Positions 1 to 64,000 of a stretch of 64,000 bases of DNA are shown piece after piece (positions within the stretch are counted from its first letter, which is position 1; each line of letters starts with the position of its first letter). A program made the position numbers and the translations under genes. The notes below the pieces were generated by a model. The model was not told where the DNA came from, did not search any database, and worked only from the letters and a program-made list of their open reading frames with translations. Source of the stretch: Gemmiger sp. An120 (GTDB taxonomy: Bacteria; Bacillota; Clostridia; Oscillospirales; Ruminococcaceae); assembly GCF_002160955.1 (NCBI RefSeq), contig NZ_NFLN01000012.1, positions 30,659 to 94,658 of the forward strand. Direction: 5' to 3'.

Positions 1-113
1 TTGCAATCCCCGTGGCCGTGTCGGTGGTTCTGCTGCTGGTCTGCGTGGTACTCTTCTTCAAGCTGGTCAAACCCGCCTTCTTTCCCAAGAAGAACAGCCT
101 GACCGTGGAGTAA
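1..113 (+). CDS. C-terminal end of a membrane protein (partial)
   Basis: The frame that starts at base 3 is open from the window edge to a TAA at 111-113 and encodes 36 residues. They form one hydrophobic segment (AIPVAVSVVLLLVCVVLFF) followed by a short basic tail ending in SLTVE. This looks like the last transmembrane helix and cytoplasmic tail of an integral membrane protein whose body lies outside the window. No family can be named from this fragment. A terminator hairpin about 120 bases downstream supports a transcript ending here. Confidence 0.55.
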   Translation, partial: AIPVAVSVVLLLVCVVLFFKLVKPAFFPKKNSLTVE

Positions 114-232
114 CCACAATACGTTTGGTATCCTCCTTCGTTTCCTGTGCACGCCCTGTACCGGGGCCGGGCTTCCCTGCGCCCGGCTCCACCGCATAAT
201 CCCTGTCCCGGGCGTCCGCACAGCATAAACGC

Positions 233-274
233 ACAGGCGCGCTGCCTTTCGGCAGCGCGCCTGTGTCTTTTTTT
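233..274 (+). terminator. Rho-independent terminator, probably bidirectional
   Basis: A perfect 14-bp stem (ACAGGCGCGCTGCC with its complement) closes a TTTC loop and is followed by a run of eight T on the + strand. It lies between the + strand partial gene and the 3' end of the Mg2+ ATPase on the - strand, and can serve both. Confidence 0.8.
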
Positions 275-3047
275 ACAGCAATTCCCCGTGGCGGCGGATA
301 TAGGCCTTTTTCAACAGGGTGGCCAATACCATATACAGCAGGATGCAGGGAATGAGATAGGCAAAGAACATCGGCGGCAGGGCGGCAAAGCCCAGGGCCG
401 GGGCCAGCGGGGTAAAGGGGATCAGGGTCAGCGCCCCGATGCCCAGGCCGGTCAGCAGGGTCAGCGGCGCGGCGGCGCGGCTCTGGATAAAGGGCAGCTT
501 GGGGGTGCGGATCATGTGGATCACCAAGGTCTGGCTCCACATGGATTCCACGAACCACCCGGCCTGGAACAGGGCGATATAGGCCGCGCGCATCTGGGCC
601 AGCTGCACCCCGGCAAAGTGAGCGCCCAGCTGGCTGAACAGCACCCCGCCGGACACCACCGCCGGGCAGAGCACAAAATACAGGAACAGGTAGGTCAGGA
701 TGTCGAACACCGAGCTGGCGGGCCCCAGCCAGATCATGAAGCTGCCCACCGAGGAGGCGTCCCACCGGCGGGGCCGGTCCAGGAATTCCTCGTCCACGTT
801 GTCCCAGGGGATAGCGGTGCAGGACAGGTCATAGATCAGGTTGAGCAGCAGCAGCTGCAGGCTCTCCATGGGCAAAAAGGGCAGCAGCGCCGAGGCCGCC
901 AGCACCGAGAACATGTTGCCGAAGTTGGAGGAGGCGGTCATCTTGATGTACTTGAGCATATTGGCGTAGGTCTTGCGGCCCTCGGTGATGCCCTGCTCCA
1001 GCACGGTCAGATCCTTTTCCAGCAAAATCACGTCGGCGGATTCCTTGGCGATGTCCACCGCCGAATCCACCGAGATGCCGATGTCGGCGGCCTTCATGGC
1101 GGCGGCGTCGTTGATGCCGTCCCCCATAAAGCCCACGGTGTGGCCGTCGGCCCGCAGCGCGCTCACCACCCGGGCCTTCTGCTCCGGGCTGAGCTTGGCG
1201 AACACCCGCACGGTGCGGGCGGCCTGGGCCAGTTCCTCGTCGTTCATCCGGTCCAGATCGGTGCCCAGCAGCATCCCCTGCACCGGCAGCCCCACCTGGC
1301 GGCAGACGGTGCGGGTGACCTTTTCGTTGTCGCCGGTCAGGATGCGCACATCCACCCCCCGTTTGGCCAGCGCGGCGATGGCCCCGGCGGCGGACTCCTT
1401 GGGCGGGTCCAGGAAGGCCAGATAGCCCAGCAGCACCATGTCCCGCTCTTCCTCCGGGCCGAAGGTCCCGGCCGGGGACGGGTCGTTCTTCTGGGCCACC
1501 GCCAGCACCCGGAAGCCCTTGTCGTTCAGCTCGTCGGCGGTGCGCAGGATGCGCTGGCGCACCTCGCCGGTGAGGGGCCGGATCTGCCCCTCGTACTCGG
1601 CCCAGGCGCAGACCGCCAGCATCTCCTCCACCGCGCCCTTGGTAACCATCTGGGTCTTGCCGCGGCCGTCCCGCACCACCACGGTCAGGCGGCGGCGGGC
1701 AAAGTCAAAGGGAATTTCGTCCACCTTTTCATAGGCGGCGGACAGATCGGTCAGGGTGGCGTCCTCCGCCTCCAGCTCCTCGGTGCGGCGGATGACCGCC
1801 CGGTCCATCAGGTTGCGGTAGCCGGTCTGGAACCAGCTGTTCAGATAGGCGTGACGCAGCACCCGCACGTCCTCGCTGCCCATCACGTCCAGGCTGTACT
1901 GCAGCGCCACCCGGTCCTGGGTGAGGGTGCCGGTCTTGTCGGTGCAGAGCACATCCATCGCGCCGAAATTCTGGATGGAGTTCAGGTTCTTGACCACGGT
2001 GCGCTTGCGGCTCATGGACACGGCGCCCTTGGCCAGGCAGGTGGTCACGATCATGGGCAGCATCTCGGGGGTCAGGCCCACGGCCACCGACACCCCGAAC
2101 AGGAAGGCGTCCACCCAGTCGCCCTTGGTGATGCCGTTGATGAAGAAGACCACCGGCACCATCACCAGCATGAACCGGATCAGCACCCAGGACACCGCGT
2201 TGACCCCTTTGGTAAAGCTGGTCTCCACCGCTTCCCCGGCCACGGCGCTGGCCATGGAACCAAACAGGGTGTCGTCCCCCACCGCCAGCACCACCCCCAC
2301 GGCGGTGCCGGAGATCACATTGGCGCCCATAAAGGCCAGGTCGGCGCAGTCGGTGACGGTGTCCGGATTCGGCACCGGGGCGGCCAGCTTTTCCACCGGC
2401 TCGCTCTCGCCGGTCAGGCCCGCCTGGCTCACAAACAGGTCCCGGGCCTCCATAATCCGCAGATCGGCGGGCACCATGTCCCCGGCGTGCAGCCGCACGA
2501 TGTCCCCCACCACCACGTCCTCCAGCGGCACCTCCTGTTCGGGAGCGCCGTCCCGGCAGACGGTGCAGGTGGTGGTGATCAGGGCCAGCAGGGCTTCGGC
2601 GGCGCTGCCGCTGCGGCTCTCCTGCACAAAGCGCAGCGTGCCGCTGATGCCCACCATAGTCAGGATGATCACCACGGTGACGCAGTCAAATTCTTCAGGG
2701 GTGCTGCCCAGCAGGCTCAGCGCGGGCAGCAGCATGTCGGTCACCGCCGACACCGCCGCCAGGCAGAACAGGATGGCGGTGAAGGGGTTCACGAAGGCCC
2801 CGGCCAGGCGGCGGGGCAGGGATTTTTTCTTTTCGCGGGTCACCCGGTTGACGCCCCAGCGGGCGCGGCGGGCGGGCACGTCGGCGGTGTCCAGCCCCCG
2901 GCGGGTAGCTTCCAGCTCGTCCAATACCTCCCCGGCGCCGGACGCGGCGGCGCGGCGCAGCCGGTCAAGCCGGTCCTGCCGCTGCACCTCCCGGGCGGCC
3001 TCCCGCCGGATGCGGGCGATATTCTGCTTTTTGTTCTTGATGGTCAT
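273..3047 (-). CDS. mgtA: Magnesium-importing P-type ATPase (P3B, MgtA/MgtB type)
   Basis: This 924-aa membrane ATPase matches the P3B Mg2+ importer family in length and order: basic N-terminus, actuator domain with [10 protein letters not shown], phosphorylation motif DKTGTLT (Asp about residue 370), the nucleotide-binding domain, the hinge motif GDGIND (about 640), then C-terminal membrane helices. The family couples ATP hydrolysis to Mg2+ entry through the plasma membrane. The ATG at 3047 has a GGAGG ribosome binding site a few bases upstream. It is the only gene of its transcript visible here. In other Firmicutes this family is often under an M-box riboswitch; I found no convincing M-box core in the 270-base upstream gap. 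The arginine-rich N-terminal 60 residues resemble other mgtA leaders of this family. Confidence 0.93.
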
Positions 3048-3276
3048 GGCGCATTCCTCCCTTGGGCGCGGCGCACCCGGGAGTGAGCGCGGGCCGGACA
3101 GGCCCCCGCCCGCCCCCTGGCAGCGCGGCGCGGATTTTCTGGTTGTGACTTCGATCCGGGTCCATCCGGTTTCACCTCGCTTTGCGCAAAATGTCGGGGC
3201 GTGGTTTGCCCCGCCTGTTTATCCTACTCCCTTTGCCGCCTGGGGGCCATGACCAAACCCTTGCGATTTTCTTGCG

Positions 3277-3316
3277 GCAAAAAACGCCGGTGCGCTTCTT
3301 TGGCGCACCGGCGTTT
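3277..3316 (-). terminator. Terminator of the zinc-uptake operon
   Basis: A perfect 14-bp stem (AAACGCCGGTGCGC and its complement) with a 7-base loop lies six bases after the stop of the lipoprotein gene. On the - strand it is followed by six T. Confidence 0.85.
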
Positions 3317-3321
3317 CTGGT

Positions 3322-3780
3322 TTATTCTGCGGCAAGGGTCATGCTGGCGTCCGCCAGATGGCAGAATTCAAAATTTCCCTGCCTGTACATTGCAAAGGTG
3401 CCCTCCACCGTGACCGTCTGGCCCGGCTCCGGAAATTCCTCCGGCCACGCCGGCTCCCCGGCGGGCACAAATTCCAGCCCCTGGGCGCAGCAAGCCAGGG
3501 CGTCCTGCACCACCACCGCGTACAGCCGCCCGTCCGGGTCATCGTAAACGGCAAACTCCCCGGCGGCCCGGATGGTCTTGCCCAGGTAGTCCTCCGGGCA
3601 GTCCAGCATGTTGTACACCTCGGCAAAGACCATGGTGCTGCTCAAAGCGGTCAGATCCACGTCGATGCCGCTGTCCGGGGTGGCGGTGGGTTCCGGCGGG
3701 ATGTAGGTGGAGGGGATCTCCCGGGCGCAGCCCGCCAGCAGCATCAGCACCGCCAGCAGCCCGGCAAGCCGGGCCCTCAT
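3322..3780 (-). CDS. Small lipoprotein at the end of the zinc-uptake operon
   Basis: A 152-aa protein with a classical lipoprotein signal: positively charged start, hydrophobic stretch, lipobox LAGC, so it should be anchored outside the membrane by Cys18. The mature part starts with a Pro/Thr-rich linker and then a compact beta-rich domain with VVVQDALACCAQG and a late CHLAD, giving several Cys/His that could bind metal. The start overlaps the stop of the permease gene by four bases, so the two are translationally coupled. I infer a role in zinc handling from position only. It resembles the small OB-fold-like lipoproteins sometimes found with metal transporters in Clostridia, but the exact family is not certain. 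Confidence 0.8.
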   Translation of the reverse strand: MRARLAGLLAVLMLLAGCAREIPSTYIPPEPTATPDSGIDVDLTALSSTMVFAEVYNMLDCPEDYLGKTIRAAGEFAVYDDPDGRLYAVVVQDALACCAQGLEFVPAGEPAWPEEFPEPGQTVTVEGTFAMYRQGNFEFCHLADASMTLAAE

Positions 3781-4619
3781 GCCCGCCTCCTTTTGCCGGC
3801 CAGCCAGAACAGCCCCCAGACGGCGATCTCCACCGCCACGATGGTGGAGCCCACCGGGGTGCCCGCCACCACCGCGATCAGGATACCGGCCGCGGCGCAG
3901 CCCACCGCGAACAGCGCCGCGCAGAGGGTGACCCCGCCGAAGCTGCCGCAGACCCGCATGGCCGCCAGCGCCGGAAACACCACCAGCCCGGTAACCAGCA
4001 GCGAACCCACCAGGTTCATGGCCAGCACGATCACCACCGCGGCGCTGACCGCCAGCAGCAGGTTGCAGGCCTTGGCCCCCACCCCGGCGGCGCGGGCAAA
4101 GTCCTCGTCAAAGGTCACGGCAAAGATGCGGTGGTAAAACAGGGCAAACACCGCGGTGATGCCCAGCGCCAGCGCGGCGCTGAGCCATACCTCCCCGGCG
4201 GTAAGGGTCAGGATGGAGGTGGCGCCGAACGGGGTGGCGCACACATCGCCGCTCAAATTGGCGGAGGTGCCGAACAGGTTCATGAGCAGATAGCCCACCG
4301 CCATCGCCCCCACCGAGAGCATGGCGGTGGCGGCGTCCCCCCGCAGGGAGGCGTTCTGCCCGGCCCGCAGCAGCAGCACCGCGCAGACCACCGTGACCCC
4401 CAGCACAAAGGGCATCTCCCCCGCCAGGTTCAGCACCGAGGCCACCGCCATCGCCCCGAACGCCGCGTGGGACAGCCCGTCCCCGATAAAGGAAAACCGC
4501 CGCAGCACCAGCGGCACCCCCAGCAGGGAGGCGCACAGCGCGATCAGCACCCCCACCGCCAGGGCGCTGCGCACAAAGGGATACTGCCAGTACAGCGCCA
4601 GTGTTTGCATCAGGCCCAT
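3777..4619 (-). CDS. znuB: Metal ABC transporter permease (ZnuB type)
   Basis: A 280-aa integral membrane protein of the ABC-3 family, the usual permease of zinc/manganese uptake systems, with about eight hydrophobic segments. The conserved region GVPLVLRRFSFIGDGLSHA near residues 33-52 is typical of these permeases. It is read just after the ATPase gene (10-base overlap) and overlaps the lipoprotein gene by four bases, so all are one transcript. The presence of a His-rich binding protein and a Fur-family regulator in the operon argues for zinc rather than manganese, but sequence alone does not fix the metal. Confidence 0.9.
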   Translation of the reverse strand: MGLMQTLALYWQYPFVRSALAVGVLIALCASLLGVPLVLRRFSFIGDGLSHAAFGAMAVASVLNLAGEMPFVLGVTVVCAVLLLRAGQNASLRGDAATAMLSVGAMAVGYLLMNLFGTSANLSGDVCATPFGATSILTLTAGEVWLSAALALGITAVFALFYHRIFAVTFDEDFARAAGVGAKACNLLLAVSAAVVIVLAMNLVGSLLVTGLVVFPALAAMRVCGSFGGVTLCAALFAVGCAAAGILIAVVAGTPVGSTIVAVEIAVWGLFWLAGKRRRA

Positions 4620-5299
4620 GCGTTTTCTCCTTTCCAGTTCTCATACTCCGCCCGGGTGCCGAAAAAGCTGGTCTGTGCCCCCAGGTACAGCACATGGCTG
4701 GCGTACTGCCGGGCCCCGGCCAGATCGTGGGAGATCATAAAGATGGCCGTGCCCTGCCGGTTCAGCTCTGCCAGCAGCCGGTACATCCCCGCCGCGGCCT
4801 GGCTGTCCAGCCCGGTCACCGGCTCGTCCAGCAGCAGCAGCTGATCCCCGGCGCAGAGGGCCCGGGCCAGCAGCACCCGCTGGCGCTGCCCGCCGCTCAG
4901 TTCCCGGAACCGCCGCCGGGCAAACCCGGCCATGCCCACCTGTTCCAGCGCCCGGGCCGCGGCGGCCCGGTCCTCCCTGCCGTAAAAGGGCCGCCAGCCC
5001 CGGCGCCCCTGCCGGCCGGACAGCGCCACCTCCCACACCGAGGCGGGCATATCCCGCTGCACCGCCGTCTGCTGGGGCAGCCAGCCCAGCTGGCCCGGAA
5101 CCAGGCCCGGGGTCTCCAGGCAGCCCGCCACCGGCGGCAGCAGCCCCAGCACCGTGCGCAGCAGGGTGGTTTTGCCCGCGCCGTTCTCCCCCAGCACCGC
5201 CAGCCAGTCGCCCCGGCGCAGCACAAAGTCCACCGGGCCGCTCACCGCCCGGCCCTCATACCCGGGGGTCAGCCCCCGGGCCCGGATCCGTTCTTCCAT
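4610..5299 (-). CDS. znuC: Metal ABC transporter ATP-binding protein (ZnuC type)
   Basis: A 229-aa ABC ATPase with Walker A GENGAGKTT at about residue 37, the signature LSGGQRQRV at about 133 and Walker B LLLLDEP followed by the H-loop SHD. It would bind the cytoplasmic face of the neighbouring permease and power metal import. The gene starts 13 bases after the ZnuA-like gene and overlaps the permease gene by 10 bases. Confidence 0.92.
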   Translation of the reverse strand: MEERIRARGLTPGYEGRAVSGPVDFVLRRGDWLAVLGENGAGKTTLLRTVLGLLPPVAGCLETPGLVPGQLGWLPQQTAVQRDMPASVWEVALSGRQGRRGWRPFYGREDRAAAARALEQVGMAGFARRRFRELSGGQRQRVLLARALCAGDQLLLLDEPVTGLDSQAAAGMYRLLAELNRQGTAIFMISHDLAGARQYASHVLYLGAQTSFFGTRAEYENWKGENAWA

Positions 5300-5312
5300 A
5301 TCTTGTCTCCTT

Positions 5313-6287
5313 TCAGGCCAGCGCCGCCGCCAGCACCTCCCGGTTGGCCTCCATCACCGCCAGCCAGGTCAGCCCGTTTTCGATCTGTTCTTCACTCACC
5401 GCCTGCATCGAGTTCAGCACCGCTTTCTCCAGCCCGTTCTGGGTGGTGGCCGCGATGGTATCGGCCAGGCTGCCGTCCGAAGTCTCGGTGATCAGAATGG
5501 TGTGCAGCCCGTTTTCCTCCGCCGCGGCGGCCAGCCGGGCCACGGTGGCAAAGCTGGCCTCGGTCTCGGCGCTGCAGCCCTCAAAGGCCGCGTAGCAGGT
5601 CAGGCCGTAGTCCCGGGCCAAATGGGCAAAGGGGAACCGGTCCCCGAACAGCAGCACGGCGCGGCTGCCCGCCTCCACCGCCTGCCGGTAGCTTTCGTCC
5701 AGCGCGTCCAGCTGCTCGCCGTAGGCGGCGGCCCGGGCGGCGTAGTCCCCCTCCGGGTCCAGTTCGGCCAGCGTTTCGGCCAGCACCCCGGTCAGGGTGC
5801 GGGCGTTCGCCACCGACAGCCACACATGCTCGTCCGCTTCTTCCTCATGATCGTGGTCGTGGTCCTCCTCCGCCTGGGTGCCCAGGGCGGGCAGGGCGGT
5901 GTAGGCCTGCTCACCCAGCGCCTCCACCAGCCGCACCACCCGGGGGCCGTCCTCCGTGCCGGCCAGCGCCCGCTCCAGCCAGGCGTCCGACTGGCCGCCC
6001 ACGCAGACCAGCAGGTCACATTCCTGCACCGTCAGCAGGTCGCGGGCGGTGGGCTGGTAGCTGTGCATGTCCACCCCGCCGCTCTGCAGCAGTATCAGTT
6101 CCACCCGGCCCTCCTGGCCGGCGGTCAGTTCCCGCAGCCAGTCCCAGGCGGGGAACACGGTAGCCACCACCCGCAGCGGTTCCTCCCCGCTTTCGGCGGC
6201 GGAGGTTGCCGGGGCGGCCGCCCCGCACCCGGTCAGAACGGCCAGCGCCAGCGCGGCGATGACCCCGAAAAATTTGTTGTATTGCAT
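5313..6287 (-). CDS. znuA: Zinc ABC transporter substrate-binding lipoprotein (ZnuA type)
   Basis: A 324-aa exported binding protein. The start ATG at 6287 has GGGAGG upstream; reading further upstream would run through the preceding gene in a wrong frame. The N-terminus is a lipoprotein signal with lipobox LTGC. Residues about 141-155 form an acidic His-rich loop (DHDHDHEEEADEH), a hallmark of zinc-specific cluster 9 binding proteins that captures or senses zinc near the site. Further conserved features are HSYQPT near the start and DRFPFAHLARDYGL in the C-lobe. It hands metal to the permease encoded downstream. A 98-base gap separates it from the small membrane gene upstream, the largest gap in the operon. 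Confidence 0.92.
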   Translation of the reverse strand: MQYNKFFGVIAALALAVLTGCGAAAPATSAAESGEEPLRVVATVFPAWDWLRELTAGQEGRVELILLQSGGVDMHSYQPTARDLLTVQECDLLVCVGGQSDAWLERALAGTEDGPRVVRLVEALGEQAYTALPALGTQAEEDHDHDHEEEADEHVWLSVANARTLTGVLAETLAELDPEGDYAARAAAYGEQLDALDESYRQAVEAGSRAVLLFGDRFPFAHLARDYGLTCYAAFEGCSAETEASFATVARLAAAAEENGLHTILITETSDGSLADTIAATTQNGLEKAVLNSMQAVSEEQIENGLTWLAVMEANREVLAAALA

Positions 6288-6385
6288 GGCAAAAAAGCCC
6301 TCCCGTTGTTGGTTCTGCCCAAAAAAGGGCGCAAAAATGCGAGGGCGGGCGCAGCGCGCCCCCTCTCGGTCACGGAAAGGCTTTT

Positions 6386-6688
6386 TTAATTGTTCAATCG
6401 CACACGGCGCCCCACCGGCGTGACGCGCACCGGCATCCGCCGCACCCGTACCGGGCGGCAAAGCCGGGCCAGCCCGGCCAGGGCCAGCCCCGCCGCCGGG
6501 AGCAGCCCCGCGGCCAGCAGCCGCACCAGATTCGCGGCCAGGCGCAGCCCCATGCACACCGGGCAGGCGTCGTCCCCGTCGCAGTGGTGGGCGGCCTGCC
6601 CGGCCAGCAGCGCCGCGGCCCCCAGCGCCCCGGCCAGCACCAGCAGCGCCAGCAGCCCCGCCGCCAGACGCAGTACCCGGCCCCTCAC
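6386..6688 (-). CDS. Small membrane protein with a Cys/His metal-binding-like motif
   Basis: A 100-aa protein begun by GTG, whose first bases overlap the TGA of the regulator gene (GTGA), implying coupled translation. It has one hydrophobic stretch near the N-terminus, then the motif HHCDGDDACPVC, then a second long hydrophobic stretch and a basic tail rich in Arg. The motif lies between the two membrane segments and, from the charge distribution, probably outside the cell. With two His and three Cys it could bind zinc. I do not recognise a named family; its place between a Fur-family regulator and ZnuA suggests a part in zinc sensing or capture. A longer upstream reading frame exists but runs antisense-like through the regulator and is rejected. 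Confidence 0.7.
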   Translation of the reverse strand: MRGRVLRLAAGLLALLVLAGALGAAALLAGQAAHHCDGDDACPVCMGLRLAANLVRLLAAGLLPAAGLALAGLARLCRPVRVRRMPVRVTPVGRRVRLNN

Positions 6689-7080
6689 AGCCCGGCCTCC
6701 CGGCAGGCGGCGCACACGCCGTATACCACCGTGCGCCGGGGATCCACCGCAAAGCCGTGGCCCGCCAGCAGATGGCGGCCGGTCTCGCGGGCCTGTTCGC
6801 ACCGGATGCGCAGCAGCTGGCCGCACCGCTCGCACTTGCAGTGCAGCCCCGCCGGGGCGGCGTCCAGGTATTCAAACCGGGCGCCCTCCCCCTCCAGGGT
6901 GTACTTGGCGGCCCGGCCCTCGGCCACCAGCCGCTCCAGATACCGGTAGACGGTGGCGGTGGAGACACTTTCCCCCAGCGCGGCCCGCAGCTGCCCCGCG
7001 GTAAAGGGCTGCCCGGCGGTCTGTTCCAGCCAGGTCTGCATGGCCCGCTGCTGGCGGGTCTGGTAGGCGGTGCGCTGCAT
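6685..7080 (-). CDS. zur: Fur-family transcriptional regulator, probably Zur
   Basis: A 131-aa Fur-family protein: an N-terminal winged helix with VSTATVYRYLERL, then a dimerisation domain with the structural zinc pairs CKCERC and CAAC. The ATG at 7080 has AGGAGG eight bases upstream; the longer open frame would cover the promoter and operator. It heads the zinc-uptake operon, so Zur is the most economical assignment, and a near-perfect palindrome directly overlaps its promoter, suggesting autoregulation and zinc-dependent repression of the whole operon. Fur or PerR cannot be excluded from sequence, but the absence of iron-uptake or peroxide genes nearby makes them less likely. Confidence 0.85.
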   Translation of the reverse strand: MQRTAYQTRQQRAMQTWLEQTAGQPFTAGQLRAALGESVSTATVYRYLERLVAEGRAAKYTLEGEGARFEYLDAAPAGLHCKCERCGQLLRIRCEQARETGRHLLAGHGFAVDPRRTVVYGVCAACREAGL

Positions 7081-7100
7081 GGTGTGTCCTCCTGCGAATT

Positions 7101-7146
7101 TGAGAATCGTTCTCATAGTATACCCGAAGCGCCCCGCCCCCGTCAA
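7101..7146 (-). promoter_or_regulatory. Promoter and Zur/Fur-box-like operator of the zinc operon
   Basis: On the - strand, TTGACG (7141-7146) and TATACT (7117-7122) are spaced by 18 bases. Immediately downstream is the palindrome TGAGAATCGTTCTCA (7101-7115), 6-3-6 perfect and close to the 7-1-7 layout of Fur-family boxes. A repressor bound here would block RNA polymerase. Confidence 0.75.
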
Positions 7147-7253
7147 GGGCCGCGGGCAGGTTTCACCGATTCTCCACAATCGGCAAAATCCGCCCTCAGC
7201 ATACCAATTCCGCGCTTTTCTTGGTTAATTATGCAAAGCAGCCCCCCCGGCGA

Positions 7254-7282
7254 TTGAAAAGCCCGGGGGCGAAACGTACAAT
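7254..7282 (+). promoter_or_regulatory. Promoter of the Tad pilus operon
   Basis: TTGAAA (7254-7259) and TACAAT (7277-7282) are separated by exactly 17 bases, a good vegetative promoter, 50 bases upstream of the first pilus gene. The DNA between it and the start is AT-rich, in contrast to the operon. Confidence 0.7.
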
Positions 7283-7334
7283 GAATCTGTTAATAAAGTA
7301 TTCACAAATTCCACATATGCGGGAGGGTTCCACC

Positions 7335-8366
7335 ATGGCGATCAAACTACTTTTCTGCTGGCAGGACCGGTATTTCGGCGAGCAGCTGAACCTGCTGCTC
7401 AGTGAGGATCCCCGCTCTTTCCGGGTGCTGTACTTCACCGACCCGGCCCGCGCGGCGGACTGGCTGCGCACCAGCGGCGAAACGGTGGACTGCATCCTGG
7501 GCGCGCCGGGCTTTCTGCGGGGGCTGGACCCCTCGTATGGCCTGCCGGTAGCCCTGGGGGAGGACACCAGCACCGAGGAACCCCTTTCCGTTAATATGTA
7601 CCAGCGCCGCCAGGACCTGGTGGACGAGCTGAAAAACCTGCTGCGGGCCAAGGGCCTGCTGGCGGCGGCCGCGGCCTCCCGCAGCCAGGGCCGGGTGATC
7701 GCCTTCTTCTCCACCCAGGGCGGCGCGGGCAAGACCACCCTGGCCTACCTGACCGCCCTCAAGGCGGCGGAGCAGGGCAAGACGGTCTACCTGAACCTGG
7801 AAACCGCCCCCTGCATCGATTCCCTCTATGCCCCCTGCGGCACGGTGAGCGCCGAGGAATACCTCTGCGCCGTGCAGGACCGGGAGGATCCGGCCCGCAC
7901 CCTGCTGCCGGCGCTGAGCCGCAACGAGCACGACGTGCTGGTGCTGCCCACCCCCGCCAGCGTGCGGGACCAGAGCGCTTTGACCGGCGCGGACGTGCAG
8001 TTTCTGGTGGAATCCATCCTGCGGGGCGCCTCGCCGGACTGGCTGATCCTGGATCTGTCCTCGGTGCTGAACGAGGTATCCAGCCGGGCGATGGATCTGG
8101 CCGACCGGGTGGTGCTGGTCTACGGGGACGACCGCCTGGGCGAGCACAAGCGCCGGCGTTTCCTGGCCGACCCGGCTTTCTCCAGCCTGCCCTGCGCGGG
8201 CAAGGAGCTGGTGGCGGGCAACCGCTGCCGGGAAAAGTACGCCGACGGCCGCTATCAGGTGGCCTTCCCCTACTCCGCCAGCCTGGCCAGCGTGCCGGAC
8301 GTGCGGGCGGTGCTGCGGGGCAACCCGGACCTGGAAAAAGGCTGCGCCGCCATCCTGAGTTTCTGA
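7335..8366 (+). CDS. tadZ: TadZ/CpaE-like pilus-assembly ATPase (MinD/ParA fold)
   Basis: A 343-aa protein. The ATG at 7335 follows GGGAGGG. Residues 1 to about 110 look like a degenerate receiver-type domain; residues from about 125 carry a P-loop of the ParA/MinD type (STQGGAGKTT) followed by an ATPase body with LILDLSS and VVLVYGDDR. In the Tad family this protein localises the pilus machine at the membrane. The gene is 19 bases ahead of tadA and is the first of a long operon. The receiver-like part lacks an obvious phosphoacceptor context, as is usual for TadZ proteins. Confidence 0.85.
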   Translation: MAIKLLFCWQDRYFGEQLNLLLSEDPRSFRVLYFTDPARAADWLRTSGETVDCILGAPGFLRGLDPSYGLPVALGEDTSTEEPLSVNMYQRRQDLVDELKNLLRAKGLLAAAAASRSQGRVIAFFSTQGGAGKTTLAYLTALKAAEQGKTVYLNLETAPCIDSLYAPCGTVSAEEYLCAVQDREDPARTLLPALSRNEHDVLVLPTPASVRDQSALTGADVQFLVESILRGASPDWLILDLSSVLNEVSSRAMDLADRVVLVYGDDRLGEHKRRRFLADPAFSSLPCAGKELVAGNRCREKYADGRYQVAFPYSASLASVPDVRAVLRGNPDLEKGCAAILSF

Positions 8367-8385
8367 GCGTAAAGGAGCAACCGGC

Positions 8386-9630
<1,245 letters not shown>

Positions 9631-9631
9631 T

Positions 9632-10444
9632 ATGAGCAAAAAGCAGAAAGCCCCCAAAAAGGTCAAGGAGCCGCCCCGTCCGGAGCGCACCGAGTCCGGC
9701 GGGCTGGACTATTCGGTCTACTACATGAAGCCCGCCGAAAGGCTGGGCTATATCCTGCTGGCCGCGGCGGGGCTGTTCGCGCTGGGGTATATCTTTTACC
9801 GGTCGGCGATCCTGGCGGGGCTGCTGGCGCTGCTGTCCCTGAAATACCCGGCCATCCGCACCAAGCAGATCATCGCGGCCCGCCGCCGCAAGCTGACGCT
9901 GCAGTTCAAGGATATGCTGTACAGCCTGTCCTCGGCGCTGGGGGCGGGCTGCTCGGTGGAAAAGGCCATGGCGGTGGCCCTGGAGGATATGGAGCGCCAG
10001 TACGTGGACCCGCGCACCCACATCATCCAGGAGCTGGAGCTGATCGTCTCCAAGCTGAGCATGAACCAGAACATCGAGGACCTGCTGATCGATCTGTCCG
10101 AGCGGTCGGGCATCGACGACATCCGCACCTTTGCCAATATCTTTGAGATTTCCAAGCGCACCGGCGGCAACCTGATCCAGATCATCCGGCAGACCTCCGA
10201 CGTGATCAGCCAGAAGATCGAGACCAAGCAGGAGATCGACACCCTGCTGGCGGAAAAGAAGATGGAGCAGAAGGTGCTGACCGTCATGCCCATCCTGCTG
10301 ATGCTGCTGCTGACCCAGACCACCGGCGACTTTATGGCGCCGCTGTTCCACAACCCCGCGGGCGTGCTGGTGTCCACCATCGCGCTGGCTTTGATCGGGG
10401 TGGGCTATCTGTGGGGCCTGAAACTCACCGACATCACCATTTAA
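9632..10444 (+). CDS. tadB: TadB-like inner membrane platform protein
   Basis: A 270-aa type II secretion F-domain protein. A lysine/proline-rich cytoplasmic N-terminus precedes two hydrophobic helices (about residues 37-70), a soluble helical region with GAGCSVEKAM and SLERSGIDDIRTFA-like segments, and two helices at the C-terminus. TadB and TadC form the membrane platform that couples the ATPase to pilin assembly. The ATG at 9632 follows the tadA stop by one base. Confidence 0.88.
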   Translation: MSKKQKAPKKVKEPPRPERTESGGLDYSVYYMKPAERLGYILLAAAGLFALGYIFYRSAILAGLLALLSLKYPAIRTKQIIAARRRKLTLQFKDMLYSLSSALGAGCSVEKAMAVALEDMERQYVDPRTHIIQELELIVSKLSMNQNIEDLLIDLSERSGIDDIRTFANIFEISKRTGGNLIQIIRQTSDVISQKIETKQEIDTLLAEKKMEQKVLTVMPILLMLLLTQTTGDFMAPLFHNPAGVLVSTIALALIGVGYLWGLKLTDITI

Positions 10445-10457
10445 GGAGGAAAGCGGT

Positions 10458-11327
10458 ATGGAAAGCCTGATCTACATTCCCTTTCTGGTGGTGATGGTGG
10501 TGTTCGCCCTGCTCTACCTGAAAGGCAAAGCCAAATACGCCGCCTTCGTGTCGGCGCTGGATAAGGAGACCTTCGGCCTGCGGGACTTTTTCCCGGTGGG
10601 CTTCATGGCCATGGATCTCAGCGGCTACAAGTACGCCTCCAACCTGGACCGCACCCTGCGCCGCCAGCTGGCCGAGCTGTATACCGCCGAGTACCAGGAG
10701 TTCTACCTGCGGGTGATCTGGGCCCAGGCGGTGACCAACGCGCTGATCGGCCTGCTCATGGGCACTTTGTTCTTTGCCGCCATGGGGGGCGACCCCCTGA
10801 TGCTGGTGGTGGGCGCGGCGCTGGGCGGCGTGCTGGCCTGGGCGGCCTTTTCCGATGTGAAGAACCGGGTGGAAAAGCGCCATCTGCTGGTGGCGGTGGA
10901 CCTGCCCGATCTGACCAACCAGATCATCATCCTCTCCGGCGCGGGGCTTACCATCCGGGCGGCCCTGCTCAAGATCAGCGCCGAGATGCCCGCCTCCGGC
11001 CCGCTGTACCAGGCCCTGGCCAAAACCACCGAAAAGATGGAGCACGGCGCCACCGATGAAGAGGCGCTGGACCAGCTGACGGTGGCCTGCAACATGCCCC
11101 AGGTGCGGCGGTTCGTGTCGGTGATTTTGCAGAATATGCACCGGGGCGGCGCGGACGTGCTGGTCGCCTTGCAGGACATCGGCAAGGAGCTGTGGGAGGC
11201 CCGCAAGGCGGCCGCCCGGCAGATCGCCGAAGAAACATCCACCAAGCTGCTGTTCCCCATGATGTTGATGCTGATCGCCGTCATCCTGCTGGTGGCGGCC
11301 CCGGCGGTCATGGGGATGGCGATATAA
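10458..11327 (+). CDS. tadC: TadC-like inner membrane platform protein
   Basis: A 289-aa partner of TadB, also a type II secretion F-domain protein, with an N-terminal helix, two central helices, the helical domain (SGAGLTIRAALLKIS) and a final hydrophobic C-terminal helix. It starts after an AAGGAGG site 13 bases downstream of tadB. Same operon and same machine as TadB. Confidence 0.87.
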   Translation: MESLIYIPFLVVMVVFALLYLKGKAKYAAFVSALDKETFGLRDFFPVGFMAMDLSGYKYASNLDRTLRRQLAELYTAEYQEFYLRVIWAQAVTNALIGLLMGTLFFAAMGGDPLMLVVGAALGGVLAWAAFSDVKNRVEKRHLLVAVDLPDLTNQIIILSGAGLTIRAALLKISAEMPASGPLYQALAKTTEKMEHGATDEEALDQLTVACNMPQVRRFVSVILQNMHRGGADVLVALQDIGKELWEARKAAARQIAEETSTKLLFPMMLMLIAVILLVAAPAVMGMAI

Positions 11328-11377
11328 CCGTCCCGCATATTGCGGGGCCACGACCAGAGGAAAGGAGGAAACCACCC

Positions 11378-11566
11378 ATGAAAGAGATGCTTCGCCGTTT
11401 CTGGCAGGAGGAGGAAGGCATGGGCACCGTGGAGATCGTGATCATCATCGGCATCCTGGTGGCCGTGGCCCTGATCTTCCGCAAAGCGCTGCTGGGCTTT
11501 GTTCAGGATCTGATGGACAAGTTCTTCAACACCGGCAATGTGCCGGGCGTGACCGATCCCGCCTGA
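11378..11566 (+). CDS. flp: Flp-type pilin (type IVb prepilin)
   Basis: A 62-aa prepilin. The short charged leader ends in EEEGMGTVE: cleavage after Gly14 would place Glu at +5, the classical prepilin peptidase pattern, followed by a 17-residue hydrophobic helix (IVIIIGILVAVALIF) and a short amphipathic tail ending in PGVTDPA. It is the likely major subunit of the fibre. An AAGGAGG site lies 9 bases before the ATG. It is separated by 50 bases from tadC and 71 from the next gene, room for its own translation control. Confidence 0.9.
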   Translation: MKEMLRRFWQEEEGMGTVEIVIIIGILVAVALIFRKALLGFVQDLMDKFFNTGNVPGVTDPA

Positions 11567-11637
11567 TCCGCACACAGCACCCCGGGGCGGGCCGCCGGCC
11601 CGCCCCTTACCAAGATTTTCAGCAAGGAGGCAACCCC

Positions 11638-12252
11638 ATGAAAAAACACGGCCGCTGCAAAGGCTCCATGACGGTGGAGATGGCCATTCTGTTCCCGGTG
11701 ATCTTCTTCACCATTCTGGGGATGCTGTACCTTTGTATCATAAAATACCAGAACATCGCCGCGGGCACCGCCGCCATGCGGGCCGCGGCCCGGGGCGCTG
11801 CCTGCTGGGACAAGCTGGGCGGCGACGGGGCCTGGGATTTCCAGACCCTGGAGGGCGAGGAGAGCGGCGGCGGCCTGCTGGTGGCCGCCAACTACTCGGA
11901 GCACGACCCCTACCGTTATATTCTGGACACCAAGTCGGAAAAGCGGCTGGCCAATATCCAGGCCTATGCCCGCTGGCTGGTGGAGGGCAATCCCTCGGTC
12001 ATGGGGGAGGACGCCGGCTCCAAGGAGCCGGTGGTGACCAAAACCGGCAACATCCTGCAGAAATACGTCACCGTTTCCATCACCAAGCGGTACACCAATC
12101 CGTTTGAAGATGTGATGGCCCAGGTGGGCCTGTCGGCGCCGGACGAGGCGGTCATCACCGCCAGCGCCCCGCTGAACACCCCCGCCGAATTCATCCGCAA
12201 CGCGTCCTTTATCTACGATCTGGTCAAGGGCGACGGCTACAAGGGGGGCTGA
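11638..12252 (+). CDS. tadE: TadE-like pseudopilin
   Basis: A 204-aa protein with a basic leader and a prepilin-like site KGSMTVE (Gly at -1, Glu at +5), followed by one transmembrane helix and a soluble extracytoplasmic domain. TadE-like proteins are minor pseudopilins needed for Flp fibre assembly and are processed by the same A24 peptidases encoded downstream. A GGAGG site precedes the ATG, and the stop is three bases before the next gene. Confidence 0.85.
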   Translation: MKKHGRCKGSMTVEMAILFPVIFFTILGMLYLCIIKYQNIAAGTAAMRAAARGAACWDKLGGDGAWDFQTLEGEESGGGLLVAANYSEHDPYRYILDTKSEKRLANIQAYARWLVEGNPSVMGEDAGSKEPVVTKTGNILQKYVTVSITKRYTNPFEDVMAQVGLSAPDEAVITASAPLNTPAEFIRNASFIYDLVKGDGYKGG

Positions 12253-12255
12253 CCG

Positions 12256-15141
12256 ATGCACCGCCGATGGAAAAAGCGTCTGACCGGCGCCATCAGCATC
12301 TTTCTCACCATCATTTTTGTCTCCAACTATGCCCTGATCGGCCTGCTGGTGGACAGCGGCCGCCTGCGCATGGCCCGGGCCGTGGCCGAGGGCGCGCTGG
12401 ACAACGCCGGTGCCTCGGTGCTGTCCTACTACAACCGGATGCTCTACGACCTGTACGGGCTGTTCGCCACCGACTCGCTGACCGAGGAGGACATCACCCG
12501 GCTGCTGGGCGACTACGCGGAAAAGACCCTGGGCACCGTGCCGGTGGAGGAAAGCGCCCTCACCAGCCTGGTGGACGCGGTCACCAGCGCGGTGGGCGGC
12601 CTGACCGGCGAGGACGGGGAGGAACTGCCCACCTTTGACCTGTACAGCTTTGACGCCGAGGTCACCCTGGTGGACGGGGCCAGCCATACCCTGGCCAACA
12701 CCGAGGCGGTGGAGGCCCAGATCATCGACCACATGAAATACCGGGCGCCGGAAAACCTGTTCAACGCCGCCACCAGCGGCGACAGCTTCCTGGGCAAACT
12801 GCAGGGGCTGTTTGATCTGACCGAGCGCATGAGCGTCACCAAGGACAAGCTGGAGCTGACCGGGGGCAAGGAAGCCCTGTTCCGCAGCGCGTCCGACATG
12901 ATCACCAAGATCGGCAACTTCAACGCCAACGTGGCCGCCTTTGCGGCCAATCCCGCCGACCCCTACCAGTACCTGCGGGAGCTGGATGAACGGTTCACCG
13001 AGATCGGCAACGAGTACGAGATCGAACCGGAGGAGACCCCCGCCCAGACGACGGAGGGCGATGCCTCTTCCACCCAGACATCGGAGAGCGAGCCCTCCGT
13101 CACCCAGGAAAACGGCGGCAGCAAGCGGGATGAGCAGATCGAAGCCGCCCGCGCCCAGTACGAGGAGGCCGCCGGCCATACCGGCGACGCCTACGCCTCG
13201 CTGTACAGCCAGGCGCTGAGCCTGTACCAGCAGGCCAACACCCTGCGGGACGAGACCACCACGCTGGTGGCCAACTACGAAAGCTACATCAGCCAGCTGC
13301 AGGCCAAGCTGGACGAGGACCCGGACAACGAGAACTACAAAACCGTCTACCTGCCGGAGATCGAGCAGGCCCAGGCCACCTGCGGCGAGATGCTCAAGAA
13401 CATCGACCTGGTGCTGATGACCCGGCCCTACCTGAGCGACCTGGCCGAAAGCGCCGGGGAGATGGACAGCGCCTTTACCGGCCTGAGTTCCCAGGTGATC
13501 GACTACCGGCTGTACGGCGAGGCAAGCGGCGAAAGCCAGGTCTCCGCCAGCCTGGTCACCACCGTGGAGGGCTCCATGGGCCCCTACGGGGAAGCGATGA
13601 ACACGCTGCTCAGCGAGCTGGGCACCACCAAGGCCACCCTGGCGGACATGGCGTCCAGCTTCCGCCAGCCGGAGCAGCCCAAAATCCAAACCGAGGTATC
13701 CGCCGACGGGAACAAAGCCAGCCAGAACGCCGAAAAGGACGCCAAGAAAGAGGATCTGCGCAGCCTGAACGCCGACGATCTGGCCGTTCCCTTCGAGACT
13801 ACCGGCGAGCCCAACTGGAACGGTGTGATCTCCGGCTCGATGGACACCGAGAACACCAGCGCCATCCTCTCCGCCGGGCTGGATCTGATCGAAAAGATCG
13901 GCCAGGTGCTGGAGGGCGCGCGGGACAGCCTGTACATCAACGAGTACGCCATCGCCTACTTCCCCAACTATGTGCAGCACTACAACGCGGCGGACTCCGA
14001 CCTGGCCAAGGACGCGGACAACGCCTACCTGATCGACGACAGCAAGTATTTTGCCCCCTATAACGCCAGCCAGGCGGAGCTGGAATACATCCTCACCGGC
14101 AATGCCAACGCCACCGCCAGCGTGGCCACCATCTCGGCCCAGCTGCTGGGTATCCGGATGGCGCTGAACACCGCCGCCATCTTTACCGATTCCGCCAAGG
14201 TGGCCCAGGCCAACGCCCTGGCCGCCGCCATCTCCGGGCCCCTGGCCCCGCTGGTATCGGCGGGCCTGCTGATCGCCTGGGCCCTGGCCGAGTCCGCCCT
14301 GGACGTGGCCGACCTGCTCAAGGGTGAGGACGTGCAGCTCTTCAAACAGGGGGCCGACTGGAAGATCTCGGCGGAGGGCCTGGTCAAGGAAGCGGTCAGC
14401 GAAGCCGCCGAGTACGTCTCCGGCGAGGTGGCCGACGCGGTCAACAGCGCCATCTCCGACGCCGCCGCTTCGGTGGAACAGGCCGCTAACCAGGCGGTCT
14501 ACAAGGCCTACCAGGCCATCCAGTCCGGCGCGCAGGACGCGGTCAGCACCGCCGGCTCCACCCTGACCGACTGGGCCGGCCAGCTGGGCGGCCAGGTACC
14601 GGGGGTGGACGCGGGCACCGTGAGCAGCGCGCTGAACAGCGAGCTGGGCGCGGCGGAATCCGCGGCCATCGGCCTGCTGGACAACGCCAAGGACCAGGCG
14701 CTGGTCAAGGTGAACCAGGCGGTGCGCAACGTGAGCACCACCCTGCAGGACAAGGTCAGCACCCTCACCGGCGAGGCCGCGGAAAAGGCCGCTGAGGCGC
14801 TGTCCAACGGGCTGAACAAGATCCTTCCCAGCGGCCAGGTGGTCAACACCGGTTCCAACACCGGCAGCTTTGACGTGACCCTGAACTACATGGACTATAT
14901 GCGCATCTTCCTGCTGTTCGCGGGCAACACCACCAAGGTACAGCGGATCCAGCAGCTGATCCAGGCCAACCTGCGCTACGGCGGCCAGAGCGAGTTCTCC
15001 ATGGCCGGGTCCTATGTGTCGGTGGCCAGCAAGCTGGACGGCTCCACCCGTTTCCTGTTCATGAGCGCGGCGTTCCTGCCCATGTCCATGAAGCGGGACG
15101 GCCGGATGAACTTTACCGTATACAGCCGGATGGGCTATTAA
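12256..15141 (+). CDS. Large DUF5702-like Tad-operon protein (TadG-like role)
   Basis: A 961-aa protein, the longest of the operon. The N-terminus has one membrane helix (AISIFLTIIFVSNYALIGLLV) directly followed by DSGRLRMARAVAEGALDNA, a pattern shared with Firmicute DUF5702 proteins and the TadG group. The rest is a long, charge-rich helical region: Gln/Glu-rich coiled-coil-like stretches about residues 255-500, and a second Ala-rich amphipathic segment about 640-870, before a compact C-terminal domain. It is probably anchored in the membrane and exposed outside, scaffolding or tethering the fibre. Between two TadE-like genes in the same transcript. Function beyond that is inference. Confidence 0.75.
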   Translation: MHRRWKKRLTGAISIFLTIIFVSNYALIGLLVDSGRLRMARAVAEGALDNAGASVLSYYNRMLYDLYGLFATDSLTEEDITRLLGDYAEKTLGTVPVEESALTSLVDAVTSAVGGLTGEDGEELPTFDLYSFDAEVTLVDGASHTLANTEAVEAQIIDHMKYRAPENLFNAATSGDSFLGKLQGLFDLTERMSVTKDKLELTGGKEALFRSASDMITKIGNFNANVAAFAANPADPYQYLRELDERFTEIGNEYEIEPEETPAQTTEGDASSTQTSESEPSVTQENGGSKRDEQIEAARAQYEEAAGHTGDAYASLYSQALSLYQQANTLRDETTTLVANYESYISQLQAKLDEDPDNENYKTVYLPEIEQAQATCGEMLKNIDLVLMTRPYLSDLAESAGEMDSAFTGLSSQVIDYRLYGEASGESQVSASLVTTVEGSMGPYGEAMNTLLSELGTTKATLADMASSFRQPEQPKIQTEVSADGNKASQNAEKDAKKEDLRSLNADDLAVPFETTGEPNWNGVISGSMDTENTSAILSAGLDLIEKIGQVLEGARDSLYINEYAIAYFPNYVQHYNAADSDLAKDADNAYLIDDSKYFAPYNASQAELEYILTGNANATASVATISAQLLGIRMALNTAAIFTDSAKVAQANALAAAISGPLAPLVSAGLLIAWALAESALDVADLLKGEDVQLFKQGADWKISAEGLVKEAVSEAAEYVSGEVADAVNSAISDAAASVEQAANQAVYKAYQAIQSGAQDAVSTAGSTLTDWAGQLGGQVPGVDAGTVSSALNSELGAAESAAIGLLDNAKDQALVKVNQAVRNVSTTLQDKVSTLTGEAAEKAAEALSNGLNKILPSGQVVNTGSNTGSFDVTLNYMDYMRIFLLFAGNTTKVQRIQQLIQANLRYGGQSEFSMAGSYVSVASKLDGSTRFLFMSAAFLPMSMKRDGRMNFTVYSRMGY

Positions 15142-15153
15142 AGGAGGGGTACG

Positions 15154-15849
15154 ATGGGCAAGAAAAAGGGCGCGATGACGGTGGAAGCCGCCATCGTGCT
15201 GCCGCTGTACATCCTGCTTCTGACCTTTCTGGTCAACTTTCTCAACATCTACTATCTGCACACGGTGGTGCAGCACGGGCTGAACAGCGCCGCCTCTACC
15301 CTGGCCCAGTACTGCTACGCGGTGGACCTGACCCTGGGGGTGGAGAACCTCTCCCTGCAGGAGGAGACCAGCGCCAAAGCCCAGCAGCTGGGGGACGCGA
15401 TCAACAACTTCTACGACGCCTCCACCGACGCGCTGACCCTGTTCAACGACGGCATCTCCCTGGACAATCTGGGCAAGCTGCTGGACAGCGGCAAGACCTT
15501 CATCAATGCCTCCTCCAACCTGGTCAGCAAGGTGCAGGGGGTAACCGGGGAGGACGTGGCCAACCTGGTGCTCACCGGCATGGTGGAGACCGGCGGCGGC
15601 ATGCTGGTGGAAGCCATGGTGGACGACTACCTGGACCAGATGAAGATCAACCGGGATCTGCTGGGCGGGGATATCCAGTACGGGCTGTACATCACGTCGG
15701 ACGGCCGGTATGACCTGATCCTGACCGCCGCCTACCAGTACAACGACCCGCTGTTTGCCCTGTTCACGCCGGGCTTTGCCATCCGCCAGCAGGCGGTGGT
15801 GCATCCCTGGATCGGCGGCGCCACCCCCGGCCTGCGGGGCGGCGGCTGA
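15154..15849 (+). CDS. Second TadE-like pseudopilin
   Basis: A 231-aa protein with the prepilin-like start KKKGAMTVE followed by a hydrophobic helix (IVLPLYILLLTFLVNFL) and an extracytoplasmic domain of about 190 residues. Gly at -1 and Glu at +5 indicate processing by an A24 peptidase. It follows the DUF5702-like gene after 12 bases and has an AAGGAGG site. Together with the first TadE-like protein it makes two pseudopilins in one operon, as in many Tad loci. Confidence 0.85.
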   Translation: MGKKKGAMTVEAAIVLPLYILLLTFLVNFLNIYYLHTVVQHGLNSAASTLAQYCYAVDLTLGVENLSLQEETSAKAQQLGDAINNFYDASTDALTLFNDGISLDNLGKLLDSGKTFINASSNLVSKVQGVTGEDVANLVLTGMVETGGGMLVEAMVDDYLDQMKINRDLLGGDIQYGLYITSDGRYDLILTAAYQYNDPLFALFTPGFAIRQQAVVHPWIGGATPGLRGGG

Positions 15850-15873
15850 TCCTTTCCACAAGAGGTGTTTTGT

Positions 15874-16491
15874 TTGTTAGACTATGGTTTGGGCGCTTTG
15901 TGCGGCGCGGTGCTGGGCTTCGGCGCGGCGTTTTTCGCCCAGGGCGGCCTTTTGGACCGGCGGCTGTTTCTGCGCCTTTGCCGGATGCCGGGCCGCTGGC
16001 ACCGCCAGCGGTGGCTGCTGGCCGGGCTGGGGGCGCTGCTGGGGGTGTACATCGTCTGGGTGCAGGAGGGCTTCGGCCGCGGCGCGGCGGGGCTGCTTCT
16101 GCTCACCGGGCTGCTGCTGGCCGCCTCGGTCACCGACCTGCGCCGCCGCCAGATCCATACCGACTGCCTGGCCGTCTACGCGGTGCTGCTGCTTATCTGG
16201 CAGTGCACCGGCGGGCTGTGGAGCCTGCTCAACGGCGCGCTGGGCGCGGCGCTGGGGCTGGCGGCGCTGGGGATTCCCCGGCTTGTGCGCCCGGCGGCGG
16301 TGGGCGGCGGCGACGTGCTGCTGCTGGCCGTCTGCGGCCTGGCCGCCGGATTCCCCGGCGTGGTGTATCTGATGTTCCGGGGAATGGTGGTGCTGGCCCT
16401 GGTGGGCGTGGTGCAGCTGGCGCTGCGCCGGGCCGACCGGAAAAGCACCCTGCCCCTGGCCCCCTTTCTTCTGCTGGGCGCGCTGGTGTAA
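15874..16491 (+). CDS. A24 prepilin peptidase
   Basis: A 205-aa polytopic membrane protease. The two catalytic aspartates are visible: SVTDLRRRQI (Asp about residue 88) and GGGDVLLLA (Asp about 147), and the end TLPLAPFLLLGAL is typical of the full-length family. It cleaves the leader peptides of Flp and TadE-like pilins at the membrane face. No ATG exists near the beginning; a TTG at 15874 has AAGAGG eight bases upstream and is preferred over a GTG at 15865 that would overlap the binding site. Confidence 0.85.
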   Translation: MLDYGLGALCGAVLGFGAAFFAQGGLLDRRLFLRLCRMPGRWHRQRWLLAGLGALLGVYIVWVQEGFGRGAAGLLLLTGLLLAASVTDLRRRQIHTDCLAVYAVLLLIWQCTGGLWSLLNGALGAALGLAALGIPRLVRPAAVGGGDVLLLAVCGLAAGFPGVVYLMFRGMVVLALVGVVQLALRRADRKSTLPLAPFLLLGALV

Positions 16492-16525
16492 GCCGCCCCT
16501 TATCCCATGAACGGAGGAGATCCCC

Positions 16526-17992
16526 ATGAAAGCCAACATCCGCAAGATCGAGTACATGGTGGTGCAGCCCCACACCTATCTGGTGGCCGAGCTGGAACCC
16601 GGGGCCCGCACGGTGGGCTTCTGCCTGGAAATGGCCGAGCGGTGCCGTATCCCGGGCCTGCTGCCGCTGCACCGGCAGATGGTGGACGGCGGGGTGCGCC
16701 TGTGCTACGACATCACCGGCAAGAAGCGGCTGGCCGACCTGGCCGCCGAGATGAGCCTGTCCGAGGACGGGGTTCTGCGGCTGGTGCGCAACCTGCTGGA
16801 GGGCCTGGCGGGCCTGCCGGAATACTTCCTGCGCACCACCCAGTGCCTGCTGGAGGAGGACTACACCTACGCCGACAGCACCCTGGCGGTGTACCTGCCC
16901 CTGGCCCCCATGGAGGATGACCCCGCCGACGGGGACGCGCTGCTGCGGGATTACCTGATCCGGCTGCTGGGCAGCTGCACCAGCGCCGGGCGCACCGGCC
17001 CCCGCCTGAACGAGCTGGCCGCCTGCCTGATTCGGCCGGACTTCTCGGTGCCCGGCCTGCTGGACAAGGTACGGGCGCTGTCCGCCGGGCAGACCCCGGC
17101 CCAGCCGGCCGCCCCCGCCTGGCAGGCCGCCCCGGTCACCGCCCAGCCCCGGCCCGACCCGGCCCCCGTGCCTCCGGTGACCCCTGCGCCCCAGCCGGCG
17201 GCCCCGGCCCCCGTGCCGGAAACCCCGGACAAGAAAAAGAACGCCCTGGGCGGGCTGTTCGGCCATAAGGAAAAGGCGGAGAAACCGGCCCCCGCGCCGG
17301 TGATCCCGGGCTTTGCCGTGCCCGGCATGGCCGCCCCGGCCCCAAAGCCCAAGGAGGAAAAAGCGGCCCCGGCCTTTGCGGTACCGGGCGGCGCGGGCAA
17401 GCCCTTCGCGGTGCCCGGCGCGCCCGCCCCGGCCCAGCCGGCGGCCCCGGAAAAGAAAAAAGGCGGCCTTGGCGGCCTGTTCGGCCACAAGGAAAAGCCC
17501 GCCAAAACCCCGGTGGTGGAGATGAACAAGGAGCGGCACATGGGCGGCCAGGACCGTATCCCGCCGGCCGCGCCGGTGCCCCCTGCCCCGGCCCCGGCGG
17601 CACAGCCGGTGCAGCCCCAGCCCGCCGCCTGGCAGGGCACCACCCTGCTGCAGCAGACCAAACCCGGCGGCGGCGCCACCGTGCTGATGGGGGCCCAGGC
17701 CGCGGGCGCGCCCGCGCTGACCCTGACCGGCGCGGGCCAGGCCGTGCGGGTGGACCGGTTCCCCTTTACGGTGGGCCGGTACGAGTGCGATATGCTGCTG
17801 GACGCCCCCACCGTATCCAAAAAGCATCTGAGCCTGCTGCATCAGAACGGCATGTTCTATGTGCAGGATGAAAATTCCAGCAACTACACCTATCTGGACG
17901 GGCAGATCATCCCGCCCTATACCCCGGTTCCGCTGCCCGCGTCCTGTGAGCTGCGGCTGGGCAGCGTGGTGCTGCTGGTGAAGGCGGAATGA
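16526..17992 (+). CDS. FHA-domain protein with DUF6382-like N-terminus
   Basis: A 488-aa cytoplasmic protein in three parts. Residues 1 to about 190 resemble the DUF6382 domain that often precedes FHA domains in Firmicutes. Residues about 195-390 are a low-complexity Pro/Ala-rich linker holding a duplicated motif (LGGLFGHKEK at about 240 and 315, each after a lysine run). The C-terminal 80 residues form an FHA domain (FTVGRYECD, VSKKHLSLL, NSSNYTYLDG), which binds phosphothreonine peptides. The next gene encodes a PP2C phosphatase and overlaps its stop by four bases, so phosphorylation-dependent control of pilus assembly is likely. No Ser/Thr kinase gene lies in this operon. Confidence 0.85.
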   Translation: MKANIRKIEYMVVQPHTYLVAELEPGARTVGFCLEMAERCRIPGLLPLHRQMVDGGVRLCYDITGKKRLADLAAEMSLSEDGVLRLVRNLLEGLAGLPEYFLRTTQCLLEEDYTYADSTLAVYLPLAPMEDDPADGDALLRDYLIRLLGSCTSAGRTGPRLNELAACLIRPDFSVPGLLDKVRALSAGQTPAQPAAPAWQAAPVTAQPRPDPAPVPPVTPAPQPAAPAPVPETPDKKKNALGGLFGHKEKAEKPAPAPVIPGFAVPGMAAPAPKPKEEKAAPAFAVPGGAGKPFAVPGAPAPAQPAAPEKKKGGLGGLFGHKEKPAKTPVVEMNKERHMGGQDRIPPAAPVPPAPAPAAQPVQPQPAAWQGTTLLQQTKPGGGATVLMGAQAAGAPALTLTGAGQAVRVDRFPFTVGRYECDMLLDAPTVSKKHLSLLHQNGMFYVQDENSSNYTYLDGQIIPPYTPVPLPASCELRLGSVVLLVKAE

Positions 17993-18765
17993 ACAGGATC
18001 GTCCGGTACGATACCGGCTATGTGACCCATCCCGGCAACTGCCGCACCGTAAACCAGGACAACCTGCTGCTGCGCCGCGGCGCGGTGGACGGGCAGGATT
18101 TTCTGCTGCTGGCGGTGGCCGACGGCATGGGCGGCATGGCCCGTGGCGAAGAGGCCAGCGGCTGCGCCGTGGCCCTGCTGGACAGTTGGTGGAACACCGA
18201 GCTGCCTGCCCTGCTGAGCGCCGGCGGCCCGGACTGGCCCGGGCTGGAAAACAGCCTGGCGGTGGCCATCGAGCGGATCAACACCGCCGTGCGCCAGGCC
18301 GTCACCGACAAGGGGGAGCCCGGCGGCACCACCCTGGTGCTGGCCTTTGTGTACGGGGCGGACTACCGGCTGCTGCACGTGGGGGACAGCCGGGCCTATC
18401 TGCTGGGCGCGGGCGCGCCCCGGCCCCTGACCCGGGACCACACCTGGTGCGCCCATGAGATCGCCCAGGGCCGCCTGACCCCCGCCCAGGCGGCGGTGCA
18501 TCCCATGCGGCATATGCTCACCAGCACGCTGGGGGTGCGCCCGTCCTACGAGCTGGATCTGGCCCGGGGGCAGCTTGGCCCCGGCAGCGCCCTGCTGCTG
18601 TGTTCCGACGGCTTTTACCAGGAGGCCGAGGCCGCCCTGGCGTCCTGCGACCTGACCCGCCCCGCCCAGACGGTGCTGGACGGCCTGCTGGCCGGTGCGC
18701 TGCGGGGCGAAGCGGCGGACAACCTGACCGCCCTGCTGGTGCGCCCATTCCCTGCCCGGAGGTAA
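17989..18765 (+). CDS. PP2C-family serine/threonine phosphatase
   Basis: A 258-aa PPM/PP2C phosphatase with the metal-binding motifs VADGMGGMARG (about residue 43), the GGTTLV-like stretch, GDSRAYLLG, and SDGFY plus DNLTALLV near the end. It is expected to remove phosphate from Ser/Thr using two Mn2+/Mg2+ ions. ATGA overlap with the FHA gene indicates coupling. Its partner kinase is not in this window. Confidence 0.9.
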   Translation: MNRIVRYDTGYVTHPGNCRTVNQDNLLLRRGAVDGQDFLLLAVADGMGGMARGEEASGCAVALLDSWWNTELPALLSAGGPDWPGLENSLAVAIERINTAVRQAVTDKGEPGGTTLVLAFVYGADYRLLHVGDSRAYLLGAGAPRPLTRDHTWCAHEIAQGRLTPAQAAVHPMRHMLTSTLGVRPSYELDLARGQLGPGSALLLCSDGFYQEAEAALASCDLTRPAQTVLDGLLAGALRGEAADNLTALLVRPFPARR

Positions 18766-18768
18766 CCC

Positions 18769-19278
18769 ATGATCCCCTGTCTGCGATACGCGGTGCTGAT
18801 CCTGGCGCTGGCCGCGGCCGTCTGGCTGGACCAGACCCGGGGCCGCATCCCCAACAAACTGAACCTGACCCTGGCGGCGGCGGCGCTGGTGCTGGCGCTG
18901 GCCCAGGGCCGCCCCCTGTGGGCGCTGGCAGGCTTTGCCGCCGGCACCCTGCTGGGCATGGGCGGCTGGCTGCTGCACCTGTTCCGCGCCGGGGACGCCA
19001 AGCTGTTCATGGCGCTGGGCCTGGCGCTGGGCTGGCGTGGCCTTGTGGGCTGCGCGGCCTGGTCGCTGGTGGTGGGCGCGGCGCTGGGGCTGGTGCTGCT
19101 GCTGGTGAAAGGGCAGCTGACCGCCCGGCTGGCCCGGGTGGGCCGGTATCTGAAGCTGCTGCTGTTCACCCGCAGCTTCTCCCCCTACGAGCCCGCCCCC
19201 GGTACCGAGCGGGAGTTCCCGTTCGCCTTGTCCATCGCCCTGGGCACCGCCCTGAGCCTGCTGGTGCCGCTGTTCTGA
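18769..19278 (+). CDS. tadV: Second A24 prepilin peptidase, short TadV/CpaA form
   Basis: A 169-aa membrane protein with both A24 aspartates: WLDQTRGRIPN (Asp21) and RAGDAKLFM (Asp76). It lacks the N-terminal methyltransferase part of PilD, as TadV proteins do. It starts three bases after the phosphatase gene and is the last gene of the pilus operon, followed at once by a strong terminator. The operon therefore encodes two distinct prepilin peptidases. Confidence 0.88.
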   Translation: MIPCLRYAVLILALAAAVWLDQTRGRIPNKLNLTLAAAALVLALAQGRPLWALAGFAAGTLLGMGGWLLHLFRAGDAKLFMALGLALGWRGLVGCAAWSLVVGAALGLVLLLVKGQLTARLARVGRYLKLLLFTRSFSPYEPAPGTEREFPFALSIALGTALSLLVPLF

Positions 19279-19284
19279 AAACGC

Positions 19285-19316
19285 AAAAACGCCTGTCCGG
19301 CCGGACAGGCGTTTTT
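19285..19316. terminator. Bidirectional terminator between the pilus operon and DUF2798 gene
   Basis: A perfect 16-bp palindrome (AAAAACGCCTGTCCGG and complement, no spacer) with T tracts on both strands ends the pilus transcript and the convergent gene. Confidence 0.9.
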
Positions 19317-19329
19317 TGTATGGAGTTTT

Positions 19330-19816
19330 TCAGGCCAGAACCTTGCCTTCCGGGAAGGCGCTGCGGAACACCCGGCGCACCACCGGCCCGGCCAGGATCA
19401 GCTGCAGCGGCAGCGCCATGAGGAAGTTTCGGGGAATGTTGATCAGCCAGTTCATGGGTACAGCGGCCCAGTTGCCGGTGTGGAACGCCCCCTCGCAGGC
19501 CCCGTACAGGGACATCACCAGCACCATCTGCACCACCATCCCCACCGAGATGCACAGCACCTTTTTCAGGGCGCTGTCCCGGGGTTTGACCAGCCAGCGG
19601 AACGCCACATACTTGGCCACCTTGGAGGCCACAAACCAGTCGCAGCACATGGCAAACACATACGCAAGGGGGAAACCCAGCCAGCCCGCGGCCACCGCAT
19701 CCAGGCCAAAGCCCCCCTGCTGCAGCGACACATTGTAAATGCTCATCCAGAGCACCATCACAAAGCACATCATCACGGTACAGATCAGGCTCTCTCTTAT
19801 TCTGCGGTATAGACAA
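19330..19816 (-). CDS. DUF2798-family membrane protein, with frame conflict at the 5' end
   Basis: The body (from about codon RESLICT) encodes a 150-residue protein with four hydrophobic segments and the features of DUF2798 membrane proteins (FVMVLWMSIYNVSLQQGG, NFLMALPLQLILAGP). No ATG or GTG with a binding site exists at the expected beginning. A TTG at 19816 has AAAGGAG properly spaced and would encode a family-like N-terminus (SIPQNKRE), but it is in a different frame; the two frames meet at a (CT)4 dinucleotide run at 19790-19797. Either a sequence error, a decayed gene, or a length-variable tract. An in-frame GTG-ATG-ATG lies at 19776-19768. A -10 box TATACT is visible upstream at about 19865. 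Confidence 0.6.
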
Positions 19817-19950
19817 TTCTCTCCTTTTCTGTGCAGGGCCCGTCCCGGCCCGGTGCGTATGCCAGTATAGCACAGAAACGACACGCTTCGTAATTGTGCG
19901 TTATTCTGAACTTTTTCTCCTATAAAGCCGCGCATTTTCCCCAAAACGAC

Positions 19951-19981
19951 AGCCCGGGCGCACACCGAATGCGCCCGGGCT
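19951..19981 (-). terminator. Terminator-like hairpin after the LRR gene
   Basis: A perfect 12-bp stem (AGCCCGGGCGCA with its complement) lies 45 bases after the stop of the LRR gene. The T tract after it is short (GTCGTTTT). Confidence 0.6.
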
Positions 19982-20025
19982 GTTACATGGAAGATTGTTT
20001 CTTTTTTATCATCCGGCAGGCCGGG

Positions 20026-22617
20026 TTATTCCCCCCGCCGGGCACGCAGCACCAGCACCGCGGCCAGCACCAGCAGCGCCGCCGCGCCGCCTGCCAGCAG
20101 CCATACCGGGCCCATGCCGGAACCGCTCTCCGGGCCGCTCTGGGCCGGGGCTTCGGCGGTGGGGGCGGGGGCCGGCTCGTTCACCGTCAGGGCCGCCTGG
20201 CCCTCCACGCTGGTGTAGCGGCGGCTGTCCGCCGGCACAAACACCACCGGATAGCTGCCGCCCGCCTGGGGCCGTGTATCCGGCTCTTTCCAGACGAACC
20301 GGCCGGGCACGTCGGCCTTGCCGCCGTTCAGGGAAGCCTGGCTCAGCGCCTGTCCCCGCACCAGCGAAGCGGCGGGCCAGCTGGTCACGGTAACGGTCTT
20401 GGGGATGGGGTCCACCTGCTCCAGCGCGGCCTTGCCGGCGGTAAACAGGGCGGCGGGCAGGCCGGTGCTGTCGGCCGCTTCGATCTCATCCAGCGCGCTC
20501 TGCTTTTTCTGGGCCAGCAGCGCCGCGTTTTCCGGGGTGTACTGCCAGCCAGTCAGTTCGTTGTACACCGCGTTCAGCTGCTGCACTGCCTCCGCCTTTT
20601 CCCGGGCCAGCGCCGCGCGGGTGGTCAGCGCCTGGGCGGCGTCCGGGTCGCAGTAGAACCGGACACCGGCATCCAGGCCGGTCAGCTGCTGTTCCAGGCT
20701 GTTCAGCGCGGCCGCATCGGCGGATTTGATCTCCGCCATCGGCTTGCCGCACCAGTCCGCCGCGCCGTTCATCCAGGCCAGGGCCTGCTGCATTTCGTCC
20801 AGCCGGTCCAGCCGGTCGGCCACCAGAGCGCGGGCAGCCGCCGCGGCGGCGCTCTTGTCCTGCGGATTGGTCAGGCCGGTCTTGTCCTCCAGGGCGCTTG
20901 CTTCCGCCCCGTTCACCGCAGCGGTGGCCTGGGCGGCAGATTCGGTGCGCTGGGCCAGCGGCACAAAGCTGTCCAGCCGGGCCAGAATCGCGCTGTGTTC
21001 CTTTTCCCAGGCGTCGGCTGTCTGCCGGGCCCGGTCGGTGCGGGTGGGCACGTCCGCCATAGCCAGCGCGGCGGTGTTCAGCGCCTGCTGCATGGTCTCC
21101 TGCACACTGCCCGCCCCTTCGATCGCGCTGCGGGCGGTGTCCGCCGCCCCGGTCAGGGCCGCCCAGTCCTCGGTATAGTAGTCCGCCTCGGTATACCGGG
21201 CCTGCAGCGCGGCCACCTGCTCCTTGTAGCCCTGCTGGATCTCCGCGTTGGACATCCACACCGCGTACAGGGTCACGGTGCCGTTCGGGTCGGCGGTCAG
21301 GTTCTTCACCGGCTGCCCGGCAAAGAACTCCGGCTGCTTGGCCTGCGGGTCCCGGGCCCAGCCCAGGAACACCCCTTCGCTGTTGGAAAAGCCGTTTTCC
21401 GCCAGATTTGCCGGCGTATCGTACACCGCGGCGGTGGCCTGGGTATCGCCGCTGCCGCCGTTGCCGTTGTACTGAATGGTATAGGCGTTGGCCTTCCACT
21501 GGGCGTACAGGTACACCGCATCCCGGCTGCCGTTCCCGCCCGCCAGGTTGCGCACCGTCTGGCCGTTGGTGTAGCTGGCGCCGCCGATGCCGTCGGCGTA
21601 GGTGTGCCAGGTGTCAAAGGTGTAGCCGGTACGGCTGAAGGCGTTGGGGGTCAGGGCAAACTCCTGGTCATAGACCACCGCCTGATCGGCCATGCTGCCC
21701 GTGCCGCCGTTGGCCCGGTAGTACACGGTATAGGGGTTGGGCACCCACCGGGCATAGACGGTCTGGCCGGTGGCCATGATCACGTCTTTCTCGCCAATGG
21801 GTCGGGTGTAGCCCTGGTCGTAGTACCATTCGGTACGGTCGTAGCCGGTGCGGGGGTTCTGCTCAAGAAACACCTCCGCCTCCACCGGAAAGTCCGGGAT
21901 ATTGGGCAGGGTCAGGCGGTTCAGCGAGTTGTTGGCCGCCACAAAGCCGTTGCCCTCCAGCACAGGGTTGTGGCTCATATCCAGCTCGGTCAGCCGGTTG
22001 TAGTCGATGTGCAAAAACCGCAGCTTTTTCAGCATCGAGGCGTCAAATTGGGTCAGCTGGTTGTCAAAGGTCTCAATAAACACCAGCTCCAGGTTGTGGC
22101 TCACGTCCAGCGCCGACAGGAAGTTGTGCCGGCAGTACAGCTGCTGCAGCTTCGGGTTGCCGGACAGGTCCAGCGTGGTCAGCTGGTTGCGCTCGCAGTT
22201 CAGGTCGATGAGTTCAGCGCAGCGGGTCACATCCAGCGACGTGAGGAAGTTGGTGGCGCAGTACAGATACCGCAGCCGGGTATTGGCCCGCATATCCAGC
22301 GTCATCAGCCGGTTGTTGCTCACATTCAGCGATTCCAGCGCGGTAAAATGCTCAATGCCGGTCAGATCGGCAATGTTCTGGCCGGACAGGTCCAGTTTGG
22401 TCACCGCCGCCAGTTCTTCGGCGGACAGGCTACCGTCCGCCCCCGCGCCGTTCAGGTTGGCAGGATTTGTCAGCCAGGCGCGGAAATTCGCGTCGGGGAA
22501 GTTCTGCGCGCTGATCTCCAGGTCTGCGCCTGCCGCCAGCACGCCCGCCGGCAGCAGGGTCAGCGCCAGCAGCGCCGCCGCCAGCACCGCACAGAGGGTT
22601 TTGTACAGGTTTCTCAT
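20026..22617 (-). CDS. Secreted leucine-rich-repeat surface protein with InlB-type repeats
   Basis: An 863-aa exported protein. The ATG at 22617 has AAGGAG nine bases upstream; the signal peptide ends at about VLAAGA. Residues about 60-250 are LRRs of the Firmicute type (repeated LDLSGN, LDVSHN, LYCRHN). Then three Listeria-Bacteroides (InlB B-like) repeats follow (YYRANGGTGSM, IQYNGNGGSGDT, each with a W near the end, about residues 285-480), then a helical region about 490-750 rich in ALL and AAD motifs, a beta domain, a Pro/Ala linker and a C-terminal membrane helix with RARRGE. No LPXTG motif: it is anchored by the helix. Family role is binding to host or microbial surfaces; the ligand is unknown. 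Confidence 0.85.
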   Translation of the reverse strand: MRNLYKTLCAVLAAALLALTLLPAGVLAAGADLEISAQNFPDANFRAWLTNPANLNGAGADGSLSAEELAAVTKLDLSGQNIADLTGIEHFTALESLNVSNNRLMTLDMRANTRLRYLYCATNFLTSLDVTRCAELIDLNCERNQLTTLDLSGNPKLQQLYCRHNFLSALDVSHNLELVFIETFDNQLTQFDASMLKKLRFLHIDYNRLTELDMSHNPVLEGNGFVAANNSLNRLTLPNIPDFPVEAEVFLEQNPRTGYDRTEWYYDQGYTRPIGEKDVIMATGQTVYARWVPNPYTVYYRANGGTGSMADQAVVYDQEFALTPNAFSRTGYTFDTWHTYADGIGGASYTNGQTVRNLAGGNGSRDAVYLYAQWKANAYTIQYNGNGGSGDTQATAAVYDTPANLAENGFSNSEGVFLGWARDPQAKQPEFFAGQPVKNLTADPNGTVTLYAVWMSNAEIQQGYKEQVAALQARYTEADYYTEDWAALTGAADTARSAIEGAGSVQETMQQALNTAALAMADVPTRTDRARQTADAWEKEHSAILARLDSFVPLAQRTESAAQATAAVNGAEASALEDKTGLTNPQDKSAAAAAARALVADRLDRLDEMQQALAWMNGAADWCGKPMAEIKSADAAALNSLEQQLTGLDAGVRFYCDPDAAQALTTRAALAREKAEAVQQLNAVYNELTGWQYTPENAALLAQKKQSALDEIEAADSTGLPAALFTAGKAALEQVDPIPKTVTVTSWPAASLVRGQALSQASLNGGKADVPGRFVWKEPDTRPQAGGSYPVVFVPADSRRYTSVEGQAALTVNEPAPAPTAEAPAQSGPESGSGMGPVWLLAGGAAALLVLAAVLVLRARRGE

Positions 22618-22658
22618 GGGTAGTTTCTCCTTTCCTTGCAGGGTCAATGATGCAAAAC

Positions 22659-22684
22659 AGCCCGGACGGATAGGCGCCCGGGCT
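22659..22684 (-). promoter_or_regulatory. Hairpin in the leader of the LRR gene
   Basis: A 7-bp stem (AGCCCGG/CCGGGCT) with GTTTTG after it lies about 40 bases before the LRR start, on the same strand. Its 5' arm resembles the terminator at the other end of the gene. It could act as an attenuator; function is not shown. Confidence 0.3.
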
Positions 22685-22884
22685 GCACAGGCGCACCGCA
22701 GTTTTTACGCGCCGCGACCGCCATTTATTGCAAAAGGTAAAATTTTTCACATTTCTTTAATCTTGTACAATATTTTTAAACCTTGTCCATGGACTGTTCG
22801 CCCCTGATCCGCAAGTATGGTATACTGAAGAAAACCGACCGCCACACACCGGGGCCTTGGCCCCCCAACAAGGAGAAAACGGTT

Positions 22885-23631
22885 ATGAAACATCTGCTGG
22901 AAATCTGCGTGGACTCGCTGGAATCCGCCCTGGCTGCCCAGGAGGGCGGGGCCGACCGGCTGGAACTGTGCGGGCATCTGCTGATCGGCGGCACCACCCC
23001 GTCCCTGGGGCTGGTGCGGCAGGTACTGCGGCAGGTGCAGATCCCGGTAAACGTGCTGATCCGGCCCCGGTTCGGGGATTTCTGTTTCACCCCCTCGGAA
23101 AAGGAGACCACCCTCTGGGAGATCGAACAGTGCCGGGCGCTGGGCGCCGGCGGGGTGGTGCTGGGGGCGCTGCTGCCGGACGGCAGCCTGGACGCCGATT
23201 TTCTGGCCCGGTGCATCGCCGCCTCCGGCGGGGGCCGCCATACCCTGCACCGGGCGTTCGACGTCTGCCGGGACCCCTTTGAGGCGCTGGAACAGGCGGT
23301 GGAACTGGGCTTTGACACCATCCTGACCTCCGGCCAGCAGGCCCGGGCGGAGCAGGGCATCGACCTGCTGGCCCGCCTGACCGAGCAGGCCGCGGGGCGG
23401 ATCGCCATTCTGGCGGGCAGCGGCGTGGGGCCGGATAACCTGGCGCGGCTGGCGGATGCCGGGGTGCGGCAGTTCCATTTTTCGGCCAAGCGCAGCGTGC
23501 CCGGCCCGATGGAGTTTCGGCGGGAGGGTGTGCCCATGGGGCTGCCGGTGGCGGACGAATACCGCCGCGAATACGCCGACCCGGATCTGGTACGCCGGGC
23601 CAAACAGGTCCTGAATTCCCTGCCGGACTGA
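22885..23631 (+). CDS. cutC: CutC family protein (copper homeostasis/TIM barrel)
   Basis: A 248-aa protein of normal CutC length with the typical beginning LEICVDSLESALAAQEGGADRLELC, the IRPR motif, GFDTILTSG and a final HFSAKR segment. CutC proteins are TIM-barrel proteins; the old copper-efflux role is weakly supported and the real substrate is unknown. The ATG at 22885 has AAGGAG upstream; the longer frame to 22783 has no binding site. A -10 box TATACT at 22821-22826 is the likely promoter. It stands alone, with no other copper gene nearby. Confidence 0.88.
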   Translation: MKHLLEICVDSLESALAAQEGGADRLELCGHLLIGGTTPSLGLVRQVLRQVQIPVNVLIRPRFGDFCFTPSEKETTLWEIEQCRALGAGGVVLGALLPDGSLDADFLARCIAASGGGRHTLHRAFDVCRDPFEALEQAVELGFDTILTSGQQARAEQGIDLLARLTEQAAGRIAILAGSGVGPDNLARLADAGVRQFHFSAKRSVPGPMEFRREGVPMGLPVADEYRREYADPDLVRRAKQVLNSLPD

Positions 23632-23723
23632 CCTGCCGCTCAAATTCAACCGGCAAAGCAACCAAATCTATCACAGTGTTTTTGTGCATATACCCAGTAT
23701 TGTCAAATCTTCTTCATAATTTG

Positions 23724-23862
23724 TTGACAATTCGTGCACATATTGGTACCCTTAAACTGTAAAAACTGGGTTGTTACTGTTCGGCAGGCAAGACCATGTT
23801 CAAAACTGGTTCCACGGGCCCACGCCTTTGGAATGGTTTTGAGTGTGGTCTTTTTCTTTTTC
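23724..23862 (+). promoter_or_regulatory. Promoter, LicT/BglG-type RNA antiterminator and overlapping terminator
   Basis: A TTGACA box (23724-23729) starts the leader. The segment 23768-23795 (GGGTTGTTACTG, then TTCGGCAGGCAAGACC) matches the ribonucleic antiterminator target of the LicT/SacT/BglG family. Its 3' end overlaps the 5' arm (23790-23806) of a terminator whose 3' arm is 23836-23852, followed by a T-rich tract. Bound antiterminator protein would prevent the terminator. The protein encoded next is such an antiterminator, so the operon is autoregulated. Confidence 0.88.
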
Positions 23863-23883
23863 TGCCAGCGAGGTCGGGAGAGC

Positions 23884-24717
23884 ATGCAGGTCATAAAATG
23901 TATCAATAATAATGTGGTATCCTGCCGCGACGGCAAGGGCCATGAGATGATCGCCATGGGGCGGGGGCTGGGCTTTGCGCTGCGGCCCGGGGATGAAGTG
24001 GACGAGGAAAAGGTGGAAAAGCTGTTCCGGATGCAGACGCCGGACGATGCCCGCCGCCTGACCGATCTGTTCTCTACCCTGCCGCCCCGGCAGATCGAGC
24101 TGTGCAGCCTGATCGTGGACCGGGCCACCCGGGACCTGGGGCGCAAGCTCAGCCCCAGCGTATACCTGACCCTGACCGATCACATCTGCTTTGCCATCGA
24201 CCGGATGCGCAGCGGCACCACCTTCCAGAACACCCTGCTGGCGGAGGTGCGCACTTTTTACCCCCGGGAGTACACGGTGGGCAAATACGCGCTGGAGCTG
24301 CTGGCCCAGGAACTGGACGTGCATTTCCCCGATGACGAGGCCGCCAACATCGCGCTGCATCTGGTGAATGCCGAGTACGAAAACTCCATCAGCGACACCC
24401 TGCGGATCACCCAGACGCTGCACGACATCCTCTCCACCCTGACAGGATGGCCCCGCCTGCATCTGGACACCGCCAGCGGTTTTTACGACGAGTTCACCGT
24501 GCACCTGAAATTTCTGGTGCTGCGGGCGTTTTCCGGCAACGGGCAGCCCCGGGGTGACGAGGGGTTTGTGGCGTCGGTGCGCCGGTGTTATCCGGACGAA
24601 TTCCACTGCGCCCAGCAGATCATCGAGGGGCTGGAACGCCGCACCGGCAATTCCCTGCCCGCGGAGGAACAGGCCTATCTGGCCGCCAGCCTGCACCGAA
24701 CCTGCCGGCTGGTATAA
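23884..24717 (+). CDS. licT: BglG/LicT-family transcriptional antiterminator
   Basis: A 277-aa protein: an N-terminal CAT RNA-binding domain (residues 1 to about 58, starting MQVIKCINNNVVSC), PRD1 with LTDHICFAIDRMRSG and FPDDEAANIALHLVNAE, and PRD2 with FTVHLKFLVLRAF and a C-terminal LAASLHRT. The conserved PRD histidines for PTS phosphorylation are present. When the sugar is present, the PTS changes PRD phosphorylation and the CAT dimer binds the leader RNA just upstream. GGGAG precedes the ATG. First gene of a five-gene PTS operon. Confidence 0.92.
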   Translation: MQVIKCINNNVVSCRDGKGHEMIAMGRGLGFALRPGDEVDEEKVEKLFRMQTPDDARRLTDLFSTLPPRQIELCSLIVDRATRDLGRKLSPSVYLTLTDHICFAIDRMRSGTTFQNTLLAEVRTFYPREYTVGKYALELLAQELDVHFPDDEAANIALHLVNAEYENSISDTLRITQTLHDILSTLTGWPRLHLDTASGFYDEFTVHLKFLVLRAFSGNGQPRGDEGFVASVRRCYPDEFHCAQQIIEGLERRTGNSLPAEEQAYLAASLHRTCRLV

Positions 24718-24744
24718 GCACATGTGAGAGAAGCGGAGGAGACC

Positions 24745-25239
24745 ATGGGTATTTTCGACAAGCTGTTTGCCAAGAAATCGAACGACATTACGCTGGGCGC
24801 GCCGGTAGCCGGCGAGGCCGTGGCGCTGAGCCAGGTGAGCGACCCCACCTTTGGGGAGGAGATCCTGGGCAAGGGGGTGGCGATCCGCCCCGCCTCGAAC
24901 CGGGTGGTGGCCCCTTGCGACGCCACCGTGGACCTGATGTTTGACACCGGCCACGCGGTAAGCCTGAAAGCCGACTGCGGCGCCGAGGTGCTGATCCATG
25001 TGGGGCTGGAGACGGTCTCCCTGGCGGGGCAGCACTTCACCATCCACGCCAAGACCGGCGACCATGTGACCGCCGGCCAGCTGCTGATCGAGTTTGACCG
25101 GGAGGCGATCGCCGCGGCCGGGTTCGACCCCATCACCCCCATTGTGATCTGCAACACCGCGGATTTTGCGTCGGTGACCGCCGCGGCCCAGGGCCCGGTG
25201 CAGGAGGGCGCCCCGGTGCTGACCCTGGTAAAACCGTAA
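24745..25239 (+). CDS. crr: PTS glucose-family IIA component
   Basis: A 164-aa IIA(Glc)-type domain as a free protein. The active histidine is His85 in VLIHVGLETV with the auxiliary His70 in FDTGHAVSLK. It accepts phosphate from HPr and passes it to the IIB domain of the transporter at the end of the operon. GGAGGAG precedes the ATG at 24745; an in-frame ATG at 24724 lacks such a site. Confidence 0.92.
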   Translation: MGIFDKLFAKKSNDITLGAPVAGEAVALSQVSDPTFGEEILGKGVAIRPASNRVVAPCDATVDLMFDTGHAVSLKADCGAEVLIHVGLETVSLAGQHFTIHAKTGDHVTAGQLLIEFDREAIAAAGFDPITPIVICNTADFASVTAAAQGPVQEGAPVLTLVKP

Positions 25240-25251
25240 GGAGGGATCGCC

Positions 25252-26865
25252 ATGTACGAGGGTACCGGCAAACCGGTATTTGCGGGGGTGGCCATCGGGC
25301 CGGTGCAGCTGTACCGCCCCGCCCAGCGCCAGCTGCCCGCGAGCAGCGGCGATCCGGCGGCGGAGCAGGCGCTGTTTGACGCCGCCCGGGAAACCGCCCG
25401 CACGCAGCTGAGCGAACTGTACGAAAAGACCCTGCAGGAGATCGGCGAAGAACAGGCCATGATCCTGGACGTGCAGATCATGATGCTGGACGACGAAGAT
25501 TTTCTCACCGGCGTGCGGGAGCGCATCGCCGCCGGGGACAGCGCGGCCCGGGCTGCCCGGGACGCCGGGGAGGAGTTCAGCGCCGCCTTTGCCGCGCTGG
25601 ACGACCCCTATATGCAGGCCCGGGCGGTGGACATCCGGGATATGGCCGAGCGGGTGGTGACCATCCTGTGCGGCGGCGACGGCGGGATCCGGATAACCCG
25701 GCCCTGCATCCTGGTGGCCGAAGACCTGACCCCCAGCGAGACGGTGCAGCTGCCCCGGGAGAAGATCCTGGCCTTTGTGACCCGCCAGGGTTCCGCCAAC
25801 AGCCATATCGCGGTGCTGGCGCGGATCCTGAACATCCCGTCGCTGGTGCAGGCGTCCCTGGAACTGGACGGGGCGCTGGACGGCAAAACCATGATCGTGG
25901 ACGGTTTCACCGGCCGCTATTATATCGACCCGGACGAGGCCACCCTGGCCGCCATGACCGGCAAACGGGACGAAGCCGCCCAGGCCCGGCAGCAGCTGGA
26001 AGCCTACCGGGGGGTGCCCACCGTGTCCCGCAGCGGGCGGCGCATCCAGCTGCTGGCCAACATCGGCAGCCCGGAGGACGTGCCCGCCGTGCTGGAGGGG
26101 GACGCCGAGGGCGTGGGCCTGCTGCGCAGTGAATTCATGTATCTGGGCCGGGACGCCCTGCCCACCGAGGAGGAGCTGTTTGAGGGCTACCGCCGGGTGG
26201 TGGAGCAGCTGGGCGGCCGCCCGCTGGTGATCCGCACGCTGGACATCGGCGCGGACAAACAGGCGGACTACCTGGGCCTGGACAAGGAAGAAAACCCCGC
26301 CCTGGGCTACCGGGGCATCCGCATCTGCCTGACGCGGGAGGACATCTTCCGCCCCCAGATGCGGGCGATCTACCGGGCCAGCGCCTTTGGGCCGGTAAGC
26401 GTGATGTTCCCCATGATCATCTCGGTGCAGGAGGTGCGCCGCATCAAGGCGTTCTGTGCCCGCATCCGGGAGGAACTGGCCGCCGAGGGCGTGCCGGTGG
26501 GGCAGGTGGAGCTGGGCATCATGATCGAGACCCCGGCCGCCGCCGTGATCAGCGCCGACCTGGCCAAAGAGGTGCAGTTCTTCAGCGTGGGCACCAACGA
26601 CCTGACCCAGTACACCCTGGCCATTGACCGGCAGAACGCCAGGCTGGACGAATTCTACGACCCCCATCATCCCGCGGTGCTGGCGCTGCTGCGCACCATC
26701 GTGGAGAACGCCCACGCGGCGGGCATCTGGGCGGGCATCTGCGGCGAACTGGGCGCGGACCCCACCCTGACCGAGACCTTCCTGCAGATGGGCTACGACG
26801 AACTGTCCGTTTCCCCCGGCCGCGTGCTGGAACTGAGAAAAATCATCTGTGAAAGCGAGGTATAA
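25252..26865 (+). CDS. ptsI: Phosphoenolpyruvate-protein phosphotransferase (PTS enzyme I)
   Basis: A 537-aa enzyme I, slightly shorter than the usual 570. The phosphohistidine region is RQGSANSHIAVLAR (about residue 185), the PEP-binding part has LGIMIETPAAAVIS and SVGTNDLTQYTLA, and the active cysteine is in GICGELGADP. It transfers phosphate from PEP to HPr in the cytoplasm. It starts 12 bases after the IIA gene and ends three bases before HPr. The order IIA-EI-HPr rather than HPr-EI is noteworthy and points to a dedicated relay for this operon or a general relay that has been captured. Confidence 0.93.
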   Translation: MYEGTGKPVFAGVAIGPVQLYRPAQRQLPASSGDPAAEQALFDAARETARTQLSELYEKTLQEIGEEQAMILDVQIMMLDDEDFLTGVRERIAAGDSAARAARDAGEEFSAAFAALDDPYMQARAVDIRDMAERVVTILCGGDGGIRITRPCILVAEDLTPSETVQLPREKILAFVTRQGSANSHIAVLARILNIPSLVQASLELDGALDGKTMIVDGFTGRYYIDPDEATLAAMTGKRDEAAQARQQLEAYRGVPTVSRSGRRIQLLANIGSPEDVPAVLEGDAEGVGLLRSEFMYLGRDALPTEEELFEGYRRVVEQLGGRPLVIRTLDIGADKQADYLGLDKEENPALGYRGIRICLTREDIFRPQMRAIYRASAFGPVSVMFPMIISVQEVRRIKAFCARIREELAAEGVPVGQVELGIMIETPAAAVISADLAKEVQFFSVGTNDLTQYTLAIDRQNARLDEFYDPHHPAVLALLRTIVENAHAAGIWAGICGELGADPTLTETFLQMGYDELSVSPGRVLELRKIICESEV

Positions 26866-26868
26866 CCC

Positions 26869-27129
26869 GTGAAAGAGATCCGATACACCATCACCGATCC
26901 GCTGGGGCTGCATGCCCGTCCCGCCGGGCTGCTGGTCAAGGAGGCCGCCTCCCATGCCTGCGCCGTGACCATCGCGGCAAACGGCGGCGCGGCCGTGGAC
27001 GCCAAGCGCATCCTGGGCGTGATGAAGCTGGCCGCCAAGCAGGGCATGGAACTGACCCTGACCTTTGACGGCGCCGACGAGGGGGCCGCCGCCGCGTCCA
27101 TGGAGGCGTTCCTCAAGGCAAACCTGTAA
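26869..27129 (+). CDS. ptsH: HPr phosphocarrier protein lacking the regulatory serine
   Basis: An 86-aa HPr with the active His15 in GLHARPAG. The position that in low-GC Firmicutes is the HPr-kinase target Ser46 is here Arg (DAKRILGVM). It can therefore carry phosphate from enzyme I but not be converted to HPr-Ser-P, so it should not act as a CcpA co-repressor. It starts with GTG at 26869, directly coupled to the enzyme I gene. Confidence 0.93.
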   Translation: MKEIRYTITDPLGLHARPAGLLVKEAASHACAVTIAANGGAAVDAKRILGVMKLAAKQGMELTLTFDGADEGAAAASMEAFLKANL

Positions 27130-27142
27130 TCGTGGCAAAAAA

Positions 27143-27351
27143 GGACGGCCGTGGGCCGGCCGTCCCAGACTGTCGAAAAAATCTTTTCGACAGTCTGAAA
27201 CCCCGTTTTTTCTGCTTTGTTCGCAGAAAAAGCGGGAATATCACAAGTGGGAGAGGGCCCTGATGGTCCTCTCCCACCCCCTCTCCCCTTTCGGTAAGAA
27301 AAGAGAGAGCCTTTTTCTACGAGCTGAGACGGCCGTGGGCCGGCCGTCCTT
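27143..27351. repeat. Palindrome-packed intercistronic segment
   Basis: Between the HPr and IIBC genes (288 bases without a gene) lie five inverted repeats in a row: 27143-27165 (GGACGGCC/GGCCGTCC), 27166-27197 (perfect 14-bp stem CAGACTGTCGAAAA), 27202-27236 (14 bp, one G-T), 27247-27277 (13 bp, one G-T) and 27328-27350 (the first hairpin again, ACGGCC-GTGGGCC-GGCCGT). The outer two are near-identical direct copies bounding the block. Could be processing or attenuation hairpins in the operon mRNA, or a small inserted element. Confidence 0.6.
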
Positions 27352-27417
27352 TGCTGATAGGCTGCGACCGGCGGCACACCGCCCCGGTCCAACAACCGTG
27401 TTAGGAGGACAATACTT

Positions 27418-28863
27418 ATGATGCGATTTTTCCAACGTTTGGGCAAATCCCTGATGCTGCCCGTAGCCTGCCTGCCGATCGGCGGCCTGCTGATGGGCAT
27501 CGGCTACTGGATCGACCCCGCCGGCTGGGGCGCCAACAACATGCTGGCGATGCTGCTCATCAAGGCGGGCGGCATCCTGATCGACAACATGGCCATCCTG
27601 TTCGCTCTGGGCGTGGCCATCGGCATGTCCAAGGACCAGGAGGGCACCTCCGCCCTGGCGGCGATCATCTCCTGGCTGACCGTGCAGACCATGCTCAGCA
27701 GCGCCGTGGTGGCGTCCATCATGGGCGTGGAGGCCGGCGAGGTTCCGGCTGCGTTCGGCAAGATCAACAACCAGTTTATCGGCATCCTGTGCGGCCTGAT
27801 CGCCGCCGCCTGCTACAACCGGTTCTATAAGACCAACATGCCGGACTTTTTGGGCTTCTTTGCGGGCCGCCGCTTTGTGCCCATCATGACCGTGATCTGC
27901 ACCCTGATCGTCTGCGTTCCCCTGTACTTTGTATGGCCCGTGGTCTACAGCTTCCTGGTGGGCGTCGGCGAAACCATCATGAACATGGGCGCGGTGGGCG
28001 CCGGTATCTACGGCTTCCTGAACCGTCTGCTCATCCCCATCGGCATGCACCACGCGCTGAACAGCGTGTTCTGGTTTGACGTGGCCAACATCTACGACAT
28101 CGGCAAGTTCTGGGGCACCGTGGACGGCGGCGTCCTGGGCGTGACCGGTATGTACCAGGCCGGTTTCTTCCCCGTGATGATGTTCGGTCTGCCCGGCGCG
28201 GCCCTGGCCATGTACCACACCGCCAAGGACAACAAGAAGAAGATCACCGCCGGTATCCTGCTGTCCGTTTCCCTGTGTTCTTTCCTGACCGGTGTTACCG
28301 AGCCCATGGAGTTCTCCTTCATGTTCCTGGCCCCGGTTCTGTACGTGATCCACGCCCTGCTCACCGGCCTGTCCGTGGGCATCGTGGCCGCCCTGCCCAT
28401 CCGTGCGGGCTTCCAGTTCAGCGCCGGTTTCATCGACTGGTTCCTGAGCTTCAAGGCGCCCTTTGCCCAGAACCCCTGGCTGCTGATCCCCATCGGCCTG
28501 GTGTTCTTCGCGATCTACTACGTGATCTTCCGCGTGGTCATCACCGCCCTGAACCTGAAGACCCCCGGCCGTGAGGACGACAACGCCGACGCCGAGATGA
28601 AGATCGAGCTGGGCAGCGACAACTACGCCGCCATGGCCGCCGCCATCCTGGAAGGCGTGGGCGGCGCCGCCAACGTGACCAACGTGGACAACTGCATCAC
28701 CCGTCTGCGTCTGGAAGTGAAGGACCGCCTGCTGGTGGACGAGAAGAAGATCAAGGCCTCCGGCGCCGCGGGCGTCATCCGCCCGGGCAAGACCAGCGTA
28801 CAGGTCATCATCGGACCCAAGGTCCAGTTCGTGGCTGACGAGTTCAAGAAGCTGGTCCGCTGA
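27418..28863 (+). CDS. nagE: PTS IIBC transporter, N-acetylglucosamine/glucose type
   Basis: A 481-aa PTS permease. Residues 1 to about 375 form the IIC channel with about ten membrane segments, including the typical IPIGMHHALNSVFWFD and TGVTEPMEFSF motifs. The C-terminal 80 residues are the IIB domain with the phosphocysteine motif NVDNCITRLRL. The domain order IIC-IIB and sequence style fit NagE; glucose or maltose cannot be excluded. It lacks the IIA domain, which is encoded separately at 24745-25239. GGAGG precedes the ATG; an ATG-ATG pair leaves the exact first codon open. Confidence 0.9.
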   Translation: MMRFFQRLGKSLMLPVACLPIGGLLMGIGYWIDPAGWGANNMLAMLLIKAGGILIDNMAILFALGVAIGMSKDQEGTSALAAIISWLTVQTMLSSAVVASIMGVEAGEVPAAFGKINNQFIGILCGLIAAACYNRFYKTNMPDFLGFFAGRRFVPIMTVICTLIVCVPLYFVWPVVYSFLVGVGETIMNMGAVGAGIYGFLNRLLIPIGMHHALNSVFWFDVANIYDIGKFWGTVDGGVLGVTGMYQAGFFPVMMFGLPGAALAMYHTAKDNKKKITAGILLSVSLCSFLTGVTEPMEFSFMFLAPVLYVIHALLTGLSVGIVAALPIRAGFQFSAGFIDWFLSFKAPFAQNPWLLIPIGLVFFAIYYVIFRVVITALNLKTPGREDDNADAEMKIELGSDNYAAMAAAILEGVGGAANVTNVDNCITRLRLEVKDRLLVDEKKIKASGAAGVIRPGKTSVQVIIGPKVQFVADEFKKLVR

Positions 28864-28928
28864 TCCTATTTCCCCTCTCCGCGCGTCTGGGCCCACAAGA
28901 TGCCGCGGAACCCCTTATCACAGAAAAA

Positions 28929-28956
28929 CGGCCGCACCCGAATGGGTGCGGCCGTT
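28929..28956. terminator. Bidirectional terminator between IIBC and glgA
   Basis: A 12-bp perfect stem (ACGGCCGCACCC and complement, GAAT loop) with a T tract best on the - strand, so it ends the glgA transcript and likely the PTS operon. Confidence 0.85.
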
Positions 28957-28970
28957 CTGCGTTGTTCGGA

Positions 28971-30923
28971 TTACCAGGGCGTCAGCTCCAGGTACAGGTC
29001 CTTGTACTGACGGGCGGAATTTTCCCAGGAAACATCCTTGGCCATATCCCGCTGCACCACCTCGTCCCAGTGGTACCGGCTGGTGAAATACTCGGTCTTG
29101 GCCCGGTTGATCGCGTCCAGCAGCAGGCCCGCGTCGTACCGGTCAAAGGTGAAGCCGTTGCCCGCGCCGTTGAACACGTTGTAGGGCTCCACGGTGTCTT
29201 TCAGGCCGCCGGTCTCCCGCACGATGGGCAGGGTGCCGTAGTGCATGGCGTTCAGCTGGGTCAGGCCGCAGGGCTCAAACCGGCTGGGCACCAGCAGTGC
29301 GTCCGCGCCCGCGTAGATGCGGTGGGCCCGGGCCTCGTCGTACTGGATGCAGGCGCTGAACATCCCCTTGCAGGCGTTCTCGTAGTAGCGGAAGGTATCC
29401 TCATACTCCTTGTCGCCGGTGCCCAGCACCACCACCTGGGTGTTGCCGTCCATCACCTGGGGGATCACGGCGCTGACCAGATCCAGGCCTTTCTGGTCGG
29501 TCAGGCGGGAGATCAGGCCGATTACAAACTTGCCCTCGTCCTGCACAAGGCCCAGTTCCTGCTGCAGGGCCCGCTTGTTCTCGGGCTTGTGCTGCAGCAC
29601 GTTGGTAATGTCGTAGTTCACCGCCAGCGACGGGTCGGTGGCCGGATTCCACATGCCGTAGTCGATGCCGTTCACGATGCCCCGCAGCTTGTAGCTGTGG
29701 TAGCGCAGGTGATCCTGCAGCTTTTCGCCGTACTCGGCGGTTTGGATCTCCCAGGCGTAGGTGTTGCTCACGGTGGTGATCCGGTCCGCATAGGCCAGGC
29801 CGCCCTTGAGCATGTTGGCGTTCACATAGTCCTGCTTGAGGGCGCCCATCTCGAACACCTCATCCGGCAGGCCGGTCCAGTAGCGGATGGTGGGGATGTT
29901 GTAGATACCCTGGAACCGCAGGTTGTGGATGGTCAGCACCGACTTGGCCCGCCCCACCGGCGAATCCTTGAACAGGGTGCGCAGATACACCGGCACCAGC
30001 GCCGCCTGCCAGTCGTGGCAGTGCACGATGTCCGGGATCCAGTTCATATAGTTCAGCGCCGCCAGCGCCGCCTTGCTGAAGTAGCAGTACTTGGGGATGT
30101 CGTCCACCAGGCCGATGTAGGGATTGCCCGCGGAGAAGAACTCCTGGTTGTCGATGAAGTCATAGACCACACCGTCCCAGACATACTCCATGATGCCCAC
30201 ATAGTAGCTGCGGCCGGTCTGGCCCAGATCCATGTAGAACTCGCCCCGGTAGACCATCTTGTCCTGGTACTTCTGGGGGATGCAGGCGTACCGGGGCAGG
30301 ATCACCCGCACGTCGCAGTTCTGCTGCGCCAGCACCCGGGGCAGCGCGTACATCACGTCGCCCAGACCGCCGGTCTTGACAAAGGGATGGCACTCGGAAC
30401 CGATAAAGGCCACGCTGCGCCGGGGCGAGGTGTACACCGGCTGCGCGGGCGCGCTCTCCACCGGCTGGACGGGCTGCTCGGTCTTGGGTTCTTCCACCTG
30501 GGGCGCGGGCTGCTCCGCCACCGTTTTTTCCGCCTTGGGGGCCGCCTTCTTCGCCGCGGGTTTCTTGGCCGCAGGCTTCTTCGCCGCCGGCTTGGCCGCC
30601 GGTTTCGCCTTCTTGGCGGCGGGTTCTTCCTTCTTCACAGCAGGCTCCGCCGCCTTGGCAGCGGGCGCCTCTTTCTTCACGGCGGGCTCCGCCGCCTTGG
30701 CTGTGGGCGCCTCTTTCTTCACGGCAGGCTCCGCCTTCTTGGCGGCGGGCTCTTCCTTCTTCGCGGCGGGCTCCGCCTTCTTGGCCACGGGCTCCTCTTT
30801 TTTCACGGCGGGCTCCGCTTTCTTAGCAGCGGGCTCCTCTTTTTTCACGGCGGGTGCGGGCTTGGTCTGCTCCGCCGTCACCGCCGCGGCAGGCTTTTTC
30901 GTAGACGCTTTTTTCTTTGCCAC
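28971..30923 (-). CDS. glgA: Glycogen synthase with long Lys/Ala/Pro/Glu-rich N-terminal tail
   Basis: A 650-aa protein. Residues from about 170 to the end are a normal GT5 glycogen synthase (SVAFIGSECHPFVKTGGLGDV with the ADP-glucose-binding KTGGL, HCHDWQA, SRFEPCGLTQLNAM, RETGGLKDT). It builds alpha-1,4-glucan from ADP-glucose. The first 168 residues are a low-complexity extension rich in Lys, Ala, Pro and Glu that includes six in-register 14-residue repeats. The start is a GTG at 30923 with AAAGGAAG spaced eight bases; the open frame continues upstream without a site. No other glg genes are adjacent. Confidence 0.9.
   Translation of the reverse strand: MAKKKASTKKPAAAVTAEQTKPAPAVKKEEPAAKKAEPAVKKEEPVAKKAEPAAKKEEPAAKKAEPAVKKEAPTAKAAEPAVKKEAPAAKAAEPAVKKEEPAAKKAKPAAKPAAKKPAAKKPAAKKAAPKAEKTVAEQPAPQVEEPKTEQPVQPVESAPAQPVYTSPRRSVAFIGSECHPFVKTGGLGDVMYALPRVLAQQNCDVRVILPRYACIPQKYQDKMVYRGEFYMDLGQTGRSYYVGIMEYVWDGVVYDFIDNQEFFSAGNPYIGLVDDIPKYCYFSKAALAALNYMNWIPDIVHCHDWQAALVPVYLRTLFKDSPVGRAKSVLTIHNLRFQGIYNIPTIRYWTGLPDEVFEMGALKQDYVNANMLKGGLAYADRITTVSNTYAWEIQTAEYGEKLQDHLRYHSYKLRGIVNGIDYGMWNPATDPSLAVNYDITNVLQHKPENKRALQQELGLVQDEGKFVIGLISRLTDQKGLDLVSAVIPQVMDGNTQVVVLGTGDKEYEDTFRYYENACKGMFSACIQYDEARAHRIYAGADALLVPSRFEPCGLTQLNAMHYGTLPIVRETGGLKDTVEPYNVFNGAGNGFTFDRYDAGLLLDAINRAKTEYFTSRYHWDEVVQRDMAKDVSWENSARQYKDLYLELTPW
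30600..30851 (-). repeat. Six tandem 42-bp repeats coding the GlgA tail
   Basis: Residues 25-108 of the glycogen synthase are six consecutive units of the form AVKKEEPAAKKAEP. Units 4 and 5 have Ala at two Glu/Lys positions, unit 6 ends KAKP. The DNA is correspondingly tandemly repeated, so unit number could vary between strains. Confidence 0.85.
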
Positions 30924-31148
30924 AACAACGCTTCCTTTCACATCGTAATCTGCCGATATCTCCAGGCTGCGAGCCGCCCGCAGGATCCTCCTCCACTTCC
31001 CTTTCCCCTGCCTTGCCGCAGGGGGCGGACGGCCCCACGGCCCCGTTTTCGGGGCTCTATAAAACACGTTATCATATTCCCACCCAAAATGCAATTCTCC
31101 GGGTCGCATTTCTCCATCTGGTGTCATAAATCGCCCGTATACGACGGG

Positions 31149-31178
31149 CAGCCCGCCGTTCGGTTGAACGGCGGGCTG
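31149..31178 (-). terminator. Hairpin at the end of the ABC exporter operon
   Basis: A perfect 13-bp stem (CAGCCCGCCGTTC with its complement and a GGTT loop) nine bases after the exporter stop codon. It lacks a strong T tract on the - strand, so termination may be partial. Confidence 0.65.
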
Positions 31179-31186
31179 TCTGCGTC

Positions 31187-33004
31187 TTACATGCTCTGTA
31201 TCCGCTCCTGTTCAAACTGGCGGCGGTACAGGTCCCGGTAATAGCCTTTCTGGCGGATCAGTTCGTCGTGGGTGCCCTGCTCCACGATGGCGCCGTCCCG
31301 CACCACCAGGATCAGGTCGGCGCGGCGGATGGTGGACAGCCGGTGGGCGATCAGGAACGAGGTACGCCCCTTGAGCAGCAGCTCGGTGGCGTCCTGGATC
31401 AGCCGCTCGGTCTTGGTGTCGATGGAGCTGGTGGCCTCGTCCAGCACAAAGATGCGGGGATCGGCCAGCACGGCCCGGGCAAAGCTGATCAACTGCTTTT
31501 CCCCGGTGGACAGCCGGTCGCCGCCCTCGCCCACGTCGCTCTGGTAGCCCTTTTCCAGCTTCATGGCCACCTGGTCGGCGGACACTGCCCGGGCCGCCGC
31601 CATGACCTCCTCGTCGGTGGCGTCCAGCCGGCCGTAGCGGATGTTCTCCATCACGGTGCCGCTGAACAGATGGGGGCTTTGCAGCACATAGCCGATATGG
31701 CTGTGCAGCCACAGCTGGCTGCGTTCCCGGTAGTCCCGCCCGTCGATCAGCACCTGCCCGGCGGTGGGTTCAAAGAAGCGGCAGGCCAGGTTGACCAGGG
31801 TGCTCTTGCCCGCGCCGGTCTCACCCACAATGGCGATGGTGGACCCGGCGGGGATCTTCAGATTGAAGTGGCTCAGCACGTCCTCGTTGCCGTCCGGGTA
31901 TCGGAAGGACACATCCCGGAACTCGATGTCGCCCCGGATAGGCTCCCAGTTTTCCCGCTTGGGGGCAAAGACGGTGCCGTATTTTTCCACCACTTCGGGG
32001 GTGTCGGTGATGAGCGGCTGCTGTTCCAGCAGACCCATCACCCGCTCGATGTTCGCTTGCAAAGACAGGATGTCCGCAATGTTGCGGGCGATCTGCTGAA
32101 TCGGCTCAAAGATGCCCACCGCGTAGGAGGTAAAGGCCGACAGGGTGCCAATGAGCAGCAGGCCGTCCAGCGCCAGGGCGCCGCCCCGGGCCAGCACGAT
32201 GGCGGTGGTCAGGGAGCTGAAGAACATCACCAGCGGGATGTACACGGCGGACAGCCTCGCCGCCCGCACCGAGGACAGCCGCATATCCTGGGTGACCGTC
32301 TCAAACTCCCGGCTGTTCTGCTCCTCGATGACCAGGGTCTTGGAGGTGCGCGCCCCCATGATGCCCTCGTTGTAGGCGCTGGTAATGCGGGAGTTCATCT
32401 TGCGCACCCGGCGGTTCCAGCGCAGGATCTTGTCCTGGAACCAGGCGGTGAGCAGCGAGATGACCGGCACGATCAGGATGACCGCCGCCGCCAGCCCGGG
32501 GTTGAGCAGGAACATCATCACGAACACCCCCAGCACATAGAACAGCGCCCACAGGATGTCGATGGAGTTCCAGGCGATCATGCCGGCGATGCGGTTGGTG
32601 TCGCTCATGATGCGGCTGAGCAGATACCCCACCGGCGTGACATTATAATAGGACAGGGACAGGGTTTGCAGATGCACAAAGCAGGCCCGCTTCATGTCCC
32701 GGCCCACCTGCATCTCGATGCGCATGCTGCGCCGGGTAAACAGGATGACCGCCAGCGCCTGCGCCCCGATCACCACGCCGTAGAACAGCGCGAACCAGGG
32801 CAGCCCGGCGGTATCCCCCGTTTCGATGAATTCGTTGATGGCATACCGCTGGAACAGCGGCAGCGCGATATCCACGATTGCCACCAGCAGGTTCAGGGCG
32901 ATCACCGCCCCGATCAGCCCCCGGTAGGGTTTCAGAAAAGGCAGCAGCTTTTTCCAGGAGCGGATATCAAAGGATTTTGTGTATTCCTGTTCATCAAACC
33001 CCAT
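31187..33004 (-). CDS. Heterodimeric ABC exporter subunit with altered signature (BmrD/TM288-like)
   Basis: A 605-aa half-transporter: six membrane helices (residues about 20-310) and a nucleotide-binding domain. Walker A GETGAGKST is at about residue 393. The ABC signature is LSTGEKQ (about 498) instead of LSGGQ, while the Walker B ends in the normal catalytic Glu (VLDEATSS). In heterodimeric exporters one subunit has a deviant signature and the other a non-catalytic Walker B, as seen in its neighbour. Expected to export drugs or amphiphiles. Its start overlaps the end of the upstream subunit gene by 11 bases. Confidence 0.9.
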   Translation of the reverse strand: MGFDEQEYTKSFDIRSWKKLLPFLKPYRGLIGAVIALNLLVAIVDIALPLFQRYAINEFIETGDTAGLPWFALFYGVVIGAQALAVILFTRRSMRIEMQVGRDMKRACFVHLQTLSLSYYNVTPVGYLLSRIMSDTNRIAGMIAWNSIDILWALFYVLGVFVMMFLLNPGLAAAVILIVPVISLLTAWFQDKILRWNRRVRKMNSRITSAYNEGIMGARTSKTLVIEEQNSREFETVTQDMRLSSVRAARLSAVYIPLVMFFSSLTTAIVLARGGALALDGLLLIGTLSAFTSYAVGIFEPIQQIARNIADILSLQANIERVMGLLEQQPLITDTPEVVEKYGTVFAPKRENWEPIRGDIEFRDVSFRYPDGNEDVLSHFNLKIPAGSTIAIVGETGAGKSTLVNLACRFFEPTAGQVLIDGRDYRERSQLWLHSHIGYVLQSPHLFSGTVMENIRYGRLDATDEEVMAAARAVSADQVAMKLEKGYQSDVGEGGDRLSTGEKQLISFARAVLADPRIFVLDEATSSIDTKTERLIQDATELLLKGRTSFLIAHRLSTIRRADLILVVRDGAIVEQGTHDELIRQKGYYRDLYRRQFEQERIQSM

Positions 33005-34823
33005 GGGTCTCGCCTCCTTCCTCCCCGAACAGCAGATCCCGGTCCTCGCCGGTCATCTGCAGGTCGTAGATTTCCCGGTACAGGCCCCGGCGCGCCATCA
33101 GTTCCTCGTGGCTGCCGATCTCGGCCACCCGGCCGTCCTGCAGCACCAGGATGCAGTCCGCCTGCATCAGGGTGGTGATGCGGTGGGAGATCAGCACCAC
33201 CGTGGCCGAGCCCTTCGCCTTGTGCAGCGAAGCGCGTATCTCCGCGTCGGTCTCCGCGTCCACGGCGGAGAGGGAGTCGTCAAAAATCAGGATAGGCGCG
33301 TCCTGCATCAGGGTGCGGGCGATGGCCACCCGCTGTTTCTGCCCGCCGGACAGGGTCACACCCCGCTCGCCCACGATGGTGTCGTAGCCGTCGGCAAATT
33401 CCCGGATGGCCTCGTCCACATGGGCCGTGCCCGCGTGGCGGCGCACCTCCTCCAGCGCCGCGCCCGGGCGCACGGCGGCGATGTTTTCCCGGATACTGCG
33501 GGAGAACAAAAACGGCTCCTGCAATACGATGCCGATGTTCCGCCGCAGCCAGGGGCGGCTGATGCGTTCAATGTCCACCCCGCCAATGGTGATATGGCCG
33601 CTGTCCGGCGGCAGGTCGTAGAGCCGGTCCAGCAGATGCATCAGGGTGGACTTGCCGCTGCCGGTGGCCCCCAGCACCGCGAAGGTCTTGCCGGCGGGGA
33701 TGGTGAAGCTCACGTCCCGCAGCACCGGCTGTTCGCCATAGGCAAAGGAGACGTGGTCGAACACGATGTCCTTGTCCATGGGCGGGGTCTCGGCGTCGGC
33801 GGGGTCGGATTCCGGCTCGGAGTCCAGGATGTAGGCCAGCCGCTCGATGGAGACGCCCGCCTTGCTCATCTCGGACAAAATGCGGCCCAGGCCGCGCACC
33901 GGCCAGATCAGCGACTGGTTGTAGGACACAAAGGCCAGGAATTCGCCCAGGGTGATGGCCCCGTCCACCGTCTGCAGTACGCCCACCGAGATGACGGTCA
34001 GGATCTGCAGACCGGTGATCAGGTCGCCCGCACCCCAGTAGGCGCTGAGCAGCCGCCCCAGCCGGATCCACAGGGCGGAAAACCGCTCGTTCTTTTCATC
34101 GAACCGCTGCACCTCAAAGGCCTCCCGGCCAAAGGCCCGCACCACCCGCACACCGGTCAGGTTCTCCTGCACCGTGGCGGACAGTTCACCCTCGGCCTCG
34201 TCCGCGGTCAGGAACCGCTGGGCAATGCGGGAGTAGAAGAAGCCGGAGTACAGCAGGATGATGGGCAGAAAGGCCACCGCGATCAGGGTCATGCGCAGGT
34301 TCATGGAAAGCATCACCACCAGCGAGAAGCCCACCAGAAAGACGATGCGGCATACCTCCAGCAGCTGGTTGGTGACAAAGTTGCGCACCACCTCCACGTC
34401 GGAGGTGCAGCGCTGGATGATCTCGCCGGTGCTGTTGCGCACATGCCAGGCGTAGGGCAGCCGCTGGATATGGCGGTACAGCGCGTCCCGCAGCGATTTG
34501 ACAAAGTTTTCCGAGGCTTTTGCGGTGCCCATGCGGCTGCCGTAGGTGCACAGACCGGACAGCACCGCCACCACCAGCAGAAAGCCCGCCGCCGCCAGCA
34601 GCTGGGTCATGGGCGCGGCCGCCAGCAGCGCCCCCGGCGCCAGCGCGGTGACCACCTTCGGAAAGGGTTCCCCGCCCAGGATGGAGTCCACCGCCACCCG
34701 CACCACCTGCGGCGTGAGCGACGAGAACACCGTGTTCCCCATGGAGAACACCAGCGTAAGCGCAAAGATCCAGAGATACGGCCGCACAAACCGCCAGATC
34801 AGCGCTCGTTTTGACTGTTTCAA
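32994..34823 (-). CDS. Heterodimeric ABC exporter subunit with Walker B Asp (BmrC/TM287-like)
   Basis: A 609-aa half-transporter. Walker A is GATGSGKST (about residue 384), the signature is canonical LSGGQKQR (about 490), but the Walker B ends IFDDSLSAVD, so the catalytic Glu is Asp, making one of the two ATP sites of the dimer degenerate. With the downstream subunit it forms a BmrCD/LmrCD/TM287-288-like complex. The start chosen is TTG at 34823, with AAGGAGG seven bases upstream; the ATG at 34844 lies before the binding site. Preceded by a leader peptide gene and an attenuator hairpin. Confidence 0.9.
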   Translation of the reverse strand: MKQSKRALIWRFVRPYLWIFALTLVFSMGNTVFSSLTPQVVRVAVDSILGGEPFPKVVTALAPGALLAAAPMTQLLAAAGFLLVVAVLSGLCTYGSRMGTAKASENFVKSLRDALYRHIQRLPYAWHVRNSTGEIIQRCTSDVEVVRNFVTNQLLEVCRIVFLVGFSLVVMLSMNLRMTLIAVAFLPIILLYSGFFYSRIAQRFLTADEAEGELSATVQENLTGVRVVRAFGREAFEVQRFDEKNERFSALWIRLGRLLSAYWGAGDLITGLQILTVISVGVLQTVDGAITLGEFLAFVSYNQSLIWPVRGLGRILSEMSKAGVSIERLAYILDSEPESDPADAETPPMDKDIVFDHVSFAYGEQPVLRDVSFTIPAGKTFAVLGATGSGKSTLMHLLDRLYDLPPDSGHITIGGVDIERISRPWLRRNIGIVLQEPFLFSRSIRENIAAVRPGAALEEVRRHAGTAHVDEAIREFADGYDTIVGERGVTLSGGQKQRVAIARTLMQDAPILIFDDSLSAVDAETDAEIRASLHKAKGSATVVLISHRITTLMQADCILVLQDGRVAEIGSHEELMARRGLYREIYDLQMTGEDRDLLFGEEGGETHGV

Positions 34824-34845
34824 GCAATTCCCTCCTTTTACCAAA

Positions 34846-34878
34846 CAAAAAACGCCCCCGGCACAAAGCCGGGGGCGT
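34846..34878 (-). terminator. Attenuator terminator ahead of the ABC exporter genes
   Basis: A perfect 11-bp GC stem (ACGCCCCCGGC and complement, 5-base loop) followed on the - strand by six T. It lies between the leader peptide and the exporter, so unmodified transcripts would stop before the exporter genes. Confidence 0.85.
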
Positions 34879-34904
34879 GAAATGACCGCGCAAAAGCCTG
34901 CCGG

Positions 34905-34988
34905 TTACACCGGGCAGGGCGGGAGTGCGGACAAAGTTTCCCAACGGCTCGCCATTCTTTTCCGATCGTTGTACCGCATATTGGTCAT
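34905..34988 (-). CDS. Leader peptide of the ABC exporter operon
   Basis: A 27-residue reading frame (MTNMRYNDRKRMASRWETL plus SALPPCPV) with a strong AAAGGAGG site eight bases before the ATG and a good promoter in front. Its stop lies inside a small hairpin (34897-34918, CCTGCC(C)GG/CCGGCAGG), and the attenuator starts 27 bases later. The layout is that of ribosome-mediated attenuation: a ribosome slowed on this peptide by an antibiotic could alter RNA folding and let transcription into the exporter. The same logic is known for bmrB-bmrCD in Bacillus subtilis; this peptide is shorter and not obviously similar. Confidence 0.7.
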   Translation of the reverse strand: MTNMRYNDRKRMASRWETLSALPPCPV

Positions 34989-35016
34989 ACTGTCCGCCTC
35001 CTTTCTGATTGGCATA

Positions 35017-35067
35017 TTGCCAGTATACTGCAAGGTTCACTATACCTTGTCCGGTTCCGGTTGTCAA
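35017..35067 (-). promoter_or_regulatory. Promoter of the leader peptide with palindromic operator
   Basis: TTGACA (35062-35067) and TATAGT (35039-35044) are spaced by exactly 17 bases, close to consensus. At the expected transcription start lies the perfect 10-bp palindrome CAGTATACTG (35021-35030) with flanks TTGC and CAA, a possible repressor site. Confidence 0.75.
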
Positions 35068-35158
35068 GAGAATCGCATCTGCCCCGCCCGTTCGGCGGCG
35101 GTTTTCGTCGCTTTGCCGAATTCCCGCCGGGATTTTCTTGCAAAGTGACGGAAACAAA

Positions 35159-35191
35159 CGGGCGGCGGACCCGTAAAGAGCCCGCCGCCCG
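35159..35191 (-). terminator. Terminator-like hairpin after the split membrane gene
   Basis: A 10-bp perfect stem (CGGGCGGCGG/CCGCCGCCCG) with GTTTGTTT on the - strand, just after the stop of the following gene. Confidence 0.6.
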
Positions 35192-35196
35192 ACGTT

Positions 35197-35673
35197 TCAG
35201 GCGTGTAATTTTGTCCGTACCCAGCTGACGGCGCAGGCCGCCGCCAGCAGCAGGAGCGCCGCCCCCAGGGCCGCCTCCACCGTGTATACCATGCCGCTGA
35301 TCCAGGCAGCCTGCCTTTCCGCGGGGACAAGGGCCGGCACCAGCAGCACCGCGTAGACGGGTATCCAGGTGGCCAGCACCGCCAGCAGCCAGACGCCGGT
35401 GCGGACAACGCCGCCCAGCCGGCTTGCGTAAAAGCAGGCAACCAGCGGATTGCGGGGTCTGCGCGCCAGCAGTCAGAGGATCGCAAAGGGCAGCGCAAAG
35501 TACAAAAGATAGAAATACCGGTTCATCCAGCCGTTTGCCAGCCCGTCGGCGCCCCAGTGGCAGGCCGCGCGCAGCGGGAAAAAGAACAGCAGCACCACCT
35601 GCACGGCAAAATTTTCCGCCGTCACCAGGGTCAGCCGCCTGACCGGCCAGCCTTGTTCTGCAAACGCTTTCAT
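35197..35673 (-). pseudogene. Membrane protein gene interrupted by an in-frame UGA
   Basis: A single 158-codon frame encodes a hydrophobic protein with four membrane segments, broken after codon 66 (end ALPFAIL) by TGA at about 35473-35475; the frame continues directly with LLARRPRNPLVACF and three more segments to TAA. The N-terminal HWGADGLANGW resembles the conserved region of DUF1648/SdpI-type proteins. The natural residue at the stop was probably Trp (TGG to TGA). Recoding as selenocysteine has no support, since no nearby SECIS-like element is obvious. Best read as a recent nonsense mutation in an otherwise intact gene, or a sequencing error. Confidence 0.7.
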
Positions 35674-35740
35674 GGCACACCTCCCGGGCAGACGCTCTGC
35701 CCTGCTTTGTGCCCCATCATAGCCGCAAATTATGAATAAA

Positions 35741-36280
35741 TCATGAACTGGTTTCCTCGTCCCCGCACCGCAGTCCGGCTTTTTGAAGCAGCCGTATTTT
35801 GGCCGCCCGGATCGCCGCCGCCCGGCGGCTGGTCAGCAGCACCCCCACCATAAGCATCCCGAAGGCCAGCCCCATCCCGAAATCCGCGACCTGCCCGTAA
35901 GGGGCCGTGCGTTCCAGCCCCAGCGCCCCGATCACCAGCGCCGCGCCGAACCCCGCCAGCCCCGCCAGAAACAACCGGTGCATCCGGGCCAGCAGCCGGT
36001 TCCGTTCCCCGCCGCTGTATTCCGCCGCCGCCAGCAGATTCTCTTTTTCTTCCGGCTTCACCGTTCCACCCTTCCTTTCCCCGTTCAGCAACTCCCGGAT
36101 CTCCACATCGTAATAGTCCGCCAGTTCCACCAGCACCGCCAGATCCGGCAGGTTGTTTCCGTTCTCCCAGCGGGACACCGTCCTGCCGGACACACCGAAC
36201 CGCTCCGCCAGCTGTTCCTGGGTCAGCGCCCGTTCTTTCCGCAGCGTTTTCAGAAACGCCCCGATCCTCTGCTGGTCCAT
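35741..36280 (-). CDS. XRE-family regulator with membrane helices
   Basis: A 179-aa protein: a Cro/CI helix-turn-helix at residues about 8-60 ([23 protein letters not shown]), a charged linker, and two hydrophobic segments at about 103-125 and 130-150, so it may be membrane-tethered. The ATG at 36280 has AGGAGG upstream. It is divergent from the AT-rich island genes and next to the split membrane gene, which it may control. Confidence 0.85.
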
Positions 36281-36302
36281 CTCACCGCCTCCTTCTGTGC
36301 CC

Positions 36303-36331
36303 AGTGTAGCAAATTCCCCTCCCCCAAACAA
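36303..36331 (-). promoter_or_regulatory. Promoter of the XRE regulator
   Basis: On the - strand TTGTTT (36326-36331) and TACACT (36303-36308) are spaced by 17 bases. Confidence 0.55.
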
Positions 36332-36448
36332 GGACACAACGCGCCAATCGCCGCGTTCTGCGGCCGGACATGCAGTGTCCGGCCGGCCTTTTCCGCCGCA
36401 GGCGAAAGAAAGTTTTTCCTATTGTCCCTTTCCGGGAGTATACTGAAA

Positions 36449-36583
36449 TTACAAACGAGGGACCTGTCCCAAATAGTATCTGACCATTTCATCGGAAGCC
36501 GATAAGCTGCCGCCCACCACAAAGGTCCACATCTCTTTCGGCCCCAGCGAAAAAATACCGGCGATCTCTCCGGTTCCATGATC
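36449..36583 (-). pseudogene. Start-less C-terminal coding fragment
   Basis: About 44 codons on the - strand (…GEIAGIFSLGPKEMWTFVVG… ending YYLGQVPRL and TAA) look protein-like by composition, but an upstream TAG closes the frame and no start with a binding site exists. It is probably the 3' remnant of a gene truncated when the island formed. The family is not recognised. Confidence 0.35.
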
Positions 36584-36608
36584 CTATCTTTAATCTGAGG
36601 AAGCGAAC

Positions 36609-36773
36609 ATGACAAAAAGAACTCTGCGCCTGATGATCTGCCTTATTTTAGTACTTGTTTCGGTGCTTTTCGCAATATATTGTGTAATCAACTCGGATCA
36701 GCGATTGTATTTGTCCGTCATCAGCGTAGCTGGAACAACCGCGATCCTTGTTCAGGAAATGCGCAGCAGATAA
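36609..36773 (+). CDS. Small membrane protein, 54 residues
   Basis: An ATG at 36609 preceded by GAGGAAG opens a 54-codon frame: MTKRTLRLMICLILVLVSV, then a second hydrophobic part (LYLSVISVAGTTAILVQ) and the end EMRSR. Two membrane segments are likely. It is AT-rich and followed 58 bases later by a strong terminator, supporting expression. No family recognised. Confidence 0.6.
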   Translation: MTKRTLRLMICLILVLVSVLFAIYCVINSDQRLYLSVISVAGTTAILVQEMRSR

Positions 36774-36830
36774 GCATACACATCACGTACCATTTCCGGG
36801 GGCCAAACCCGTCCCCTTTACAGACAAACA

Positions 36831-36864
36831 GAAAACCCGGTCAGCCAATGGCTGACCGGGTTTT
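36831..36864. terminator. Perfect 17-bp terminator hairpin
   Basis: GAAAACCCGGTCAGCCA and its complement with no spacer, T tract on the + strand; it ends the 54-aa gene and could also end the convergent DUF3795 gene. Confidence 0.8.
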
Positions 36865-37054
36865 CTGCATACGGGAATCCCGCTGGTGATGCGTCAGGAT
36901 AGCGGCGAACAAAATGATCCATAACGCCCACCTCATACCCGTTTATACTATATGACACCATATAGCGGCAGTCGTTCGTTCAAATTCTAAACAACCCCAA
37001 AACTGGATAAACACCCTTGCGATTGGGATAATGCCCTTTTCTGGCATTGCCTGC

Positions 37055-37447
37055 TCAACGGCTTGCCTTATCCATCTGTGCGCAATAGAGGCAGTAGTCC
37101 TGATGCACTGTCCGCAGCTTTCCGCATCGGCTGCATCTGTACCGCTCATTCTGCTGCCGGATAAATTCATCAAGGCCGTTTTCCTGAATGAACGCAAGAT
37201 TTTCCAGCATGCTCATGTGGTATTTTGTGCGATACCGTTTATCCAGCGCTTTCAGCCTGTTACAGGGATATTTTGCGCATTCAAAGCAAAAGGTTTTCTT
37301 GTTTTCGTATTTTCGGATGGAACAGTTCTGACAGGCTTTTCGTTCGCCTCCATGGCCGCAGCCACGGCAGGCAAGCCCCTTGCCCTGGTAGGCCTGGCTC
37401 AGGGCACAATTCATCCCGCAGGGCGCCACAAGTTGCTGCAAAGTCAT
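37055..37447 (-). CDS. DUF3795-type Cys-rich protein
   Basis: A 130-aa protein with the DUF3795 pattern: CGMNC at the start, then CRGC, CQNC, CFECAKYPC and a C-terminal CSRC…CLYC zinc-ribbon-like pair. Fourteen cysteines suggest two or more metal sites. Function unknown. It lies downstream of the nucleotidyltransferase module but separated by a terminator, so it is probably a separate unit. Confidence 0.75.
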   Translation of the reverse strand: MTLQQLVAPCGMNCALSQAYQGKGLACRGCGHGGERKACQNCSIRKYENKKTFCFECAKYPCNRLKALDKRYRTKYHMSMLENLAFIQENGLDEFIRQQNERYRCSRCGKLRTVHQDYCLYCAQMDKASR

Positions 37448-37483
37448 TTTCTTTTCTCCATAAGCATACTGTTTTCGGATGCA

Positions 37484-37515
37484 AAAAACCGGTCAACCAA
37501 CGGTTGACCGGTTTT
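37484..37515 (-). terminator. Terminator of the nucleotidyltransferase module
   Basis: A strong inverted repeat (AAAACCGGTCAACC/GGTTGACCGGTTTT) with six T on the - strand, 100 bases after the 314-aa gene. Confidence 0.8.
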
Positions 37516-37615
37516 GTGGCGTGTCGTTCCAAAAAAGATATTTTGAATTTAACCTATCTGATTCAAAAAAATTGTGAATCAATACATTTTCGGCGCACAC
37601 CGAAAATGAGGACAT

Positions 37616-38560
37616 TTATTTGTTCTCTATTTTAGACATATACCAACTAATTTTTTGAATACCGGCCTTTGTAAAAGCGTTACTCCTTATCATAGTCGCT
37701 ACTATTTCGGTACCTATTTTATCAGTAATAGATATAAGAGTCTCAAGAGAGGCCTTTCCTTTTATTAACCCTTCTCCCTCTACGCTCATTTCAAAAGTGC
37801 GGTTTCGAATGTTCACACCATTCAACATTCCACAAAGAGTAACGTCCTCATTTTCAATTTTGTCAATGGTATCCAATGTTGTAATAATGCTCGGAGCTCG
37901 CTCTTTTAGTATGTGTAGCTTTCGAGTCCGTGCAGAGTCATCCACCCAGTCAACTTCCAAGTTAACATCATTATCCCGCATATCATCGATCCACTGTCGA
38001 TAATGCATAACTGTACGTTTTCCACATGGTGTTATAACCGAAAGCAACTGCTCACTGTTATCTAAAGTTTCTAGGACATTAAACAATTCATCCAATGCCC
38101 TATTGATATCTGTGTCTCCAGAGGACATACCGCTTTGTAGAACCTCACGTTCAAGGCGAACGCCAAACGAGCCCGCAAAAGTTCCAACAACTTCAAATTC
38201 TGTAATATCCTTAATATGGCCCGGAATTTTACCACGCGAGGTAGGTGAATTTAACATTGCGTTTGCGACAGAATCAAGCATTGATTGGAACCCACCTAGC
38301 GCAGCCAGCAAAACTCTACTAGATATCTTGCCTGTTTCAACTTTATCCCCATAAATTCTTATAGAAATAGTTTCTTTGGAGAAAGCCGCCAACATTGCTT
38401 CTTTTTGCTTTTTCAATTCTGACAGCCTATAATCTAGTTCAGAGGTCATAATTGTGCGCATGGTATCATCAGAAAACGCGACTAAGTTCTGCAATTCTTT
38501 CTCGGTATCTTGAATTTTTCTTTCAATCGCTGTAAGTTCAATATGTGGCACAATCTTCAC
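37616..38560 (-). CDS. Unknown 314-aa partner of the nucleotidyltransferase
   Basis: A 314-aa soluble protein; no family recognised. The first 60 residues are strongly helical and charged (EKELQNL, SELDYRLSELKKQKEAML), like a coiled coil; residues about 65-170 form a mixed domain (GDKVETGKISSRVLLAALGGFQSML, GTFAGSFGVRL); the C-terminal 100 residues look beta-rich (LCGMLNGVNIRNRTFEMSVEGEGLIKG-like). No signal peptide or membrane segment. Its start overlaps the end of the upstream nucleotidyltransferase gene by 23 bases, so the two are made together. AT-rich, unlike the surrounding chromosome. A toxin-antitoxin or defence partner is a reasonable inference, not shown. Confidence 0.7.
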   Translation of the reverse strand: MKIVPHIELTAIERKIQDTEKELQNLVAFSDDTMRTIMTSELDYRLSELKKQKEAMLAAFSKETISIRIYGDKVETGKISSRVLLAALGGFQSMLDSVANAMLNSPTSRGKIPGHIKDITEFEVVGTFAGSFGVRLEREVLQSGMSSGDTDINRALDELFNVLETLDNSEQLLSVITPCGKRTVMHYRQWIDDMRDNDVNLEVDWVDDSARTRKLHILKERAPSIITTLDTIDKIENEDVTLCGMLNGVNIRNRTFEMSVEGEGLIKGKASLETLISITDKIGTEIVATMIRSNAFTKAGIQKISWYMSKIENK

Positions 38561-39050
38561 CTCCCATCAATTTTTCTTCAATAGACTTACAATCTATGCG
38601 GATAATTCCTTTTGGTCTGTCCTCGCGGTCAAATCCGAATTGTCCTCTCCAATAATTTCGTTGGTTAATTATCTGGTTATAATCGGCAGGCTTTAGTAAC
38701 CGTTCGTTTTCAGGAGACTTTGCATACCAAAAATATATGTCTAGCACACCAGCATATTTCTGGCGAAAAGATTGCCATAACGGTTGAAGTTGCACCATGT
38801 GTTGGTACTGAAAAAACAGAATTATATCTGCATCATTCGGATTGACTTTTGCTGTTGCATAACTACCGTCAATCCAAAATTCACAGGGAACACCTATGGC
38901 AAATACTTCCCTAGAAAACTCTAGCAGTGCCTCTGCAATCATCCTACGCCTCTGCGAAGTAGGAAAGTCTTCTACAAAAGTTTTGCAGAATTCATCATAT
39001 GTATAATCATGAAATCCTGCTGGCAATACACCATTTGTTTCAAACGTCAC
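38538..39050 (-). CDS. Minimal nucleotidyltransferase-like protein (DUF6932-like)
   Basis: A 170-aa protein with the nucleotidyltransferase core motif: WIDGSYATAK (Gly62-Ser63) followed by NPNDADIILF (Asp73 and Asp75), i.e. the GS…DxD pattern of the MNT/DUF6932 group, with catalytic residues intact. Such small enzymes can transfer nucleotides to tRNA or protein and are common toxins or antitoxins. It overlaps the 314-aa gene by 23 bases. AT-rich and located in the island next to recombinases. Confidence 0.75.
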   Translation of the reverse strand: MTFETNGVLPAGFHDYTYDEFCKTFVEDFPTSQRRRMIAEALLEFSREVFAIGVPCEFWIDGSYATAKVNPNDADIILFFQYQHMVQLQPLWQSFRQKYAGVLDIYFWYAKSPENERLLKPADYNQIINQRNYWRGQFGFDREDRPKGIIRIDCKSIEEKLMGGEDCATY

Positions 39051-39321
39051 TTTCCCACCGCCTTATTACAAGTATCTACAACTTTATAATAAAGCCTTGC
39101 TACTCTTTTTTCAACATCACCGTATGTGTGAGGGACATATTTTTAACAAGGGTCAATCAGCACGCATATTGTTATGTTTACGGCTTGATTATACAACATC
39201 AATGGTACCATAAAGCACCTTTCTAAATGACCAGAGCGACTTCTATAAATTTTTGTATTACCCTGAAAGAAAGGCAAGTCTTGACTAATGGAATCGGGCA
39301 CAACTTAACTTCCTTTCAAGA

Positions 39322-39477
39322 TTATACACCGTATTTCTCTTTCAGTGCATCAAGAGCTTCCTTTGCCGGAAGTATTTTGCCGTTGTCAGCTTGCTCTTCT
39401 GCTGCAGCCAATTTGGCCTGAACTTCTGCCAGTATGATTTTCTGTTTACCAAATACTTTTTCCACCACAAAAGTCAT
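39322..39477 (-). CDS. 51-residue peptide coupled to the recombinase gene
   Basis: An ATG at 39477 overlaps the recombinase stop (ATGA) and opens a 51-codon frame: MTFVVEKVFGKQKIILAEVQ, an Ala/Glu-rich helix, and the end KILPAKEALDALKEKYGV. The ending resembles the GK.LPA.EAL..L..KYG tail of small antitoxin-like or recombinase-associated peptides. Coupled translation with the recombinase supports it being real. Confidence 0.6.
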   Translation of the reverse strand: MTFVVEKVFGKQKIILAEVQAKLAAAEEQADNGKILPAKEALDALKEKYGV

Positions 39478-40442
39478 GGCTGCTTTCCTTCTTTCTTTTC
39501 GCCGGGGGCGTCGGCTTCTTCCGGATTACGGTTTATTATTGCATAGATAGCAGGATTTACCTTTTCAAACAACTCCGGGCTGATGATCGCGGGGTGAGCA
39601 AACTGGTACAGATACCGCAGCTTCTCGCCCATATTCTTGCATTGTTTTCGACTAAATAAATCCTGCACATAGGTTTTCTGGAGCAACACACTCCCGATAT
39701 ATTTTTCATTCTGGAGCAGTTTCTTGATGGTCTCTCGGCTCCAATGCTCTTTTCCCCTTGGAGAGGGAACGCCTTGTTGATACAACCAATCAGATATAGC
39801 ACCGAGACTGGCACCGGCGGCCCGCATCTCAAACATCCGGCGAACGATGGAGGCGTTCGGTTCATCGGGACAAAGCGCACCGTCCCGATCCCTTTTATAT
39901 CCAAAGCAGACAAACTCCGCATAGCCAGAGGTTCCGTCCATAAAGCTGTGCTCGATGCCCCAGCGGATATTCCGGCTTGCGTTCTCGCTCTGCGTTTGCG
40001 CGAAGGCGCAGTAAATCGTGAGATAATACTGCACCTGACGATCCTTGCTGTGAATTCCTTCTTCCTCGAAAAAGACATCCACATCCAAGGCCTGCAATTC
40101 CCGAAGGATCTTGAACATTTCCAGGGAATCCCGCCCGAACCGGCTCACGGATTTTACCAGGACCATATCGATCTCACCGTTCCGGCAGCTATCCAGAAGT
40201 CTTTGAAATTCCTTGCGGCGCTTTATGCTCAGCCCGGAGGCTTTTTCTGCAAAAACGCCGGCGTTTACCCATCCCGGAGTGCTTTCGATCCGCTGTGTAT
40301 AATATCGGACCTGAAGGTCCAGGCTGGTTTCCTGTTCCGGGCGTTCCGTACTGACGCGGCAATAAGCGGCTACCCGAAGGGGAGGCTTCTCTTTCTGCTT
40401 TTTCTTTGCGCCGGGAGGGGTGATTCTTGTGATGATACGCAA
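39474..40442 (-). CDS. Serine recombinase (resolvase plus recombinase domain)
   Basis: A 322-aa protein. Residues about 24-165 are a resolvase catalytic domain with the nucleophile in YCRVST (Ser31) and the conserved SVSRFGRD; residues about 170-300 are the recombinase (DUF) domain with YAEFVCFGYKRD and NEKYIGSVLLQKT. It lacks the zinc-ribbon and coiled coil of full-length (450-550 aa) large serine integrases, so it is short or one part of a multi-recombinase element. Start: TTG at 40442, after GGGGGAG. It is presumably the enzyme that moved this island. Confidence 0.82.
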   Translation of the reverse strand: MRIITRITPPGAKKKQKEKPPLRVAAYCRVSTERPEQETSLDLQVRYYTQRIESTPGWVNAGVFAEKASGLSIKRRKEFQRLLDSCRNGEIDMVLVKSVSRFGRDSLEMFKILRELQALDVDVFFEEEGIHSKDRQVQYYLTIYCAFAQTQSENASRNIRWGIEHSFMDGTSGYAEFVCFGYKRDRDGALCPDEPNASIVRRMFEMRAAGASLGAISDWLYQQGVPSPRGKEHWSRETIKKLLQNEKYIGSVLLQKTYVQDLFSRKQCKNMGEKLRYLYQFAHPAIISPELFEKVNPAIYAIINRNPEEADAPGEKKEGKQP

Positions 40443-40489
40443 CCGAAATCACTCCCCCATGTGTTTTCTTCATTGTAGCAAAAAGTTGT

Positions 40490-40948
40490 TCAGCTGACAA
40501 TTTTTGCCCGACTGGCTTTCACTTCCTGTACACTCCAAAACAGCTCGTCCGAAATAATGGCCGCATGGGCGTTTTCGTACAGATATTGCCATTCTTCGCC
40601 TTCATTCTTTACCTGCACTCTGCCGGTGCGGATTGTTTTCTGCAACAGAACACGGCCCGTATATTTTTCATTGGACAACAGCTTGTGGATGGCTTCCCGG
40701 CTCCATTGAGCTTTTCCGGTTGGAGAGGGAATCTGCTGTTTGAACAGTTCAGCGGCAATCGCTCCTAAGCTCATGCCACTTTGGTACTGCGTAAAGATAC
40801 GGTTGACGATTTTGGCCTCTTCCGAATCAATGACCAGTTCGCCGTTGGCGTCAGCCTTATATCCGTAGCACTTTCTCTTTGCCAGCTTTGACTCGCCCGA
40901 CTGGAAACGCTTGCGAAGACCGGCTTTGATGGATTCGCTTTTATTCAT
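40490..40948 (-). CDS. N-terminally deleted serine recombinase fragment
   Basis: A 152-aa protein corresponding only to the recombinase domain (KRKCYGYKADANGEL, SPTGKAQWSREAIHKLLSNEKYTGR); the catalytic resolvase part is missing. Nevertheless it has a near-perfect binding site (TTAAGGAGGT) nine bases before an ATG, so it looks translated. Its neighbour shows the same domain in full. It is either a deletion scar fused to a new ribosome binding site or an accessory DNA-binding subunit. Confidence 0.75.
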   Translation of the reverse strand: MNKSESIKAGLRKRFQSGESKLAKRKCYGYKADANGELVIDSEEAKIVNRIFTQYQSGMSLGAIAAELFKQQIPSPTGKAQWSREAIHKLLSNEKYTGRVLLQKTIRTGRVQVKNEGEEWQYLYENAHAAIISDELFWSVQEVKASRAKIVS

Positions 40949-41016
40949 TCGGTATGACCTCCTTAAAAAAGAGTGATATAGAAAAATAGGATTTCTGAAA
41001 TTTTTACCGATAAAGC

Positions 41017-41045
41017 AAAAAGCCGCAGGAAATCCTGCGGCTTTT
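41017..41045 (-). terminator. Terminator-like hairpin ahead of the recombinase genes
   Basis: A perfect 13-bp stem (AAAAGCCGCAGGA and complement) with T tract on the - strand, downstream of the tRNA terminator. Confidence 0.75.
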
Positions 41046-41066
41046 CGTTGGTTTTGGGTATAAAAA

Positions 41067-41099
41067 AGTTGACAGATTCCATTCGAAATCTGTCAACTT
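41067..41099 (-). terminator. Terminator of the tRNA gene
   Basis: AAGTTGACAGATT and its near-complement (13 bp, G-T tolerated) with a T tract on the - strand, directly after the tRNA 3' end. Confidence 0.8.
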
Positions 41100-41103
41100 A
41101 TCA

Positions 41104-41180
<77 letters not shown>

Positions 41181-41345
41181 ATATTTGCCCATTTCTTTGG
41201 GTGCTTGATTAGTATAGCACAGCCCGCAGGGTATGTCAAGAGTTTTTTTGCGGGGGGGCACGAAACGGACAAAACCGGCATATCCGGGCGGGGTGCGGAA
41301 TAGGCATATACAAATGCCGCAGCTTCAAAGGGAGGAGTAATCGTC

Positions 41346-42068
41346 ATGTTTGTGCTTACACTCAATAAAAACGCGGTGAAACGGCTGGGGGCGCTGGCGG
41401 TATGCGGGGCGCTGCTGGCGGGCACCGTGTACGGCGTGAGCCGGTATTCCCAGGTACAGAGCGCGGCGGCGCTGCCCGAGGGCGCGCCGGCCGCCATCGA
41501 GACCACCCAGGACATCGCGGCCTTTTTCAGCGGGTACGGGCTGCAGGTGGATCTGGCCAACACCACGGTGGATAAGGTAAAGGTGCCCAGGAAATGGGAC
41601 GACAGCTTTGCCGCGTTCAACGAGGTGGTAAAGGCCAGCGGCCTGGACCTGTCCGGCTGCAAGGGCAAGACGGTGGAGAAATGGGTAGCGCTGTGCCCGG
41701 GGCGCAGTACCGGCGAGGAGACGGTGAGCGGGGTTCTGCTGGTATACAAGCAGGAGCCGGTGGGCGCCTATCTGCTGAGCCAGCCCTCCGGCGAGGTGAC
41801 CGCCCTGACCGCCCCGGCGGACGGCACGTCCGGTGCGGACGGCGGCGCGTCCAGTGAGACGGCGGTGCCGCCGCTGACCGAGGAAGAGGTAGCCGCGGGG
41901 GCTGACTTCGGCACGGAGGCGCAGACCGAGACCGCCGCCCCGGCCGATACCGGCGCAGAGGCGGACGCCGAAGCCGCCGCCCCCGCCGACACGGGCACGG
42001 AGGAGGGCGCCGAGGCCGCGGCCCCCGAGGTATCCATGGAGACCGCCGACATCTGGCCCACCGATTGA
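41346..42068 (+). CDS. DUF4830-domain membrane-anchored protein
   Basis: A 240-aa protein with an uncleaved N-terminal membrane helix (ALAVCGALLAGTVYGVS), then a DUF4830 domain (WDDSFAAFNEVVKASGLDLSGCKGKTVEKW) of about 85 residues, then an Ala/Glu/Asp-rich low-complexity tail with PADTGAEADAE-like repeats. DUF4830 proteins are exported proteins of Clostridia of unknown function. GGAGGAG precedes the ATG. Monocistronic, ended by a strong terminator. Confidence 0.8.
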   Translation: MFVLTLNKNAVKRLGALAVCGALLAGTVYGVSRYSQVQSAAALPEGAPAAIETTQDIAAFFSGYGLQVDLANTTVDKVKVPRKWDDSFAAFNEVVKASGLDLSGCKGKTVEKWVALCPGRSTGEETVSGVLLVYKQEPVGAYLLSQPSGEVTALTAPADGTSGADGGASSETAVPPLTEEEVAAGADFGTEAQTETAAPADTGAEADAEAAAPADTGTEEGAEAAAPEVSMETADIWPTD

Positions 42069-42088
42069 CCGCCGTTCCCCTACACAGC

Positions 42089-42125
42089 AGCAGGCCGGTG
42101 CGTATGCCCTACGCACCGGCCTGCT
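42089..42125 (+). terminator. Terminator of the DUF4830 gene
   Basis: A perfect 16-bp stem (AGCAGGCCGGTGCGTA and complement, 5-base loop) followed by TTTTTG. It also lies at the 3' end of the convergent ABC gene. Confidence 0.88.
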
Positions 42126-42149
42126 TTTTGTATTCTCTCCCCTGCCCGC

Positions 42150-43919
42150 TTACCGCAGCGTGCGGTTCCACAAACGGGCGTAGGCACCGCCCAGGGCCAG
42201 CAGTTCCTCGTGGGTGCCCTGCTCCTGGATGCCGCCGTCGTCCAGCACCAGGATGCGGTCGGCGTCCTGGATGGTGGTCAGGCGGTGGGCGATGGTCAGG
42301 GTCGTGCGGCCCTTGGCCAGCTGGTCCAGGCTGCGGTTCACCAGCACCTCGCTCTCGTTGTCCAAAGCGCTGGTGGCCTCGTCCAGGATCAGGATGGGCG
42401 GGTTCTTCAAAAACACCCGGGCGATGCTGATGCGCTGTTTCTGGCCGCCGCTGAGCTTTACGCCCCGCTCGCCCACATAGGTGTCGTAACCGTCCTTCAG
42501 GTTGCGGATGAACTCGTCCGCGCCGGCCAGCTTCGCCGCCGCGATCACCTCGTCCCGGCTGGCGCCCTCCGGCTTGCCGTAGGCGATGTTCTCATACACC
42601 GTGCCGCTGAACAGGTACACGTCCTGCTGCACGATGCCGATGGCCCGGCGCAGGCTTTCCAGCGTTACGCTGCGCACCTCCTGGCCGTCGATGGTGATGC
42701 GGCCGCTGGTCACGTCGTAGAACCGGGGGATCAGGTTGCACAGGGTGGTCTTGCCGCCGCCCGACGGCCCCACCAGCGCCAGCTTCTCGCCGGGACGGAT
42801 GCGCAGATCCAGATGGCGCAGCACCTTGTTGTGGTCGTCCGGATACTCGAAGCTCACGTCCTCCAGGCAGATCCCGCCCTTTTCCACCCGCAGCGGCTGG
42901 GCGCCCGGCTCGTCAAAGATCTCCACGTCCGCGTCCATGATCTCGCAGAACCGCTCGATGCCGGTCATGCCCCGCTGGAACTGCTCGGCAAACTCCACGA
43001 TGCGGCGGATGGTGGCGATCAGGGTGCTCACATACAGCATGTAGGCCACCAGGTCGCCGGGGGTGATGGCCCGGTAGACGATGAACAGCCCGCCCGCCAG
43101 CAGCACCACCAGATACATCAGGCCGTCAAACAGGCGGGTGCTGGTCTGGAACGCGGCCATAAAATAATAGGTCTGTTTCTTGATGGCCTGGAACCGCTCG
43201 TTGTCCTCGGCAAACTTGCGGTCCTCCACCTTTTCGGCGGCAAAGGCCTTGACCACCCGCTCGCCCAGCAGGCTGTCCTCAATGCGGGCGTTCAGCTCGC
43301 CGATCTGCACCCGCTGGCGGCGGAAAGCCGCCCGCAGCCGCTGGTTCAGGATGGTGGACACCACCGCCATCAGCGGCACGCAGAGGAACAGCAGCACCGT
43401 GAGCATCACGTTGACCCGGCACAGGATCACAAAGGAGGCCGCGATCTTGATGCCCGCGATAAAGAATTCCTCCGGGCAGTGGTGGGCGAACTCGGTCACA
43501 TCAAACAGGTCGTTGGTGATGCGGCCCATGATCTGGCCCACCTTGGTGTTGGCGTAGTAGCTGTGGCTGAGCCGCTGCAGATGGGTAAAGGCGTCCCGGC
43601 GCATATCGGTCTCCACATAGACGCCCATGATATGCCCGATGCTGGCCATATAGTAGGCGGCGATGCCGTCGATGATCCGCAGCACCAGATACAGGCCCGC
43701 CAGCTTGAGCACCAGCCCTACCGTGAGGGCGGCCAGGTTGTTGGTGGCGGTATCGGTGATGGTGCGCATCAGAAGCGGCAGCACCAGTTCGCAGACGGTG
43801 GTCAGGGCGGCGCAGAACAGGTCCACGCACAGGGTTTTGCGGTAGGGGCGCATATAGGGCCAGAACCGCCGGATCAAGGTACGGCTGCTCTGGGTGCGCC
43901 GGTCCTGCTGCTGGGGCAT
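42150..43919 (-). CDS. ABC exporter, homodimeric type
   Basis: A 589-aa half-transporter with six membrane helices (about residues 20-300) and an ATPase domain with Walker A GPSGGGKTT, normal signature LSGGQKQRISIARVF and a catalytic Glu (LILDEATSALD). Unlike the pair at 31-35 kb both sites are canonical, so it can work as a homodimer. The ATG at 43919 has AAAGGAGG upstream; the longer frame has no site. Likely a lipid or drug exporter. Confidence 0.88.
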   Translation of the reverse strand: MPQQQDRRTQSSRTLIRRFWPYMRPYRKTLCVDLFCAALTTVCELVLPLLMRTITDTATNNLAALTVGLVLKLAGLYLVLRIIDGIAAYYMASIGHIMGVYVETDMRRDAFTHLQRLSHSYYANTKVGQIMGRITNDLFDVTEFAHHCPEEFFIAGIKIAASFVILCRVNVMLTVLLFLCVPLMAVVSTILNQRLRAAFRRQRVQIGELNARIEDSLLGERVVKAFAAEKVEDRKFAEDNERFQAIKKQTYYFMAAFQTSTRLFDGLMYLVVLLAGGLFIVYRAITPGDLVAYMLYVSTLIATIRRIVEFAEQFQRGMTGIERFCEIMDADVEIFDEPGAQPLRVEKGGICLEDVSFEYPDDHNKVLRHLDLRIRPGEKLALVGPSGGGKTTLCNLIPRFYDVTSGRITIDGQEVRSVTLESLRRAIGIVQQDVYLFSGTVYENIAYGKPEGASRDEVIAAAKLAGADEFIRNLKDGYDTYVGERGVKLSGGQKQRISIARVFLKNPPILILDEATSALDNESEVLVNRSLDQLAKGRTTLTIAHRLTTIQDADRILVLDDGGIQEQGTHEELLALGGAYARLWNRTLR

Positions 43920-43951
43920 GGCAGATTCCTCCTTTGGTATATCGTGCAAAA

Positions 43952-43979
43952 ACGGCCGAAGCAGGGTTGCTTCGGCCGT
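43952..43979 (-). terminator. Terminator between the SGNH hydrolase and the ABC exporter
   Basis: A perfect 12-bp stem (ACGGCCGAAGCA and complement, GGGT loop) with five T on the - strand, ending the SGNH gene transcript. Confidence 0.85.
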
Positions 43980-44000
43980 GCGGAAAGGCAAAACGCGGGA

Positions 44001-45488
44001 TCAGCCCGCCGGCTGGTCCGTCCCGCCGCCCTGGCCCTCGGATGAATTTCCATTCGTCGGGGGGGCAACCGTGGGCACCTCGGTGGGCGCGGTGGTGGGC
44101 GCCGTGGTAGGTGCCGTGGTGGGCGCCGGCGTGGGTTCCGCGGTAGGCGGCGCCGTGGGCTGCTGGGTTACATCCGGGGTGGGGGTGATCTCCGGGCTGG
44201 GAGAGGTCTCCGGGGTGGCGGTAACTTCCGGGGTGGCGGTGGGCGCCGGCGTGGCCGGGGCCGCGGTGGCGGTGGCCACAAAGTGTGCCTTGACCACCAC
44301 GCCGTTGGCGTCGGCATCAGCGGGCACAGTGAAGGTCAGGGTATCCCCCGCGCCGCCGGCGCTGCCCACCGGCTCAATGGTCCAGTGGGAGAAGGCATAG
44401 CCCGCGTTGGCCACCGCGCGCACGGTGGAGCAGGTTCCGCCCTTGGCAACCGCCTGGCTGGTAACGCCCTCGATGTAGCCGCCCTCCGAGGCCAGGAACT
44501 CCACCGGCACGGTAACGGTGTTCCCCTCGCCCCGCACGGCGATGGGATCCTGGCTGATCAGGCCCGGCGGGGTGCCCTTGGCCTTGGGGATGGTCTTGAG
44601 GGGCTTGGGCCGGGTGTCTTCGGTGATGTAAGCGTGGGTGCGCACATATTCCATGTAGGCGGTGACGCCCTCTTTGGACAGGTGCACCCCGTCGGACAGG
44701 GTGTAATCTTCCTTGGCCCAGCCGGTCTTTTCGTCCTTGAGGGCCTCGCTGGAATCCAGGAACTTATATCCCTCTTCTTCGCACACGGCCACGATGGCCT
44801 GGTTAAACTCGTCCACCTGGGTCATGGTCAGAGCGGTGTTGCTGCGCTGCTTATCCAGCGGCGGCACGGCGCTGACAATGATGTCCGCGTAGGGATAGGC
44901 CTTGTGGATAGCGGCCAGGCCCTTGGCGTACTGTTCGATGAAATTGTCGGTGCCCTTGCCGGCAGCGGACAGGTTGTTGGTGCCGAAGCAGATAATGATC
45001 CGCTTGGGCTGCATGATTTTGACCGCTTCGGGGATGGTCACCGGTTCGGAATACCCCACAAACTCCTCACACTTCAGGCTGGTGATGGAGCCCACGCCCA
45101 TGGACACCACGCCGATGGTGTTCTGCAGGGAGGTAAAGGGGGTCTCGTCGTCCTCACCATACATCATGTACCGGTAGGTATTGGAGTCACCGATGAACAG
45201 GGTCTCGTCCAGATAGTCCTGCCCGGCGTCCTCGGTTTCGGGCAGCACGGTGCCCTCGTATATGTCCTGATCGATCACGCCGCCCTCGGCGTCGTAGCTG
45301 GCGTCCTGATCCACCTCTTCCCAGTCCACATTGCTGCCGGACGCGGGGGCAGGATCGGGATCGTGGCTGCCGCTTACATACAGCACCACGCCGGTCAGCA
45401 CCGACACCACCAGCAGGCCGCTCACCACATAGACGGCAACCTGGCTGGTCAGGCAGCGCACCAGCTTTTTGGTCCACTCTGCGCGCAT
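44001..45488 (-). CDS. Membrane-anchored SGNH/GDSL hydrolase with long Thr/Pro/Ala tail
   Basis: A 495-aa protein. A signal-anchor helix (VAVYVVSGLLVVSVLTGVV) is followed by an acidic linker and an SGNH domain: GDSNTYR (Ser102), FGTNN, and SDGVHLS with the catalytic Asp/His. A beta-rich module follows (VRAVANAGYAFSHWTIEPVG), then a 110-residue tail of Thr/Pro/Ala repeats (TPEVTATPETSPSPE, TTAPTTAPTTAPTEV). It probably deacetylates or de-esterifies a cell-surface glycan outside the membrane. ATG at 45488 with AAAGGAG. The tail is cell-wall-spanning by composition; no LPXTG is seen. Confidence 0.82.
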   Translation of the reverse strand: MRAEWTKKLVRCLTSQVAVYVVSGLLVVSVLTGVVLYVSGSHDPDPAPASGSNVDWEEVDQDASYDAEGGVIDQDIYEGTVLPETEDAGQDYLDETLFIGDSNTYRYMMYGEDDETPFTSLQNTIGVVSMGVGSITSLKCEEFVGYSEPVTIPEAVKIMQPKRIIICFGTNNLSAAGKGTDNFIEQYAKGLAAIHKAYPYADIIVSAVPPLDKQRSNTALTMTQVDEFNQAIVAVCEEEGYKFLDSSEALKDEKTGWAKEDYTLSDGVHLSKEGVTAYMEYVRTHAYITEDTRPKPLKTIPKAKGTPPGLISQDPIAVRGEGNTVTVPVEFLASEGGYIEGVTSQAVAKGGTCSTVRAVANAGYAFSHWTIEPVGSAGGAGDTLTFTVPADADANGVVVKAHFVATATAAPATPAPTATPEVTATPETSPSPEITPTPDVTQQPTAPPTAEPTPAPTTAPTTAPTTAPTEVPTVAPPTNGNSSEGQGGGTDQPAG

Positions 45489-45670
45489 AGATTCGCTCTC
45501 CTTTATCACGCCCGCACCGCGGGCAGAATCGGGCCGGGAAAGGCATACCGCCCATCCCGGCGCAAGGCAAACACATGAATAGTGTACCATATCTGTATGC
45601 AAAAAGCAAACAGAACGGCGGTGAAATCTGTGTGGTAACGCCGGTTTTTCCGCCTCAGGCAGCCAAAAAC

Positions 45671-45700
45671 AGGGGCGGCACCCGCCGGTACCGCCCCCGT
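45671..45700 (-). terminator. Terminator of the pentapeptide gene
   Basis: An imperfect GC-rich hairpin (GGGGCGG…CCGCCCC) with TGTTTTTGG on the - strand after the pentapeptide stop. Confidence 0.65.
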
Positions 45701-45711
45701 TCCGTTTTTGC

Positions 45712-46344
45712 TCAGCGCACACGCACCCCCAGCAGCCGGGCCAGTTCCACCGCCTGCAAAGGGCTCACCACGGCCCCCCGCAGCTCGGCGGCGGATTCGC
45801 TCAGCACCAGCCCCTCAATGCTGCCCTCGCTCAGGTCCTGGTCCCGCAGCAGGGTGCCCACCACACTGGCCCGGGTCAGGTCGCACCGTTCCAGCTTCCA
45901 GTCCCGGGCGCGCAGGCCGGTCAGCCAGGCCCCGGCCATCCGGCAGTCCGCAAAGACACAGCCCGCCAGGCTGGCCCCGTCCAGGTTGACCCCCTCCAGC
46001 CGGCTGTCCTTGAGCAGAACATGCTCCAGCCGGGCGCCGCTGACATCCGCGCCCTCGGCCCGCACCCCGGTGAGGGTGCAGCGCAGAAACCAGATATCCC
46101 GCAGGTTGCTGCCGGAAAAATCGCAGTTCACAAAGACGCAGTCCCGGAACACCGCCCCCCGCAGATCGCAGCCCAGCAGACGGCAGCTCTCCACCCGGCA
46201 GCCCTCCAGGCGGCATTCCCGCAAATCCTCGCCCGCCAGGCTGGCCCCATGCAGCCGGGCCCCGGCCAGTTCCCCGCCGGGCCAGGCGGCCGCGTCGGTC
46301 AAAGCCGCGGGCAGTACCGGGGCCAGGATGCGCACACCGCTCAT
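45712..46344 (-). CDS. Pentapeptide-repeat protein
   Basis: A 210-aa protein with about 25 pentapeptide repeats of the A(D/N)LxX type (LAGARLHGASLAGEDL, LRGAVFRDCVFVNCDF, LEGVNLDGASLAGCVF), forming a right-handed quadrilateral helix. Proteins of this fold can mimic DNA and protect gyrase, but many have other roles. The ATG at 46344 overlaps the stop of the upstream gene (ATGA), so the two are co-translated; no gyrase or quinolone gene is near. Confidence 0.8.
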   Translation of the reverse strand: MSGVRILAPVLPAALTDAAAWPGGELAGARLHGASLAGEDLRECRLEGCRVESCRLLGCDLRGAVFRDCVFVNCDFSGSNLRDIWFLRCTLTGVRAEGADVSGARLEHVLLKDSRLEGVNLDGASLAGCVFADCRMAGAWLTGLRARDWKLERCDLTRASVVGTLLRDQDLSEGSIEGLVLSESAAELRGAVVSPLQAVELARLLGVRVR

Positions 46345-46868
46345 ACCACTTCCACCTGACACACCTGCATGGCCTCCAGCGCCCGGGTATGGCTGGCCGG
46401 GCTGACCCCGGCGCACAGGCTGCCGTACACCCGCACCGGCACCTCCGGCAGGGCGGCTTTCAGCAGCAGGGCGTTGCTCAGCACGCAGATGTCGGTGCAG
46501 ACGCCAACCAGGCTGATGCGGGCAAAGGGTTCCCGGGCGTGCTCCATCGCGGCCCAGTGGGCCAGCTGGGTGCTGCCGAAAGCCGGCTTGTCAAACACCT
46601 TACAGCCCCGCTCTTTGGCCAGGGCGTCCAGTTCCGGGGCCAGCTGCCAGCCCTCGGTGCCCTGCACGCAGTGCACCACCGGCAGGTTTTTGCCCTCCTG
46701 GGTGTTCAGGTAGTCGGAGGTGTGGGTGTCCCGGGTAAAGACCAGCTCCCCGGCCCAGTCCCGGGCCAGCGCCGTTACCCCGGGCAGCACCGCCTGCCCC
46801 TCGGGGGTGCCCAGCGCCCCGGTGAGAAAATCGTTCTGCATATCCACCACGATGAGAAGTTCCCGCAT
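46341..46868 (-). CDS. Cysteine hydrolase, nicotinamidase/isochorismatase-like
   Basis: A 175-aa protein with the family triad: Asp9 (VVDMQNDF), Lys94 (DKPAFGST) and Cys124 (GVCTDICV). The metal motif is D-x-H-like (TRDTHTSDY). It best fits PncA-type nicotinamidases, which deamidate nicotinamide in NAD salvage. ATG at 46868 preceded by GGAGG. It shares an operon with the pentapeptide gene. Confidence 0.85.
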   Translation of the reverse strand: MRELLIVVDMQNDFLTGALGTPEGQAVLPGVTALARDWAGELVFTRDTHTSDYLNTQEGKNLPVVHCVQGTEGWQLAPELDALAKERGCKVFDKPAFGSTQLAHWAAMEHAREPFARISLVGVCTDICVLSNALLLKAALPEVPVRVYGSLCAGVSPASHTRALEAMQVCQVEVV

Positions 46869-46893
46869 GGCTGTTTCCTCCTGTTTTGTAAAA

Positions 46894-46920
46894 GGAGCCG
46901 CGTCAGCCCGACGCGGCTCC
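46894..46920 (-). terminator. Terminator of the transketolase operon
   Basis: A perfect 11-bp stem (GGAGCCGCGTC and complement) with TTTT on the - strand, 16 bases after the transketolase stop. Confidence 0.8.
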
Positions 46921-46935
46921 CTGCCGGATATTCGG

Positions 46936-47886
46936 TTACTTGCGCGCGATCACACGCAGGGCGGCCGCGGCGATGTCCTTCGCCCGCAGACCAAACTCGC
47001 CCAGCAGCTCGTCGCCCTTGCCGGAATGGCCGTACACGTCCTGCACGGCCACCTTTTCCACCGGCACCCGCACGTCGGCGTCGGCCAGCGCGGCCAGCAC
47101 CGCGTCGCCCAGGCCGCCGATGGCGTTGTGCTCCTCGGCGGTGACCACGGCGCCGGTCTTGCGGGCCAGTTCGGCCACCAGCTCGGCGTCCAGCGGCTTG
47201 ATGGTGTGCATGTCGGCCACGGCGGCGTTCACGCCCTGGGCGGCCAGCAGCTCGGCGGCGGCCAGAGCCTCCTGTACCTCCAGGCCGGCGGCCAGCAGGG
47301 TCACGTCGGCGCCCTCACGCAGCACCTCGCCCTTGCCGATCTTCAGCCAGCCGGCGGGACGGTCGTGGTAGATGCTGTTCACCGCCAGACGGCCCAGGCG
47401 GATGTACACCGGGCCCTCATGGTCCAGCATGGCCCGCACCGCTTCCCGCATGGAGAAGGCGTCCGCCGGGCAGAGAACGGTCATGCCCGGGATGGTGCGC
47501 ATCAGGGCCACGTCCTCCAGGCACTGGTGGGTAGCGCCGTCCTCGCCCACGCTCACGCCCGCGTGGCTGCCGGCGATCTTCACGTTCAGATGGGGATACC
47601 CCACCGAGTTGCGGATCTGCTCAAAGGCGCGCCCGGCGCTGAACATGGCAAAGCTCGCCGCCACGGGGATCTTGCCCGCCGCCGCCAGACCGGCCGCCAC
47701 GCCCAGCATGTTGCACTCGGCGATGCCGCAGTCCACAAACCGGTCGGGCCAGGCCTTGGCAAAGATGTCGGTGCGGGTGGCAGCCGCCAGGTCCGCGTCC
47801 AGCACCACCAGGCCGGGATATTCCGGCGCCAGCTCGGCCAGCGCCTTACCGAAACTTACTCGGGTTGCTTCCTTGATCGGTTCCAT
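46936..47886 (-). CDS. tktB: Transketolase, C-terminal subunit
   Basis: A 316-aa protein covering the pyrimidine-binding and C-terminal domains of transketolase (FVDCGIAECNMLGVAAGLA, GEDGATHQCLEDVALMR, EEHNAIGG). With the N-terminal subunit encoded just upstream it forms a two-gene transketolase, as in many Clostridia and archaea, moving two-carbon units in the pentose phosphate pathway. The genes abut with no gap. Confidence 0.93.
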   Translation of the reverse strand: MEPIKEATRVSFGKALAELAPEYPGLVVLDADLAAATRTDIFAKAWPDRFVDCGIAECNMLGVAAGLAAAGKIPVAASFAMFSAGRAFEQIRNSVGYPHLNVKIAGSHAGVSVGEDGATHQCLEDVALMRTIPGMTVLCPADAFSMREAVRAMLDHEGPVYIRLGRLAVNSIYHDRPAGWLKIGKGEVLREGADVTLLAAGLEVQEALAAAELLAAQGVNAAVADMHTIKPLDAELVAELARKTGAVVTAEEHNAIGGLGDAVLAALADADVRVPVEKVAVQDVYGHSGKGDELLGEFGLRAKDIAAAALRVIARK

Positions 47887-48732
47887 TTACTCCACCTCCC
47901 AGCGGGCCAGTTCGGCCTCCAGTTCCTGTTTTGCCTGGGCATACTGCTCGGCGTTCGGGGCCTTGCCGTGCCAGCCGGCCTGATCCTCCATGAAGCTGAC
48001 CCCCTTGCCCTTGACGGTGGACGCCAGGATCACGGTGGGGCGGCCCTTCTCGGCGCGGGCGGCGGCAAAGGCGGCCTCCAGCGCGTCAAAGTCGTGGCCG
48101 TCCACCTTCAGCACATGGAAACCGAAGCCCTCGAACTTCTTGTCCAGCGGGCCGGGGCCGGCCACGTCCTCCACCCGGCCGTCGATCTGCAGGCCGTTGG
48201 AGTCCACGATCCAGCACATGTTGTCCAGCTTCTTGTGGGCGGCAAACATAGCGGCCTCCCACACCTGGCCCTCTTCCATCTCGCCGTCGCCCAGCAGGGT
48301 GTACACCCGCCAGGACGCGCCGTCCAGCTTGGCGGCCAGCGCCATGCCGCAGGCGGCGCTCACGCCCTGGCCCAGGCTGCCGCTGGTCATGTCCACGCCG
48401 GGGATCTTCTTCATATCGGGATGCCCCTGCAGGATCGAACCGCTCTTGCGGAAGGTGGGCAGCAGCGCCGGGTCAAAGAACCCGCGCCGGGCCAGCGCCG
48501 CGTACAGGCCGGGGCTGCTGTGGCCCTTGCTCAGCACGAAGCGGTCCCGGTCGGGCCAGCGGGGCTGGGCCGGGTCAACGTTCAGTTCCTTGTTGTACAG
48601 CCAGGTGAAGATTTCAGCGCTGCTCAGCGCGCCGCCCGGATGGCCGGACTGCGCCGAGAACACCTCTTCCAGCACGTCCAGCCGCAGCCGGGCAGCGGCG
48701 CGGCGCAGGGCGATGCGTTCGGATTGTTCCAT
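47887..48732 (-). CDS. tktA: Transketolase, N-terminal subunit
   Basis: A 281-aa protein with the thiamine diphosphate-binding half (SKGHSSPGLYAALA, GSLGQGVSAACGMA, GDGEMEEGQVWEA, the GDG…N-type metal site). It is co-transcribed with the C-terminal subunit. ATG at 48732 after GGGGG, a fair binding site. A -35/-10 pair (TTGCGG, 18 bases, TACTAT) lies upstream at 48802-48831 on the - strand. Confidence 0.93.
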   Translation of the reverse strand: MEQSERIALRRAAARLRLDVLEEVFSAQSGHPGGALSSAEIFTWLYNKELNVDPAQPRWPDRDRFVLSKGHSSPGLYAALARRGFFDPALLPTFRKSGSILQGHPDMKKIPGVDMTSGSLGQGVSAACGMALAAKLDGASWRVYTLLGDGEMEEGQVWEAAMFAAHKKLDNMCWIVDSNGLQIDGRVEDVAGPGPLDKKFEGFGFHVLKVDGHDFDALEAAFAAARAEKGRPTVILASTVKGKGVSFMEDQAGWHGKAPNAEQYAQAKQELEAELARWEVE

Positions 48733-48853
48733 GGTGGGGACCCCCTTTGTTCATCATCCTTGAGTGGCCGGCCCGTCGGCGGGCGCGGCCTATACATTTC
48801 TATAGTACAACCAATCCCCCATCCGCCGCAAGCCTTTTCGGGCAAAAAGCCGA

Positions 48854-48882
48854 TTGCATTTGCCCGGCCGACCCGATACAAT
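48854..48882 (+). promoter_or_regulatory. Promoter of the ECF sigma operon
   Basis: TTGCAT (48854-48859) and TACAAT (48877-48882) spaced by 17 bases: a vegetative-type promoter 58 bases before the sigma gene start. Confidence 0.7.
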
Positions 48883-48940
48883 AGGAAAAGCGGCCGAAAA
48901 AAGCCGCGCAACGATGCAATAATCCGGGAGGTCCGTGCGT

Positions 48941-49459
48941 ATGCAGGACAGAAGCCTACAAGAAGGAAGGGCGGGTACGATGACGGCGGCCCAGGTGCTG
49001 ACGCCCGAACAGGCGCTGGAATACTACGGCGACATGGTGGTGCGCACCGCTTTCGGGCTGGTGAAGAACATGGCCGATGCCGAAGATATGGCCCAGGACG
49101 TCTTTCTGACCCTGGTGCAGCGTCAGCCTGCCTTTGAGAGCCCCGAACACCAGAAAGCCTGGCTGCTGCGGGCCACCATCAACCGGTGCAAGAGCCATTT
49201 CCGCAGCGCCTGGCAGCGCCGCACCGAGGGGCTGGACGAAACCCTGCCCGCCTTTACCCCCGAGGAAAGCGGGGTGCTGGAGGCGGTGGCCGCACTGCCG
49301 ATGAAGTACCGGCAGGTGGTGTACCTGCATTATATCGAGGGGTATTCCACCGCCGAGATCGCCCGCCTGCTGGACCGCAGCCAGAACACGGTGCTCAGCC
49401 AGCTGAGCCGTGCGCGGGCGAAGCTGAAAGACCAACTGGAAGGAGAGGAATTGCCATGA
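48941..49459 (+). CDS. ECF-family RNA polymerase sigma factor
   Basis: A 172-aa extracytoplasmic-function sigma factor: region 2 (MADAEDMAQDVFLTLVQRQPAF) and region 4 with LPMKYRQVVYLHYIEGYSTAEIARLLDRSQNTVLSQLSRARAKL-like helix-turn-helix. The start used is ATG 48941 (GGGAGG upstream); a second in-frame ATG at 48980 also has an AAGGAAGG-like site and could be the true start. The downstream gene overlaps it by four bases and encodes a membrane protein, the usual anti-sigma position. Confidence 0.85.
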   Translation: MQDRSLQEGRAGTMTAAQVLTPEQALEYYGDMVVRTAFGLVKNMADAEDMAQDVFLTLVQRQPAFESPEHQKAWLLRATINRCKSHFRSAWQRRTEGLDETLPAFTPEESGVLEAVAALPMKYRQVVYLHYIEGYSTAEIARLLDRSQNTVLSQLSRARAKLKDQLEGEELP

Positions 49460-50097
49460 GCCGACCGGAAGACGCCTACCGCAGCGCCCTGAACAAGGTG
49501 ACCGCCTCAGACGACTGGAAAGCCCGCACCCGGGCGGCGATGGAGGCAGCCTCCTCCCCGGCGGCGCCCCGGCTGCATGTGGTCAAAAACCCGCGGCGCG
49601 CCTGGAAAGGCGTGCTGGCCGCGGCGGCCTGCCTGATCCTGATCGCCATCCCGGTGGTGAAATACGGCCCGATGCTCGGGCTGGACGGCTTTGGCGCGTC
49701 GGGCGGTGCCGCGGCCCCGAACATGGCGGCCGCCTACGACGCGGCCGGTGAAGGGGCCGAGCCCCGCGCCGCCGCCCCCCAGGCAATGGCCATGGCCCCG
49801 GATGAGGAAAGCGCCGCCGAAAAGTCCCAGGTCACGGCGGACACCGTCACCGCCCCGGCCGTAACCGCCATCGAAGGCCTGCCCGAAGAGGGCGAGCCGG
49901 TGGATACGGTGCTGACCCGGGTGGGCGAAGACGAGGGATCCGTCTACTACCTGACCGGCAGCCTGGAGGGCGTCACCGCCCTGTACGAGGACGGCAGCAG
50001 CGAACCGCTGGCCGACGCGCTGGAATCCGGCCGGGTGACCCTGGCCGACCTGCAGCGGCTGGGGGTGCCCCTGACCGCCGAGCCGAAAGAGGGCTGA
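49456..50097 (+). CDS. Single-pass membrane protein, probable anti-sigma partner
   Basis: A 213-aa protein; ATG overlaps the sigma stop (ATGA). A cytoplasmic part of about 50 residues, one membrane helix (GVLAAAACLILIAIPVV), an Ala/Glu-rich linker and an outside domain with VDTVLTRVGEDEGSVYYLTG. No zinc-type anti-sigma motif is visible, so the assignment as anti-sigma rests on position and topology. Confidence 0.7.
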   Translation: MSRPEDAYRSALNKVTASDDWKARTRAAMEAASSPAAPRLHVVKNPRRAWKGVLAAAACLILIAIPVVKYGPMLGLDGFGASGGAAAPNMAAAYDAAGEGAEPRAAAPQAMAMAPDEESAAEKSQVTADTVTAPAVTAIEGLPEEGEPVDTVLTRVGEDEGSVYYLTGSLEGVTALYEDGSSEPLADALESGRVTLADLQRLGVPLTAEPKEG

Positions 50098-50122
50098 AAC
50101 CGCGCCATATCACAAGGATTTT

Positions 50123-50148
50123 ACCCGCCCGCCGCTTGACGGGCGGGT
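50123..50148 (+). terminator. Terminator of the sigma operon
   Basis: Stem ACCCGCCCG/CGGGCGGGT with a short loop, followed by TTTGTTTTTA. Confidence 0.75.
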
Positions 50149-50178
50149 TTGTTTTTACTACAATACAAGTTGTATAAC
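50149..50178 (+). promoter_or_regulatory. Promoter with palindromic operator ahead of the CBS gene
   Basis: TTGTTT (50149-50154) and TATAAC (50173-50178) are spaced by 18 bases. Between and over the -10 lies the 13-bp palindrome ATACAAGTTGTAT (50163-50175), a typical small-repressor operator. Confidence 0.6.
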
Positions 50179-50224
50179 ATAGCTCACAAAAGCGCCGGAA
50201 CACCCGGCGGGAGGGAGTTTACAG

Positions 50225-51175
50225 ATGGACCCGGATGGTCTTACGATTTTGCTGGTGGCCCTGGCGGCAGGGCTGGTATGTTTTGTGGTGGGCTGGGTGC
50301 TGGCCAAGAAGCTGACCCTGCCCGCCTGGCTGGACCGGCTGCTGGCCCCGGCGGGCCTGGGCGGCAAGGAGCGCGTGACCGAGGAGGAGTTCCTCGAAAT
50401 CATGGACGACGCGGACGAGGAAGAGATCGACGAAAGCCAGAAACGGATGATCAACAACATCTTTGATCTGGACGATGTGTGCGCGGGGGACATCATGACC
50501 CACCGCACCGAGGTCACCGCCGTGGAGCTGACCGCCAGCTGCCGGCAGGCGGTGGCGGCGGCGCTGAAAAGCGGCAACAGCCGCCTGCCGGTATACAAAG
50601 GCAGCCTGGACGACGTGGCCGGCATGCTGTATGTAAAGGACCTGCTGCGGCTGGTGGATCACCCGGAGGAGCTGGACAGCCCGGTGCAGTCCTTTGTGCG
50701 CCAGGCGATGTTCGTGCCGGAAAGCCGCCCCGCCCGGGAGCTGCTGCTGGACTTCAAGCGCAAGAAATGCCTGATCGCCATTGTGGTGGACGAGTACGGC
50801 GGCACCGCCGGCATCGTGACCATGGAGGATATCCTGGAAGAGATCGTGGGCAACATCCAGGACGAGTACGACAACGAGGAAGAGCCCCTGACCCGCAATG
50901 AGGACGGCAGCGTGAGCGTGGACGCGGCGCTGGATCTGGAAGATCTGTTTGACGCGCTGGATCTGCCCCTGCCGGAGCGCAGCGAGGACGAGGAGTTCGA
51001 CACGGTGGGCGGCCTTGTGGCGGACCGCCTGGGCCACATTCCCGCCGAGGGCGAAGCCGCCCGGGTGGAATGGGGCGGCGTGGAGTTCACGGTGCAGCGG
51101 GTGGCCAGCCGCCGGGTGGTGCGGGTGCTGGCCCGGTGCGCCGAGGCAGCCGCCGCCGCGAAAGGAGAGGACTGA
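50225..51175 (+). CDS. CBS/CorC-domain protein (TlyC-like, lacking DUF21)
   Basis: A 316-aa protein with one N-terminal hydrophobic helix, then two CBS domains (DIMTHRTEVTAV, GNSRLPVYKGSLDDVAGM, VVDEYGGTAGIVTMEDILEEIVG) and a C-terminal CorC_HlyC domain (DTVGGLVADRLGHIPAEGE). This is the TlyC/CorC arrangement but without the four-helix DUF21 channel domain, so it is unlikely to be a full transporter on its own; an adenosine-nucleotide or Mg2+-sensing role is the family norm. It is followed three bases later by the Nudix gene. Confidence 0.82.
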   Translation: MDPDGLTILLVALAAGLVCFVVGWVLAKKLTLPAWLDRLLAPAGLGGKERVTEEEFLEIMDDADEEEIDESQKRMINNIFDLDDVCAGDIMTHRTEVTAVELTASCRQAVAAALKSGNSRLPVYKGSLDDVAGMLYVKDLLRLVDHPEELDSPVQSFVRQAMFVPESRPARELLLDFKRKKCLIAIVVDEYGGTAGIVTMEDILEEIVGNIQDEYDNEEEPLTRNEDGSVSVDAALDLEDLFDALDLPLPERSEDEEFDTVGGLVADRLGHIPAEGEAARVEWGGVEFTVQRVASRRVVRVLARCAEAAAAAKGED

Positions 51176-51177
51176 CC

Positions 51178-51723
51178 ATGGCGCATTTTGAGACCCGGAC
51201 CGGCAGCGAGGAGATCTACCGCGGCCGCGTATTCACCGTAACCAAGGACACCGTGACCCTGGAAAACGGGGCCGAGGGCATCCGGGAGATCGTGCATCAT
51301 CACGGGGGCGCCTGCGTGGCGGCCCTGACCGAGGATAACCGGGTGTACCTGGTGCGGCAGTTCCGGTATGCGTTCGGGCAGGAGATCTGGGAGCTGCCCG
51401 CCGGCAAGCTGGAGGCGGGCGAAGACCCGCTGGAGGCCGCCAAGCGGGAGCTGGGCGAGGAAGCGGGCCTGGCCGCCGACCATTGGCGGGACCTGCACCC
51501 CATCTGGCCCACGGTGGGCTACTGCAGCGAGATCATCTATACCTATCTGGCCACCGGCCTGCATCCGGTGCCCATGCATCTGGACGAGGACGAGTTCCTG
51601 ACCCCGGAATCCCTGCCCCTGGACGAGGCCGTGGCCATGTGCCTGGACGGCCGCATCGTGGACGGCAAAACCATCGCCGCCCTGCTCAAGATCCAGGCGC
51701 TGCGGGCCAAGGGAGAGCTGTAA
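51178..51723 (+). CDS. Nudix hydrolase, ADP-ribose pyrophosphatase type
   Basis: A 181-aa protein with a complete Nudix box (GKLEAGEDPLEAAKRELGEEAGL) and the N-terminal ADPRase-type region (YRGRVFTVTKDTVTLENG). It would hydrolyse ADP-ribose to AMP and ribose phosphate. ATG at 51178, with AAAGGAG upstream; overlapping in expression with the CBS gene. Confidence 0.9.
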   Translation: MAHFETRTGSEEIYRGRVFTVTKDTVTLENGAEGIREIVHHHGGACVAALTEDNRVYLVRQFRYAFGQEIWELPAGKLEAGEDPLEAAKRELGEEAGLAADHWRDLHPIWPTVGYCSEIIYTYLATGLHPVPMHLDEDEFLTPESLPLDEAVAMCLDGRIVDGKTIAALLKIQALRAKGEL

Positions 51724-51861
51724 GGGCTGATATGGGGGGATAGAACCTATCCCCCCATCCCCCCCGGAACACATGGCCGAATTTCTTCGGCCATAGGGAA
51801 TGATATAACAAGGCCCGCGCAAACCGGAAACGGTCTGCGCGGGCCTTGCTTTGTATTTATC
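51724..51861. repeat. Cluster of strong hairpins
   Basis: Perfect inverted repeats follow one another after the Nudix gene: 51732-51758 (ATGGGGGGATA stem), 51773-51794 (ATGGCCGAA stem) and 51810-51847 (17-bp stem AAGGCCCGCGCAAACCG, one G-T). The third has CTTTG after it. At least one is a terminator; the rest look like a repeated palindromic element. They precede the structured repeat copy C. Confidence 0.55.
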
Positions 51862-52013
51862 CCCAGGGCCGAAGATATTCGGCCCTGATTTCCGGGGGCC
51901 GGGTCTGCAAAGCAGCCAAGGCCGCAGTGCGGCCTTGGACCGGCAGCGCGGTCGGCGCAGCCGGGCGGGCGCATCGTTGTTGCGCCCGCAGCGCCGGGGG
52001 GACGTTGTCCCCC
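51862..52013 (+). ncRNA. Structured repeat, diverged copy C
   Basis: Contains, in the same order as copies A and B, a GGUCUG-CAGCC hairpin with a 5-base loop (51902-51918), a 10-bp hairpin (CCAAGGCCGC, loop AGT, complement; 51917-51939), GGACCGGC, and a GGGCGCA…UGCGCCC hairpin near 51966-51988. Stem bases differ from A and B in paired fashion, as expected for a conserved RNA fold. The upstream end is bounded by an AGGGCCGAA hairpin (51865-51886). I call it ncRNA-like; a DNA repeat is possible. Direction relative to transcription is not settled. Confidence 0.45.
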
Positions 52014-52022
52014 CAGATCGGC

Positions 52023-52445
52023 TTACACGAACTCGAACAGGTTCAGGCCGATCTCGTCGCTGAAGCGGCGCTCGACGGTGCCGTCCACAACCCGCACCAC
52101 CATCTCGCAGGTGGCGCTGACCACGGCCCGGTTCAGGTGGCCGCCCACCACGGCGCCGGTCTCGTCGCCGGCGGCCAGATGCAGATGGGCGTAGAACGCG
52201 CCCTCCTTGGTGGTGACGGTGCCGGTCAGGCTGACGATCTCATGATCGCCGGTGAAGTTGTTGGCCTTGTACTGCTTCTCGGCGGTGCGCAGCACCCCCA
52301 CCGTAAACTCGTTGATGGCGCCGATGGCGCTCACCTGGGCCAGCTTGACCTGCTCGGCGGTGCAGACCTTTTCCATCTGCTCCAGAATTTCCTCGCCCTT
52401 GTCCAGCCGGATGAACAGGGTATCCTTAAAACGACGATATTCCAT
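52023..52445 (-). CDS. PPC-domain (DUF296) protein
   Basis: A 140-aa protein of the PPC/DUF296 fold, with the pattern AQVSAIGAINEFTVGVL and the conserved AHLHLAAGDETGAVVGGHL metal-binding histidine block. Proteins of this group are trimeric and some bind DNA; the bacterial role is not settled. ATG at 52445 with AAGGAG. Downstream end of the mnmE-mnmG transcript by orientation. Confidence 0.85.
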   Translation of the reverse strand: MEYRRFKDTLFIRLDKGEEILEQMEKVCTAEQVKLAQVSAIGAINEFTVGVLRTAEKQYKANNFTGDHEIVSLTGTVTTKEGAFYAHLHLAAGDETGAVVGGHLNRAVVSATCEMVVRVVDGTVERRFSDEIGLNLFEFV

Positions 52446-52461
52446 TCTCGGTCACTCCTTT

Positions 52462-54369
52462 TTATGCTTCGTCCGGGCCGGGCCCGGCGTTTGCCTGTTT
52501 GCGCCGCGCGGCGTGCAGCGCCACGCTGAGCACCGCGATGTCCGAGGGGGACACCCCCGGCACCCGGGCCGCCTGCCCCAGGCTTACCGGCCGGATACGG
52601 GCCAGCTTTTCCCGGGCTTCCAGCCGCAGGCCGGTGAGGGGCGCGTAGTCAAAATCCGGCGGGATGGGGGTGTTCTCCTGCTGCTGCACCTGCCGCACCT
52701 GCCGCTGCTGCCGCTCGATGTAGCCGGCGTATTTCAGCTCGGTCTCGATGCGTCCCGCCATGCGGGCGTCCACCCCCTCGCCCCGGCCGATGATGCCGGC
52801 CAGCAGCTCGTAGGTCACGCCCGGGCGCAGCAGCAGCTTGTCCGCTTCGCCCCCCTGAGGCGCAGGGGCCAGCCCCGCCGCCGCAAAGGGTTCGGCCAGC
52901 GCCGCGCCGGGAATCCGGGTGGCGTGCAGCCGGGCCAGCTCCGCCTGCTTGATGGCCATGTCCTGCTCAAACCGCGCCCAGCGGGCATCGTCCACCAGGC
53001 CGTATTCCCGGCCGATGGGGGTCAGACGCTCGTCCGCGTTGTCCTGGCGCAGGGTCAGCCGGTACTCGCTGCGGCTGGTCATCATCCGGTAGGGATCCAG
53101 CACCCCCTTGGTGACCAGATCGTCCACCAGGGTGCCCAGATAGCTGGACGACCGGGGCAGGATCAGCTGGCTTTTGCCCAGCGCGGCCCGGGCGGCGTTC
53201 AGCCCGGCCAGCAGGCCCTGGGCCGCAGCCTCCTCGTAGCCGCTGGTGCCGTTGAACTGCCCCGCCCCGTACAACCCGGCCACCGCCTTGCATTCCAGCG
53301 TGGCGGCCAGGGCGGTGGGGTCGATGCAGTCGTACTCGATGGCGTAGGCCGGGCGCATGATCTCCAGATGCTCAAACCCCACGATGCTGCGGTACATGGC
53401 CACCTGCACATCCTCCGGCAGGCTGCTGCTCATGCCCTGCAGGTACATCTCGTCGGTGTCCTCGCCGCAGGGTTCCACAAAGATCTGGTGCCGGTCCTTT
53501 TCCGCAAACCGCACCACCTTGTCCTCGATGGAGGGGCAGTACCGGGGCCCGATGCCCTCGATCTTGCCGCCGTACAGCGGGCTGCGGTGCAGGTTCTCCC
53601 GGATGATCCGGTGGGTCTCCGGGTTGGTCCAGGCAATGTGGCAGGCCACCTTGTTCCGCATGGGGGTGCGGGTCAGAAAACTGAAGGGCTGCAGCAGCTC
53701 GTCCGGGTCGCCGGGCTGGCACTCCAGCTTGTCAAAATCAATGCTGCGCCGGTGTACCCGGGCCGGGGTGCCGGTCTTGAACCGGCGCAGCGGCAGGCCC
53801 AGGGCTTTCAGGCTTTCGGTCAGGGCGGTGGCGGCGTGCTGGCCGTCCGGCCCGCTGGGGTAGTCCGCCCCGCCCACAAAAATCTTGCCGCCCAGGTTGG
53901 TGCCGGTGGCAATCACCACACACTTTGCCCCATAGTACCCGTCCAGACGGGTGCGCACCCCGGTAACATGGCCGTTTTCGGCCAGGATGTCGGTCACCTC
54001 CGCCTGTTTCAGTTCCAGGCCCGGCGTGCGCTCCAGAAACAGCTTCATATAATCGTGGTAGCGCCGCCGGTCGGTCTGCACCCGCAGGCTGTGCACCGCC
54101 GGGCCCTTGCCCCGGTTGAGCATCCGGCTCTGCAGATAGGTGGCGTCCGCCGCCAGGCCCATCACACCGCCCAGCGCGTCCACCTCCCGCACCAGATGGC
54201 CCTTGGCGGTGCCGCCGATGCTGGGGTTGCAGGGCATATTGCCGATGCCGTCCAGGCTCAGGGTAAACAGCCCGGTGTGCGCGCCCAGCACCGCCGCCGC
54301 GTGGGCGGCCTCGATGCCGGCGTGGCCCGCGCCGATCACGATCACGTCAAAATCTCCCAGATGGATCAC
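52462..54369 (-). CDS. mnmG: tRNA uridine-5-carboxymethylaminomethyl synthesis enzyme MnmG
   Basis: A 635-aa FAD enzyme with the dinucleotide-binding [10 protein letters not shown] at residue about 13, [12 protein letters not shown], and the [11 protein letters not shown] motif. With MnmE it installs the cmnm5 group at U34 of tRNAs. It lies 15 bases after mnmE, same strand, as in many Firmicutes. Length is normal. Confidence 0.96.
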
Positions 54370-54384
54370 TGTTTTTCTCTCCTC

Positions 54385-55770
54385 TTACTTTCCCACACAG
54401 AAGCGGCTGAACACTTCCTCAATCACCGCTTCGTCGGCGGCTTCGCCGGTCAGTTCATACAGCGCGTGCAGCGCCTCATCCACGCAGACGCTCACCGCGT
54501 CCAGGCCGAAGCCCTGCTGCCCGGCGGCCAGCGCGTCGTCCAGCGCATTGCGGGCGGCGGTGGCGGCGGCCAGCTGACGCTGCCCGCTCAGGCAGCCTGC
54601 CGAGGGGTCCAGGTTGGCCACCCCCAGCAGGGTCTCCACCCGGCCTGCCAGCAGCTGCAGGCTGGCCGGGTCTTTGGCGGACAGGTGCACCACGTCGGAG
54701 AAGCACCCGGCCAGCACCGCTTCGTCAAACACCTGCGCCCCGGCGTCCTGCTTGTTCACCAGCGCCAGCGCCGGGCGGCCCCGGCACAGCTGCGCCAGCC
54801 GGGCGTCCTCCTCGGTGGCGGGTTCGCTGGCATCAAACACCGCCAGCACCAGCCCGGCGGCGTCCAGCGCCCTGTAGCTGCGGCGGATGCCCTCGGCCTC
54901 CACCGCGTCGGCGGTTTCCCGCAGACCGGCGGTGTCGCTCAGGTTCAGCCGCACGCTGCCCAGCTGCACCGTCTGCTGCACCACGTCCCGGGTGGTGCCG
55001 GCCACCGGGGTCACGATGGCCCGCTCAAACCCCGCCAGCAGGTTCAGCAGGGTGCTTTTGCCCACGTTGGGCCGGCCCACGATGGCGGTATCCACCCCGC
55101 CCAGGGCCACCGCCCCCGCGCCCCACTGGTCGATCATGGCCTGGATCTTATCCCGGCAGCCGGTCAGGGTGGCGGTCAGGGCCGCCGGTTCCAGGGCGGG
55201 CACGTCCTCTTCGGGGAAATCCACCCAGGCGGCCAGATGGGCGGCCAGGGCGGTCAGATCCTCCCGGATGGCCCCGATCCGCCGGGCCACCGCCCCGTCG
55301 AGGCTGGCCGCGGCCAGCGCCGCGCCCTGCCGCCCGGCGGCCTGGATGGCGTCCATCACCGCTTCGGCCTGGGTCAGGCTGATGCGTCCGTTTTCAAAGG
55401 CGCGGCGGGTGAACTCCCCCGCCCCGGCGGGCCGGGCGCCCGCCGCCAGGCAGGCCTGCACCAGCCCCTCGGCCATGGCGCTGCCCCCGTGGCAGCTCAG
55501 CTCCACCACATCCTCGCCGGTGTAGCTGCGGGGCGCGCGGAAACACAGGGCCACCGTCTCGTCCAGCACCGAACCGTCCGGCCGCAGGCTGTGGCCGAAC
55601 AGGGCGGTATACCCCTTGGCCTGGCTCAGTTTGCGGGCGGGGTTGGCCGGGCGAAAGACCTTTTCCGCAATGGAATAGGCCTCGGGGCCGCTGATGCGCA
55701 CCACCGCGATGCCCCCCACCCCCGGCGGGGTGGCCAGGGCGCAGACGGTGGCCGAAAGATCCATGGACAT
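54385..55770 (-). CDS. mnmE: tRNA modification GTPase MnmE
   Basis: A 461-aa protein with an N-terminal tetrahydrofolate-binding domain, central helices, a G domain with GRPNVGKSTLLN (about residue 230), and a C-terminal CVGK that closes the active site. It pairs with MnmG. ATG at 55770 with GGAGG; a later in-frame ATG two codons on is also possible. Confidence 0.96.
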   Translation of the reverse strand: MSMDLSATVCALATPPGVGGIAVVRISGPEAYSIAEKVFRPANPARKLSQAKGYTALFGHSLRPDGSVLDETVALCFRAPRSYTGEDVVELSCHGGSAMAEGLVQACLAAGARPAGAGEFTRRAFENGRISLTQAEAVMDAIQAAGRQGAALAAASLDGAVARRIGAIREDLTALAAHLAAWVDFPEEDVPALEPAALTATLTGCRDKIQAMIDQWGAGAVALGGVDTAIVGRPNVGKSTLLNLLAGFERAIVTPVAGTTRDVVQQTVQLGSVRLNLSDTAGLRETADAVEAEGIRRSYRALDAAGLVLAVFDASEPATEEDARLAQLCRGRPALALVNKQDAGAQVFDEAVLAGCFSDVVHLSAKDPASLQLLAGRVETLLGVANLDPSAGCLSGQRQLAAATAARNALDDALAAGQQGFGLDAVSVCVDEALHALYELTGEAADEAVIEEVFSRFCVGK

Positions 55771-55798
55771 GGTAATTTCCTCCTTGCCGGAAAACACG

Positions 55799-55824
55799 GA
55801 AAACCACGCGCGGGGGCGTGGTTT
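55799..55824 (-). terminator. Terminator between LytM gene and mnmE
   Basis: Stem AAAACCACGC/GCGTGGTTTT with GCGGGG-type loop, T tract on the - strand; mnmE likely has its own promoter downstream. Confidence 0.65.
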
Positions 55825-55835
55825 TCCCGAAAGAT

Positions 55836-57230
55836 TTACTGGAACAGAACGCCCGGGTTCACGTTGCGCCAGACGCTCCAGGGGTCCAGCGCCGCGCCGC
55901 CCAGCCGCATATCGCAGACCACATGGCCCTGGGTGGTGGCCACGGTCTGGCCCTGGGTGACATAGTCGCCCTCGCTGACCTTGATGCTGCCCAGCAGGTA
56001 GAACAGGCTCTTGAGCCCGCCGCCGTGCTCGATGACCAGGGTGCGGCCGGTGGCCCCCAGGGTACCGGCAAAAACCACCCGGCCCGCCGCGGGGCTGCGC
56101 ACCGCGCTGCCCGCGGGGGTGGAGAAGGTAACGTTGACGCTGTGGCGGGGGGTGATCAGGGCGTTGGCCGCGTCGATCTGGGCCTGCAGCACCGCCTGCA
56201 GCTCCACCGGGTAGGTGGCCATCAGGGCCGGGTCGGCCTGGACACGGTCGGTGTATTCATACACGTCGTAGTCCCGCACCAGGGTGCCCTGCACCGGCTG
56301 CACAAAGCCGTCCTGGGCCCAGTACACATCCGGGTCCACAATGTCCATGACCTCGTCCAGCGCGGCGGGCACCGCCCCGATGTAAGGGGCGGCGGCGGTG
56401 CCGTCGGCGGTGTAGGTATCCAGTTCCCGCACCTCGCGGCCGTAGACCCGCACGGTGGGGGTCAGTTCATATTCGCCGGAACGGATATGCAGCACATACT
56501 CGCCGCCGGGGCAGTCGCCCGGAACACCCAGATAGGCCAGCCAGGCGCCGTTGTACTTGATAAAGACCGCTTCGCCCAGATCGGTGGTCAGGCTGGGGGG
56601 CACATCGCCCAGCACACCGGTCACCCGGATGCCCAGCACACCGCCCTGCACCACCGATTCGCCGCTCAATTCCACCTGGGGCTCGGCGTTCATGGTAAAG
56701 GATACCCGGTACACATCCTCCCCGGTGACCCCCTGCCCCACCTGGGCGGCGGGCTGGGTCACGGTGATGGCCAGGGTATAGTCCCCGTCGGCGGCAAAGC
56801 GGTAGCTGGCAAACTGTTCTCCGCCGCCCTCAAACAGCACCGAACCGTCGGCGCCGGTCAGGGTGATTTTGGCGTCCATGCCCTTGGGCAGGGTCAGCTG
56901 GGGATCGCTTACCTGCACATCCGCCAGCACCGCGCCGTCCGCCTCCGGGTTTGTGCCCGAAAAGCTGCGCTTGATAAACCCGGCCACCGGCACCTGCCAG
57001 TCCCACTGGGCAGCCGACAGGGTCTGGCCCGCAAAGGTCACGGTGCGGTCGGGCAGGGCCTCCTCGGTGACGGCCCGGTACATTACCAGCACCACGCCGC
57101 CCACGATCAGCGCCACGATCAGCACCACCATCCCCAGCCATACCAGCAGGGTACCCCACCAGGGCCGGGCAGCGGTTTCCTCTTCCTGTTCCTCCTGCTG
57201 TTCCAGCAGGCTCTGCTCCTGTTCGCTCAC
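55836..57230 (-). CDS. LytM (M23)-like membrane protein lacking catalytic residues (I)
   Basis: A 464-aa protein: a cytoplasmic acidic N-terminus, one membrane helix (LLVWLGMVVLIVALIVGG), about 270 residues of beta-rich repeats, and a C-terminal LytM-like domain (SPAAGRVVFAG, VIEHGGGLKSLFYLLG, DYVTQGQTVATTQGHV). The first motif is HSVN where active enzymes have HxxxD, and the final HxH is CDM, so zinc binding is lost. Such domains can bind and activate partners, as EnvC-like proteins do. Located next to a paralogue and near spoIIP. Confidence 0.8.
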   Translation of the reverse strand: MSEQEQSLLEQQEEQEEETAARPWWGTLLVWLGMVVLIVALIVGGVVLVMYRAVTEEALPDRTVTFAGQTLSAAQWDWQVPVAGFIKRSFSGTNPEADGAVLADVQVSDPQLTLPKGMDAKITLTGADGSVLFEGGGEQFASYRFAADGDYTLAITVTQPAAQVGQGVTGEDVYRVSFTMNAEPQVELSGESVVQGGVLGIRVTGVLGDVPPSLTTDLGEAVFIKYNGAWLAYLGVPGDCPGGEYVLHIRSGEYELTPTVRVYGREVRELDTYTADGTAAAPYIGAVPAALDEVMDIVDPDVYWAQDGFVQPVQGTLVRDYDVYEYTDRVQADPALMATYPVELQAVLQAQIDAANALITPRHSVNVTFSTPAGSAVRSPAAGRVVFAGTLGATGRTLVIEHGGGLKSLFYLLGSIKVSEGDYVTQGQTVATTQGHVVCDMRLGGAALDPWSVWRNVNPGVLFQ

Positions 57231-57274
57231 GAAACGATCCCTCCTTGCCGCCCGCGCCGGGCGGCGGTCTGCGC

Positions 57275-58528
57275 TCAGGCCGGGTTGTAGAACAGCCCGC
57301 CCTGCCCCCGGATGGCCATCCAGGGATCAATGCTCTTGTTGCCGATTTTCAGTTCGTATTTCAGCGCCTCGCTGCCGGCGGTGCCTACCGCCGCGCCGCG
57401 CTCCACCGCCGCGCCGGTTTCCACCGTCAGGGAACCCAGCCGGTACAGATAACTCTTGACCCCGCAGCCGTGGTCGATGACCACCGTGTTGCCGGTCAGC
57501 AGCAGCTTGCCCGCAAAGGCCACCGTGCCGGCGGCCGGGCTGACGACCTGGGCGCCCTCGGCGGCGGCCCATTCCACGCCGGTGCTGCGCACCGCCTGCT
57601 GGCTGCCGTTCTTGTACTCAAACACGCCGAAATCCAGGCTCACGTCCCCCTCCACCGGCTGGGCAAAGGCCCCGTTCCAGCGGATTTCCCCCGCGCCGGT
57701 GGTGTAGAGCGGCCAGATCTTTTCCCGGAACTCGGTGCTGGCCCCGGCGGGCTCGTCCGTCTCGGCGCCGGTGGTGTAGACCTTGGCAAAGTCCCGGTGC
57801 TGCACCGTGACGGTGTCCTCCAGCACAAAGCTGCCCACCGTGACGGTGAGGGCGTGGTCCCCGGCCTCGGCGTTGTAGGCGGCGGGGATAAAGCCCAGCC
57901 AGCCGCCCTCCACCGGGGCCAGCCAGACGCTGCCCAGTTCGCAGTCGATGGACGGGGCCGCGCCCGCGTCCAGGATGTTGCTTATGTAGATCGCGCACAC
58001 CTCGCCCCGGGTGATGGTGTCATCCGAGAGGGTCAGGGTGGGCTGGGCGGCCAGGGTGAACCGGAACCGGTACCGGTAGAAGCCCGCGGGTTTGGCGGGC
58101 TTGCCGCCCATCACCCGCCCGGCGGTAAGCAGGCCCTGGTAGTCCCCGTTGGCGGGCAGCCGCACACTGGAAAGGCCGGACACTGGCCCGTTGTAGACCT
58201 GGGTGCCGTCCGCGGCGGTGAGCACCAGAAAGCTGCCCTCCGGGTCCAGGCCCTCGGCCAGCACCACAGCGGGGGTGACCTGGTCGATGGTGCCCAGATC
58301 CTGCACGTCGGCGGTGACGCTCTGCTGGAAGGTGCGCCAGACCACCCCGCCCAGCACCGGCACGCCCCAGCTGTAACCGTTTACGGTGAGGGTCTGCCCG
58401 GCGAAACTCGCGCCCTGGGCGGGCAGCGAAGCGGCGGTGGTGCGGCTGTAGAGAAAGCCCACCGTGCCCCCCACCACCAGTACCACAAACAGGGCCACCA
58501 TGGTAAGCCAGGTGAGGAATTTTTTCAT
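57275..58528 (-). CDS. LytM (M23)-like membrane protein lacking catalytic residues (II)
   Basis: A 417-aa paralogue of the downstream gene with the same build: N-terminal helix (TMVALFVVLVVGGTVGFLY), beta-rich middle part, and a C-terminal LytM-like domain (SPAAGTVAFAG, VIDHGCGVKSYLYRLG). The HxxxD is TGVEW and the HxH is YEL, so it too should be inactive. ATG at 58528 with AAGGAGG. A 44-base gap to the next gene suggests one transcript. Confidence 0.8.
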   Translation of the reverse strand: MKKFLTWLTMVALFVVLVVGGTVGFLYSRTTAASLPAQGASFAGQTLTVNGYSWGVPVLGGVVWRTFQQSVTADVQDLGTIDQVTPAVVLAEGLDPEGSFLVLTAADGTQVYNGPVSGLSSVRLPANGDYQGLLTAGRVMGGKPAKPAGFYRYRFRFTLAAQPTLTLSDDTITRGEVCAIYISNILDAGAAPSIDCELGSVWLAPVEGGWLGFIPAAYNAEAGDHALTVTVGSFVLEDTVTVQHRDFAKVYTTGAETDEPAGASTEFREKIWPLYTTGAGEIRWNGAFAQPVEGDVSLDFGVFEYKNGSQQAVRSTGVEWAAAEGAQVVSPAAGTVAFAGKLLLTGNTVVIDHGCGVKSYLYRLGSLTVETGAAVERGAAVGTAGSEALKYELKIGNKSIDPWMAIRGQGGLFYNPA

Positions 58529-58663
58529 GCCGCGCACCTCCTTGCCGGGTGGGGGCAGCGGCCGCGTAAAACAGCGCGGGCCTTCTCCCCCATTGTATTT
58601 TATGATTATACCATAGATGCGCCGGGGCGAACAAGTGGCAGTGTGGGGCGCAAAGGCCCGCAA

Positions 58664-58694
58664 AAAACCGCCGGCCCGACGGGCCGGCGGTTTT
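58664..58694 (-). terminator. Terminator after the small membrane protein
   Basis: A perfect 14-bp stem (AAAACCGCCGGCCC and complement) with T tract on the - strand. Confidence 0.85.
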
Positions 58695-58708
58695 GTTTGT
58701 GCAGATGC

Positions 58709-58903
58709 TTACTCAGCAGCGGGCTCCTCGGCGGGCTCGTCGGCCTCGGGGGCCTCGTCCTCGTCGAAGTCCTCGCTGAACAGCAGGCTCTCGTACTCAT
58801 CCAGCTCCTTCTCGCGGCGGCGGATGTAGAGGTAACCGGCGGTCAGCGCGCCCACGGCGGCGGCCAGGAACAGCAGCACCGCGGCAAAATGGGATTTCTT
58901 CAT
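58709..58903 (-). CDS. Small single-pass membrane protein with acidic tail
   Basis: A 64-aa protein starting MKKSHFAAVLLFLAAAVGAL, with one membrane helix, RRREKEL and an acidic tail (DFDEDEAPEADEPAEEPAAE). AAAGGAG lies 12 bases before this ATG. A longer in-frame start at 59044 (MTVRDLAILPV, GAGGGGG upstream) adds 47 residues and cannot be ruled out. Family not recognised. Confidence 0.65.
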   Translation of the reverse strand: MKKSHFAAVLLFLAAAVGALTAGYLYIRRREKELDEYESLLFSEDFDEDEAPEADEPAEEPAAE

Positions 58904-59133
58904 CACGATCTCGTTCTCCTTTCTCCACGCCGGCAGCTCCCGGACGCGGGTGTGCAGGGCTTTCGTGTTTTTCCGGACGGCCGCGGCCAGCGCGGCGGCG
59001 TCGGCAGCTTTCACCGGCAGGATCGCCAGATCTCGGACGGTCATGCGGCAGGCCCCCTCTGGTTCGTTTTTTCACAGCCGGGCGGCAAAGCCCGGCTCTG
59101 ATTTAGCTTTATTATACCCGCCGGCGGGCAAAA

Positions 59134-60207
59134 TTACAACGTCCCGGCGGGCAATTTTTCGGTTTCCATCACCCGCCGCCAGGCCTTGAACGCACCGGGC
59201 AGCGGGCGGGTGTCGGCCAGGTCGGCGGCGGTGGCCCAGACGCAGCCCTCCGGCGCGGGCAGGCGGCGGGTCAGGGTGAAGCGCCAGCCGGTCATCCGCC
59301 ACTCCACATGACTGAATATATGCTTTGCCTGCCCCGCCGGTGCGCCCGGGCCGGGGTCGGCACCCAGCAGCCGGGCAACGGCCTCCCGCAAAGCGGCCTC
59401 GTCCAGGGCCGTGTCCCACAGCGGGGGCTGCCACAGCCCCGCCAGCAGACCGCCCTCGCCCCGGCGCTGCAGCAGCCAGCCGTCCGGGCCGGCGATCAGC
59501 GCCACCGTTACCGGCTGGGCCGGGCGGGGCTTTTTCGGGGGCTTGCAGGGCAGACGGCCCGGGTTGCCCGCGGCCCGGCCCCGGCAGATGTGCGCCAGCG
59601 GACAGGCGGCGCAGTCCGGATTGCCGGGGACGCAGACCAGCGCGCCCAGCTCCATCAGCGCCTCGTTGTAGGGGCCGGAGGCGTCGGGGGGCTGATGGGC
59701 CATCACCCGCCGGGTAAAGGCCCGTTTGACCGCCGGGCGGGTGATGTCGGAATCGTCGTTGTACAGCCGGGCGAACACCCGCAGCACGTTGCCGTCCACG
59801 GCGGGCACGGCCTTGCCGAAGCAGATGGAGGCCACCGCCCCGGCGGTGTAGTCCCCCACGCCGGGCAGGGCGCGCAGGGCCTCCCAGTCGTCGGGCAGCT
59901 CGCCGCCGTACCGTTCGCAGACAAGCCGGGCGGCCTTTTGCAGGTTGCGGGCCCGGCTGTAGTAGCCCAGGCCCTCCCACAGTTTGAACAGCTGCTCCTC
60001 CTCACAGGCGGCCAGATCGGCCACGGTGGGCAGGGCGGCCATGAACCGTTCGTAGTAGGGCAGCGCGGCGGTCATGCGGGTCTGCTGCAGCATGATCTCG
60101 CTGACCCAGACCCGGTAGGGGGTGGGATGCTGCCGGAAGGGCAGCTTGCGGCCGTTTTCATGAAACCAGGCCAGCAGCGGCGGGGCGATGGGGGCAAGTT
60201 CGGGCAT
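59134..60207 (-). CDS. mutY: A/G-specific adenine glycosylase MutY
   Basis: A 357-aa repair enzyme: YRVWVSEIMLQQTR, helix-hairpin-helix LPGVGDYTAGAVASICFGK with the catalytic Asp in VDGNV, an iron-sulphur cluster site CVPGNPDCAACPLAHIC, and a Nudix-like C-terminal domain that reads 8-oxoG. It removes A opposite 8-oxoG. Normal length. The upstream side is the repeat copy A. Confidence 0.93.
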   Translation of the reverse strand: MPELAPIAPPLLAWFHENGRKLPFRQHPTPYRVWVSEIMLQQTRMTAALPYYERFMAALPTVADLAACEEEQLFKLWEGLGYYSRARNLQKAARLVCERYGGELPDDWEALRALPGVGDYTAGAVASICFGKAVPAVDGNVLRVFARLYNDDSDITRPAVKRAFTRRVMAHQPPDASGPYNEALMELGALVCVPGNPDCAACPLAHICRGRAAGNPGRLPCKPPKKPRPAQPVTVALIAGPDGWLLQRRGEGGLLAGLWQPPLWDTALDEAALREAVARLLGADPGPGAPAGQAKHIFSHVEWRMTGWRFTLTRRLPAPEGCVWATAADLADTRPLPGAFKAWRRVMETEKLPAGTL

Positions 60208-60283
60208 AGGGGCACCTCATAGACGGCGGGGCATTGACAAACGGGCCCCGGGGTGGTATATCGGATACATATTCTCTGTGGAG

Positions 60284-60556
60284 GGATGCGGCTGCGAGGT
60301 GAATCGGCCCGCTCAGAGGGCCGATGAGCCCGCAGACGCCCCTCTTACCCAGCGGACGGGCGAGAAGGTGGGCGGGGGCCCGGACCCGGTGGGTCCGGGG
60401 TTCCGGGTCTGCGAAGCAGCCAAAGCCCCGGTGGGGCTTTGGACCGGCGAAACGGCCCGCGAAGCGGGACGGGCGCATTGTTTTTGCGCCCGTAGTTTTC
60501 GCAGGCCATTTATCCCGCCCCCGTATCGATCGGGAGCGGGCGGTACGCACAGCCTT
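60284..60556 (+). repeat. Structured 273-bp repeat, copy A
   Basis: Same length and order of elements as copy B (61051-61323), about 93 percent alike by eye. Hairpins in order: AUCGGCCC/GGGCCGAU, CCCGGACCC/GGGUCCGGG, a GGUCUG-CAGCC hairpin, CCAAAGCCCC/GGGGCUUUGG, CCCGC-GAA-GCGGG, GGGCGCA/UGCGCCC, and CCCGCCCCCG/CGGGAGCGGG. It fills most of the 373-base gap between mutY and the ybaK-like gene. A 13-base direct repeat TGGAGGGATGCGG occurs at 60279-60291 and 60567-60579, bounding the copy. Confidence 0.8.
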
Positions 60557-60580
60557 GTTGACGATATGGAGGGATGCGGA

Positions 60581-61069
60581 ATGTCGGTGGAAGTGGTACG
60601 GGCGTATTTGACGGAAAAGGGATTCGGGGACCGGGTGCTGGAATTTACAGAGAGCAGCGCCACGGTGGCGCTGGCGGCCCAGCGGCTGGGCTGCGAGGAG
60701 GCCCACATCGCCAAGACCCTGAGTTTTGAAACGCCGGAGGGCTGCGTGCTGATCGTGGCCGCCGGGGACGCGAAGGTGGACAACGCGAAGTACAAGGCGA
60801 TGTTCCACACCAAGGCGAAGATGGTGCCGGCCGACCAGCTGGAGGAAAAGGTGGGCCATCCGGCGGGCGGGGTGTGCCCCTTTGCGCTGAAGGACGGGGT
60901 GCGGGTGTTCCTGGACGAGTCGCTGCGGCGGTTTGATACCATCTATCCGGCGGCGGGCAGCGCCGCCAGCGCGGTGCGCCTGTCCTGCGAAGAACTGACC
61001 GCCTGCGCGGACGGCAATGCCCAGTGGGCGGATCTGTGTAAGGGCTGGGGGGATGCGGCTGCGAGGTGA
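60581..61069 (+). CDS. ybaK: YbaK/ProX-type aminoacyl-tRNA deacylase
   Basis: A 162-aa protein of the YbaK/INS family: HIAKTLSFET with the catalytic Lys, ADQLEEKVGHPAGGVCPFAL and DESLRRFDTIYPAAGSAASAVRLS. These enzymes hydrolyse mischarged tRNAs. ATG at 60581 after GGAGG; a longer frame upstream runs through repeat copy A and is rejected. The last seven codons and stop lie inside repeat copy B, so the C-terminal GGDAAAR may be repeat-derived. Confidence 0.85.
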   Translation: MSVEVVRAYLTEKGFGDRVLEFTESSATVALAAQRLGCEEAHIAKTLSFETPEGCVLIVAAGDAKVDNAKYKAMFHTKAKMVPADQLEEKVGHPAGGVCPFALKDGVRVFLDESLRRFDTIYPAAGSAASAVRLSCEELTACADGNAQWADLCKGWGDAAAR

Positions 61070-61323
61070 ATCGGCCCGCTCAGAGGGCCGATGAGCCCGC
61101 AGACGCATCCTTTACCTAGCGGACAGGCGAGAAGGCGGGCGGGGGCCCGGACCCGATGGGTCCGGGGTTCCGGGTCTGCGAAACAGCCAAAGCCCCGGTG
61201 GGGCTTTGGACCGGCGAAACGGTCCGCGAAGCGGAACGGGCGCATCGTTGTTGCGCCCGTAGTTTCCGCAGGCCATTTATCCCGCCCCCGTATCGCCCGG
61301 GAGCGGGCGGCACGCACAGCCTT
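61051..61323 (+). repeat. Structured 273-bp repeat, copy B
   Basis: Direct repeat of copy A at the 3' end of the ybaK-like gene. It has the same seven hairpins; the fifth is UCCGC-GAA-GCGGA where copy A has CCCGC-GAA-GCGGG, a paired change. The stop codon of ybaK is at its 5' edge. Fills most of the 320-base gap to the asnS terminator. Confidence 0.8.
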
Positions 61324-61338
61324 TTATCCCGCTTCCTA

Positions 61339-61373
61339 AAAAAGGCGCACGTTGTGAAAACGTGCGCCTTTTT
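61339..61373. terminator. Bidirectional terminator, ybaK side and asnS
   Basis: A perfect 15-bp stem (AAAAAGGCGCACGTT and complement, 5-base loop) with T tracts on both strands. Confidence 0.88.
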
Positions 61374-61389
61374 ATTGGTATACGGGGGA

Positions 61390-62775
61390 TCAGAACCCGC
61401 CGGCGGTGCGGGGGAAGGGCAGCACGTCCCGGATGTTGGCGATGCCGGTGACGTACATGATCAGGCGCTCGAAGCCCAGACCGTAGCCCGCGTGGGGCGC
61501 GCTGCCGAAGCGGCGCAGGTCCAGGTACCAGTCGTAGTCTTCCCGGCCCAGGCCCAGCTCATCCATGCGGGCCAGCAGCACGTCCAGACGCTCCTCACGC
61601 TGGCTGCCGCCGATCAGCTCGCCCACGCCGGGCACCAGCATATCGGCCGCGGCCACGGTGCGGCCGTCGTCGTTGAGCCGCATGTAGAAGCTCTTGATCT
61701 CCTTGGGATAGTCGGTCACGAACACCGGGCGCTTGAACACCTGCTCGGTCAGGAAACGCTCGTGCTCGGTCTGCAGGTCGCAGCCCCAGCTGACCTTGTA
61801 CTGGAACTGGTCGTTGTGGGGCTCCAGCAGGGCCACCGCGTCGGTGTAGCTGACCCGGGCGAAGTCGGCGCTGACCAGGGCGTTCAGACGCTCCAGCAGG
61901 CCCTTGTCCATGAACTGGTTGAAGAAAGCCAGCTCATCGGGGCACTGTTCCAGCAAAAAGTTCACCACGTACTTGACCATGGCCTCGGCGTTGTCCATGT
62001 AGTCGGACAGGTCGGCAAAGGCCATCTCCGGCTCGATCATCCAGAACTCGGCGGCGTGGCGCGGGGTGTTGGAGTGCTCGGCCCGGAAGGTGGGCCCGAA
62101 GGTGTAAACGCTGCCGAACGCCAGGGCGAAGGCCTCCGCCTCCAGCTGGCCGGAAACGGTCAGGTTGGTGGAACGGCCGAAGAAGTCCTGGCTGAAATCC
62201 ACCGCGCCGTCCTCAGTGCGGGGCGGGTTGTTCACGTCCAGGGTAGTGACCCGGAACATCTCGCCGGCGCCCTCACAGTCGGAGCCGGTGATCAGCGGGG
62301 TGTGCACATACACAAAGCCCTGCTCCTGGAAGAACTTGTGGATGGCCCAGGCGGCCACGCTGCGTACCCGGAACGCCGCCGCAAAGGTGTTGGTGCGGGG
62401 GCGCAGATGGGGCATGGTGCGCAGGTATTCCAGGGTGTGGCGCTTTTTCTGCAGGGGGTATTCGGGCGGGCAGACGTCCAGCAGGGTCACGCTGTCGGCG
62501 TTGACCTCAAAGGGCTGCTTGGCGCCGGGGGTGACCACGATGCGGCCGGTCACCTGCATGCTGGTGCCCACGCCGGCCTTGGCAACCTCCTTGTAGTTTT
62601 CCAGCTTGTCCGCCTGGAAAACCACCTGCAGGTTCTTGAAGCAGCTGCCGTCGCTCAGTTCGATAAAGCCGATGCTCTTGGAGTCCCGCACGGTTTTGGC
62701 CCAGCCGCAGACGGTGACGATCTCGCCGTCGGCGGGGGTGGCGCGGAACAGTTCGCGGATGCGGATGCGTTCCAT
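61390..62775 (-). CDS. asnS: Asparaginyl-tRNA synthetase
   Basis: A 461-aa class IIb synthetase: OB-fold anticodon domain ([23 protein letters not shown]), motif 2 [21 protein letters not shown] and motif 3 [13 protein letters not shown]. The Asn-specific length and the absence of Asp-specific insertion fit AsnRS. ATG at 62775, AAGGAG upstream; the longer frame to 62808 is in the leader. Controlled by a T-box. Confidence 0.95.
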
Positions 62776-62824
62776 AGTGTGATTTCTCCTTCCGATTTTG
62801 GGCCGCAAAGGGGGCGGCCGGATA

Positions 62825-63120
62825 CAAATAAAGGCAGCAAACCGTCCTGCTTTAGGACGGATCGCTGCCGGATCCGCGGTGCCACCTAAATTGCCGCCCG
62901 AAAGCGGCCCCCTTTGCCCGGTCCATACCGAACCGGCGGCCCGTAACGCTGGCCTGCGTCGCCCCTACTGCCGGGCCGCTTTTACCGCCCGGGTTGGGTT
63001 TGCGGCTCGCAGAGGTTCTTCTCCCGGGGGCAGGCGCGCCGCTTTCAGCCGTGGCGGCGCTCTCTGGGGGCTGCGGGGTCCGGGGTACTGGGTCTGGTCA
63101 TCGCCTTTGATACTGCCGAT
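62825..63120 (-). promoter_or_regulatory. T-box riboswitch of asnS
   Basis: On the - strand the T-box sequence AGGUGGCACCGCG (62870-62887 region) is followed by a terminator/antiterminator: stem GCAGCGATCCGTCCT/AGGACGGTTTGCTGC (62832-62869) with TTTATTT. Upstream structured RNA to about 63120 contains the stem I region. Uncharged tRNA-Asn would stabilise the antiterminator. The specifier codon was not securely located. Explains the 368-base gap between asnS and spoIIP. Confidence 0.85.
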
Positions 63121-63143
63121 TGTACACCCCGCGGGGCCGCTTG

Positions 63144-64000
63144 TCAAGCCGTTTGCGCCAGCAGCGAGGCCAGTGCCCGGGCGGCCAGGCCCCCGGCCCG
63201 CACCGCCTCGTCCAGGGTATTGGCGTGGCCGCCCACCTCGATCAGCAGGCTGCCGGTGGTCAGGTCCTGGTTGTAGTACCGGTAGGCAAACATTACCGGC
63301 CTGGTCAGGCCGGGGGTCTGGGCCTCCATAGCCGCCTCCCAGGCAGCGGCGAACCGCAGGTTCTGGGTATAGTTGGGCAGGTTGCCGCCCTTGTCGGCCC
63401 CGCAGATGATCATGACCTGGGCGGCGGGGCCTTCTTCCGTTTGCAGGGTGGGTTTCAGCCGGGTGCCGTCCTCCTGCTCGATGGCGTCCCGGTGCACATC
63501 CAGCACCACCTTGATGCTGGGATATTTCTCCAGCCAGCCGCGCACCGTCTCGTTGCTGCGCTCGTAGCTGCCGTTGTAGCTGGGATAATCGTGCAGGGTG
63601 GTGTCCTGCACGGTGTTGATGCCGGCGGCGTTCAGCACCCGGGCCATCTCGGCGCCCACGGCGGTCATGTTGACGGCGTTGTCGGTGCTGCGGCAGGTGA
63701 AGTCCGGGTCATACCAGCCGTTGTCGGCCAGTTCGTAGGTCTCGGTGGCGTGGGTATGCATGATGAGCACCTGCGGCTCGTCGCTGTGCAGTTCGATGCC
63801 GAACGGCATACCCCGGGAAATAATGTCCGCCACCTGGCTGTCGGCCAGGGAGGTGCTGTTCTTGATGCTGCCGGTACCGGCGGGGATATAACCGTCGCCG
63901 CTGCCCTGTTCATAAAAGGTGGTGCGGATGCTGCCCGCGTCCTCGGGCGCGGCGGCGGTACTGGCGGTGGACAGCCTGGCCTGTGCCGGGCCGGAGCGGC
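63144..64000 (-). CDS. spoIIP: Stage II sporulation protein P (SpoIIP), 5' part missing
   Basis: The C-terminal about 285 residues of a SpoIIP amidase: MHTHATETYE (metal-binding HTHxxE), VVLDVHRDA, the GG…NL loop, and LLIEVGGHANTLDEA with the catalytic Glu. SpoIIP removes the septal cell wall during engulfment with SpoIID. The frame is open to the window edge (LADSQVADIISRGMPFG upstream), so the start is outside. Not a free-standing 229-aa protein starting at 63833. Confidence 0.88.
   Translation of the reverse strand, partial: RSGPAQARLSTASTAAAPEDAGSIRTTFYEQGSGDGYIPAGTGSIKNSTSLADSQVADIISRGMPFGIELHSDEPQVLIMHTHATETYELADNGWYDPDFTCRSTDNAVNMTAVGAEMARVLNAAGINTVQDTTLHDYPSYNGSYERSNETVRGWLEKYPSIKVVLDVHRDAIEQEDGTRLKPTLQTEEGPAAQVMIICGADKGGNLPNYTQNLRFAAAWEAAMEAQTPGLTRPVMFAYRYYNQDLTTGSLLIEVGGHANTLDEAVRAGGLAARALASLLAQTA

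Follow-up and report, generated by a model that had tools for sequence, protein, structure and literature searches.

A dispersed two-domain palindromic repeat in Gemmiger and its relatives that may be a non-autonomous mobile DNA element

Several described kinds of small bacterial repeats and transposon ends come close, in some respects, to the element considered here. Rickettsia palindromic elements are short (~150 bp), and many of them lie in frame inside protein genes (PMC10969869); the REP palindrome measures 20-40 bp (PMC3733652); the PARCEL is an amphipathic repeat of 25 residues (PMC2996958); and in the IS200/IS605 family a guide tetranucleotide located 5′ of a palindrome selects the cleavage site by base-pairing (PMC8266576), all four descriptions being those given in the accessible portions of the respective papers. 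The element described here was recognized from copy C, in an intergenic region of Gemmiger sp. An120, within a window of 64,000 nucleotides (the whole stretch of DNA that was analysed). We consider it rather probable that the copy C module is a mobile DNA element that is non-autonomous and depends on an enzyme supplied in trans, which would act on its folded single strand.

Copy C lies in the gap between two convergent genes, one of which ends at position 51723 and presumably encodes a Nudix-like protein (this name, like those of the YbaK-like and Tn916-type genes, is our assumption from the window translations), while the other encodes 140 amino acids and has its stop from 52023. The protein encoded by the former is 98% identical to that of the nearest named contig, from uncultured Gemmiger BRZ_NC_bin37. 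The 299-bp gap as a whole forms a single near-palindrome (51724-52022, not assigned to a strand), with the stop codons of the Nudix-like gene (+) and the 140-residue ORF (-) at its ends, inverted arms of 48 nt that are 79% complementary, and the 94-base core set into the right arm. On the left, a G-run hairpin, ATGGGGGGATAG-AAC-CTATCCCCCCAT (51732-51758), gives the core-less form of the arm and is followed by a GGCC hairpin (51773-51794), both read from the sequence. In the middle, inverted-repeat comparison delimits an 18-bp terminator-like hairpin (51809-51848) whose sequence is not kept between copies, and for which one terminator-like match was found against 0.5 expected in shuffles. The mirror-image hairpins, likewise read from the sequence, follow on the right, GGCC at 51865-51886 and the G-run hairpin GGGGGGAC-GTT-GTCCCCCC at 51996-52014. 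Between these two lies the core module on the + strand (51899-51995), as defined by profile, covariation and RNAalifold; the conserved unit is thus narrower than the 51862-52013 span given in the original prediction. It is made up of two predicted three-way-junction domains. In domain 1 (51899-51943, +), the stem P1 (51899-51904 with 51939-51943) is built around the hairpins H1 (51905-51915) and H2 (51916-51938), and in domain 2 (51945-51995, +), P2 (51945-51949 with 51991-51995) is built around H4 (51952-51964) and H5 (51966-51988). Against dinucleotide shuffles, the predicted fold of copy C (105 nt) has a z-score of -4.0 and that of the intergenic region (307 nt) one of -14.1. The repeat had initially been matched to no known family, and this still holds: at gathering scores, the sole Rfam match in the window is a tRNA gene (41107-41180, -), and a search with E-value thresholds returned only matches far below their gathering scores.

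The module is dispersed through Gemmiger. In the window's genome (G000, 99.87% complete) and three others of the genus (G001, G002 and G003), BLAST with a 105-nt query gave 25, 24, 11 and 11 matches with 40 candidates per genome scored, and an iterated profile applied to the stretches around these matches delineated 69 cores or part-cores (25, 23, 11 and 10), of which 63 were complete and 59 were aligned, four being dropped (three with a 1-base insertion and one truncated). For the 59 aligned cores, RNAalifold returned, unaided, P1 enclosing H1 and H2 and P2 enclosing H4 and H5; the two domains are alike, each with a short stem that closes a triloop hairpin and a longer hairpin. Pairs were counted on 55 distinct rows at 36 paired positions (1980 cells), with 500 shuffles and with slid structures as controls, and since the Gemmiger copies are related the shuffle counts are not probabilities: 97.1% of the cells are paired, as compared with 87.4% in shuffles (0 of 500 as high) and 32-43% in slid structures, changes on both sides occur at 20 of the 36 pairs (12.0 in shuffles) and in 222 cells (69.2 in shuffles), and the number of further standard pair types is not above that of shuffles, 458 of 500 reaching it. 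Many H1 and H4 hairpins resemble d(GCGNAGC), which forms a DNA hairpin of unusual stability. Tandem arrays with a period of 94 nt are present as well, with three units in G001 and two in G003. Three incomplete copies (L153, L155 and L159) comprise about one domain, some resembling products of recombination between H1 and H4. In G000, contigs C33, C49, C50 and C28 start inside or close to a core or a tandem core array (L162, L163, L144 and L147), and at the place matching C33 and C49, G001 has three tandem units (L118). Given that contigs begin in or near cores, the repeat may therefore break assemblies.

Two further copies in the window, A (60279-60556, +, core 60403-60495) and B (61046-61323, +, core 61170-61262), are subfamily II elements and share 94% identity across 278 nt. 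The observation that drew attention to copy C, namely that two hairpin positions had changed together with their partners, is correct, both changes being compensated: H2 reads CCAAAGCCCC-GGT-GGGGCTTTGG in copies A (60420-60442) and B (61187-61209) and CCAAGGCCGC-AGT-GCGGCCTTGG in copy C (51916-51938), the loop differing too. The neighbouring hairpin, which had been said to keep its stem, does so only when drawn with a 5-nt loop; if H1 is drawn with the four-pair stem shown by the family (CTGC/GCAG), its closing pair is a C-A mismatch in copy B, and among the 59 cores this pair is broken twice, here and in the G001 ortholog of this copy. Copy B (61046-61069 of the window) also gives the presumed YbaK-like gene its stop codon and final residues (...ADLCKGWGDAAAR), and in G003, without copy B, that gene ends ...ADLCKDWQP. 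The original prediction further read the repeat as a conserved RNA family dispersed through the chromosome. This reading is partly supported, in that the fold is kept by compensatory change and the copies are indeed dispersed, while action as RNA finds no support. Unpaired changes in the stems do occur, but are rare (2.9% of cells), and the repeat is protein-coding in a relative (likely Faecalibacterium), with no such case seen among the Gemmiger cores.

Cores are present at some sites and absent from the matching sites of sister genomes. Between G000 and G001, where matched flanks are 91-99% identical, 14 cores of G000 had both flanks on one fetched stretch of G001, and 10 of them were present and 4 absent; in the opposite direction, 15 cores of G001 were likewise comparable, of which 10 were present in G000 and 5 absent. 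At one such site (L116/L138), a core in G001 corresponds to TAT between two G-runs in G000, and G001 also holds a subfamily II frame without a core. The site of copy A lacks, in both G001 and G003, a stretch that includes the core; copy B is present in G001, and its site in G003 is taken by another frame with a partial core. At one orthologous site (locus 2) the whole intergenic frame differs and the adjoining genes match, a replacement that gene conversion could explain as well as insertion. We infer that the direction of change in Gemmiger was gain and not loss.

A covariance-model search of genomes of the family, with strict filters, found the core in 12 of 297 genomes and 6 of 126 genera, four of the 12 being Gemmiger. 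The figure of 12 genomes is probably an undercount, because the model scores the copies of genome G172 weakly. The core of genera g58, g25 and g54 is set in another frame, whose ends hold CATAAGAAAAC or a sequence close to it; at five loci of these genera (L177, L178, L183, L184 and L199), a longer palindromic frame with CATAAGAAAAC in its inverted ends contains one or two cores. G172 (genus g81) is by inference a Faecalibacterium, because F. prausnitzii is the name given for one relative of its excisionase and because one of its copies is found, with the same flanks, in phage FP_Toutatis. BLAST detected 16 copies in G172, and core-only matches occur in at least 14 of the 31 genomes of its genus that were searched. 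In the alignment of these Faecalibacterium-type copies (38 rows), for which the structure was named by us after viewing the sequences, 97.8% of cells pair, as compared with 95.2% in shuffles and 38-51% in slid structures, and the number of further standard pair types is above that of shuffles (12 of 500 reach it); RNAalifold found H2, H4 and H5 in this alignment, and not P1 or P2. The idea that the flanks of Faecalibacterium-type copies generally form palindromes was set aside: the mean duplex energy is -19.6 against -15.5 (sd 5.1) for swapped flanks, but the loci include many orthologs, and just 5% of the copies lie lower than the 5% point for swapped flanks. Three loci of this type (L290, L293 and L295) do lie inside clear palindromes.

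Related copies are also found inside genes. In G172, a gene that we take to be DUF188-type, its relatives being labelled PF02639 and 'YaiI (UPF0178 family)', contains a 90-nt (30-residue) in-frame insert that is a related copy. The insert is absent from all ten loci at which both flanks were found (in ten genomes), an eleventh locus holding one flank only. The empty site reads ACCATT-TTGATT and the filled one ACCATT-CGCG...ACAAGTT-CTGATT, the insert sitting 3′ of ATT at a site compatible with a target-site duplication of 0-3 bp. Among the 120 best relatives listed for this protein, coverage of the query is at least 98% for 5 and ~80% for most others, as expected if the insert is rare. Excisionases related to that of G172 (labelled PF09035, 'excisionase') hold one to three in-frame units of ~31 residues each, and the ten considered among 120 listed include no empty form, all ten holding a whole or part unit. 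In a recombinase-like gene the two sides of the insert are in different frames, and insertion is therefore not always in frame. Phages carry related copies as well: eleven phage records, two of them FP_Toutatis (a phage of F. prausnitzii), and in addition one IMG/VR contig. A copy with the same flanks is shared among phage, IMG/VR contig and bacterial genomes (L302, at FP_Toutatis 53800-53884, with L299, L224 and L259), and in the flank of the copy that G172 shares with FP_Toutatis a tRNA-like sequence lies just upstream. A composite element combining a Faecalibacterium-type core with shared further flanks recurs in several places in several genomes (L222, L223, L269, L270, L274-L276 and L278). 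Searches for the Gemmiger-type pattern in viral contigs, and for the window core in plasmids, gave no match.

How should a fold that is maintained by compensatory changes in a dispersed sequence be interpreted? One reading is that of a structured RNA, in which the core would be transcribed, mostly in 3′ untranslated regions, its fold would bind a protein or set the 3′ ends or stability of mRNAs, and copies would have spread because they are useful. The strong covariation is what such an RNA would show, and so is the gene context. The flanking genes, predicted on either side for 63 cores, are convergent in 35 cases and divergent in 3, as compared with 55 and 91 among 296 background gaps longer than 150 nt; these counts come from our own gene predictor, with orthologs counted separately, the core gaps included in the background and six cores at stretch ends left out. 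The right-hand gene reads towards the core in 48 of the 63, ending 15-45 nt from it in 37 of these 48. This position is suggestive of 3′ ends, and would fit an RNA 3′-end element; it would fit just as well a mobile element tolerated only at sites where the harm is small. Against a structured RNA speak the presence or absence of cores between sister genomes, the copies inside genes in relatives and the lack of an Rfam match. The stem mismatches favour no clear strand. In Gemmiger stems, 42 G-T cells in 10 columns stand against 34 A-C cells in 11, with single columns holding 29 of the 42 and 23 of the 34, and in Faecalibacterium-type stems 49 G-T cells in 10 columns stand against 9 A-C cells in 7, a single column holding 32 of the 49, so that in neither type of copy are the strands separated. 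For rough orientation, 20 of the 302 bracketed pairs are G-U in 14 tRNAs from the fetched stretches; their zero A-C says little, as ARAGORN brackets may omit mismatches. On balance we think a structured RNA unlikely. Still less likely, in our opinion, are passive palindromes whose arms would be kept complementary by intrastrand template switching (quasipalindrome correction) together with gene conversion, without mobility or selection for the fold. Two observations would suit such a process, the joint change of the H2 arms in Gemmiger with almost no intermediates (547 Watson-Crick, 1 G-T and 2 A-C cells), and the frame at locus 2, which differs as a whole beside matching genes. However, P1 and P2 covary although each joins strands that are separated by 35-50 nt and enclose other hairpins, one related copy interrupts a gene for which empty sites exist, and the Faecalibacterium-type copies can be fitted to the same arrangement of two domains.

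The preferred reading, a mobile element moved in trans, would have the module move as single-stranded DNA, with the central four-base strand of P2 acting as a guide that pairs with the terminal four bases, as in the ends of IS200/IS605 elements. In Gemmiger, the module sits in a palindrome arm near stop codons; it is probably tolerated there as a component of a terminator region, and any effects on mRNA would be a side effect. In P2, the tetranucleotide 5′ of H4, at the centre of the unit, pairs with the unit's final bases. It is fully complementary in 49 of the 59 Gemmiger cores (GGGC/GCCC in 26, GCGC/GCGC in 14, AAAC/GTTT in 8 and ACGC/GCGT in 1) and imperfect in 10; among 33 parsed Faecalibacterium-type copies (six of the 39 were not parsed), 30 are paired (GAAC/GTTC in 24, GAGC/GCTC in 5 and AAGC/GCTT in 1) and 3 are unpaired. 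P1 in the same 33 copies is TCGC/GCGA in 13, CCGC/GCGG in 6, TCAC/GTGA in 2 and TTGC/GCAA in 1, and imperfect in 11. The likeness of the P2 covariation to IS200/IS605 guides is no more than a lead, since several carriers have no Y1 transposase. Genomes G001-G003, G172 and G190 lack Y1_Tnp (G002 and G190 being 75% and 81% complete), as do four copy-carrying single-contig genomes of the genus of G172 (G298, G310, G311 and G321), and PF01797 is present in one of the four Gemmiger genomes, in six of the eight other carriers and in 11 of 31 genomes of the G172 genus. A Y1 (IS200/REP-type) transposase as a necessary resident partner was rejected on these grounds for the current genomes. The 14 Y1 loci gave only chance-level matches of 12-21 nt to core sequences and no profile match. 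IS110 was also discarded as a partner, occurring in 3 of the 12 carriers, 2 of them over the cut-off. A narrower version of the mobile reading, its probability contained in that of the whole, is a miniature IS200/IS605-type element in which the central tetranucleotide guides cleavage at the terminal one. The covarying tetranucleotide just 5′ of H4 that pairs with the end of the unit recalls the guides 5′ of palindromes that select cleavage sites in IS200/IS605 (PMC8266576, in its accessible portion), and the insert in the DUF188-type gene follows ATT and shows no long duplication. Yet some of the carriers without a Y1 transposase are well covered, the left flank matches the guide in part only (GTTC precedes 13 of the 33 parsed Faecalibacterium-type copies), and two hairpins instead of one lie between guide and end, and we judge this version quite unlikely, somewhat more so than the structured RNA. 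What counts against the mobile reading more generally is that no transposase is tied to the core, that the core ends show no inverted repeats in the alignments (the outer frames do have inverted ends), that the DUF188 site leaves room for a duplication of no more than 3 bp, that the direction of change in Gemmiger is not polarised, and that P2 is imperfect in the 10 cores given above and neither P1 nor P2 is returned by RNAalifold for Faecalibacterium-type copies. At its boldest, the mobile reading would place the repeat in a new class, that of self-templated mobile DNA. The protein-free unit of 94 bases would then consist of one three-way-junction domain in duplicate; its central four-base guide would pair with the ends of the unit and in this way specify them, and the unit would nest in palindromes, multiply in tandem and enter genes in frame across Oscillospiraceae and their phages. 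We regard this as doubtful, at about the same level as the structured RNA.

Faecalibacterium and Gemmiger are common gut genera, and an undescribed mobile repeat that alters gene ends and protein N-termini would explain some of the differences between strains as well as assembly breaks. The repeat would be a tractable system for the spread of protein-free elements and, should the guide-like helix act in the way proposed here, would offer another case in which base-pairing chooses DNA ends. It also calls for caution, since compensatory base changes are by themselves no proof of RNA. In titles and abstract openings of the papers listed from the open-access literature on palindromic repeats, MITEs, REPs, RNA motifs and phage repeats of Faecalibacterium and Ruminococcaceae, and on Rickettsia palindromic elements, no description of the repeat was found. 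Faecalibacterium is not mentioned in the accessible main text of PMC8040213 (candidate structured RNAs of human microbiomes) or PMC3733652 (palindromic repeats), nor is such a repeat described in the accessible parts of two papers on Faecalibacterium phages (PMC5883640 and PMC11792537). The core repeat could be among the thousands of RNA candidates in PMC8040213, of which some are palindromic. The repeat is likely an undescribed member of the non-autonomous palindromic mobile repeats.

Compared with these, the repeat shares with REP/BIME elements and their TnpA-REP (RAYT) transposases an extragenic palindromic nature, inverted pairs around a spacer, a location near gene ends and a high copy number, and a folded single strand would be the substrate in both. 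It differs from REPs in having no GTAG tag 5′ of a short palindrome (the tetranucleotide 3′ of H5 is GTAG in 10 of the 59 cores, GCAG in 46, TCAG in 2 and GCAA in 1), in occurring in several carriers that have no Y1 transposase, and in its two-domain fold of 94 nt, as against the 20-40 bp reported for REP palindromes in the part of PMC3733652 cited above. Like MITEs, it is short, non-coding, dispersed and polymorphic between genomes, and its outer frames in g58, g25 and g54 have inverted ends holding CATAAGAAAAC; unlike MITEs, the core lacks both a terminal inverted repeat and a clear target-site duplication, and no parent was found for it. With IS200/IS605 ends it has in common a tetranucleotide 5′ of a hairpin that is complementary to the terminal tetranucleotide, whereas its two hairpins between guide and end, its single central guide, the lack of kinship with the 14 Y1 loci and the carriers without a Y1 gene set it apart. 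PARCELs are likewise palindromic repeat coding elements found in tandem in proteins, with a unit of 25 residues according to the portion of PMC2996958 available, in contrast to ~31 here. Finally, the 90-nt in-frame insert in the DUF188-type gene and the one to three units in excisionases, both seen in relatives and not in the window's genome, liken the repeat, by description, to Rickettsia palindromic elements, from which it is distinguished by a unit that is a 94-nt two-domain fold and that lies also inside other repeat frames and in tandem arrays.
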